A stretch of DNA of 39,409 bases from Helicobacteraceae bacterium (GTDB lineage: Bacteria; Campylobacterota; Campylobacteria; Campylobacterales; SZUA-545): positions 1 to 39,409 of the forward strand of contig JAITUT010000036.1 in assembly GCA_031286325.1 (NCBI GenBank), in the 5' to 3' direction. Numbering within the stretch: position 1 is the first letter of the stretch; each line of letters begins with the position of its first letter. Made by a program: the position numbers and the translations under genes. Positions 1 through 39,409 of this stretch are shown here, one piece after another. The notes under the pieces are model-generated. The model saw only the letters and a program-made list of their open reading frames with translations, was not told the DNA's origin and ran no database searches.

Positions 1-1179
1 GTCTTTAATTGTCTGCACGATCCCGCTGATCTGTTCGCTTTGTTTGCCAAGCTCGCCGATCGTCTCGCTGGAGCTTTCAACGGCTTGGGACATTTTTTGC
101 ATCTCCGCGATCGTCTTATGGACGATCTCGCTGCCGCTAACGGAAAGGCTCATTGAAACTTCCGCGTTTTTATTGGTTTCTCTCGCGTTTTCTCCGACTG
201 TGGCGATCGACGCCGTCATCTCTTCAACGCTCGCCGCCATATCGGAGCTGCTGTCGCTAGTATTCGTAGAGGCTTTCGCGACTTTGTCGCTAAGCGCGGC
301 TAGCTCCTCGCTGGCGCGATCAAATTGCGTAACGAATCCGTGCAGGTCTTTGAATGTCGTTTGCAGAGCCTCTAAAAGCTGGTTAAAGCTTTGAGCCGCC
401 TGTGCGGTCTCGTCGCGCCCTTGCGCGTCAATGCGCCCGGTAAAGTCGTTGGTCTGCACGATCATACGCATTGCGTTTGAGAGGTGATTCATAGGCTTAA
501 TAATGCTATATTCGATCGCTATTGTGAGCGCGAGCAAAATCGCCAAAATCACGCCGATCTCGAGCGCGATAATTCTTTTGTGTCTACTGTAAAGCTCTTC
601 GCTATCGTCATAATCCTTCGCGGCGACTTTGGCTTGCATATCCAAAAGTTCTTTCATACCCTCTTCCAGCGGCTTGGCGATAGTCATAAAGTTTCCTATA
701 ATCAAAGCCATAACATCTGTGTCGTATTTGCCATTTTTAACTCGAAGCTCTTGCGTTACGGGCTGATATACATCTACAAGGAATTTGTTGTAAAGCTCTT
801 GCAGGCGATCGGCGCGCTTTTTTTCATCTTCTCTTGTTAAGAGGGCTTTCGCCTTACTAAAGTTATCCTCAAACGCCTTTTTCCACATTTCAGCGCTTTC
901 AAAGTGAGCCTCTATCGGGTGGTCGTGGTGCAAAGAGGCATGTTCGCTGTTGGGAGCGTGTTGTTGCGCCAGAATAAGATCGGCTAAAATTTTGCCGATT
1001 GTGCCGTGCGCGCCGCCTAAATAAATAGCGGGTTCTGAAGCTTCCTTGAACATTATCTCAGTATAGTGGCGGGATACAGAGAGGGCGCTCATAAGCACGT
1101 AAGCGACGGCGCCAAGCGATAAAAGACTAATCGCTGTCAGTAGGAAAAGCCTCGCTTTGATACTCAGTTTGTAAAACAC
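1..1179 (-). CDS. methyl-accepting chemotaxis protein (3' end outside window)
   Basis: This is a membrane chemoreceptor that should signal to CheA/CheW. The visible 393 residues start at GTG (1177-1179), with AAGGAG five bases upstream; the nearby ATG is out of frame and soon stops. A first membrane helix lies at about residues 9-31, a periplasmic helical sensor at about 32-202, a second helix at about 203-225, and a HAMP domain at about 226-278. The start of the cytoplasmic coiled-coil signalling domain follows, and the frame runs off the window at base 1. The sensor resembles a four-helix-bundle type and has a histidine cluster (H74, H80, H84, H85, H87, H92) that could bind metal, which is inference. 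The ligand is unknown. The family is certain from architecture; the gene is divergent from the FecR-domain gene. Confidence 0.93.
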   Translation of the reverse strand, partial: MFYKLSIKARLFLLTAISLLSLGAVAYVLMSALSVSRHYTEIMFKEASEPAIYLGGAHGTIGKILADLILAQQHAPNSEHASLHHDHPIEAHFESAEMWKKAFEDNFSKAKALLTREDEKKRADRLQELYNKFLVDVYQPVTQELRVKNGKYDTDVMALIIGNFMTIAKPLEEGMKELLDMQAKVAAKDYDDSEELYSRHKRIIALEIGVILAILLALTIAIEYSIIKPMNHLSNAMRMIVQTNDFTGRIDAQGRDETAQAAQSFNQLLEALQTTFKDLHGFVTQFDRASEELAALSDKVAKASTNTSDSSSDMAASVEEMTASIATVGENARETNKNAEVSMSLSVSGSEIVHKTIAEMQKMSQAVESSSETIGELGKQSEQISGIVQTIKD

Positions 1180-1231
1180 ATCTGCTCCTTTAGTTTGCGC
1201 GATCAAGCGCTTTTTTGTCTAAATCGGCGTT

Positions 1232-1237
1232 ATTATA
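1232..1237 (-). promoter_or_regulatory. -10 element of the chemoreceptor gene
   Basis: The minus strand reads TATAAT here, about 52 bases upstream of the GTG start. The upstream DNA is AT-rich without a clear -35, as is usual for Campylobacterota sigma-70 promoters. Confidence 0.5.
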
Positions 1238-1302
1238 ACAAGGTTTATATTTATTTAAGATAAGATAGTTTTATGAAACGCTATATTTAAATGAAATTAG
1301 GT

Positions 1303-1308
1303 TATAAT
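1303..1308 (+). promoter_or_regulatory. -10 element of the FecR-domain gene
   Basis: A perfect TATAAT preceded by GT lies 30 bases before the ATG at 1339. A strong AAGGAGG ribosome site occupies 1327-1333. No good -35 is visible. Confidence 0.6.
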
Positions 1309-1338
1309 CTAGCCTTATAAATTTTTAAGGAGGAGAAT

Positions 1339-2049
1339 ATGTTGAAGAGAGTAATTTGCGCGACGCTCTTGCTAGCGGCGTTCGCATACGCGGATAGCGG
1401 GGATAGCAAAGTGGGGGAGGTTATGAGCGTTACGGGCGACGCCGTAATCAAACGCAAAGGGGAGTGGGTACAGCCTAAAATAGGCGAGCAAATTAGGACG
1501 ATTGATACGATCGAGACCGACAAAAATTCGCGCCTTGTCGCGCGTTTTGCGGACGGCACGGAGGTTACAATCGGCGCTAATTCGTCTGTGAATGTGCGCG
1601 ACTTTGTAGCTGAAGGCGAAAATCAAAAAGCTGATCTTTCATTCACAAAAGGCGCTTTCAAAGTAGTTACAGGCAAAATCGGCAAGATCGCGCCGCAGAA
1701 CTTTTCGCTCAGAACGTCTACCGCGACAATTGGCGTTCGCGGCACGACAATTCACGGGATAATCGGATCGACGGGCGATAAAATAATGTGCGCGAGCGGC
1801 ACAATTAACGTAAAAGGCTCGAGCGGCAACACGGTGGAAGTTGAGGCGGGCAAGGCGTCGAATATCTCTCCAAGCGGCGTGGCGGGCGCGGCTTACGAGG
1901 CTAATTTCGCGGATTTCCCGCTTTACAACCCTTGGACGGAAAACCCGCTTTACATCGCGTTTATTGTTTTGGCGGTGATCTTTATCGCAGTTGACGCGGC
2001 GATAATTTTGTACATTGTAAGAGTTCGCGCGCGCCGCAAAAAAGCCTAA
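1339..2049 (+). CDS. FecR-domain protein with C-terminal membrane anchor
   Basis: A 236-residue exported protein. It has a signal peptide (about residues 1-18, ending in AYA), a FecR-type beta-rich domain at about 25-175 with the characteristic GVRGT segment near residue 132, and one C-terminal transmembrane helix at about 205-228 followed by a basic tail. FecR domains are best known from regulators of TonB-dependent iron uptake. Here there is no sigma factor, TonB receptor or N-terminal cytoplasmic domain, so this is more likely a periplasmic sensor or scaffold protein of unknown role. It starts at ATG behind AAGGAGG and a TATAAT box. Its stop overlaps that of the converging gene by four bases. 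Domain assignment is confident; function is not known. Confidence 0.85.
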   Translation: MLKRVICATLLLAAFAYADSGDSKVGEVMSVTGDAVIKRKGEWVQPKIGEQIRTIDTIETDKNSRLVARFADGTEVTIGANSSVNVRDFVAEGENQKADLSFTKGAFKVVTGKIGKIAPQNFSLRTSTATIGVRGTTIHGIIGSTGDKIMCASGTINVKGSSGNTVEVEAGKASNISPSGVAGAAYEANFADFPLYNPWTENPLYIAFIVLAVIFIAVDAAIILYIVRVRARRKKA

Positions 2050-2561
2050 TAGAGGTTTTTGAAACTCACATAACGATCGGCGGACGCGTAAAGCTCCGCT
2101 ACTTCGCTATCGTTGAGGCTTCTAACTACTTTCGCCGGCGATCCTAAAATTAAGGATCGCGGCGGAAAAACTTTGCCCTGCGTAACTAACGCGCCCGCGC
2201 CCACAATTGACTCCGCGCCGATTTTAGCGCCGTCTAAAATTATCGCGCCCATTCCGATTAAACAAGCGTTCGCGATCTCGCAGCCGTGCAAAACTACGCG
2301 GTGTCCAATCGTTACATTATCGCCCACGATCGTAGGAAATCCCGCGTTATTTTCGCCCGCGTGCGTTACGTGGATTACCGTTCCGTCTTGCACGCTCACG
2401 CGCCGCCCGATTCGCGCAAAATTCACGTCCGCTCTGATTACCGCGCCAAACCACACGGAGGAATCCTCGCCGATTTCAAGATCGCCGATTAAATCCGCGC
2501 TGGGCGCGATAAAGACTCTTTTAGCGATTTTGGGGGTTTTGTTTTGGAATGTTACGATCAA
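2046..2561 (-). CDS. gamma-carbonic-anhydrase-family left-handed beta-helix protein
   Basis: A 171-residue protein made of hexapeptide repeats (IGDLEIG, IGHRVVLHG, IGMGAIILDGAKIG and similar), typical of the gamma-CA/YrdA trimeric beta-helix family. Histidines that could ligate zinc in the family occur in VTHAG and GHRVVLHG. The family includes real carbonic anhydrases and many members with no proven activity, so the reaction is uncertain. The start is TTG (2559-2561), with AAGGAG at a normal distance upstream. It lies downstream of hemW on the same strand, 88 bases away, and may be cotranscribed. The length is typical for the family (about 170-190 residues). Confidence 0.9.
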   Translation of the reverse strand: MIVTFQNKTPKIAKRVFIAPSADLIGDLEIGEDSSVWFGAVIRADVNFARIGRRVSVQDGTVIHVTHAGENNAGFPTIVGDNVTIGHRVVLHGCEIANACLIGMGAIILDGAKIGAESIVGAGALVTQGKVFPPRSLILGSPAKVVRSLNDSEVAELYASADRYVSFKNLY

Positions 2562-2649
2562 AGCGTCTCCTTTTTCTCGTCATTTAAGGTTATCAAGTTT
2601 AAGAGATCGCGGGTCTTTATCCGCAATGTGAATTTTATCGCGATCGCTT

Positions 2650-3840
2650 TTAGCCGTTTAGAAATAGATAAATTTCGTCCGCCAGAAATAGATCGTTATT
2701 GATTAGACGAGTTTTGCCGTTAATTTCGCGGCGGCTCAAAACTCCTTCGGCGATTAAAATTGCGGCGCGTTTTTTTTGGCGATCGTTTAGAATTTCTTCG
2801 CCTAACCCATCGTTTGCGCGCAACATTAGCATTACTCTCTCGGCGTTAAACGCGGCGCGATCTACGATCAAAACCTCGCGTTCAAGCGGATTTTTGAGAT
2901 ATTCCGACGCGGATTTTACAGGCTCGTAACGTTCCCAAATTTCACCAGTTTGCAACCAAGCGTTTTTTTCGTCGTTGCGATTTGGAAGATTTCTAACTTG
3001 AGGCGCGATCTCCTCTTTATGAGATTTCGCGTAAAGCGCGGAATGATTAAAAGCAAAATTTTCTGGCAACTTCATCGTCCCAGCCGCGCCCGCGCCGAGC
3101 CCTAGATAATCATTGCCTAGCCAATAACCTAAGTTGTGCCGCGAAGGGTTTCGCCCGTAATTTGAGACCTCGTAGCGCGGAAAGCCTATTGAGGCGATCG
3201 CCGCCGCGAAATCTAGCTCGTAATCCGCCTCGCCGATCGCGGCGGCAAAGTCGCTTTCGTTCCACGCCGCGCCTTTATCGGCAGTTAGACGATACGCGCT
3301 AATGTGCGTCGCGCCGCAATTTTTCGCGCGTTTGACCTCGTCTGTTAGAGAGCGCAAATTATCATTGCGCGCGCCGTAGATAAAATCCGCGCTGATTTCA
3401 TTAAATCCTGCTTTGACCGCCGTTTCAAGCGCGTTTTGCGCCTGATTTGCCGTGTGAATCCGCCCTAAAATTCGCAACTTTTCATCGCTGAAACTCTGAA
3501 CGCCAATACTGATTCTATTCGCGCCGAAGCCGTTTAGCGCGCGCGCCCACTCAAACGAAAGCGAATTAGGATTCGCCTCGATCGTAATTTCCGCGCCCGC
3601 CGCCAAAAACGGCGCGATCGCCTCAAAAAGCGGCTCGTAAAATTTCGCGGGGACAAAACTCGGCGTACCGCCGCCAATGTAAACCGAATTAAATTTTTCG
3701 CGTTGGTAACGAGCCCGATCGTGGTGAAATTGCGTGATAAGCGCGGCGAAATACCGCGCGTAATCCCCGCCGCCCGCCGTCGAATTAAACGCGCAATACG
3801 GGCATTTGTGCTCGCAAAATGGGATATGAATGTAGATCAA
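2650..3840 (-). CDS. hemW: HemW-like radical SAM haem chaperone
   Basis: A 396-residue radical SAM protein. The N-terminus carries the CEHKCPYC cluster motif (C9, C13, C16), followed by YIGGGTPS and SIGVQSF, all diagnostic of the HemN/HemW group. The HemN-type N-terminal extension is absent, so the HemW call (haem chaperone/insertion) is preferred over the oxygen-independent coproporphyrinogen oxidase. A stretch around residues 255-310 looks longer than in short Campylobacterota HemW proteins. Translation starts at TTG (3838-3840) in a TTGA overlap with the stop of the AtpZ-like gene, suggesting translational coupling. A GAGG lies just upstream. Confidence 0.9.
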   Translation of the reverse strand: MIYIHIPFCEHKCPYCAFNSTAGGGDYARYFAALITQFHHDRARYQREKFNSVYIGGGTPSFVPAKFYEPLFEAIAPFLAAGAEITIEANPNSLSFEWARALNGFGANRISIGVQSFSDEKLRILGRIHTANQAQNALETAVKAGFNEISADFIYGARNDNLRSLTDEVKRAKNCGATHISAYRLTADKGAAWNESDFAAAIGEADYELDFAAAIASIGFPRYEVSNYGRNPSRHNLGYWLGNDYLGLGAGAAGTMKLPENFAFNHSALYAKSHKEEIAPQVRNLPNRNDEKNAWLQTGEIWERYEPVKSASEYLKNPLEREVLIVDRAAFNAERVMLMLRANDGLGEEILNDRQKKRAAILIAEGVLSRREINGKTRLINNDLFLADEIYLFLNG

Positions 3841-4130
3841 TTGTCCTCGTCATCGTCGTCTTGCGGCGCAGGTTTCGCGTACTGTTTGTAGCGCGGGTTA
3901 TTCTCCAACTCTTTCATCTCGCGGCGCAACCGCCTGATCGCTTTTGCCACATTTAGGATCGCCGCCGCCGCGCCCCACGCCACACCAAGCCACAAAAGCC
4001 ACTCGTAGCCGAATAACGCCCGCAATCCGTAGCCGATCGCAAAACCGATCGCGATCGCCGCGACCATTGAGATCGCGAGGCTTAAATTATCCGCGCCCCT
4101 GATCGCTTCTTTCACAAAATTATCCGCCAT
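3837..4130 (-). CDS. AtpZ/AtpI-family small membrane protein
   Basis: About 97 residues with two hydrophobic helices (roughly residues 18-40 and 44-64), then a basic amphipathic segment and a strongly acidic tail. This matches the AtpZ/AtpI family of F-ATPase-associated proteins (proposed cation uptake or c-ring assembly role). The ATG at 4128-4130 is chosen because GAGG lies six bases upstream; a TTG four codons earlier has no ribosome site. The gene overlaps the hemW start by four bases. No ATP synthase genes are in the window. The family call rests on topology and context more than on conserved residues. Confidence 0.72.
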   Translation of the reverse strand: MADNFVKEAIRGADNLSLAISMVAAIAIGFAIGYGLRALFGYEWLLWLGVAWGAAAAILNVAKAIRRLRREMKELENNPRYKQYAKPAPQDDDDEDN

Positions 4131-4248
4131 TTGCCGCCTCAAAATTAAATTCGCAATAATAGCGCAACTTGGAGGCTTTCAACGCGTCAAGGCGCGAAAC
4201 AAAAATAAGTAAGCAAAGGCGCGGAACGGATTTTGCTGTTTTGCCGCT

Positions 4249-4638
4249 ATGAAGCCGCTTGTGTTTTTCGCAATTTTTTCCTCTTTGCTGATCGCGGAGG
4301 AGTATTTCATCGTCTCTTACCGTCAATTTTCGCGCGATCATACGATCGTGAGCGAAAAGTTTGACGTGGCGCGCGCGATGCAAGAGTTCTCCGAGCTGAA
4401 AATTAAAGCTGAATTTGACGTTTTCACAGAAGATTCCGATGGAATTAGTACTGAAAAATTGCTTAAAATTCACCAAGACGAGATCGTGCGGCATTTGATT
4501 TATCACGGCGCGATCGTCAGCGACAACGCCCATTCGCGCCGCAAAAACACAAGCTCTAAAAGCCGCCTTGTGATCCCCGCCGCCAAAATAGCCGCGAAAG
4601 TTAAAGGCGATCTGGTTAAAATCACCCTTTTTGAATAA
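4249..4638 (+). CDS. small secreted protein of unknown function
   Basis: A 129-residue protein with a hydrophobic N-terminus (residues 1-16) that looks like a signal peptide. The remainder is a mixed charged globular region with no domain I recognise. It lies 21 bases upstream of flgR on the same strand and probably shares its transcript. There is no good ribosome site before the ATG, so the exact start is uncertain. The reverse frame is also open but is not preferred, because the forward product has a signal peptide and good spacing to its neighbour. Confidence 0.65.
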   Translation: MKPLVFFAIFSSLLIAEEYFIVSYRQFSRDHTIVSEKFDVARAMQEFSELKIKAEFDVFTEDSDGISTEKLLKIHQDEIVRHLIYHGAIVSDNAHSRRKNTSSKSRLVIPAAKIAAKVKGDLVKITLFE

Positions 4639-4659
4639 AAATTTCAATTTGGGCGCGGC

Positions 4660-5988
4660 GTGAAAATTGCTATAGTTGATGACGATACCGATTTCAGAAA
4701 ATCGCTCGAAACCGCTTTGGCGGCGCGGGTGGATTATGATCTGCACTCTTTTAAGAGCGCGAAAGACGCGCTGAAAAAATTAGACGACTCTTTTGACCTC
4801 GTGATCACCGATATTACAATGCCGCAGATGGACGGATTGGAGTTTTTGCGCGAAATACGCAAGGCGAATATCAGTTGCGAGGCAGTGATGATCACGGCGA
4901 ACGCTACGCTCAATTACGCGATCGAGGCTCTACGTTACGGCGCGAAAGACTTTTTGCAAAAGCCCTTTGAAATAGAGACTTTAATTCAGGCGATTGATCG
5001 CGCGCAAATTATCAGAAATTTCTCTAAAGCCGCGCCCAAAGCCGCCGAAAAAATCGCCGCAAAACCGCGCGAAGCCGCGAAATACGAAGTCTTTGTCGCA
5101 AGCTCGCCGGCTCTTGAAAAAGTGCGCGAGATCGCCCTTAAAACCGCTAAAACAGACGCGAGCGTTTTGCTTTTGGGCGAGAGCGGCGTTGGCAAAGAAG
5201 TTTTCGCGGGATTTATCCACTATAACTCGCCGCGCGCTGAGAAACCCTTTATGCCGATCAATATGGCGAGTATTCCAGAAACTATGGTAGAAAGCGAGCT
5301 ATTCGGCTACAACAAAGGCGCTTTCACGGACGCTCAAGCGGACAAACCCGGCATATTTGAAGTCGCGCAGGGCGGCACGATTTTTTTAGACGAGATCGCC
5401 GAGATGCCAATTGGTTTACAGTCCAAACTTTTGCGCGCGATCCAAGAGAAAAAAATCCGCCGTTTGGGCAGCACGAAAGATATTGAAATTGACGCGCGCT
5501 TTATCGCCGCGACCAACCAAGATATTGAGCGTTCAATCGCCGAAAAACGTTTCCGCGAAGACCTCTACTACCGCCTAAACACAATTGAGATTGAGATTCC
5601 GCCCTTGCGCGAGCGCCAAGAGGAGATTTTGCCGATTGCGAACGCGGTTTTGGCGACATTTTGCGAAGCGAATAATATGCCGCCCAAAAAGTTTAGCGAA
5701 GCCGCCAAAGCCGATTTGCTGAGCTACTATTGGCACGGCAATATCAGGGAGTTGATCGGCGTCTGCCAAAGGGCGGCGATTGTGGGCGGCGAGGTGATTT
5801 TGCCCGAAGACTTGTTTTTGAAGGCGCGCGCGGGCAAACGCGGAGAAAAGAGCGTCGCGGATTTAGAGCGCGAACTTTTAGCGCAGGCGCTCGCGGAGTG
5901 CGGCGGCGACTACGCAAGGGCGGCGGCGGCGCTCGGAATGAGCGCGGCGAACTTTGAGGCGAAAGCCCACAAATACTCATTAAATTAA
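4660..5988 (+). CDS. flgR: sigma-54-dependent response regulator, FlgR-like
   Basis: A 442-residue NtrC-family activator. The receiver domain (residues 1-120) has the acidic pocket D7-D9 and phospho-acceptor D51. The AAA+ sigma-54 interaction domain (about 145-365) shows Walker A GESGVGKE, Walker B GGTIFLDE and the sigma-54 loop, here GAFTDA (220-225) instead of GAFTGA. A short Fis-like helix-turn-helix ends the protein (about 400-442). In Campylobacter and Helicobacter, FlgR with sensor FlgS turns on sigma-54 flagellar rod/hook genes. No flgS or flagellar genes are in the window, so the identity is by family. The start is GTG with only a weak ribosome site. It is followed nine bases later by asd. 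Confidence 0.85.
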   Translation: MKIAIVDDDTDFRKSLETALAARVDYDLHSFKSAKDALKKLDDSFDLVITDITMPQMDGLEFLREIRKANISCEAVMITANATLNYAIEALRYGAKDFLQKPFEIETLIQAIDRAQIIRNFSKAAPKAAEKIAAKPREAAKYEVFVASSPALEKVREIALKTAKTDASVLLLGESGVGKEVFAGFIHYNSPRAEKPFMPINMASIPETMVESELFGYNKGAFTDAQADKPGIFEVAQGGTIFLDEIAEMPIGLQSKLLRAIQEKKIRRLGSTKDIEIDARFIAATNQDIERSIAEKRFREDLYYRLNTIEIEIPPLRERQEEILPIANAVLATFCEANNMPPKKFSEAAKADLLSYYWHGNIRELIGVCQRAAIVGGEVILPEDLFLKARAGKRGEKSVADLERELLAQALAECGGDYARAAAALGMSAANFEAKAHKYSLN

Positions 5989-5997
5989 AGGAAGAAA

Positions 5998-7023
5998 ATG
6001 GCGAAAAAGTTTGTAGTGGCGGTGGTGGGCGCGACAGGCGCGGTGGGCGCGGAGATGATCCGCGTGTTGGAGGAGCATAAGTTCCCTATTGAGCGACTCG
6101 TGCCGCTCGCGAGTGAAAACAGCGCGGGTAAAACTGTGGAGTTTTTCGGCGAAAAGGTCAAAGTGCTGAAACTCACGCACGATAGTTTCGCGCAGGAAAA
6201 GATTGAGATCGCGCTCTTTAGCGCGGGCGGGGCGGTGAGCGCGGAATTTGCGCCGAGCGCGGCTAAAGCGGGCGCGGTCGTGATTGACAACACGAGCCAT
6301 TTCAGAATGGACGAAGCCGTTCCGCTCGTGGTGCCTGAGGTAAATCCCGAAGACATTAAAAATTGGAAAAACAAGGGCATTATCGCCAACCCTAACTGCT
6401 CTACGATCCAAATGATGATTGCTTTGAAGCCTCTGCACGACGCCTTTGGCTTGGAGCGGCTCGACATTGCGACATATCAGGCGGTCAGCGGCGCGGGCGC
6501 AAAAGCAATGGACGAACTAATGACGCAAATGCGCGCGGTTTTTGACTTTGACTACGATCGCGTAGAGCCGAAAAAATTTCCGCATAAGATCGCCCTGAAC
6601 GCGATCCCGCACATTGATTCATTCACCGAAAGCGGCTTTACGAAAGAAGAGCTGAAAATGGTCTATGAGAGCCAAAAAATCCTGCGCCACAAAATGCAAG
6701 TTTCCGCGACCTGCGTTAGGATTCCAGTTTTGCGCGGACACAGCGAGGCGATCGCGGCGCGTTTCTCGCGCGAAGTTGATCTGAAAAAGGCGATTGAGGC
6801 GCTTAAAAACGCCGAAGATGTCGTGGTTTTGGACGATCCGCAGAAAAACAAATACCCAATGCCGATCACGGCGGCGGATAAAGACGAAGTTTTTGTGGGA
6901 AGAATCCGCGCCGATCTATACGACCCTAAAGTATTGCACCTCTGGATCGTGGCGGATAATTTGCGCGTTGGCGCGGCGACAAACGCCGTTAGGATCGCGA
7001 AGAAATGGGCGGAGTTGAACTAA
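5998..7023 (+). CDS. asd: aspartate-semialdehyde dehydrogenase
   Basis: A 341-residue enzyme that reduces aspartyl phosphate to aspartate semialdehyde, feeding lysine/diaminopimelate, methionine and threonine synthesis. The NADP-binding GATGAVG motif (residues 11-17), catalytic C134 in NPNCSTIQ and the H248 region in RIPVLRGHSE are all intact. The length is normal. A good ribosome site (AAAGGAAG) precedes the ATG. It lies between flgR and sucD with gaps of nine and zero bases, so the three are probably cotranscribed. Confidence 0.97.
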   Translation: MAKKFVVAVVGATGAVGAEMIRVLEEHKFPIERLVPLASENSAGKTVEFFGEKVKVLKLTHDSFAQEKIEIALFSAGGAVSAEFAPSAAKAGAVVIDNTSHFRMDEAVPLVVPEVNPEDIKNWKNKGIIANPNCSTIQMMIALKPLHDAFGLERLDIATYQAVSGAGAKAMDELMTQMRAVFDFDYDRVEPKKFPHKIALNAIPHIDSFTESGFTKEELKMVYESQKILRHKMQVSATCVRIPVLRGHSEAIAARFSREVDLKKAIEALKNAEDVVVLDDPQKNKYPMPITAADKDEVFVGRIRADLYDPKVLHLWIVADNLRVGAATNAVRIAKKWAELN

Positions 7024-7893
7024 ATGGCGATTTTAGTCGGCAAAAGTTCGCGCGTGATCGTGCACGGTTTCACGGGCAAAGAGGGCACTTTCCACAGCGA
7101 GCAATGTATCGCTTACGGCACAAATATTGTGGGCGGCGTTACGCCGTTTAAGGGCGGATCGCGCCATTTGGATCGCCCCGTTTTTAACACGGCGAGCGAG
7201 GCTGCGCGCGAGACGAACGCCGATGTGAGCCTGATCTTTGTGCCGCCCGCGGGCTGCGCGGATTCAATTATTGAGGCGGCGGACGCGGGTGTGAAACTTA
7301 TCGTGGCGATCACGGAGGGTACGCCCGTAGCGGATATGACGCGCGCAAAGGCGTTTGTGAAAAAACGCGGCGCGATGCTAATCGGTCCAAACTGCCCTGG
7401 CATTATCACGCCGAACGAGGCGAAGATCGGCATTATGCCCGGCGCGGTTTTTAAGCGCGGCGCGGTGGGGCTTATTAGCAAAAGCGGCACTTTAACTTAT
7501 GAGGCGGCAAATCAGATCGCGGAGGCGGGGCTTGGCGTCTCTACCGCGATCGGTATTGGCGGCGATCCGATAATTGGGCTTAGTTACATTGAACTTATGG
7601 AAATGTTTGAGCGCGATCCAGAAACGGAGGCGATCGCGCTGATTGGCGAGATCGGAGGCGATCTGGAAATTCAGGCGGCTAAATTTATCCGCGAAAATAT
7701 CAAAAAGCCCGTAGCGGCGTTTATCGCCGGGCAGACCGCGCCAAAGGGCAAACGAATGGGACACGCCGGCGCGATCATTTCAGGCGGCGCGGGTACGGCG
7801 GCGGAGAAGATGGCGGCGCTTTCAGACGCGGGCGCGATCGTGGTCAAATCGCCCGCCGACATCGGCGCGAGCGTGTTGAAAGCTCTGCGTTAA
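7024..7893 (+). CDS. sucD: succinyl-CoA ligase alpha subunit
   Basis: A 289-residue CoA-binding subunit of succinyl-CoA synthetase, which interconverts succinyl-CoA and succinate with ADP/GDP phosphorylation. The CoA-binding N-terminal Rossmann domain ([11 protein letters not shown]), GPNCPG and the phospho-histidine loop with H247 in RMGHAGAI are complete. The ATG follows the asd stop codon directly (TAAATG), with GGCGGAG inside the asd end, so translation is likely coupled. The beta-subunit gene sucC, normally adjacent, is absent on both sides; it must be elsewhere or missing. Confidence 0.96.
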
Positions 7894-8010
7894 TAACCGC
7901 TTGCGATCGCGCGATAATTAACCCGCGATCAGGGGCGAAGTTTTTGCCAAAATCGGCGCGATCGCGTAAACTTTTGTCGTTAAAGCGATCCGCGCGGTTT
8001 TTGCTACGTA

Positions 8011-8034
8011 AAAAATTGCGGGTTAGTCCGCAAT
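8011..8034 (-). terminator. hairpin with T tract on the minus strand
   Basis: On the minus strand ATTGCGG pairs with CCGCAAT across a six-base loop (stem arms 8015-8021 and 8028-8034), followed by five T residues. This is an intrinsic-terminator shape, but no minus-strand gene leads into it. The 15 bases AAAAATTGCGGGTTA recur at 24393-24407 without the second arm. Confidence 0.4.
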
Positions 8035-8061
8035 ATGTCAAACGCCTTTTGAAATATCCCA

Positions 8062-8157
8062 AAATGTGAAGTTAAATGTCGCGAAAATAGACAACCAAAG
8101 CGCGTAAATACTAACTTTGACATAAAAAACGCGCCGCGACGTTTCAACTTCGCATTT
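8062..8157. repeat. nested imperfect inverted repeat
   Basis: Arms 8062-8083 and 8135-8157 can pair over about 20 positions with one wobble and a small internal loop. A second six-base stem sits just inside (GCGCGT at 8100-8105 with ACGCGC at 8129-8134). No transposase or coding frame is present. It may be a structured RNA or a remnant of a small mobile element. Confidence 0.55.
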
Positions 8158-8354
8158 ACACAATAACGGGAAATGTCCGCGCGTATTCTTTCGCGATCTA
8201 GCTTTTTGCTTCGCTACATTGCCGCGCGTGATAAACTGCAATCGCAAAGACTTTGAGAGTTGCGAAACCCAAATAAAAACTCATTATTTCCGCCGCGATC
8301 TTTTGCGTCTTATCGCTAGAGCGAAAAAACGCCACAATAAATATGAATTTTGCG

Positions 8355-8360
8355 TATATT
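8355..8360 (+). promoter_or_regulatory. possible -10 element of the 8421 gene
   Basis: TATATT lies about 60 bases upstream of the GTG start, in locally AT-rich DNA. No -35 was identified, so support is modest. Confidence 0.3.
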
Positions 8361-8420
8361 ACCCCCGCAAATTAAAGAAATTTTTCTAACTGACGATGTT
8401 AGGAAAGCAAAGGAGTTCAG

Positions 8421-8849
8421 GTGAGCCAGATGTCAGTTACGTCCTCTACTGGATATTATGCCGCGCCGCAAACGCGCGCTTCCTCTGGCGCGGCAAGCGC
8501 GAAGAATCCGCAAAATCCGCCTGAAACAGCTTTATTCGCGACAAAAAATCCCGACGGCACAATTACTATGCACTTAACCGACGAGGAAATAACGGCTTTA
8601 ATGGCCAAAGTCGAGAAACTGCCGGACGATCTGTTTGTATGGGGGCGCGTAGAAAAAACCGAGAATGGGCAAGATAAGCTCGCGGGAGGGTTTATAGGGG
8701 TTGGAGACAAGGGCGCTATTAAATCGGTAATAAGAGAGATGATGCTTTTTGAAACAATGCTATTGCGTTTTAAGCGTAGATACGGATTGTTGCCTGCGGA
8801 ACTTCGCGGTGAATTTTTTAAAGGTCAAAATCTCTCTGTGAAAGTATGA
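8421..8849 (+). CDS. protein of unknown function (142 residues)
   Basis: A soluble 142-residue protein with a low-complexity Ser/Ala/Pro-rich N-terminus (residues 1-40), a central segment centred on TITMHLTDEEITALMAKVEKL, and a C-terminal amphipathic region. There is no signal peptide or membrane helix, and no family I recognise. The start is GTG, with AAAGGAG five bases upstream. The disordered N-terminus followed by short helices is reminiscent of small secreted or flagellar accessory proteins, but that is only an impression. Its stop overlaps the start of the next gene by four bases (ATGA), so the two form an operon. Confidence 0.7.
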   Translation: MSQMSVTSSTGYYAAPQTRASSGAASAKNPQNPPETALFATKNPDGTITMHLTDEEITALMAKVEKLPDDLFVWGRVEKTENGQDKLAGGFIGVGDKGAIKSVIREMMLFETMLLRFKRRYGLLPAELRGEFFKGQNLSVKV

Positions 8850-9091
8850 ATATAAAGATCGGTTTTCTTATAGTCGCGATCGTATGCGTTATGTTTTTTA
8901 TGGCATACGTCTTTTCTGGCGATCAATCACCCAAGAAAAACATTCAAGAAGAATCATTACCGCGATCAGGCGGCGGGCAAATTTTGCCCCTGCGAAAGCG
9001 CGGTTGCGCAGCGAAAGAAAACAACTGTAACGCCGCAAAGAGCAAAACGGCGAATTTCGCGAAATGTCAAGGAGCTCTTAAAGCCTCTTAA
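8846..9091 (+). CDS. small single-pass membrane protein
   Basis: An 81-residue protein with one N-terminal membrane helix (about residues 4-24) and a basic, cysteine-containing hydrophilic tail (three Cys). It is translationally coupled to the upstream gene through an ATGA overlap, which is the main evidence that it is real. No homologue is recognised. The N-terminal helix could be an uncleaved anchor leaving the tail in the periplasm. Confidence 0.55.
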   Translation: MNIKIGFLIVAIVCVMFFMAYVFSGDQSPKKNIQEESLPRSGGGQILPLRKRGCAAKENNCNAAKSKTANFAKCQGALKAS

Positions 9092-9097
9092 CGCAAA

Positions 9098-9114
9098 GAT
9101 CGGCTTTGCCGATT
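9098..9114. terminator. hairpin between convergent genes
   Basis: ATCGGC (9099-9104) pairs perfectly with GCCGAT (9108-9113) across a TTT loop, in the 30-base gap between two convergent stop codons. The T tract is short (TTT on the minus strand), so it would be a weak bidirectional terminator. Confidence 0.45.
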
Positions 9115-9121
9115 AGCGAAG

Positions 9122-9598
9122 TCATTCCGTTTGCATCGTCAGGCTAAGCGGGTGTTTGTCGGTAACCACAAATGAAAATTCGCTCTCAAAGACTTTAATC
9201 CGCCCGAGCAATGTGCCCGTAACGCTTACGTTGCGCTTGCGGGTCGCGTTATGCAACGCGCGCGCCTCAAAGACGATCTCGTCTCCAACTTTGATGGGCG
9301 CTAAAAAGTTGCACTTCGCTACCGCGAGAATTGTGTTCGGCTTGTTAATCGCCGCCGCCGCGCAAAAGCTCGCCGCTGAAAAGATAAAGCCGCTATGTAC
9401 CAACTCGCGCTTATCCGCTATCATAGCCTCCGTCGTTACCAGCCGCACGCGCGCGTAACTATCCTGAATATCCTCCACATATCCCGATAGGTCTTGGTTG
9501 ATTAGAGTATAAACTTTGAGGTCTAAATGCTCTTGTTCTACAACCTTTTGATTTTGTTCATCTGGCAACTCTTCTTCGGCTTCTATTTCGTCCGCCAT
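9122..9598 (-). CDS. hot-dog-fold thioesterase-like protein (Cj0977 type)
   Basis: A 158-residue protein: an acidic N-terminal extension (about residues 1-25), then one hot-dog domain with HSGFIFSAASFCAAAAIN as the central helix. The usual PaaI/FapR-type core is recognisable. In Campylobacter jejuni the hot-dog protein Cj0977, reported as sigma-28-dependent and needed for invasion, is encoded beside cmoB (Cj0976); the same neighbourhood occurs here. The substrate is unknown and true thioesterase activity is unproven. The ATG has AAAGGG upstream. The gene starts 66 bases after the cmoB stop. Confidence 0.83.
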   Translation of the reverse strand: MADEIEAEEELPDEQNQKVVEQEHLDLKVYTLINQDLSGYVEDIQDSYARVRLVTTEAMIADKRELVHSGFIFSAASFCAAAAINKPNTILAVAKCNFLAPIKVGDEIVFEARALHNATRKRNVSVTGTLLGRIKVFESEFSFVVTDKHPLSLTMQTE

Positions 9599-9636
9599 TT
9601 TAGCCCTTTATTTTTCTTGCGCGAGCAAAGCCCGCG

Positions 9637-9644
9637 TTATCGCC
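9637..9644 (-). promoter_or_regulatory. candidate sigma-28 -10 element
   Basis: The minus strand reads GGCGATAA, 39 bases upstream of the hot-dog gene start, close to the sigma-28 -10 GCCGATAA and the Campylobacter CGATwT form. The expected TAAA-type -35 is not convincing. Confidence 0.25.
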
Positions 9645-9664
9645 AAAGTTTTCTCGCTCAATTC

Positions 9665-10525
9665 TCATTTCTTTTTTGCTTTCAAATACGCGCGGGTCGG
9701 GGCGGCGTAGCCCTCGATCGTGCGATCGCTGTCGCACGGGTCTAGAAAATCGCTCAAACTCTCGCCGCCAATCCACTCGGTTTTGCGTTGCTCCTCCAAA
9801 TCGGTGCGGCGCACGGCGATCGTCTCAATATCTTTGAAACCCGTGCGCGCGAGCCACAAATGGAGCGCGTCTAGGCTCGGCACAAACCAGACATTTGACA
9901 TTTTGGCGTAGGTGTTCTTAGGGAAAAATATCAGCCCGTCCTCCGACGCGCTCTCGCCGTCAATAATGAGCGAATCCAGATACAACTCGCCGCCGCTTTT
10001 AAGCGATTTGGCGATCGCGCGCAAAGTGCCGATAGGATCGCTCCTATGGTAAATCACGCCCAAACACACGACCGCGTCAAAAAAATTAAGGTATTCCGAC
10101 AAATCCGTCGAGCCTTTCATAAAATACTCTATCGGCGCGTTTACAAATTTGTTCAAAAATTGAAATTGCGAATAGTATTTTACGCTCGGATCAAAGCCGA
10201 TCAGCTTTTGCGGATTTTTATCTAACATTCTAAACAAATAATATCCGTTATTACACCCTAAATCTAAAACGATTTTGCCTTCAATATCTAACTCAGGCGC
10301 GATCAAATTATATTTAATATCGCTGCGCCATTCGCTATCAATTTTCAGATCGTCTATTTGAAAGGGACCTTTGCGCCACGGCATTAACTCTCTTGCGATC
10401 TGCTCGTAATTCTCTTTGCCGGCGGTTTCAATCACGATCGTATTGCCAATCTCAACACTTTTAACAATAGGCAGCAGCGCGTTGATCTTATCAAGCAAGT
10501 TTTGCGCGTTAAGGTCTAATTGCAA
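9665..10525 (-). CDS. cmoB: tRNA uridine-34 carboxymethyltransferase CmoB
   Basis: CmoB uses carboxy-S-adenosylmethionine to convert 5-hydroxyuridine-34 to 5-oxyacetyluridine in tRNA. The SAM-type pocket VLDLGCNNGYY is near residue 90, followed by YNLIAPE-type and GVIYHRSDP segments and the C-terminal ERRTEWIGG-like stretch (here QRKTEWIGG). The length is slightly shorter than in enterobacteria and usual for Campylobacterota. A GTG at 10534 gives three more residues but overlaps its own AGGAG (10534-10538). The TTG at 10523-10525 sits eight bases after that site and is preferred. The gene start lies inside the 3' end of the lipoprotein gene. The partner cmoA is not in the window. Confidence 0.93.
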   Translation of the reverse strand: MQLDLNAQNLLDKINALLPIVKSVEIGNTIVIETAGKENYEQIARELMPWRKGPFQIDDLKIDSEWRSDIKYNLIAPELDIEGKIVLDLGCNNGYYLFRMLDKNPQKLIGFDPSVKYYSQFQFLNKFVNAPIEYFMKGSTDLSEYLNFFDAVVCLGVIYHRSDPIGTLRAIAKSLKSGGELYLDSLIIDGESASEDGLIFFPKNTYAKMSNVWFVPSLDALHLWLARTGFKDIETIAVRRTDLEEQRKTEWIGGESLSDFLDPCDSDRTIEGYAAPTRAYLKAKKK

Positions 10526-10734
10526 TTTATGCACTCCTCTACTTCATTAAGGGGCGAAGGCTCTTTTTTGCAAGTGTCGTAAATATCGTTTTTGCCGCAC
10601 TTTCTAAAATATATTCCTTGCGCGTCATAACCCTCAACGCAATCATTATAGTATTTTGACGAAAATCCGCATTCATTTCTAAATACGCAACCGCTAATTA
10701 AAAATGCTGTGAAAACAAAATAAAAACATCTCAT
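10516..10734 (-). CDS. small cysteine-rich lipoprotein
   Basis: A 72-residue precursor with a lipoprotein signal: hydrophobic helix, then lipobox LISGC (lipidated C16). The mature 57 residues carry seven further cysteines and end in ECINCN, suggesting disulfides or metal binding. The start overlaps the DUF2062 stop (ATGA) and the 3' end overlaps the cmoB start, so it is embedded in the operon. The function is unknown. Confidence 0.75.
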   Translation of the reverse strand: MRCFYFVFTAFLISGCVFRNECGFSSKYYNDCVEGYDAQGIYFRKCGKNDIYDTCKKEPSPLNEVEECINCN

Positions 10735-11336
10735 TTTTTCTGTCTTGCCTGATATGATTTAATAATTTTTTTGATCGCCAGATCGTAAAAAAACCTAGAA
10801 CCGAAAAATCCGACTAGGCTAAAAAATACCGCGCAGACTGCGACTCCCGTCATCAACGGAAGCGGCGCGTGTTTTATGAGCGCGATAACGCCGTCTGTCA
10901 AAGTATCGGCGTTTTGCAAAATGTAGAGGCTGGACGGCTGGTTTAAGATACATTCGCCAAGCCAAAGCTGAAAGACGATCAAAATCGGGTGCGTAATCGG
11001 GTTCGTAATCCAGACGGCGGCAAGCGAGAGCGGGATATTGGCGCGGAGCAAGATCGAGAAAAGTCCGCTTGGAATCATTTGAAACGGCATCGGGATCATC
11101 GCCCAAAAACAGCCGATCGCAAAACCGCGCGAAATTGCTTTTCTAGTCGGTTGCCAATACTCCTCGCGCAGGAATTTGTCGCCTAATTTGCGGTGTAAAA
11201 AACTATCTTTGAGTTGTTTTTTGCGCGGGATCAAGCGCAGGTATTTTCCCACAGACGATCTGCGCCAAACCGCAGGTTTGATCTCGCCTTCGCTCGTGAA
11301 AAATTCATTCGAAAGCGACGATCGCGCTTCTGTCAT
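10731..11336 (-). CDS. DUF2062 membrane protein
   Basis: A 201-residue inner-membrane protein. After a basic cytoplasmic N-terminus (about residues 1-65) come hydrophobic segments around 70-120 and 150-185. The core FAIGCFWAMIPMPFQMIPSG with a PMPFQ motif and ITNPITHP is characteristic of DUF2062, whose function is unknown; some members are fused to glycosyltransferases. Both ends overlap neighbours by four bases (ATGA), so it is translated with the GGDEF/EAL gene before it and the lipoprotein gene after it. Confidence 0.85.
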   Translation of the reverse strand: MTEARSSLSNEFFTSEGEIKPAVWRRSSVGKYLRLIPRKKQLKDSFLHRKLGDKFLREEYWQPTRKAISRGFAIGCFWAMIPMPFQMIPSGLFSILLRANIPLSLAAVWITNPITHPILIVFQLWLGECILNQPSSLYILQNADTLTDGVIALIKHAPLPLMTGVAVCAVFFSLVGFFGSRFFYDLAIKKIIKSYQARQKK

Positions 11337-13462
11337 TTTTCGCCTTCAGGCGCTTGCCAGACGAATTTGGTGATCTCCGCGGCGTCCATTGGCGGCGCGT
11401 AGTAATAGCCCGCGATGTGAGCCGCGCCAGTATCTAGCGAAATTGATTCGTCCTCCTCGGTCTCAATGCCCGAAACAGTCATATCCACATTCATCATACG
11501 CAAACGTTCGTCTATGAGCGAGAGCAGCTTGATATCGTATTTGTTGTTGGCGATGAGCTTTAAGTCTTTCGGCGCGATCTTGACTTCGGTAATGCCCAAA
11601 TGCGCAAGCTCCGCGAGCATTACAATCTCGCTTCCAAAACCATCGGCGTTCACCGCAAAACCCTCGTCTTTGAGGCGCGCCACCGCTTGGCGCACCATAC
11701 GTTTGTCCTCCAAAATCAAGTGCGAATTAACGTCAAAACTTATCAGGCGAATGTCGATATTGCGCTTGGCGACTTGTTTCGCCGCCCAACTCGGGAACGC
11801 GACGTCTTCAAGCGTCTCATAACTCAAATTGATCGCCACGCGCTTTTGAAAGCCGATTGTGAGCCATTTATCCAGATCGTTTAACACATTTTCAAAGACT
11901 TTGCGATCTATGTCGGAGATAATTCCTAGATCGCTTGCGATCCCCAAAAACTTTGACGGTAGCAGCTTGCCCAATTCGGGGTGATTCCAACGCACGAACG
12001 CCTCAACAGCCTCGAAAGCAGGTTTGCCCTCTTTGACCGACATTATCGGCTGATAGTGCGTATAAATAGCGTTGGTATTCAGCGAGTTAATCAAAATGTC
12101 CTCTAATGAAATGCGCTCTTTCGCCCATTGGTGGAGTTTTTCGTTAGCGAAATAAAACGACGTCTTATCCGGGCTCGTCTGCCTCGCGTGTATCATCGCG
12201 CTCTCGCTCTCCGCGATTAGCGATTCGCCGTCAGGCGCGTCGTCGGGAAATAACACCACGCCGATATGAAACGCCATATTCGCTAAATTAATACCCAGCT
12301 CAAACGGTTGCGAGAATAACTTCATAAGCCTGCGCAGAAAGCTGATCAACGCCTGTTCGGGCGGCTGCGCCGATAGGATCACAAAGAATTCGTCCGATCC
12401 AACGCGCGATAAAGAATCCGCGGTGCGCAAGGCGCGTTCAATGCGCCACGCTACATTTTTAAGGAGCGAATCGCCTACATTTTTGCCGTATTCGGCGTTA
12501 ATGCGAGCAAAACTAGAGATGTCAATATAGAAAAATACGAGCCGCTCGTCGCTCTTTCTGGCGCGAGAAATAATTCGCTGCAGGCGCTCTAATGTCCAAG
12601 CGCGATTTGGCAGCTCCGTTAAGTGATCGTGATAGACAAGGCTCTCGCCGCGTTTCGTGATCCTCAATTTCGCGTCGCCGACTTTGCTTGCGACTCCCCA
12701 GAATCCGTATGGCTCGCCATTTTTTTTCTTGAGTAAATATCGGCGCACTTTTGCTTGAAACGAGGTTTTATCGCGTTTTTGAAATTCGTGCGTAACGCTC
12801 TCGATGTAGCCCTCGTCTATTAGCTGGACAAGCGACGCGCGAAACTGCATCGCGCCGATTTTGGGCGGAAAAAGCTGCTCAAATTTCATATCCAAAAGCT
12901 CTTGCTTGGTGTAGTCCAAAGCGGCGCAGAGCGCTTGATTTACGCGGCGGAATCTGCCCTCCATATCGCAGAGGAAATAACCCTCGTCAATCGCGTTAAT
13001 TAGCTCGGTCAAGTCGCGCTCGGAGTCGGCGTGCGCTAACGCGTGGGCGTACTCTCTTGAAGCGTCCACGTGGCAATTAATAATCATCTTAATACCGTCG
13101 CACTCAATAATCTTGGAGTAGAAATCAAAGTTCCCGCCGCCTTTGCCGATTCGGATATCGCCGCGCATAAAGCGCACGTGTTGGTTTGGCGATTTAGTTA
13201 ACTCCGCGACGAATTCGTAACGTTGCTCCTCGTCCCTCCAAATGCCGATGGTTTTGCTATCGTAATTTAGAAGCTCTTTTATACATAAGCCGGAAATCTG
13301 CAAATACAGATCGTTCGCATAGACAAATGTCCCGTCCGCGAGGCGCGTAACACACACAGGGAGCGGAAAACAATCTAAAATTTTCGTTACTTGCGCGAGC
13401 GCAATTTTTAATTTTTTCGGCGAAGAGCCGTTTTTCTTTTTACCGAACAAATTAAATATCAT
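11333..13462 (-). CDS. PAS-PAS-GGDEF-EAL protein with degenerate catalytic sites
   Basis: A 709-residue soluble protein: two PAS-like domains (about residues 25-130 and 150-265), GGDEF (about 280-440) and EAL (about 450-700). The cyclase signature is GSDEF (355-359), but the I-site RTAD (346-349) is kept. In the EAL domain the signature is EAF, the FEITE glutamate position is Asp (577), DDFG is DGFG (607-610), the AEGVE first Glu is Ser (664), and QGY is AGY. So it is probably inactive in both directions and could act as a c-di-GMP receptor or regulator (inference). ATG 13462 is chosen over 13525 because AAAGGCGG precedes it; it overlaps the upstream GGDEF/EAL gene by 11 bases. Confidence 0.9.
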   Translation of the reverse strand: MIFNLFGKKKNGSSPKKLKIALAQVTKILDCFPLPVCVTRLADGTFVYANDLYLQISGLCIKELLNYDSKTIGIWRDEEQRYEFVAELTKSPNQHVRFMRGDIRIGKGGGNFDFYSKIIECDGIKMIINCHVDASREYAHALAHADSERDLTELINAIDEGYFLCDMEGRFRRVNQALCAALDYTKQELLDMKFEQLFPPKIGAMQFRASLVQLIDEGYIESVTHEFQKRDKTSFQAKVRRYLLKKKNGEPYGFWGVASKVGDAKLRITKRGESLVYHDHLTELPNRAWTLERLQRIISRARKSDERLVFFYIDISSFARINAEYGKNVGDSLLKNVAWRIERALRTADSLSRVGSDEFFVILSAQPPEQALISFLRRLMKLFSQPFELGINLANMAFHIGVVLFPDDAPDGESLIAESESAMIHARQTSPDKTSFYFANEKLHQWAKERISLEDILINSLNTNAIYTHYQPIMSVKEGKPAFEAVEAFVRWNHPELGKLLPSKFLGIASDLGIISDIDRKVFENVLNDLDKWLTIGFQKRVAINLSYETLEDVAFPSWAAKQVAKRNIDIRLISFDVNSHLILEDKRMVRQAVARLKDEGFAVNADGFGSEIVMLAELAHLGITEVKIAPKDLKLIANNKYDIKLLSLIDERLRMMNVDMTVSGIETEEDESISLDTGAAHIAGYYYAPPMDAAEITKFVWQAPEGEK

Positions 13463-15821
13463 TTTGAACCGCCTTTTGCCCAATTTGAGGCAGATTCGCG
13501 AGAGGCTCCGGCGTATGGCAGGCATAGCCTTGCACGTAATTTACGCCAAGCTTCTTTACGATCTCGTAAATTTCATCGTTGCAGACATACTCCGCGACAG
13601 TTTTCAAGCCATAAGCGTTCGCGAGCTGGATCATACTCTCTACAACCGCCTGATCAGACCTGTCGTTGTCTAGATTTTTCACGAATTGCCCGTCAATTTT
13701 GAGGTAATCAACTTTAAATTGCTTTAAGTACGCGAAAGAGGATAAACCGCTGCCGAAGTCGTCCAACGCTAAAGACGCGTTCAAGGAGTGCATCTTCTCT
13801 ACGAACGCAATTGCCAGATTTAGCTGGCTAATCATACAAGATTCGGTGATCTCAAAGATAAGGCGATCAGGGTCTATGTTATATTTGGCGATCCGCTCCG
13901 CGACGAATGTGGGAAACTCTCTGTCGGAGAGGCTCGCGCCGCTGATATTGATCGCGAAACGATATACGTCGTGCTCTATATTGTTATTGTCCCACTCGTG
14001 GAGTTGGCGGCAGACGCTATCAATGACCCAGCGATCAATATATGGCATTAAATTAAAACGTTCGGCGGCGGTGATAAAGCGCGACGGCGGATGAATGTTG
14101 CCGCTGAGATCGCGCATTCTAATTAGAATCTCCGCGTGTTGCCTGTCGCCCTCTTTCGTGGGTTGCTCGCGCTGGAAGTAGAGCATAAAACGTCCTTGCG
14201 AAAGCGCGGTGTTGATATGCGCGACGGAGCTAAACTCCTCGTTGCGCATTCTGAAATACTCGTCGTTTTCGTCATAAAATACAACCATTCCGCGCCCGCG
14301 CTCTTTCGCCGCGTAGCAAGCGGTGTCCGCGGCGATCAGGATTTTCGTAAGCGAGTTGATCGCGCCTTGCGCGAAAACCACGCCGATAGACGCGCCGATC
14401 TTGAATACGCGCCCCGCGAAAGTAAATGAATAATTGCGAATATCTTGAATGATCAAATCCGCGCGGCGCTTCGCCTCCTCATAATCCACATCGCGGTAAA
14501 GGATCGCAAACTCATCGCCGCCCATTCGCGCCAGAAACCCGTAAGCCGTGTGTTGCATTAAAAGCTTCGCGATCGCGATTAGCAGTTGATCTCCAGCGAT
14601 ATGCCCGCTCACGTCATTAACGACTTTGAATTGATCCAAATCTATATAAAAGACGCAAACGGATCGTTTGTCTTGCTGCGCCCAATCCAGAGTTAATTTA
14701 AGTTGGCTCTCAAATGTGCGGCGATTATTAAGCCCCGTCAAACTGTCGTGTTCGGCTTGATAGCTTAGCTCCTCAGCCGCGTCGTGCTGGACGGAAATGT
14801 CGCGGATAGACGATCTGTAACCCAAATTATCGCCGTCCTTGTTATAGATCGGCTGCCACGAGATCACGACCCAAATATCGCGCCCCGCCTTATTGCGCAC
14901 GCGAAACTCCAAATCCTGCCCGCTCTTTTGATTCTCCGCCAAACGGCGGTGGCGGTTAAAAATTTTAATATCGCCGGGATGTACGATCGGCAAGGGGAAA
15001 TCCGCCATATTTAAGCACTCTTCGGGCGAATATCCCGTAATTTTCTCCACGGCGGGATTCACCCATTTGATCTTGCCGTCTTTGTCGAACCAATTCTCCC
15101 AAGCGTAGGTGTAATCCGCGATCGCGCGAAACTCCATTTCGCGGCGGCGCAGAGCCATAATGCCGCCTTGGATATTGTTTAACATTACGTTGAAGTTCGC
15201 CATTAGAGATGAAATTTCGTCATTGCCCTTCGGCGAGACGCGCACGCTTAAGTCCCCTTGAGCTACTTTGTTGCTCGCCGAGATCAAATCTTGAATTCCG
15301 CCGGTGTAATAATAAATTAAAAAGCTCGCCGCGCCGATCGAGAGAATGATCGCCAAGATCGCCACCGCGAAATTTTCGGCGTCCGCTTCGGTTTTCGCGG
15401 CGTCAATGCTCCCGCGGTCAAAGACGACTTTCAGCGATCCGTATGTTTCGCCGTCAAACTCAATTTTGCCTGTGATGGCGTAGTAACGTTTGCTGTCGTG
15501 TTTTTCAAATTCGCCTTGCTCTTTGTGCGCGATCACATTGTCGCGCAAATCGCTCAAAGTTATAGCTTGGACAATCCTGACGCTCATCCAATCGTCTAAA
15601 AGCTCTTTTATATTTAAATAATCTTGCGATATAAGCGGCGTAACGAGCGACGAGAGATAAGCCATTAAAAGCGAATTTGCCTGCTCCTCAAAGTTGCTGT
15701 TCATACTATTATTCATAATGCGCGATCCGTTGTAATTCACGGCGAATAGCGCGATTGCCAAGATCGTAAAGATAGAGACGAGTAAGCGGAGCCTAAAAGA
15801 TCGCGTTAAAAAGGAGATCAT
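13452..15821 (-). CDS. membrane HAMP-PAS-GGDEF-EAL c-di-GMP enzyme
   Basis: A 789-residue bifunctional-type protein. TM1 is at about residues 11-30, the periplasmic sensor about 31-150, TM2 about 151-172, HAMP about 173-225, PAS about 230-350, GGDEF about 355-520 and EAL about 530-785. The cyclase motif GGDEF (434-438) is intact, but the usual I-site RxxD is replaced by H..Y, so product inhibition may be absent. EAL residues E564 (as EIL), N625, E667, DDFG (687-690), K708, E744 and Q764 are present, so phosphodiesterase activity is plausible; the second Glu of EGVE is Cys. It overlaps the binding-protein gene by ATGA. The periplasmic partner is probably that protein (inference). Confidence 0.93.
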   Translation of the reverse strand: MISFLTRSFRLRLLVSIFTILAIALFAVNYNGSRIMNNSMNSNFEEQANSLLMAYLSSLVTPLISQDYLNIKELLDDWMSVRIVQAITLSDLRDNVIAHKEQGEFEKHDSKRYYAITGKIEFDGETYGSLKVVFDRGSIDAAKTEADAENFAVAILAIILSIGAASFLIYYYTGGIQDLISASNKVAQGDLSVRVSPKGNDEISSLMANFNVMLNNIQGGIMALRRREMEFRAIADYTYAWENWFDKDGKIKWVNPAVEKITGYSPEECLNMADFPLPIVHPGDIKIFNRHRRLAENQKSGQDLEFRVRNKAGRDIWVVISWQPIYNKDGDNLGYRSSIRDISVQHDAAEELSYQAEHDSLTGLNNRRTFESQLKLTLDWAQQDKRSVCVFYIDLDQFKVVNDVSGHIAGDQLLIAIAKLLMQHTAYGFLARMGGDEFAILYRDVDYEEAKRRADLIIQDIRNYSFTFAGRVFKIGASIGVVFAQGAINSLTKILIAADTACYAAKERGRGMVVFYDENDEYFRMRNEEFSSVAHINTALSQGRFMLYFQREQPTKEGDRQHAEILIRMRDLSGNIHPPSRFITAAERFNLMPYIDRWVIDSVCRQLHEWDNNNIEHDVYRFAINISGASLSDREFPTFVAERIAKYNIDPDRLIFEITESCMISQLNLAIAFVEKMHSLNASLALDDFGSGLSSFAYLKQFKVDYLKIDGQFVKNLDNDRSDQAVVESMIQLANAYGLKTVAEYVCNDEIYEIVKKLGVNYVQGYACHTPEPLANLPQIGQKAVQNDI

Positions 15822-16702
15822 ATTCCGTCCTCTATCAGCATCTTTTGCACAAGCGGTTTGTAGATTTCACCCGCTTTAATATCTCTCTCGTCCGCGGCGA
15901 TAAATCCGCCGTAGTTCATAGTCTCCATAAAGCTTTTACCATCAACGTCGTTGTTGAACGCCAAAAGCGTCGACTGGATTTCAGATAAAGCTTTTTCGCC
16001 GAGTTTGGTTTGAGCCATCATATAAAGACCCGGCAGCTCCGTTTTGTCAAAGTCAATTGTAATGAGTTTTTGTTGAATTTCCATAGGCAACGATCTAAGC
16101 GGAGGAGTTCCCGTGATCATTGCGTCAACGATCCCCTCCGTAACTGCGTATAACCCGCTGGTGTGGCTTGCTTGGTGCACTAATTTGTAGTCGCCCAACT
16201 CCGCTTCGCGCTTCTCCAAAATGTCGGCGCCCACGATGCAATAAATGCTCAAAAAGTCGGGCAGACCTATTCTTTTGCCTTTCAAATCGGAGAGGCGATT
16301 GGCTTTGGAGTTTTTGCTTACGACAATTATCAAATCAAGCGACTTTTTGTATCGCGCGATTGGCTTATAACCCGCGTCCGCCAAATGCGGGACAAAATGC
16401 ACGGGCGTCAAAACCAATTGAAAGTCGCCGTTTAACGAGTGTTTGAGAAACGTCGCGTGATCTTTGGCGCTGCCAATTACCACATTAGTTTCCAGATGTT
16501 TTTCCATAAAAGCTTTCAAGGGTTTGTGGAGTGTGTAGAGGGTTTTGGGCGTAGAGAACGGCGCGATGTTGAGATTTAAAAACTCCGCGCCGATGTCGGC
16601 TCTAATCCGCGCTTTTGACTTGTTATCATCTGCGGCAAAGGCGCTAGCCGCAAGCAAGATTGTAAAAAAAGCTACAATCACACTTTTTTTGAGAGGCGGC
16701 AT
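15818..16702 (-). CDS. PhnD-like periplasmic substrate-binding protein
   Basis: A 294-residue exported protein with a signal peptide (residues 1-23, ending AFA). The type II periplasmic-binding fold is of the PhnD (phosphate/phosphite/phosphonate) kind, with the segments DFQLVLTPVHFVPHL, LSDLKGKRIGLPD and GIVDAMITGTPPL. No ABC permease or ATPase gene is nearby. Instead its stop overlaps the start of a membrane GGDEF/EAL protein, so it most likely delivers a ligand signal to that sensor rather than feeding a transporter. The ATG has AAAGGAG upstream. The gene is divergent from hemL, with 73 bases between. The ligand cannot be read from the sequence. Confidence 0.88.
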   Translation of the reverse strand: MPPLKKSVIVAFFTILLAASAFAADDNKSKARIRADIGAEFLNLNIAPFSTPKTLYTLHKPLKAFMEKHLETNVVIGSAKDHATFLKHSLNGDFQLVLTPVHFVPHLADAGYKPIARYKKSLDLIIVVSKNSKANRLSDLKGKRIGLPDFLSIYCIVGADILEKREAELGDYKLVHQASHTSGLYAVTEGIVDAMITGTPPLRSLPMEIQQKLITIDFDKTELPGLYMMAQTKLGEKALSEIQSTLLAFNNDVDGKSFMETMNYGGFIAADERDIKAGEIYKPLVQKMLIEDGI

Positions 16703-16765
16703 AAACGCTCCTTTGCTATATTTGAGGCTTATTTTAGCGAAAATACCTTGATCAAAAGAGTTTGC

Positions 16766-16770
16766 GGAGG
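16766..16770 (+). promoter_or_regulatory. ribosome binding site of hemL
   Basis: GGAGG five bases before the ATG at 16776 fixes the hemL start. The 73-base divergent spacer must also hold promoters for both directions, but none is clear enough to place. Confidence 0.6.
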
Positions 16771-16775
16771 TTTTA

Positions 16776-18059
16776 ATGAATAATTTTCAAGCGTTTAGCG
16801 AGGCGCAAGAGCTTTTTCCGGGCGGCGTGAATAGCCCTGTGAGGGCGTTTAAGAGCGTGGGCGCGGCGCCGCCGTTTATAGATCGCGGCGAGGGGGGCTA
16901 TATTTATGATGTGGAGGGTAAACGTTACATTGATTTCGTGCAGAGCTGGGGACCCTTAATCGCGGGGCACGCGCATCCGAAAGTGATCAGGGCGGTTAGC
17001 GAGGCGGCGAAAAAAGGTTTAAGTTTCGGCGCGCCGACTTTGCTTGAAACCGCGCTGGCGAAGAAAATTTTGGAGTTTTACCCGTTTCTAGAAAAGCTGC
17101 GCTTCGTCAGCACCGGCACCGAAGCCGTAATGACCGCGCTGCGCCTCGCGCGCGGCGTAACGGGGCGCGACGATATTTTGAAGTTCAAAGGTTGCTACCA
17201 CGGACACAGCGATTGCTTGCTCGTCGAGGCGGGCAGCGGCGCGGCGACATTCGGCGCGCCGAGTTCCCCTGGCGTGCCGTCGGATTTCGCGAAACATACT
17301 TTGCTTTGCGATTACAACGATCTCGCGGGCGCGGAGGCGGTTTTTGCGAAAAACGGCGGCAAAATCGCCTGCGTAGTCATTGAGCCGATCGCGGGGAATA
17401 TGGGCTTCGTGCCAGCCGATCGCGAGTTTTTGAAAGGTTTGCGGAATTTGTGCGATCAGCACGGCTCGCTTTTGATCTTTGACGAAGTAATGAGCGGCTT
17501 TCGCGCTGGCAAAATGGGCGCGTGCGGGATTTACGCCGAAATTACCCCCGACATAGTAACTTTCGGCAAAGTGATCGGCGGCGGAATGCCCGCAGCGGCT
17601 TTGGGCGGCGGCGCGGCGCTAATGGACGCCTTGTCGCCTGCGGGCAAAATTTACCAAGCGGGCACTTTAAGCGGCAATCCGATCGCGATGGCGGCGGGAC
17701 TCGCGACGCTTGAAATCATCGGATCGCAAGCGGATTTTTACGATATTTTGACGGCGCGGGCGGAAACGTTGATGAATGGGTTTGCCGAAGCCGCGCGATC
17801 CGCTGGCGTCGCTTTGCAGACTGATTTTTGCGGCTCAATGTTCGGATTTTTCTTTACGGATAAAAAAGCGCGGAATTTTCAAGACGCGCTCGCCAGCGAC
17901 ACCGCGCGATTCGCGAAATTTCACAACGAAATGTTAAAACGCGGAGTTTACCTCGCGCCGAGCCAATTTGAAACAGGTTTTATTTCGATCGCGACGACGG
18001 ACGATATGATCGCGGAAACTATCTTAGCCGCGAAAGAGGCGTTCAAAGCCGTGAAATAA
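16776..18059 (+). CDS. hemL: glutamate-1-semialdehyde 2,1-aminomutase
   Basis: A 427-residue PLP enzyme that converts glutamate-1-semialdehyde to 5-aminolevulinate in the C5 haem pathway. It begins with the typical [11 protein letters not shown], carries [15 protein letters not shown] and CYHGHSD, and has the PLP lysine K265 in TFGKVIGGG. The length is normal and all motifs are intact. It stands alone, divergent from the c-di-GMP operon and followed by a long non-coding stretch. Confidence 0.97.
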
Positions 18060-18185
18060 CTCATCGCGCTTTTAGCCCGCTTTCCGTCATTGCAGGTTTT
18101 TCCGCGCTAACGGCGCGAGTTTTGCTTCTCTCAATCTTCGCTGCTTTTGTTCGCGAGAGGCTTTGCGTTACGTTTTACTTGCGAT

Positions 18186-18236
18186 CTCTTAAATAAACGC
18201 AAAAAGAACGCGATCGCAATCGTTCATATTTAAGAG
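18186..18236. repeat. nested inverted repeat
   Basis: Perfect ten-base arms CTCTTAAATA (18186-18195) and TATTTAAGAG (18227-18236) enclose an inner stem GAACG/CGTTC, whose loop contains GCGATCGC. It can form a long hairpin in either strand. Confidence 0.5.
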
Positions 18237-19165
18237 CGTTCGCGGCAAAGCTTAAACTTTGTTTTGGTTTAAGGATCGCTATGAGAGCCGCTCGCGCCTG
18301 ATCGCGCCGCAAAAACTTTGAGCTTCCGACAATAATTTTCGCCGCCGAAATTTTGATAATTTACGTCCTCTCGCTCCTTGTGATCTAAAGACTATTTTTG
18401 CGCGCGCAACCTTAAACCATTGGGAGATTTCGCGCTAATCTCGATTGCCGCGATCTTGACCCGCGCCGCCGAGAACTTTCGCGGCAAGCGACGCGCCGCG
18501 AGAAACATTGCGGCATTCTTTGCTTTCGCGTTTTTCAGCGCGATCTTTATGACCTCCGCCTTAACATTCGCAATTTTATATGTGATCTAGCGCGAAAGAG
18601 CGATAATCTAGGTTTTCGGCTTCAAAAGCGCGATCGCGGAGACAGTAGTAGCGGCTATACGGATATTTACGATATTAGAAGACGGGTGATCGCCAGCTAA
18701 AACGCCGCGCGCAAGGCTCGTTTCGCCGCCCGCTAACGCCGCCGAAAAGCAGCCTGAATATCAGATGCGCGACCCTCTTGAACAGGCTTGGCGCGATTAG
18801 CTACACGGCAATAGCGATCGTGAGAGCGGGCGGCGATACATTCGCGCGAATTACCACGCCGTTTAGCGGGTCGATTTTCAGCTGCTTTTTCGACTTAATG
18901 GCGAAAGCGCGTAAACCGCCAGCGCGAATCTCTAGACGACTTTTTAGCCGCGCAATTCACGCGATTTAATTTGCCATTCGCGAACGCGCTGAAAAGATCG
19001 TCTCGCGCGGATCGCGGGCGGAGTCGCCGCTTTTTAGCCGCTTTTTCTTTGCGGGCGACGCGCCGCGTTTTGTTAAATTATTCTGATAGCTTTAATTAGA
19101 AAGGCTATCGCGCTATAATTCGCGAAATTTCCGCAAACGCTAATAAATTGGATTTTTTACGCAAA

Positions 19166-19321
19166 TTTATCGCTTAGATCCGCGCGCGATCTTTATGCGT
19201 TTTTTTCGGGCGTCGGCTTATTTTATTTTTTGTTGCGAAAAATATATTCGCGCGGCTAAATTACGGCGGCAAAAACTAGCGTATTTGAGTTAAACTTTCC
19301 GCGTTTTTTATCGCTTAGATC
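19166..19321 (+). repeat. direct repeat pair TTTATCGCTTAGATC
   Basis: The same 15 bases occur at 19166-19180 and 19307-19321, each followed by a GCGCG-rich stretch. The second copy runs into TTTTTGTCGTTATAGCGAT (19332-19350), which matches 18 of 19 positions at 7972-7989 if the A/T difference is allowed. Confidence 0.45.
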
Positions 19322-19341
19322 GGCGCGGGTATTTTTGTCGT

Positions 19342-19361
19342 TATAGCGATATATCGCTATA
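19342..19361. repeat. perfect 20-base palindrome downstream of mfd
   Basis: TATAGCGATATATCGCTATA is its own reverse complement. It lies 45 bases past the mfd stop, next to ATCGCGATCGCGG. It may be a transcription end, a protein site or a repeat fragment. There is no clear T tract. Confidence 0.5.
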
Positions 19362-19405
19362 TACAAAATCGCGATCGCGGCAATTCTTTGAAGTATTGCC
19401 GAAAG

Positions 19406-22400
19406 TTACAACTTTTTCAAACCCTCCGTAACGCGCGCGATAATATCGTCATCGTCTTTGCTGGGCGCGGCGAGCGAAATTTTACGCCCGTCCGCGAAAG
19501 CGAGGGTAATGTTTTGCCCGAAATTTTGCGCCGAAACTACGCCGCGCTCGCAGGCAAGCACTTTAATCGCCATTAAATCCGCGAACTGCCGCGTGTAAAT
19601 ATCAAGTTCGCCGAAACGATCGCGAATTTCGCTCGCGATCTCATAGACTTCCGCAGTCGTCTTCGCCAGCGAAAAGCGGCGGTAGAGTTCAAGGCGCAGA
19701 CGCTCCTCAATAACTAGCTCCTCGCTGATGAAAGCCTTGATCGCAAGCCTAATTTCCACCGGCGGCTTCGCGCGCGCTTGGCGTTCGCCCGCCTTGCCGC
19801 TTAACTCCGCGAGCGCGTCCTCAAGCATTTTGAGGTAGAGCGAATAGCCGATCTGCTTGATGTGCCCGCTTTGATCCGCGCCTAAAATGTTGCCGCCGCC
19901 CCTAATCTCCAAATCGTGAAACGCCAACGCCGAGCCGCCGCCCAAATACGAGTTGTTTTCTAGCGCGAGCAACCGCTTTTTCGCCTCCTCTGTGAGCGAT
20001 TCCTCATCGCCCACCAAAAAAAAGCAATAGCCCCGTCTGCGCGATCTGCCCACGCGCCCGCGCAATTGGTGCAAATCCGCGATCCCGAACCTATCCGCGC
20101 CGTCAATAATTATCGTGTTGGCGTTTGGAATGTGAATCCCGCTCTCTACGATCGTGGTAGAGAGCAGTAGATCGTATTCGCCGCGCGCGAAACGCAGGAT
20201 TTCATTTTCGCTCGTATTCCCATCTACTTGCGAGTGCAGAACGAGGATACGAAGCGGCGGCAAAATGTCTAAGATCGCTTTTTTCTTCGCCTCAATCCCC
20301 GCGATTCTGTTGAAAATGTAAAAAACTTGCCCGCCGCGATTGACCTCGCGCAAGATCGCCTCTTTAACGGCTTTGGGATCGTAATTTCGCACGATCGTGC
20401 GCACATCTTCGCGCTCGGCGGGCGGCGTCAAAATTTCGCTCATCTGTTTAATTTGGCTGAGCGCCATATTAAGACTGCGCGGAATCGGCGTGGCGGACAT
20501 TGAGAGGAGATGGAGCGAGGCGGATTTATCTTTGAGCCGCTCCTTTTGCTTGACGCCGAATTTGTGTTCCTCATCTACGATCATCAGCGCGAGATTCTTA
20601 AACTCCGCTGAAAGCAATGCGTGCGTGCCGACCACGACTGAAATTTCGCCGCTTTTCAGCCCGCTTACGATCGCCCGCTTTTCCGCCGCGTTTGTGAAGC
20701 GATCTAGCCGCGCGATCTTGATATTAAAGGGCGCGAAACGATCTTTTAATGTTTCGTGGTGCTGGTGGCTAAGCAAAGTCGTAGGCGCGATCATCGCCGC
20801 TTGAAAACCCGCGTTATGCGCCGCGAAGATCGCGTTCATCGCAACCTCCGTTTTGCCGAAGCCGACATCGCCGCTGAGTAATCTGTCCATTACTTTGCCG
20901 CTTTCAAGATCGCTTAAAATTTCTTCAACGGCGCGCGCTTGGTCGGCGGTGTAGTCGAATCCCGCGTTATTTTGGAAGTTCTCAATTTTTTCGCGTTCAA
21001 TATAGATCGCGGGCGCGTCGGCGACCTCTCGCTCGGCGGCGCGGCGGACAATTTCGCCCGCGATTTCGTAAAGGCGCGCTTTCGCTCCCTCTTTGATCCG
21101 CGCGAAACCGCCCTTGCCGAGCCTATCTAGCGTGGGCGGCGAGCCGCTTTCGGCGATGTAGCGGTCAATTAAATAGAGATTTTCTACGGGTAGCAACAAT
21201 TTGTCGTCATTTTGGTAGATGATCGCGGCAAAATCGCGCGCGCCGCCTAGCAGTCTCACCTGTTCAAGCCCCGCGAAACGCCCCACGCCGTAGTTTTCGT
21301 GGACGACTAAGTCGCCTTTTTTGAGATCGTCAAGGAGGAAATTCGCTCGGCGGCGCTTTTGTTTTTCGGGTTTGTTTAGGCTGACTACGAGATCGTTCGG
21401 CGCGATTAGCGAGATCGCCGCGTCCGTGAAAAATAACTTATATTTTTTCGCGTCAATATCATAAACTTTTAACTGCGTTTCGTATTCAAGCGCGATCGCG
21501 ATATTTTTGTTTTTATGAAATTCTATAAGCGTTTTCGGGTTTTCAACGGCGATCGCTTTATAGATCGCGTCATTCGGTAATTTTGTTTCAATTTTCGTTA
21601 AGATCGGCGCGTTTATAAAAATATCTTTTGGCGGCAAATTTTCACCGTCTTCGTAAATATAATTTAATTCGTCCTGCAGATCGTCTAAAAAATAAATCTC
21701 CGCGATCTCATTAACCGCGATCGCGGCGTTAAGATCGCGCAGTTTCCAAAAGCCGATTCCCGCAAAATCCTTTACAAAAGCTTGTGAATTATCATTCGCG
21801 ATCAGATCGTTTAATTTTTCACTCGTTTTCGCGTCTAATTTATCCAGCGCGAATAACGCTGGTTTTATATCTATTTTTTCAAGCTCTTCTCTTTCGCTCT
21901 TTTGCGTTGCCGCGTCAAAATATCTAATGCTTTCTATTTGGTTTTCATCAAGCAAAATTCTAATAGGTTTTTCGTTGGAATTAGCGAAAATATCTATAAC
22001 CTCGCCGCGAAAGCTAATTTCGCCTTTTTGCTCGGCGACATCTACTAAATTATAACCCCAATTCAGCAGCTTTTCTTTTAATTCGTTTATGTTGATTTCT
22101 TCGCCGAAGTTTAATGTTGTTTTGTCGAATAATTTCGGCGCGGGCAAAAACTTCGAGATCGTGTTGATCGGCGCGATAATTATTCGTTTTTCTTTACCGC
22201 TCGCGTAAAAGTCGCCTAAAACTTCGCTTAAATTTATCAACTCCTCTTGATAACTGCGCAAATCCGCGCCAAATTCAGCGCGAATGTCGGGCAACGCAAA
22301 GAGCGACCTTTTCGCCTCGTAACCCAAAAGTTTCGCGCACATCGCCGCGTAAAACGTCTCTTTGTCGTCTCTAACCGCAACGCAGATCGTCTCGTCAAGT

Positions 22401-22477
22401 TTGATCGCGCCGTGCTTTAAGACGCTATAAAGCGTCGCGGCTTTCTTCGCCGCCTCCGCTAAAACTTTCGCCACCAT
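19406..22477 (-). CDS. mfd: transcription-repair coupling factor
   Basis: About 1023 residues, short of the roughly 1150 of E. coli but usual for Campylobacterota. A degenerate UvrB-like N-terminus is followed by the CarD-like RNA-polymerase interaction domain (DLKKGDLVVHENYGVGRFAGLE, about residues 390-460), then the RecG-like translocase with Walker A GDVGFGKTE near 540, DEEH box, SATPIPR and QLRGRVGRS, and a C-terminal TRCF domain. Mfd removes stalled polymerase at lesions and recruits UvrA. ATG 22475-22477 with GGGG upstream is chosen over the TTG three codons earlier. Confidence 0.96.
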   Translation of the reverse strand: MVAKVLAEAAKKAATLYSVLKHGAIKLDETICVAVRDDKETFYAAMCAKLLGYEAKRSLFALPDIRAEFGADLRSYQEELINLSEVLGDFYASGKEKRIIIAPINTISKFLPAPKLFDKTTLNFGEEININELKEKLLNWGYNLVDVAEQKGEISFRGEVIDIFANSNEKPIRILLDENQIESIRYFDAATQKSEREELEKIDIKPALFALDKLDAKTSEKLNDLIANDNSQAFVKDFAGIGFWKLRDLNAAIAVNEIAEIYFLDDLQDELNYIYEDGENLPPKDIFINAPILTKIETKLPNDAIYKAIAVENPKTLIEFHKNKNIAIALEYETQLKVYDIDAKKYKLFFTDAAISLIAPNDLVVSLNKPEKQKRRRANFLLDDLKKGDLVVHENYGVGRFAGLEQVRLLGGARDFAAIIYQNDDKLLLPVENLYLIDRYIAESGSPPTLDRLGKGGFARIKEGAKARLYEIAGEIVRRAAEREVADAPAIYIEREKIENFQNNAGFDYTADQARAVEEILSDLESGKVMDRLLSGDVGFGKTEVAMNAIFAAHNAGFQAAMIAPTTLLSHQHHETLKDRFAPFNIKIARLDRFTNAAEKRAIVSGLKSGEISVVVGTHALLSAEFKNLALMIVDEEHKFGVKQKERLKDKSASLHLLSMSATPIPRSLNMALSQIKQMSEILTPPAEREDVRTIVRNYDPKAVKEAILREVNRGGQVFYIFNRIAGIEAKKKAILDILPPLRILVLHSQVDGNTSENEILRFARGEYDLLLSTTIVESGIHIPNANTIIIDGADRFGIADLHQLRGRVGRSRRRGYCFFLVGDEESLTEEAKKRLLALENNSYLGGGSALAFHDLEIRGGGNILGADQSGHIKQIGYSLYLKMLEDALAELSGKAGERQARAKPPVEIRLAIKAFISEELVIEERLRLELYRRFSLAKTTAEVYEIASEIRDRFGELDIYTRQFADLMAIKVLACERGVVSAQNFGQNITLAFADGRKISLAAPSKDDDDIIARVTEGLKKL

Positions 22478-22707
22478 AAACCCCAAATTTTTTGCGCGAT
22501 CTTAACCAAAGGCGCATTTTTCAACTCTTTAAGCTAAATTTGCGTAAAGTGCGCGGATTTTGCTGCAAGGAGTCTTTCGGGTTCGGGTTTTCTAGCGCGT
22601 CCGCGCAGCGTTTAAGCGCGTTTTTAGTTTATGTGAAGCGTTTTACCGCTTGTTTTTCGCATTTTTGCGTGTATTTTTGGGCTTTTCAGCCAAGTTTAAG
22701 GAAAGAA
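22478..22707 (+). promoter_or_regulatory. structured 5' leader of the RRM gene
   Basis: About 220 non-coding bases precede the RRM gene. Stem CGCGC/GCGCG (22602-22606 with 22616-22620) followed by TTTTT (22621-22625) looks like an intrinsic terminator, and GCGC (22595-22598) can pair with GCGC (22603-22606) to exclude it. Further downstream are small hairpins AAGCG/CGCTT and CGCA/TGCG, each followed by T-rich DNA. This suggests attenuation or temperature-sensitive folding; it is not proven. Confidence 0.35.
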
Positions 22708-23010
22708 ATGAAGCAACTTTATGTAGGCAACCTGCCTTACAGCGTTACTGAGGACTCATTGCGCGAGGTTTTCGCGAAACACGGCGAGGTTTCGTCCGTT
22801 CGTATGATGATGGATCGCGAGACTGGTCGTTTTCGCGGTTTTAGTTTTGTTGAGATGGATGACGAGGGCGCGTTAAAGGCGATTGAAGCGCTTGACGGCA
22901 AAGATTTCGGCGGGCGCAATTTGCGCGTTAACGAGGCTCGCGAGCGCGAGGCTGGCGGCGGCGGCGGTCGCGGCGGTTACGGCGGCGGCAGAAGAGAATA
23001 TCGCCAATAA
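22708..23010 (+). CDS. RRM-domain RNA-binding protein with glycine-rich tail
   Basis: A 100-residue protein with one RNA recognition motif. RNP2 is LYVGNL (residues 4-9) and RNP1 is RGFSFVEM (about 43-50). The C-terminal tail is Gly/Arg-rich (about 84-98). Bacterial proteins of this build, including cyanobacterial Rbp proteins, bind single-stranded RNA and are often cold-induced. The start is ATG 22708, behind AAGGAAAG; the longer open frame upstream is the untranslated leader. The gene is followed by a strong terminator and stands as a single transcription unit. Confidence 0.93.
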   Translation: MKQLYVGNLPYSVTEDSLREVFAKHGEVSSVRMMMDRETGRFRGFSFVEMDDEGALKAIEALDGKDFGGRNLRVNEAREREAGGGGGRGGYGGGRREYRQ

Positions 23011-23032
23011 CTTTGGCTTAACTGTCGTTTTG

Positions 23033-23065
23033 GCGGCTTAAAGTTGTTTTTGGAACTTTAGCCGC
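23033..23065 (+). terminator. stem-loop after the RRM gene
   Basis: GCGGCTTAAAGTT (23033-23045) pairs with AACTTTAGCCGC (23054-23065) with a single bulge. It lies 22 bases after the stop codon and upstream of the main terminator. There is no long T tract, so it may protect the 3' end or pause polymerase. Confidence 0.45.
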
Positions 23066-23084
23066 TTTAATTTTAAGTCGCTTT

Positions 23085-23115
23085 GGCGGCGGGTTTTGAT
23101 CCGCCGCCCTTTTTA
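23085..23115 (+). terminator. intrinsic terminator of the RRM gene
   Basis: GGCGGCGG (23085-23092) and CCGCCGCC (23101-23108) form a perfect eight-base GC stem with an eight-base loop, followed by CTTTTT. This is a textbook rho-independent terminator. Confidence 0.85.
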
Positions 23116-23471
23116 GTTTTCATAGTCCGCAACGTTAAATTCTTAAACAAATCAAAACGTCTTTTTGCCACTACCAAAATTTGCGTTATTATAAATCGTA
23201 TTCGCGCCTTGTTCTTTATCGTCAGATTTTCTAAAAAAAGCGCGATTTTTGCCAAACTAACTTTTCCAATTTTTAGCGCGTTCGCCTCATTTGCGATCTT
23301 GCAGCGATCAAACTTAATATCGCGCCGATCAAAAACGCCGCTGGATCGCGGGCGATAATCTCTTGCCGAATATAAAAATCCTTTGCGCGAAAAATTTGCG
23401 CGTATTCCGCCGCTCGCGATTTAGCCCGCGCCCTTTTGCTACAATTCGCCAAATTTTCACAAAGGCTCAAA
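23116..23471. other. intergenic region upstream of the CCG protein gene
   Basis: About 355 bases, A/T-rich in the first half, between the RRM terminator and the next start. Open frames on both strands lack ribosome sites and are biased only by composition. I see no gene, RNA or repeat here. The promoter of the next gene must lie in the right half but is not clear. Confidence 0.4.
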
Positions 23472-24341
23472 ATGCGCGCCGCCGCTCCAGAAAATCTCAA
23501 ATACGCCCTGTTTCTAGGCTGCGCTCCGCACGGCGCCGCTCCTGAGGCGCGAACTTCGCTTTTAGCGGTGGCGGCGAAACTTGGAATTGAATTGATAGAG
23601 ATGACGGACGCGCCGTGTTGCGGCGGCGCGCATTTGCAAGATTACGACGATTTTTTAGCTCTCGCGATCAACGCTAAAACTCTGGCGATCGCCGAAAAAT
23701 CAAATTTAGAGATCGTAACAATCTGCAACACTTGCTCCCTTGTGTTGAGCGAAGCCGCCTCGCGCCTCGCAAAAGATCAGGCGCTTTTAGATCGCGTGAA
23801 TAAAAAACTGGCGGAAATTGACCTGCAATATAACAAAGGCGCGCGGGTAAAACACTTTCTATACGCTCTGCGCGACGATTACGGATTTCATAATTTGCCA
23901 GTGATAAACCCTCTGGATAAGCGGATCGCGCCGTTTTACGGCTGCCATAATTTTCGCGGCGCGGGCTCTATGGACGACCCTTTTAACCCGCGCGCGCTTA
24001 GCGATCTGATTAAAACGCTTGGCGGCGAGACAGCGAATTACACTCTGCAAACTTCGTGCTGCGGCTTTCACGCCGAGCTCCAAGCGCCCAAAACCGCCGC
24101 GCGCCTTACGGGAGAAATTTTGCAAGAGGCGCGCGATAGCGGCGCGGATTGTATCGTTACGCCGTGTCCGCTTTGCCAGATGAGTTTTGATATCGGAGCG
24201 CGCAAAGCGAGCGAGGAGATGAATGATTCTCTGGCTTTGCCCGCTCTGCATTTGACCCAACTTTTAGGAATCGCGCTGGGAATTTCGGCGCGCGAATTAG
24301 GCTTAAAACGCAACATAATCCGCCCAAATTTGACGGATTGA
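23472..24341 (+). CDS. HdrB/SdhE-like CCG-domain protein
   Basis: A 289-residue protein of the CoB-CoM heterodisulfide reductase subunit B family. Two cysteine-rich CCG modules are complete: C17, C49-C50, C85/C88 and C158, C196-C197, C232/C235. They should bind the non-cubane [4Fe-4S] clusters of this family. In Campylobacterota a relative (SdhE/MfrE) is the membrane-attaching subunit of the periplasmic methylmenaquinol:fumarate reductase SdhABE/MfrABE. Here the gene is alone, with no flavoprotein or ferredoxin subunit beside it, so the partner is unknown. ATG 23472, after AAAGG, is preferred to an upstream TTG/CTG-type extension. There is no membrane helix. Confidence 0.88.
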   Translation: MRAAAPENLKYALFLGCAPHGAAPEARTSLLAVAAKLGIELIEMTDAPCCGGAHLQDYDDFLALAINAKTLAIAEKSNLEIVTICNTCSLVLSEAASRLAKDQALLDRVNKKLAEIDLQYNKGARVKHFLYALRDDYGFHNLPVINPLDKRIAPFYGCHNFRGAGSMDDPFNPRALSDLIKTLGGETANYTLQTSCCGFHAELQAPKTAARLTGEILQEARDSGADCIVTPCPLCQMSFDIGARKASEEMNDSLALPALHLTQLLGIALGISARELGLKRNIIRPNLTD

Positions 24342-24392
24342 AGCAATTATCTTTTAGCTTTTATCTCGCGAGCCGCCTAAATCTCCTTGTAG

Positions 24393-24407
24393 AAAAATTG
24401 CGGGTTA
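24393..24407 (+). repeat. 15-mer shared with the 7894-8420 gap
   Basis: AAAAATTGCGGGTTA matches 8011-8025 exactly. At 8011 it forms one arm of a hairpin, while here the second arm is absent. The remaining intergenic DNA (24342-24542) holds no visible gene. Confidence 0.35.
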
Positions 24408-24542
24408 TATTGTTTTGGTATTAAGCGTTCGTTAAATTTTCTAAAAATAAAATCACCGTATTTCGCCGACGTTCGCCATTTTTACTATCAACCTTTCCGC
24501 TATCGCCCTTTTTGGCAGGATCAATAGATTAAAATCATCTTT

Positions 24543-27188
24543 ATGGAAAAGCGGATTAGGTTTTTGATCTTCGGCGCGGTGCAAGGCGTGGGCTTTCGCC
24601 CGTTTGTATTTAGGCTGGCGAACGAGTTGCAAATCGCGGGATCGGTGCGCAACGACGGCTTTGGCGTGGAGATAGAGGCTCAGGCGGATTTTGAGACTTT
24701 ACGGATTTTCAAGGAGCGGCTGATCGCGGAAAAGCCGCCGCTTGCCGTGATAGCGCGTTTAGAGGAAACTGAAATCCCGCTTAAAAACAACGCGATCGCG
24801 GACGAACATCAAGCGGATCGAACCGAATTGTCGCCTCAAATTTTAGGGCAAAAGAGTATTGTTAAAGATAAAATATTTAGCAAAATGAAACGTCTTAAAT
24901 GGTTTTTACTTTTATTTATTTTTGGCGTTTTTATTTTTTCGCTTTCGGAAATAATATCTTATTTAATGAATCCGAACAGTTATATGTTGGGTTCGGAGGC
25001 GATGATTGCTCACGGCGATTTTAGGTATAAAAGCGCGGAAACATTCATATTTTTTTATTCCGCGTTGATCGCGATTTCTCTATTTGCCGCGATCATATTA
25101 TTTAGCCGAAAAAAAACAATTAAAAACTCTGCGATCGTGATCGCGAATAACGCAAAGCAAAGCGCGATTTTCACAATAGACGAAACCCAAAATTCGGAGG
25201 CGATCACCACGCATTTGCCGCCCGACACCGCGATCTGCGCAGAGTGTCTCGCCGAAATGCGCGACTTTAAAAACCGCCGATTCCGCCACCCATTTATCTC
25301 CTGCACGAATTGCGGTCCGCGCTACACGATCGCCCGCGAACTGCCCTACGATCGCGCCGCGACCGCGATGAGCGACTTTCCTATGTGCGCCGCCTGCCTC
25401 TTTGAATACGAAAATCCGCTTGACAGGCGATTTCACGCGCAACCGATCGCGTGCAACGAATGCGGGTCGCGAGTGGTTTTGTTGGACGCAAATCGTGTTG
25501 AAAGGGCGCGAGATTTTGACGCGATCAAAGGCGCGGCGGATGCGATCCTGCAAGGCAAGATCGTGGCGATCAAAGCGCTTGGGGGTTTTCAGCTCTGCGC
25601 CAATGCGCGAAATTATGCCGCGTTAAAGTTGCTCCGTGATCGCAAAAGCCGCCCTGCGAAACCTTTCGCGATCCTCTGCGCCGACCTCGCCGCCGCGCGG
25701 ACGATCGCCGAAATTAGCGAGGCTGAAGCGGAATTTTTGACTGCGCCGAGCCGCGCGATCACGCTCCTGAAAAAGGGCGCGAACTATGATTTGAGTCATC
25801 TCGTCGCCCCTGAAATTGATCGCGTGGGGATTATGCTGCCCTCCGCGCCGATTCAGTTTATTTTAATGGAAATTTTGCAAAGTTGCCGAAATGAGGCTGG
25901 ATCGGGCGCGCAAATTGACGCAATTGTCGCGACCAGCGCGAACCTTGCCGAATCGCCGATCGCGCGGAGCGCGGCGGAACTTTTCGCGGAACTTGGCGGC
26001 GTCTTTGACTGCGTTTTAGATCACGATCGCGAGGTGATAAACGCGGCGGACGACTCGGTTTTGCAAGTCGCCGAAATTCAGGAAATTGGCAACATAGAAA
26101 CCGCCGCAAAATTCCAGCCGATCATAATCCGCCGCGCTCGCGGCTTCGCGCCGCAGGCGATCGCGTTGCCCGCGAAACTCGCCGAGCCCACGCTGGCAGT
26201 GGGCGCGCAGCAAAAATGCGCGATCGCGATCGGCTTTAGCGATCAGGCGGTTTTGAGCCCGCACATCGGCGATTTGTTTTCCGTGAGCGCGCAGGAGTAT
26301 TTTGAGCGCGCGATTGCGGCATTTAAACGTCTTTATCGCTTCGAACCCGCCCGCGTGGTCGCTGACGCGCACCCGCAATACGCCTCTACGCGCTGGGCGC
26401 TCGCGCGCGGTCTTCCCACCGCGCGCGTTTGGCACCACCACGCGCACGCGCTCGCGGTTATGGCTGAATTTCAGCTTAAAGCGCCCGTTCTGGCGATCGC
26501 GTGGGACGGCGCTGGTTACGGCGCGGACGGCGCGATATGGGGCGGCGAAATTCTGATCGCAAATTACGATAATTTTGAGCGCGTCGGGCATTTAAGAGAT
26601 TTCGCTTTAATCGGCGGCGAAAACGCTATTAAAAATCCTGAAAAAATCGCGGCTGGATTGTTGTATGAATTGCAAATTTCTTCGCCGATTTTAACTGAAA
26701 ATTTTGCAAAAATGATCGCAAATAAAATTAACTCGCCGCGCACGACTTCTATGGGTAGATTATTTGACGCGATCGCGTATTTAAGCGGCATTCTTGAAAG
26801 TTACGGATTTGACGGGCAAAGCGGTTTAATGATAGAAAAATACGCCGATCCCAATGAGCTGGATTCTTATCATTTTGCAGTTGAAAACGGAGTAGTTGAT
26901 TATGCGGGAATTGTACGCGGGGTTTTGCGCGATCGCAAACTTAACGTAGATCGCGCGAAAATCGCCGCGAAATTTTTAAATACATTAACCGAGATCGCGG
27001 CGTTTTTCGCGGAAAAATATAATTTGCCGATCGTCCTTTGCGGCGGCGTATTTCAAAACAAAACCCTAGCGATCAAAGTGATTTCGTGTTTAACCGCGAT
27101 GAAAAAGCAAGTTTATTTGAGCCGCAAACTCCCGCCAAATGACGGCGCGATCGCGATCGGGCAGCTTGCGTTTTTAATCGGGCGATAA
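24543..27188 (+). CDS. hypF: [NiFe]-hydrogenase maturation carbamoyltransferase HypF with membrane-hairpin insertion
   Basis: HypF makes the thiocarbamate on HypE that becomes the CN ligands of [NiFe] hydrogenase. The domains are acylphosphatase (about residues 1-80, VQGVGFRP), two zinc fingers (about 232-310, CAEC/CTNC and CAAC/CNEC), YrdC-like (about 330-510) and Kae1-like carbamoyltransferase (about 540-881) with HHHAHA. At 881 residues it is about 110 longer than usual. The excess is an insertion at about 84-196 with two transmembrane helices (about 119-141, 166-188) between the acylphosphatase domain and the zinc fingers. Basic residues flank both helices on the cytoplasmic side, so the two HypF parts would remain cytoplasmic. 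No other hyp or hydrogenase genes are nearby. There is no ribosome site before the ATG. Confidence 0.95.
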   Translation: MEKRIRFLIFGAVQGVGFRPFVFRLANELQIAGSVRNDGFGVEIEAQADFETLRIFKERLIAEKPPLAVIARLEETEIPLKNNAIADEHQADRTELSPQILGQKSIVKDKIFSKMKRLKWFLLLFIFGVFIFSLSEIISYLMNPNSYMLGSEAMIAHGDFRYKSAETFIFFYSALIAISLFAAIILFSRKKTIKNSAIVIANNAKQSAIFTIDETQNSEAITTHLPPDTAICAECLAEMRDFKNRRFRHPFISCTNCGPRYTIARELPYDRAATAMSDFPMCAACLFEYENPLDRRFHAQPIACNECGSRVVLLDANRVERARDFDAIKGAADAILQGKIVAIKALGGFQLCANARNYAALKLLRDRKSRPAKPFAILCADLAAARTIAEISEAEAEFLTAPSRAITLLKKGANYDLSHLVAPEIDRVGIMLPSAPIQFILMEILQSCRNEAGSGAQIDAIVATSANLAESPIARSAAELFAELGGVFDCVLDHDREVINAADDSVLQVAEIQEIGNIETAAKFQPIIIRRARGFAPQAIALPAKLAEPTLAVGAQQKCAIAIGFSDQAVLSPHIGDLFSVSAQEYFERAIAAFKRLYRFEPARVVADAHPQYASTRWALARGLPTARVWHHHAHALAVMAEFQLKAPVLAIAWDGAGYGADGAIWGGEILIANYDNFERVGHLRDFALIGGENAIKNPEKIAAGLLYELQISSPILTENFAKMIANKINSPRTTSMGRLFDAIAYLSGILESYGFDGQSGLMIEKYADPNELDSYHFAVENGVVDYAGIVRGVLRDRKLNVDRAKIAAKFLNTLTEIAAFFAEKYNLPIVLCGGVFQNKTLAIKVISCLTAMKKQVYLSRKLPPNDGAIAIGQLAFLIGR
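24781..25137 (+). repeat. direct repeats bounding the HypF insertion
   Basis: TTAAAAACAACGCGATCG (24781-24798) and TTAAAAACTCTGCGATCG (25120-25137) match at 15 of 18 positions and start 339 bases apart, exactly 113 codons. Removing one copy plus the intervening DNA leaves a 768-residue HypF, the usual size. Confidence 0.6.
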
Positions 27189-27206
27189 ACGGAGCGGTTT
27201 TTGCTG

Positions 27207-27212
27207 TAAAAT
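27207..27212 (+). promoter_or_regulatory. possible extended -10 element
   Basis: TGTAAAAT, 23 bases before the ATG at 27235 and after the hypF stop, could start a short transcript for the small secreted protein gene. The spacing to the GGAGG site is tight. Confidence 0.3.
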
Positions 27213-27234
27213 TTATGATTTTCGGAGGCGGAAT

Positions 27235-27615
27235 ATGAAATTTTTTGCTCTTTTTTTGTTTTTTTGTTGCGTAATTTTAGGCGAAAGCGCGCCGAGAATC
27301 GCGCCTACGCTCAAGCCGTCTTTGGCGTTAAAAGTCGTGATAGAAAACGGCGAAGAAAATTTTAATATAGACAGCGTTAGCATAATAACGCCCGATTTTG
27401 CGGAAAATAGCGTTGAGCCAATTTGGCAAAAAGAGCAAAATTTAACTAAAAAAGAAGAGAAAAATAGCGAAAAATTCTATACGGATAGTTTAGATGATCC
27501 GTATTATGAAAAATACGGTAGAAAACTATCAATACACGAGCAAAGGTATATTGAGCTTGTAGAGAAAAGAAAGAGAGAATATTTTGAAAAATTGAGAGCT
27601 ATCGGCAACGAATAG
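27235..27615 (+). CDS. small secreted protein of unknown function
   Basis: A 126-residue protein with a strong signal peptide (residues 1-17) and a highly charged, probably alpha-helical C-terminal half rich in Lys/Glu (about 65-126). No family is recognised. GGAGG lies before the ATG. Its 3' end overlaps the converging DUF2393-like gene by 17 bases, so one of the two may be read through by antisense transcription. The DNA is more A/T-rich than neighbouring hypF. Confidence 0.7.
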   Translation: MKFFALFLFFCCVILGESAPRIAPTLKPSLALKVVIENGEENFNIDSVSIITPDFAENSVEPIWQKEQNLTKKEEKNSEKFYTDSLDDPYYEKYGRKLSIHEQRYIELVEKRKREYFEKLRAIGNE

Positions 27616-28183
27616 AAGCCGAAAGCGAAAGGTTGTCGTCGTATTTCACATTGGCAATCTCCGCCTCAAAAGTCGTAATTTCGCCAGGATTTAAGGGCTT
27701 TGAAATAGTAGCGAGACCGACAGATTTTGTAGTCGCGAGTTTCATAAAGTAATCAAAAGTACCTTTCGGCGGCTCGTAACATTTTATTTTAATTTGGCAG
27801 CCGTCTAATGTATTTTTGCTTAAATTTTGCGCCGTTCCGCGCACAAGAGCTACGTCTTGATAATACATATTCATAATAACTAAATTTTCTACTCCCACAT
27901 ACTTAAATGTTTTTTCAATAAAAAAATAACTTATTATCGGCGCGGCGATCAAAAAAGCCAACGCGAAAAACTGCAAAAAAAGCGATAAAACAGCTATATG
28001 TGAAACAGAAACGGCAAGTATGATAATTATCAATAAAATCGCAAAAATAACCGCAAAACCAATTAAATGGTAAGTTGTTAAAGAATATAAAACATTATCG
28101 CTGATTCTAATCGCCTCCGCAACCATAGGATTTTCCAAAAGTCGCTCGTAAGATTCCGTGAGGCGCGCGAGAAATTCGTTCAT
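27599..28183 (-). CDS. DUF2393-like two-helix membrane protein
   Basis: A 194-residue protein with a short N-terminal cytoplasmic segment, two membrane helices (about residues 41-60 and 63-88) and a C-terminal beta-rich domain (about 95-194) ending in NPGEITTFEAEI-type strands. This layout matches DUF2393, described mainly in Campylobacter and Helicobacter and of unknown function; the C-terminal domain resembles small periplasmic FxLyD-type beta sandwiches. The start overlaps the hisIE stop by four bases (ATGA), so it is translationally coupled to hisIE. The family call is moderately certain. Confidence 0.75.
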   Translation of the reverse strand: MNEFLARLTESYERLLENPMVAEAIRISDNVLYSLTTYHLIGFAVIFAILLIIIILAVSVSHIAVLSLFLQFFALAFLIAAPIISYFFIEKTFKYVGVENLVIMNMYYQDVALVRGTAQNLSKNTLDGCQIKIKCYEPPKGTFDYFMKLATTKSVGLATISKPLNPGEITTFEAEIANVKYDDNLSLSASIRCR

Positions 28184-28854
28184 TTTGCGCCGCTCTCTGC
28201 GCGCGAATTTTTTTCCGTGATTCCGCTCAAACCCTCTCGGCGAGCGAGTTCGGCGCGGATTAAATCGGGTGAAATATCCATTTTGGCGAGGGCAATGAGC
28301 GAGTGAAAGAGCAAGTCCGCCGCCTCATAGATCGCGTCATTGCGGGATTTATCTTTCATCGCGAGCGCGAATTCGCCCGCCTCCTCCACGACTTTTTTCA
28401 AAATCGCGTTCTCGCCTTTAGCAAAGAGGGATGCGACATAAGATGCGCTCAAATCTGCGTTGCGCCGCTCACAAATCGTGTGGTAGAGGCGATCCGTTAT
28501 GCTGTAAATCGCTGTGAGATCGGCGACGGGCTCGCTGATTTTTTCGCCCTGCGCGGTGGTGAAAAAGCAGGATTTTTGCCCCGTGTGGCACGCCGCGCCG
28601 TTTTGCGAGACCTCGTAAAGCAAGGAGTCGCCGTCGCAATCTACTAAAACCCGATTGATTTTCTGAACATTGCCGCTAGTTTCGCCCTTTTTCCAAATTC
28701 GTTCGCGCGAACGCGAAAAATAGTGCGCAAAACCTGATGATAAGGTTAAATTAAGCGCGTCCTCATTAGCGTAAGCGAGCATTAAGACCTCTTTTGTCTC
28801 CGCTTCTTGCGCGATTACTGGAACGAGCGGCGTCTTAGACCAATCTATTTGCAT
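28180..28854 (-). CDS. hisIE: bifunctional phosphoribosyl-AMP cyclohydrolase / phosphoribosyl-ATP pyrophosphatase
   Basis: A 224-residue fusion for the second and third steps of histidine synthesis. The HisI part (about residues 1-115) carries WKKGETSGN and the metal-binding CDGDSLLYEV, ACHTG and SCFF cysteines/histidine. The HisE part (about 120-215) has KVVEEAGEFALA and DLLFHSLIAL. All motifs are intact and the length is normal. The gene has AAGG upstream and is the first of a two-gene coupled unit with the DUF2393-like gene. Other his genes are elsewhere. Confidence 0.96.
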   Translation of the reverse strand: MQIDWSKTPLVPVIAQEAETKEVLMLAYANEDALNLTLSSGFAHYFSRSRERIWKKGETSGNVQKINRVLVDCDGDSLLYEVSQNGAACHTGQKSCFFTTAQGEKISEPVADLTAIYSITDRLYHTICERRNADLSASYVASLFAKGENAILKKVVEEAGEFALAMKDKSRNDAIYEAADLLFHSLIALAKMDISPDLIRAELARREGLSGITEKNSRAESGAK

Positions 28855-28878
28855 TTTAAGCCTTATTTAGCGTAAGTT

Positions 28879-29160
28879 TTATCTAACGGCGATCATAGAC
28901 TCTATTAAAAAGCCCGCGATCGCGGATAAAACATTTTTTTTGAGCTCTCGCTGCGTAAGAATATATTCTGCGTATTCTCTTTTTTGTTCGTGTTGTTCAT
29001 AAGAGCCTTTCGTCTTTATTTTCAACGCGCAAAATGACGAAATTATTAGCGTTAAAATAGCGATCGCGATCGGCAAATGAAAAAACTTTTTTACGCTTTG
29101 TGTATAAAACGCAAAATTCTTTTGATCTAACATTTTAGCTTCGCGATCTGCTTCAAACAT
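28879..29160 (-). CDS. small membrane protein of unknown function
   Basis: 93 residues with one clear membrane helix (about residues 28-46) and a second weakly hydrophobic stretch near the C-terminus (about 76-90). AAGGG lies before the ATG, and the gene sits 24 bases upstream of hisIE on the same strand, so it is likely cotranscribed. No family is recognised. Confidence 0.55.
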   Translation of the reverse strand: MFEADREAKMLDQKNFAFYTQSVKKFFHLPIAIAILTLIISSFCALKIKTKGSYEQHEQKREYAEYILTQRELKKNVLSAIAGFLIESMIAVR

Positions 29161-29180
29161 TATTTTCCCTTGCGTTAAAA

Positions 29181-29270
29181 TGGCGGACAGGGAGGGATTC
29201 GAACCCTCGATACCGTTGCCGGTATATCAGTTTTCGAGACTGACGCCTTCAACCGCTCGGCCACCTGTCC
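29181..29270 (-). tRNA. tRNA-Ser (anticodon CGA)
   Basis: A complete class II tRNA of 90 bases including an encoded CCA. The acceptor stem is GGACAGG/CCTGTCC, the D arm carries GCCGAGCGG, the anticodon loop is CTCGAAA (CGA, reads UCG), the variable arm is long, and the T arm is GGGTTCGAATCCC. It lies just upstream of the 93-residue membrane protein gene. Confidence 0.97.
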
Positions 29271-29286
29271 GAATAACGGAGCGCGG

Positions 29287-29292
29287 ATTATA
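29287..29292 (-). promoter_or_regulatory. -10 element of tRNA-Ser
   Basis: The minus strand reads TATAAT, 16 bases upstream of the mature tRNA 5' end. It is followed by a GC-rich CCGCGC discriminator, as often seen at stringently controlled stable-RNA promoters. Confidence 0.6.
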
Positions 29293-29325
29293 GCAAAAGT
29301 TGGTTTTGCGGGCGACAAAACGCGG

Positions 29326-29892
29326 CTAAATCTTTGAATACATTAAAATTCTGCAACTATTTTCAATAATTGCGATCTTTTTTGCGAGATCGTTTATTTC
29401 GCGGGCGTGAGCGTAAATTCCATAACCTTTTATAAGTAAAATTTCGCTATCGCTTTTACTCATTGCGCGCGGAATTTCTACATCTGCTCTCTCATACCAA
29501 TCATCAAACTTTTTTGGATCGTATATTTTCACATTCGGATACATCTTTTTACCAAAGTAATCGCGTGGCGCTAAATAATCGTTATCAAGCGAATACGCGG
29601 TAGCAAACGGCGGCATTGCGTAAGCGATAAATTTCGCGTCCGGAATGTTTTGGTAAATTGAAGAGTGAATTTCGCTATCTAAACTAGCTTCTTTCCAGCG
29701 ATAATCGCGGTTATGGTTTAGCAAAATAAAGTCCTCTTCATCTAAATTATCAAAGATCGCTTCGCGCTTATTTATAATGAATCTTTCCAGTTCAATTCTG
29801 GCGGAAATTGATCCGTGAAAAATACCAAAGAAATTTTTTCTAAACATAGAGAGCGAAACAAATCGCAACTTGTCAATTATATTGTCGGTCAT
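29326..29892 (-). CDS. class II aldolase/adducin-like protein lacking zinc ligands
   Basis: A 188-residue protein with the aldolase/adducin fold pattern: FHGSISARIE (about residues 25-34), then EIHSSIYQNIPDAKFIAYAMPP (about 74-95). In active class II aldolases the last segment holds the HxHPP zinc ligands; here it reads YAMPP, and the C-terminal histidine region is GYGIYAHA. So it is probably not a metal aldolase. It overlaps the MnmC2-like gene by 20 bases and ends the DHH-mtaB-mnmC2 run, hinting at a role near tRNA modification or cofactor metabolism (inference). Confidence 0.78.
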   Translation of the reverse strand: MTDNIIDKLRFVSLSMFRKNFFGIFHGSISARIELERFIINKREAIFDNLDEEDFILLNHNRDYRWKEASLDSEIHSSIYQNIPDAKFIAYAMPPFATAYSLDNDYLAPRDYFGKKMYPNVKIYDPKKFDDWYERADVEIPRAMSKSDSEILLIKGYGIYAHAREINDLAKKIAIIENSCRILMYSKI

Positions 29893-31030
29893 TTTGCGCC
29901 TCCAAAGGTTTGTTTTGGGCTAAAATTTCGTGTGAGGATAGCAATAGATTTCGCCTGAAATTTCGCAGAAAAAATCTATCGGGATTTAGCAGATTTTGAT
30001 TGATTTTCAGCTCGCTTTTTCCATATAAAATTATATCGCGTAAAAATTTCGCCGTGAGCGGCGCGGTAACAAAACCCCTGCCGCCGTGCGCGGAAAATAT
30101 AAACAAATTTTTGTAGCGCGAAAATTCATTTTCTTTAATATGTCCGCCGCGCGGAAATTCTGGAAATTCAGCGAGAGTTTTATGCGCGTTAATTATATTC
30201 CCTGCGATCGGGAAATAATCAATACTTGCCGGGCGCATTCCGCCCTTAATTTCTAAAACTTTTACATTGCTAATTTGCGGAATTAAATCGCTCGCTTTTT
30301 GCAATAAATCTTGCTTTGCGCGCTGATCAATTTCCCAATCGTTTTTAGCGCGTTTATGCGTAGCGCCGATCGCCGCTGCGCCATCCGCAAATGTAGCTGA
30401 AATTGCGACATCGCCCATATAATTATGATCTATCTTAAAATCAGGCTTTATTTTAAGCCGCTCGCCCCAAACGCCGCGCATATTGAGCCACCATACGGGC
30501 AGGATCGGCTCGTAAAATCCTATTGAGGCGATCAGAATCTTTGCCGAAAATTTATCATTAACGATCCATTCATTATTTATATATTTTGGCGCGTTTGCTT
30601 TTGTCTTTTCTATAACATCGCAATTTGATAATAATCTTTCGCAAATTTTCACCGCCTCTATTACTCCCGCCTCTTTGAAAAATACGCCGTTTTCAAGAAT
30701 AGAATTTTCTAAAACAGAGTTGCGCGAGTCTATAAAAAATTGATCTCTATCTTCCACGCTTTTTACAATGCGCAACGCGCCGTTATCTATTAACAAATCA
30801 GCGGCGATATTTTTATAGAATTTTAATGCGAAAATCAAAGAATTATTTACAAAATCCACAAGCCTTCCCCGACCCATCATCGGCGATAAAAAAGCGCCCG
30901 CCGCGCCGCTTGCTCCACAAGCGATTTTTTCTTTTTCAATCACCAAAACCTTTAACTTATTTTCTGCTAAAAAATGCGCTATGCACGATCCAGCGATACC
31001 AGCGCCGATTACGATCGCGTCATATCGCAT
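29873..31030 (-). CDS. FAD-dependent oxidoreductase, MnmC C-terminal-domain type
   Basis: A 385-residue DAO-family flavoprotein with the N-terminal FAD motif GAGIAGS (residues 9-15), GASGAAGAF, a central substrate domain, and the GGMRPAS.DYFPIAG and SAHGGRGFVTAPL segments typical of MnmC2. In E. coli this domain oxidises the carboxymethylaminomethyl group of U34 (cmnm to nm), and a fused methyltransferase (MnmC1) adds the methyl group. MnmC1 is absent here. The gene overlaps mtaB by 11 bases and the aldolase-like gene by 20, so all three are coupled. Another DAO activity cannot be excluded. Confidence 0.85.
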   Translation of the reverse strand: MRYDAIVIGAGIAGSCIAHFLAENKLKVLVIEKEKIACGASGAAGAFLSPMMGRGRLVDFVNNSLIFALKFYKNIAADLLIDNGALRIVKSVEDRDQFFIDSRNSVLENSILENGVFFKEAGVIEAVKICERLLSNCDVIEKTKANAPKYINNEWIVNDKFSAKILIASIGFYEPILPVWWLNMRGVWGERLKIKPDFKIDHNYMGDVAISATFADGAAAIGATHKRAKNDWEIDQRAKQDLLQKASDLIPQISNVKVLEIKGGMRPASIDYFPIAGNIINAHKTLAEFPEFPRGGHIKENEFSRYKNLFIFSAHGGRGFVTAPLTAKFLRDIILYGKSELKINQNLLNPDRFFLRNFRRNLLLSSHEILAQNKPLEAQNDRQYN

Positions 31031-32315
31031 AAAAATCCTTTGCGATCAAGCTGCCTAGATCGTCAAAATTATATTTAGCGACTTCAACCCAGCCCGCGAT
31101 TTCAGGATCGCATTTAATTTTAACGCGCGAAAAAAATTGGTCTAAACCGCTGTTGTTGTTTTCTATTAAAATTTTAAGCGGCGTAGAATTTCGCAAATAA
31201 AATTCCTTGCGCTTCTCTGCGATCAACGCTGAAATCATATCTCTTCTTTTCATTACATCGCCCGAAACACGATCTTTCATATTAGCGGCCTTTGTGCCGC
31301 TTCTGGGGCTAAATTTAAAAATATGAATATGGGTAAGCGGCAAATTTTTTAATCGCAAAAACGCGTCATTAAAAATATCTTCGCTTTCGCTAGGAAATCC
31401 TACTATAAAATCAGTCCCGATCGCGCAATTTTTATTAGCGATTTTTTCCAGCAAAATTAGATCGGTTTCATAGCGGTTTCTACGTTCCATTTTCTCCAAA
31501 ATAATATCGCTTGTATGCTGCAACGCTATATGCAAATGTTTTTCCATAAATGGCGCGTCCAAAAGATCAATTAGGTCGCTATTAACTTGCAGAGGCTCTA
31601 CGCTTCCTAAACGCACGCGCCGTACGCCGTTTATGTTACCAATTTTCGCCGCCAAATTCGCGAGATTTAGCCCATCAAAATTATACGCGCCAGTGTTCGT
31701 TCCCGTCAGAATAAACTCTGAAAACCCACGATCCGCCAGCCGCGCGATCTGATCTAGAATTTCGCTCGCCGCGCGGCTTCTAGCCCGTCCGCGCGCCCGC
31801 CAAATTGAGCAGTATGAGCAACTAAAATCGCACCCCTCTTGAACTTTAATAAACGCGCGGGTTTTGCCCTCAAATGTCGTGAAAGCAGGCTCATTCAGCA
31901 TAGCAGCAGGCGGCGTTAAAACCGAAAAGGGCGCGTCCGACGAGAGAAACCGCGCGATCTTTTGTTTTTCCGCGTGTGAAAATACGCCGTGAATTTCTCC
32001 GTTTTTGAGAAGCGCCGCGCCTTGATTTGCCGCGCCGCAACCTGTGAAAAGCACCTTCGCGGCGGGGTATTCGCGGCGAATTTTGCGCGCGTAATTTCGC
32101 GCTGCGGAGTCTGCGGCATTGGTAACGGAGCAAGAATTTATCACGATCGCGTTTGCTTCAGCTTCGGCGGACGCGCGTTCCCAAAAACCGTCAAGCGAGG
32201 CGATCATAGATTGCGTGTCGAATAAATTTGTGCGGCAACCGAAAGTTTTGAAGAATACGCGCTTTGCGGTGTTTTGCGCCCCACCCAAGTCATTCATAGC
32301 GGGGCTTTGTTCCAT
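31020..32315 (-). CDS. mtaB: tRNA t6A37 methylthiotransferase MtaB
   Basis: A 431-residue radical SAM enzyme that adds a methylthio group to t6A at tRNA position 37 (ms2t6A). The N-terminal cluster domain has C27, C62 and C93; the radical SAM motif CDFSCSYC has C162, C166 and C169; a TRAM-like C-terminus follows. KTFGCRTN at residues 23-30 separates it from MiaB (which has GCQMN). The residue after the SAM cluster is Trp rather than the usual Ile-Pro, a small oddity. The start has a poor ribosome site and could be a few codons later. The gene begins six bases after the DHH gene stop. Confidence 0.93.
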   Translation of the reverse strand: MEQSPAMNDLGGAQNTAKRVFFKTFGCRTNLFDTQSMIASLDGFWERASAEAEANAIVINSCSVTNAADSAARNYARKIRREYPAAKVLFTGCGAANQGAALLKNGEIHGVFSHAEKQKIARFLSSDAPFSVLTPPAAMLNEPAFTTFEGKTRAFIKVQEGCDFSCSYCSIWRARGRARSRAASEILDQIARLADRGFSEFILTGTNTGAYNFDGLNLANLAAKIGNINGVRRVRLGSVEPLQVNSDLIDLLDAPFMEKHLHIALQHTSDIILEKMERRNRYETDLILLEKIANKNCAIGTDFIVGFPSESEDIFNDAFLRLKNLPLTHIHIFKFSPRSGTKAANMKDRVSGDVMKRRDMISALIAEKRKEFYLRNSTPLKILIENNNSGLDQFFSRVKIKCDPEIAGWVEVAKYNFDDLGSLIAKDFYAI

Positions 32316-32321
32316 AAGCGT

Positions 32322-33251
32322 CTAGCCGTCTATTGTGATTCTGTTGATAAGGTCCCTTAAAACCTCGTCAGCTTTGTCAATCTCCACTTGGCAGGTTCCC
32401 GCCGCTTTGTGTCCGCCGCCGCCGAATGCCAGCATTAACTCGCCGATGTTGGTTTTGCTACTGCGGTTTAGAATTGATTTGCCAGTCGCGAATACGATAT
32501 TGCGCTTTTGGAAGCCCCAGAGGATATGGATAGAGATGTTAGATTCAGGATAAAGCGCGTAGATCATAAAGCGATTGCCCGCCCAGATCGTCTCCTCTTT
32601 GCGCAAATCCAGCACTACGAGGTTTTTATAAACTTTGCTGCAACGTTTTAACTGATCTTTGAACTTCTCTTCGTGCTCAAAGTAAAGTGTGCTGCGCTCT
32701 TTCACGTCTGGGAGCTCTAAAATCTCCTCGATCTTGTGGTTGCGGCAATATGTGATGAGATTCATCATCAAAGTATAGTTGCTTACGCCGAACTCTTTGA
32801 AACGCCCAAGCCCAGTGCGCGCGTCCATTAGGTAGTTGAGCAGCACCCAACCTGCGGGGTTTACTATTTCATCGCGCGAAAATTGCGCGGAGTCGGATTT
32901 GTCTACCGCGATCATCATATCTTCGCTGATATTAGGGAAACGACCCTTGCCGCCGTAATATTCATACACCACGCGAGCCGCGCTGGGAGCCTGTGTGTCT
33001 ATGATGTAATTCGGCGCGCGCTCTTTGTTGCGCACGGCTTCGCTCTCGTGGTGGTCAAACGCCAAATAAGCTTCTTTGACATACGGCAAATTTGTGGTGA
33101 TGTCTTTGTCGGTGATTTCCACCAAGCCGTCTTGCATATCTTTGGGATGCACAAATTTGATTTCACCGATTATTCCTAGCTCGCGCAAAAGCACGGCGCA
33201 AACCAGACCGTCAAAGTCGCTGCGCGTAACAAGGCGGTATTTCTGGCTCAT
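32322..33251 (-). CDS. DHH-family phosphoesterase
   Basis: A 309-residue protein. The DHH domain shows DFDG (residues 12-15), FDHHES (about 65-70) and DKSDSA, all metal-binding motifs. The DHHA1 domain ends in GGGGHKAAGTC. The family contains nanoRNA/pApA hydrolases, c-di-AMP phosphodiesterases and exopolyphosphatase-like enzymes; the substrate cannot be chosen from sequence alone. The ATG follows AAGGAG. It heads the operon with mtaB and is divergent from serB, with a candidate -10 TAGAAT on the minus strand at 33280-33285. Confidence 0.9.
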   Translation of the reverse strand: MSQKYRLVTRSDFDGLVCAVLLRELGIIGEIKFVHPKDMQDGLVEITDKDITTNLPYVKEAYLAFDHHESEAVRNKERAPNYIIDTQAPSAARVVYEYYGGKGRFPNISEDMMIAVDKSDSAQFSRDEIVNPAGWVLLNYLMDARTGLGRFKEFGVSNYTLMMNLITYCRNHKIEEILELPDVKERSTLYFEHEEKFKDQLKRCSKVYKNLVVLDLRKEETIWAGNRFMIYALYPESNISIHILWGFQKRNIVFATGKSILNRSSKTNIGELMLAFGGGGHKAAGTCQVEIDKADEVLRDLINRITIDG

Positions 33252-33279
33252 AGGACTCCTTTTGAAAATTGCTTTTTTA

Positions 33280-33285
33280 ATTCTA
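33280..33285 (-). promoter_or_regulatory. possible -10 of the DHH-mtaB operon
   Basis: The minus strand reads TAGAAT, 28 bases before the DHH start. On the plus strand TAAAAT (33303-33308) may serve serB. Both are single-hexamer matches. Confidence 0.3.
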
Positions 33286-33331
33286 GCGTGAATTGCTTTT
33301 GATAAAATTTCGCTTTTCTTTCGGGGGATTT

Positions 33332-33973
33332 ATGAAACTTTGCGTATTTGATTTTGACTCTACATTGATGGACGGCGAGACGATTGATTTTCTCGCGGAG
33401 GATTATGGCGTGGGCGATCGCGTGAGGGCGATCACGGAAGCGGCGATGCGCGGCGAACTTGACTTTTTCGAGGCTTTGCTAAAACGCGTAGAGCTTTTGC
33501 GCGGAATGTCGGCGGCGAGGGCGCGCGAAGTTTGCGAGAGTTTGCCGCTGATGAACGGCGCGGCGGAGTGCGTGCGCGAGTTAAAAAGGCTGGGATTTTG
33601 CGTGATGATTTTGAGCGGCGGGTTTAGGCTGGCGACAGATTTTGCTTTGGGCAAGTTGGGCGCGGACGTTGCGTTTGCCAACATTTTACACGAGAAAGAT
33701 GGCGTTTTAACGGGGCTTGTCGGCGGCGAAATGCTCTTTAATTTCTCAAAGGGCGACCTTTTGGAGCGGATTCAAGCGGTCTTGGGCGCGGGGATCAAGG
33801 ATACGATCGCAATAGGAGACGGCGCGAACGATCGCGCTATGTTCGCTCGCGCCGATATGCGAATTGCTTTTTGCGCGAAAGAGACTTTGCGCCGCGAGGC
33901 GAATGTAATCATAGATCAAAAAGACCTGCGGCTTGTTTTAGACGCGATCAAAAAACGCTTTGCAATCGGCTAA
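33332..33973 (+). CDS. serB: phosphoserine phosphatase
   Basis: A 213-residue HAD hydrolase for the last step of serine synthesis. DFDSTL (D7, D9) provides the nucleophile and acid, followed by ILSGGF, the FSKGDLL lysine and GDGANDRAMF. The regulatory ACT domain found in longer SerB proteins is absent, as usual in Campylobacterota. The start is ATG 33332 with GGGGG upstream. The stop overlaps that of the converging helicase gene by four bases. Confidence 0.93.
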   Translation: MKLCVFDFDSTLMDGETIDFLAEDYGVGDRVRAITEAAMRGELDFFEALLKRVELLRGMSAARAREVCESLPLMNGAAECVRELKRLGFCVMILSGGFRLATDFALGKLGADVAFANILHEKDGVLTGLVGGEMLFNFSKGDLLERIQAVLGAGIKDTIAIGDGANDRAMFARADMRIAFCAKETLRREANVIIDQKDLRLVLDAIKKRFAIG

Positions 33974-36900
33974 AAATTAAAGAGATATTTCTCTTTGCCG
34001 TCATAATCCATTATTGCCTTTTCTATCGCGTTCAAAAGTAGCTCTTTTTCGCGTTTGTTATCGTATATCCAATTCGCCGACCAAACTCTGTGAAATTTCC
34101 AGCCGTAACTTTCAAGAATTTCTTGGCGCAGGCGATCGCGATCGCGCGCGGTTTTCGTGCGGTTGTACGACGCGCCGTCGCACTCAATTGCTATCAAATA
34201 GCGATCTTTAATTTCTGGGTGCTCGATCGCAAGATCAATCTTAAAGCCTGATTGCCCGACTTGCGTATGGACTTTGAAGCCCTTTTCTTGCAAGAAACTA
34301 TATACATTTTCCTCGAAAAACGAATTAAAGTATAAGCGATCCTCATAGTTTAATTTTGCAGGGATTTTCGCGCCGTTTTCTGCGTAATCTATAAAATCGC
34401 GCAGAAGTATTCTATTCACCGCGGTTTTTTCATCTATTTTCATATCTTTCGCGGTGAAAGAACAGGCTACGATCATAAGATATTTCGCCCTCGTAATCGC
34501 CACATTTAATCTGCGCTCGCCGCCCTCTTTGGTAAGCGGTCCAAAACGCATATAAAAATTGCCTTTCGGGCTCTTTCCATAACCTACGCTCAAAATCACT
34601 ATATCGCGCTCGTCGCCTTGCACGTTTTCTAGGTTTTTTACAAAAAATGGCTCATTTTTATCTTCGCCGAAAAACCATTCGTGATATGGGCTGGATTCGC
34701 GCTTTTCATCTATCTTTCTTTGGATCAAATCGGCTTGAACCTTGCCAAAGGCGATTACTCCTAATGATTTTTGCGGGTTTGAGACGATATGCTCAAATAC
34801 CATATTCGCCACCTCTTCCGCTTCTACTTCATTGCCGCTTTTTGATTCCCAAATACCGTTTTCTATACGTTTAAAAATAATCGCGCTTTTGCGATCCATA
34901 TCGTTATTGGGAAATGTAACAAGTTCGTTGTCGTAAAACTTATTGTTTGAAAAGGAAATAAGCGATTCGTCTTTACTGCGGTAGTGCCACAATAACCTCG
35001 CGCTTGGCAAAATCGTTTTTGCTTCGTCTAAAATAGACTCCAAATCGGCGTTATCTTCTATCTCTTCTTCCTCAATTTCGTCCTCTTCGCTGATCTTGTT
35101 GAAAAAGTTCGAAGGCGGCATCTGTTTAGAGTCGCCGGCGATTATAATTTGTTTGCCGCGCATAATTGAGCTCACGGCGTATTCTGGGCGCACCTGCGAA
35201 GCCTCGTCAAAGATCACGGCATCAAATTTCCACTTGGGATTCGTGCCGAAATATGCCGAAACCGTCAGCGGCGACATCATCGCGCAACGAATTAAATTGG
35301 GCAATAATGTCGGCAAATTTTTGATTAAGAGGCGTGTTGGCATTGAACGCTTTCTTTTGCCGAGCTCTCTATTTAGCACGCTCACCTCGCGCGCGTCTGA
35401 AAGGCGCAATTCTTTGGCGATCGCTTTTTTTAGCGAATCTTTTATACGAATCGCGTTATGACCAATAATTGTTTTGTCCAAATTTTTGAACTTTTCAACA
35501 TCAAGATCGTGCGCGTTTCTATCGTAATAATTTTTGTAGTTGCGATCTAATAAAAGCATACAAAATCTTTTCACAAAAATACCCAAAATTTCATTTTTAG
35601 GGTATGGCGCGCTTTCAATCTTTTCTAAGAAGTTTTCAAGACCAAGATTTAAGAGCTTCGCTTTCGCGCTTTTATAATCGCGGTAGCGGTAGATTATCTC
35701 AAAGTCTAATTCAAACAGCTTTGAAATATCGCTAATGCGCGAAAATTCATCAAAAAGCTCGCCCGCGCGCGCCAAAATTTCGCTTACGATCTTATGCTCT
35801 TTTTCGTAATCTTCCTCCAACTTTACGATCGTTAATAATTTATCTGCGTCATAACGATCGCTGAATAAATTATTAATCGCCTCTTTTTTGCAATTTGTCT
35901 CGCTTCCAAAAAGGCACTCGTATTTTTCTAAATAATCTACGCTTTCGCATATTTTATCTTTAATATTCTCTATGTTTTTATCTAAAATATGGGTAATTAA
36001 AGCGCCAGATTTGGTGTTGAATTTTTTAATGAGGTCTCTTGTCTCGTTTTGAATGAGTTCAATCTCAAAAGCAAGGCGTTTTTTCTCTTCGGTTTTTTTA
36101 TGAAAATCCACAAGGATTTCCAGATATTCTTTCGCTTCGTCGTAAGTGATTTTCTCGTTTTTCTTTTTGGAGCGCGAAAGCAAAAGGCACATTAAGCCGA
36201 AATATTCCATATTTAAAGTGCGGAAAACCGTATTGTATTCCGCGCTGAATTTATTGAGTAATTCTTTAGGGTTTTCAATCATAAAAAATTCTTCGTTGAA
36301 TTTATCCGAAAGATTCGCCTTGAAATCTTTCATATCGCGCTCAATTTTACGCTCTTCTTTGTTAAGATCGGACGCTTTTTTATAATAGTCGTGAATGCAG
36401 AGAATATCCTCTTTTAAACGAAGCCTCGCCCCGCGATCTAAGTTATAGTAATAGTAGTTTGCCGCCCTAGGCTTTTCTTGCGCTGCGGCTATTAGCTTTT
36501 TCAAAGTCGGCGATATATCGCTTTCAGCGGTATTTTTGCTCAAAAATTCATCGGTAATTTTGCGCAAAATTTCAGTATAGTTTTTATACTTTTCCTCCGC
36601 CTCGTTAATAAACTCTTTTAACTCCGCCTCAGTCAAAAAAGTAATATCTTTTTTGTAGTGTTTCCAGAGGCAATTTTCAAATTGGCTTGACGATCTGGAA
36701 AAGGAATTCGCGTATTTCTCAACCGCTAACTTGTATTCCTCGTAATCGCCGCGCGTAACATTGGTGTTGATCATAAATAGCAGATCGCGAGCCGCGCTGT
36801 GCGGGGCTAATTCGCCTAACAAAAAGTAGGCGTTTTCACCGAACGGTGAAATAATGTTGTGCAACTCGTCGGCGTATGTCATTAAACGCGCGCGGATTTC

Positions 36901-38151
36901 ATCTAAACGCACGTGATCGTTATAGTTTGAGCCAGCGTAAATTTCGCTATTCGCGATACTTAATAATTTGCTTAATTGCGCGCGGATTTTATAACCTGCT
37001 TCCTTTTTAACTTCGTGCAATTTTACGACAAAATTATCTAATCCGAATTTAGCAAGTTTGTCATAAACTATATTTAACGCCGCTTGTTTTTCCGAGACAA
37101 ACAAAATTGTTTTGCCTCTCTGCAACAATTCCGCGATTATGTTTGTGATCGTTTGGCTCTTGCCGGTTCCGGGAGGTCCTTGAATCACAAACGATTTGCC
37201 TGCGATTGCCCTCTCAATGGCGATCTGTTGTGAAGAATCCGCGTCTAAAATTTGAAAACTTTCAAACGATTTGCGCTTTTCTGGATCATAATCCTCTTGA
37301 TCGAACATTACATATTCTTCATCGTAATTTTCGCGCGCCAACGCGCGGCAAAAATTGTGCTCTTTTATTAGCTCTTTATTATTTTCCAAATCACGCGCGA
37401 TCACGAGATTTTGAAAGTTAAATGTGCCAACTCTGATCTTGTTTATGTCAATTTTCCACGAAGAGTAATTTTGGATCAGCTTTTTGATCGGATCAAAAAT
37501 TTCGGCGATCAAATTTTCTTTCCAAATATTTTCAAAGTTAATTTCTTCGTTAAGTTTAATGTCAAAATCCGCGAAAAGTTTTTTGATTATGATCGGGTTT
37601 ATTTTGATCTCTTCGTTCTCGTTGAGCGCGATCGTGTATGGATCTGAGATACTCTTTCTCTCCACCAAAATTGGAATCAAAACGATTGGCGAAACGATCT
37701 CCTCTTTTGAGTGCTCGTCTTCATGCCAATGCAAAAAACCTAACGCCGCGAACGAGATATTAAATCCGTATTCGTCATTTGCGGTTCTGTTGTTTTTGCG
37801 GATCGTTTCAAGAATGATCGCCTGCGATCGGCGTTTTTCGCGTAACGCAATTAGCGATTTATGCTCTTCAATCTCCTCTTCGCTCGCGTTATTTTCCTCT
37901 TGTGTTTTGCGCTCTAAAACACCAAGTCTTTTTTGCTCGTTTTGCGTGAGTTTCGCGTCGAAACGCAACTCGCTTTCGTCATCGACTAATTTTTGCCACA
38001 ACTCCTCGGCGCTCATCTCCAATTTGAGCGTGCTTCTTTTGTATTCTTTGTAGTTGAGCAAACGATTGCGTTTTGTGAGGTCTATAAGTTTGGAAGACCA
38101 CAATTTAATCTTTTGATCGATTTTTTCAAACGATTCCATTCGCATAGTCAC
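33970..38151 (-). CDS. large DUF4011-like SF1 helicase with C-terminal PD-(D/E)XK/Vsr-like nuclease
   Basis: A 1393-residue protein. The N-terminus (about residues 10-250, with WSSKLIDLTKRNRLLNY) matches DUF4011. Walker A GPPGTGKS lies near 327, a long coiled-coil insertion spans about 450-900, DEASQ Walker B is near 982, GDSKQMPPS follows, and motif VI RRLNVAITRAK marks a UPF1-like SF1 helicase. The C-terminus (about 1270-1370) has FEENV, KIDLAI and IECDGASY, then DRDRLRQEILESYGW, a Vsr/MTES-type nuclease. Single-gene systems of this build are among predicted anti-phage defences (Hhe type, from memory). The GTG start follows AGGAG by six bases. The gene lies nine bases after the TPR gene and is more A/T-rich than its neighbours. 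Confidence 0.9.
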   Translation of the reverse strand: MTMRMESFEKIDQKIKLWSSKLIDLTKRNRLLNYKEYKRSTLKLEMSAEELWQKLVDDESELRFDAKLTQNEQKRLGVLERKTQEENNASEEEIEEHKSLIALREKRRSQAIILETIRKNNRTANDEYGFNISFAALGFLHWHEDEHSKEEIVSPIVLIPILVERKSISDPYTIALNENEEIKINPIIIKKLFADFDIKLNEEINFENIWKENLIAEIFDPIKKLIQNYSSWKIDINKIRVGTFNFQNLVIARDLENNKELIKEHNFCRALARENYDEEYVMFDQEDYDPEKRKSFESFQILDADSSQQIAIERAIAGKSFVIQGPPGTGKSQTITNIIAELLQRGKTILFVSEKQAALNIVYDKLAKFGLDNFVVKLHEVKKEAGYKIRAQLSKLLSIANSEIYAGSNYNDHVRLDEIRARLMTYADELHNIISPFGENAYFLLGELAPHSAARDLLFMINTNVTRGDYEEYKLAVEKYANSFSRSSSQFENCLWKHYKKDITFLTEAELKEFINEAEEKYKNYTEILRKITDEFLSKNTAESDISPTLKKLIAAAQEKPRAANYYYYNLDRGARLRLKEDILCIHDYYKKASDLNKEERKIERDMKDFKANLSDKFNEEFFMIENPKELLNKFSAEYNTVFRTLNMEYFGLMCLLLSRSKKKNEKITYDEAKEYLEILVDFHKKTEEKKRLAFEIELIQNETRDLIKKFNTKSGALITHILDKNIENIKDKICESVDYLEKYECLFGSETNCKKEAINNLFSDRYDADKLLTIVKLEEDYEKEHKIVSEILARAGELFDEFSRISDISKLFELDFEIIYRYRDYKSAKAKLLNLGLENFLEKIESAPYPKNEILGIFVKRFCMLLLDRNYKNYYDRNAHDLDVEKFKNLDKTIIGHNAIRIKDSLKKAIAKELRLSDAREVSVLNRELGKRKRSMPTRLLIKNLPTLLPNLIRCAMMSPLTVSAYFGTNPKWKFDAVIFDEASQVRPEYAVSSIMRGKQIIIAGDSKQMPPSNFFNKISEEDEIEEEEIEDNADLESILDEAKTILPSARLLWHYRSKDESLISFSNNKFYDNELVTFPNNDMDRKSAIIFKRIENGIWESKSGNEVEAEEVANMVFEHIVSNPQKSLGVIAFGKVQADLIQRKIDEKRESSPYHEWFFGEDKNEPFFVKNLENVQGDERDIVILSVGYGKSPKGNFYMRFGPLTKEGGERRLNVAITRAKYLMIVACSFTAKDMKIDEKTAVNRILLRDFIDYAENGAKIPAKLNYEDRLYFNSFFEENVYSFLQEKGFKVHTQVGQSGFKIDLAIEHPEIKDRYLIAIECDGASYNRTKTARDRDRLRQEILESYGWKFHRVWSANWIYDNKREKELLLNAIEKAIMDYDGKEKYLFNF

Positions 38152-38160
38152 AGCACACTC

Positions 38161-38409
38161 CTAATTAAATGCCAAATAGCGTTCGAATTCCGCAAACTCC
38201 GCCGCGCTCTCCATTTTGGCAAAAAAATCCGTCATCTCTTTGTTCGCGCCGCCGAAATCAAGCGGTTTTTCAAGCCTTCTTAGAGACAAAATCGCCTCTA
38301 TATTGTCAGGATCGTCCGCCAAAATTTCGCGATAAATCTGCGCCGCATCCTCAAGCAAGCCTTGATTTTCATAGATTTTCGCCAAAGTCAACGTCTTTTT
38401 CAAAGCCAT
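38161..38409 (-). CDS. small TPR-repeat protein
   Basis: An 82-residue protein. The N-terminal half is one tetratricopeptide repeat (ALAKIYENQGLLEDAAQIYREIL...DPDNIEAI), and the C-terminal half is acidic and helical. Such repeats mediate protein contacts. ATG 38409 has GGAG five bases upstream and is preferred to a start 26 codons earlier. It ends nine bases before the helicase-nuclease gene, whose ribosome site overlaps its stop codon, so it may be a cotranscribed partner. Equally it could be a housekeeping gene into whose operon the helicase was inserted. Confidence 0.75.
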   Translation of the reverse strand: MALKKTLTLAKIYENQGLLEDAAQIYREILADDPDNIEAILSLRRLEKPLDFGGANKEMTDFFAKMESAAEFAEFERYLAFN

Positions 38410-38580
38410 TTTCGCTCCAATTTTCAACAAAGCTTGAAATGATACCGAAAATTTCGCGACGGCGAATAAAGTCGCGCCTTTCCACACAAAATCGGCGAAA
38501 CGCGCGTAAAATAAAACAATAAACGGCGATAAATTTCAATTAAGATAAAATTGCGCCAAATTTCGCACAAAGGCAAATAA

Positions 38581-39409
38581 ATGCAAAGTTTGTTTGACGA
38601 TTTTGAATTTATCGTCTCCAAACTCGCGGGCGAGGACGAGAAGGCGCGCGCGGCGGTTTTGAGGGAAAAACTGAACCTATTAAAAAGCAACGAGGGACTT
38701 AGAAAGATCGTAGGCAAAGCGAAACTCGCGAAAGCCATAGAAGCGGTCGAATACTCAAAAGAGCTTGAAAAGCTGCAAGTTGAGCTAATCAAACTGCAAA
38801 ATTGGGTTACCGAGAAAAAGCGGCGCGTAGCGATCTTGTTTGAGGGGCGAGACGCGGCGGGCAAAGGCGGCGCGATCAAACGTTTTATTGAGGCGTTAAA
38901 CCCGCGCAAATACCGCGTTGTCGCGTTGCCGAAACCGACTGAAGTCGAGGCGGGGCAGTATTACTTTCAACGTTATATGGCGCAGTTGCCGAACCCGGGC
39001 GAAATCGTATTTTTTGATCGTAGCTGGTATAACCGCGCGGTCGTGGAGCCCGTATTCGGCTTCTGCTCCAAAGAGCAATACGAGCACTTTATGCGCGAGG
39101 CGCCTGAGATTGAGCAAAACCTTATAAACGACGGCATTATCCTCGTGAAATTCTGGTTTTCGGTCTCGAAAGATACGCAGAAAGAGCGTTTTGACTCGCG
39201 CGAGCACAACCCCCTAAAACAATGGAAGTTAAGCCCTGTGGATAAACAAGCGCAGAAAAAGTGGGACGAATTCACATTCTACAAAGAGCAAATGTTCAGT
39301 CGCACGCACACGGGTTATAGCCCTTGGATCATCGTAAATAGCAACAATAAGGCAAAAGCGCGGCTTGAATCGATCCGCTATGTCCTCTCAATTATTGATT
39401 ATGACGGCA
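38581..39409 (+). CDS. ppk2: polyphosphate kinase 2 (3' end outside window)
   Basis: 276 complete codons of a PPK2-family enzyme that phosphorylates nucleotides with polyphosphate or makes polyphosphate. Walker A GRDAAGKGG (residues 89-97), then KPTEVE, the Walker B/lid motif FFDRSWYNRAVVEPV near 145-160, and the lid SREHNPLKQWKLSPVD are intact. The start is ATG 38581 with AAAGG upstream. The frame is open to the window edge, so the C-terminal end is missing. It is divergent from the TPR gene. Confidence 0.95.
   Translation, partial: MQSLFDDFEFIVSKLAGEDEKARAAVLREKLNLLKSNEGLRKIVGKAKLAKAIEAVEYSKELEKLQVELIKLQNWVTEKKRRVAILFEGRDAAGKGGAIKRFIEALNPRKYRVVALPKPTEVEAGQYYFQRYMAQLPNPGEIVFFDRSWYNRAVVEPVFGFCSKEQYEHFMREAPEIEQNLINDGIILVKFWFSVSKDTQKERFDSREHNPLKQWKLSPVDKQAQKKWDEFTFYKEQMFSRTHTGYSPWIIVNSNNKAKARLESIRYVLSIIDYDG

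Follow-up and report, generated by a model that had tools for sequence, protein, structure and literature searches.

A lineage-specific in-frame insertion predicted to form a membrane hairpin in the hydrogenase maturation enzyme HypF of a Helicobacteraceae bacterium

Introduction

HypF is commonly regarded as a cytosolic enzyme. It has an internal tunnel through which carbamate leaves the acylphosphatase site and reaches the YrdC site; from there it proceeds to the Kae1-like site, where the C-terminal cysteine of HypE is carbamoylated (PMC6022934). We analyzed a hypF gene from a Helicobacteraceae bacterium that is encoded on a contig of 39,409 nucleotides (JAITUT010000036.1), the whole of which is referred to as the window in the following. 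A short linker without membrane segments between the acylphosphatase domain and the zinc finger is a usual trait of HypF, although catalysis does not require it, and the HypF of the window departs from it. An incomplete search of the literature returned no report of a membrane-anchored HypF, which is weak evidence of novelty.

Results

In the window, hypF is one unbroken frame (Table 1), whose product scores 687 bits with the NCBIfam model TIGR00143 and thereby passes the curated HypF threshold of 466 bits. The domain order of HypF, as assigned with Pfam, is kept, with the acylphosphatase domain followed by zf-HYPF from residue 231, YrdC at residues 334-511, and two HypF_C domains up to the end. 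Every column that is invariant in an alignment of 30 HypFs, catalytic as well as zinc-binding, is also kept, including the acylphosphatase residues R19 and N37 and the zinc-finger cysteines C232, C235, C254, and C257. The own-genome search found a single hypF in a genome that is estimated to be 98% complete. As the window HypF groups in the tree as sister to six other HypFs of its genus, the gene seems to have been inherited vertically, and the insertion described below appears to have arisen on its own lineage. The terminal branch of the window HypF is about twice as deep as those of its sisters (0.58 versus roughly 0.3). In the same-genus genome G002 as well as here, hypF has hisIE and a DUF2393 gene in its vicinity. 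Compared to same-genus HypFs, two additional insertions of ~12 aa were seen at ~25884-25922 (residues ~448-460) and ~26076-26114 (residues ~512-524).

Table 1. Positions of hypF, its domains, the insert with its predicted membrane segments and terminal repeats, and hypE. Positions refer to the window unless a contig is named.
Feature	Position	Strand	Basis
hypF, carbamoyltransferase HypF, 881 aa	24543..27188	+	TIGR00143, Pfam domains, one copy by own-genome search
Acylphosphatase domain, residues 6-83	24558..24791	+	PF00708 6.6e-19; VQGVGFRP motif
Direct repeat, left copy, 15/18, offset 339	24781..24798	+	sequence comparison, chance test
7/8-bp match AACGCGAT / AGCGCGAT, left copy	24789..24796	+	codon listing, aligned insert boundary
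Species-specific in-frame insert, ~124 codons, ends uncertain by few codons	24792..25163	+	G006 alignment, linker spacing
Predicted TM helix 1, residues ~120-139, after KDKIFSKMKRLK	24900..24959	+	KD 2.37, dG-like -1.16, N-terminal model
Predicted periplasmic loop, residues 140-167, short helix	24960..25043	+	between TM1 and TM2; H144-156 in model
Predicted TM helix 2, residues ~168-187, then SRKKTIK	25044..25103	+	KD 2.60, dG-like -1.69, N-terminal model
Direct repeat, right copy, 15/18, offset 339	25120..25137	+	sequence comparison, chance test
7/8-bp match AACGCGAT / AGCGCGAT, right copy	25161..25168	+	codon listing, aligned insert boundary
First HypF zinc finger, residues 231-263, intact	25233..25331	+	PF07503 4e-31
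hypE, with species-specific ~41-aa insert	L065:1288-2415, contig C22	-	comparison with family HypEs

The genome encodes in one cluster the small subunit of a hydrogenase with a twin-arginine-type leader, the large subunit with both cysteine motifs (RICGVC and DPCxxC), a cytochrome b, and a maturation protease that was recognized by eye; hypD is close to this cluster. As this membrane-bound hydrogenase operon is intact, hypD and hypE are present, and there is no second hypF, the window copy is presumably in use. A working HypF is also to be expected because E. coli without hypF forms no active hydrogenase (PMC3283652). hypE is found on contig C22 beside a HypB-like ORF, and its product still ends with PRIC. 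Directly before this C-terminal tail, HypE has an insert of ~41 residues that contains a GGCGAYTTGCGATC direct repeat and is absent from 11 family HypEs. HypE is unusually divergent: in the tree, the sister species lies nearer to a HypE from another genus than to the HypE of the window genome.

The global alignment with HypF of the same-genus genome G006 resulted in a net insert of 124 aa after residue 83, corresponding to 372 nt. An initial annotation of the window had proposed an in-frame insert of ~113 residues between the acylphosphatase domain and the zinc finger; its place and frame proved right, whereas its size has to be corrected. The comparison with related HypFs that had been suggested at that time gave a clear picture: the distance between the GxGFR and CxxC motifs is 217 residues here versus 90-95 in 29 HypFs of the genus, family, and order, all of which are devoid of the insert. 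Three named public records, two of which are the same contigs as relatives already compared, have a distance of 94-95 residues. No same-genus or same-family HypF found to carry both domains had the insert. When the uninterrupted HypF N-terminus was used as query in a sample of 150 genomes of the phylum, 147 genomes matched, and among the full-length matches listed only the window HypF was split, at query residue 84; genome G199 matched the query in part only. The insert is unique among the relatives examined and real in the assembly, and it is known from a single genome, which is one MAG of 96 contigs. By its lengthened linker, this otherwise normal HypF is a variant form of the enzyme.

At the ends of the insert, the initial annotation had recognized imperfect direct repeats of 15/18 bases exactly 339 bases apart. 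These repeats are real, as none of 400 random pairs from the neighborhood at distances of 300-420 was as good. However, the 339-nt repeat is not the exact unit of the insert, which has a net size of 372 nt by alignment, and the view that removal of one unit restores a HypF of standard length has to be given up, as 768 aa are left with a linker that is still 11 residues too long (same-genus HypFs have ~729 aa). The core of the direct repeat, CGATCGCG, belongs to the over-represented word GCGATCGCG, for which 40 strand-hits were counted in the window versus 4.4 expected, an about nine-fold excess. The shorter matches AACGCGAT and AGCGCGAT coincide with the insert ends as given by the alignment and are separated by exactly 372 nt. 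Either the 15/18 repeat or this 7/8 match might represent a target-site duplication. GCGATCG occurs with a frequency of about one per 734 bases. As a side aspect, the palindrome GCGATCGC is strongly over-represented in the window (e.g., at 24791-24800) and in sampled contigs, with one copy per ~1.3 kb, an abundance that may be seen as reminiscent of cyanobacterial HIP1.

The 372 nt of the insert are free of stop codons in the hypF frame only, with 6-10 stops in each of the other five frames, and none of 5000 base shuffles left it open. Its use of synonymous codons does not stand out from the contig, with 89 of 334 window blocks scoring lower, and its GC content of 0.36, versus ~0.55 in the flanking hypF parts, is as low as that of neighboring small or membrane genes on the contig. 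For the scoring of transmembrane segments, we used a damped hydrophobicity scale, with per-residue values after the Hessa scale and an end-damping of our own. The two transmembrane helices with basic flanks that had been noticed initially were thereby supported as predictions, with Kyte-Doolittle (KD) values of 2.4 and 2.6 and scores of -1.2 and -1.7, compared to lowest scores of +2.46 (29 other HypFs) and +6.0 (remainder of the window HypF). The positive control, cytochrome b of the hydrogenase encoded in this genome, scored about -1.4. As K/R residues are frequent in both outer flanks of the hairpin but not in the loop, the positive-inside rule points to an N-in/C-in topology. Structure prediction agreed with the two helices: AlphaFold, run without alignment on the N-terminal part, placed two long helices over the transmembrane segments at confidences that range from fair to high (pLDDT of blocks up to 94-95). 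The full-length model, based on a 4-sequence alignment, was too poor for use, with a mean pLDDT of 47, and is silent on docking. A PDB fold search with residues 1-225 had HypF and acylphosphatases on top and gave no structural relative of the hairpin.

To the origin of the insert, the searches gave no lead. There was no homologue in its own genome at the DNA or protein level, and none in same-genus genomes, wider genome contigs, plasmids, or phages. In 399 genomes of the order, only weak matches of 24-36% were obtained, nearly all of which extended across stop codons, and Pfam, NCBIfam, and PHROGs contained no credible match. The best NCBIfam match, to an oligosaccharide repeat unit polymerase, was dismissed, as it had 18 bits at a cut-off of 40 and looks like noise caused by membrane composition, and an own-genome DNA match on contig C86 was a short AT-rich stretch. 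A dispersed repeat behind the VIANNAKQS end of the insert was rejected, as this end is single-copy, and so was a dispersed palindromic or MITE-like element, as the genome has no further copies of the insert. Also the 25-mer at the right end, searched with up to 3 mismatches, did not occur a second time in the genome. The only RNA element in the window is a tRNA-Ser.

We also surveyed in-frame insertions elsewhere by global alignment of 78 orthologue pairs with G006, covering about 340 kb of the genome. Insertions of at least 20 aa were found 10 times (in 6 proteins) in the window genome versus 2 times in the reverse direction. As several of these are in low-complexity or contig-end proteins, this excess is only suggestive. 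The HypF insert is the longest and the only hydrophobic insertion of the sample (KD 2.6; next 0.7), and GCGATC words are not consistently present at the edges of the others. Other genes of the genome (L083, L088, L092, and L095) exceed their G006 counterparts by in-frame insertions of 20-44 aa, which may hint at a general tendency.

Discussion

Our preferred reading, which we regard as reasonably probable, is that a HypF that is normal in other respects became attached to the inner membrane through a lineage-specific insertion, with its catalytic parts remaining in the cytosol. In this scenario, an insertion on one lineage would have put ~124 codons in frame into the acylphosphatase–zinc finger linker of the sole hypF, and the encoded segment would form a two-helix hairpin in the inner membrane, N-in/C-in and joined by a short loop in the periplasm. 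On the cytosolic side, flexible arms of roughly 30 residues (before TM1) and 15-20 residues (after TM2) should be long enough for the acylphosphatase domain still to dock on the rest of HypF. The catalytic core would be unchanged and cytosolic, and HypF would be held at the inner membrane. We infer membrane insertion, topology, and retained activity, and an active, inner-membrane-anchored HypF would be the likeliest product. Against this reading stand the occurrence of the insert in one MAG, the poor full-length model, the deep terminal branch of the window HypF, and the internal tunnel of HypF, which an insertion in the linker could disturb.

It is conceivable that the surface linker acquired a hairpin-coding sequence through illegitimate recombination, for which short GCGATC-type matches may have served, and that this sequence is near-neutral; in this case, the hairpin may be cleaved, may fail to insert stably, or may do no harm. 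We consider this unlikely, but it is a serious rival because the genome has other in-frame insertions, including the one in HypE. The asymmetry of 10 versus 2 insertions in the survey, the species-specific HypE insertion with its GGCGAYTTGCGATC repeat, the frequency of GCGATCG, and the relative divergence of HypF and HypE in this species all agree with such a capture. However, the other insertions are not hydrophobic, several of them affect proteins of low complexity or at contig ends, GCGATC words are inconsistent at their edges, and a neutral hairpin would be expected to anchor the protein, too, which is why this explanation overlaps in part with the preferred one. The long branch or low identity of HypF and HypE and the insertions in both would also fit a hypF/hypE pair that is under relaxed constraint or decaying, in which case the insert would mark an enzyme that loses its function. 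This is very improbable in view of the intact hypF frame with all invariant residues, the PRIC end of HypE, and the large subunit with its two cysteine motifs.

A chimeric join during assembly or binning, which would have brought foreign sequence into hypF, has an even slighter chance. Such an artefact is suggested by the fragmentation of the MAG into 96 contigs, by the GC difference between insert and flanks, and by the lack of an insert homologue elsewhere in the genome, but no codon is missing on either flank, the insert keeps the reading frame and falls into a domain linker, an artefact would require two joins, and the GC content and codon usage of the insert are like those of neighboring small or membrane genes of the contig. 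An extra in-frame segment within an intact host protein could finally be an intein or another self-removing protein element. Known mini-inteins are longer than the ~124-aa insert, the insert is not within a conserved active-site motif and consists of a hydrophobic hairpin instead, and Pfam and NCBIfam gave no intein match; we therefore rejected this explanation with near certainty.

If HypF is anchored, as we prefer, a selected tethering role is possible, but we consider it more likely that the insertion is tolerated and anchors the enzyme by chance. The insert occurs in one genome and shows no conservation that would point to selection on the hairpin. Either the HypF/HypE pair co-evolved, or the lineage tolerates in-frame insertions. 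It appears improbable that the anchored HypF and a matching ~41-residue extension of HypE, ahead of its carbamoylated tail, together constitute a tethered maturation site, by which synthesis of the cyanide ligand would be placed at the inner membrane, close to the hydrogenase exported via Tat. A HypF that is anchored by nature would offer a direct way to test whether hydrogenase maturation works, or works better, at the membrane, and it would show that the acylphosphatase–zinc finger linker tolerates a large insertion. If the insertion is merely tolerated, it would be a clear case in which a soluble enzyme became a membrane protein through one insertion.

Among known systems, small repeated palindromic elements of the Rickettsia type are in-frame insertions into coding sequences. 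The window insert resembles them in that a conserved protein carries it in frame where an insertion is tolerated, and it differs in that neither the whole insert nor its right-end 25-mer has dispersed copies. The closest known counterparts of the protein itself are the described HypFs (TIGR00143; PDB 3vth, 3vti, 4g9i, 3tsp), with which the window HypF shares the domain order and the residues that are invariant in 30 HypFs. Its gene is likewise a single copy that is present alongside hypD, hypE, and a membrane-bound NiFe hydrogenase. In contrast to all HypFs compared, the window HypF adds a predicted transmembrane hairpin of ~124 aa in the linker.
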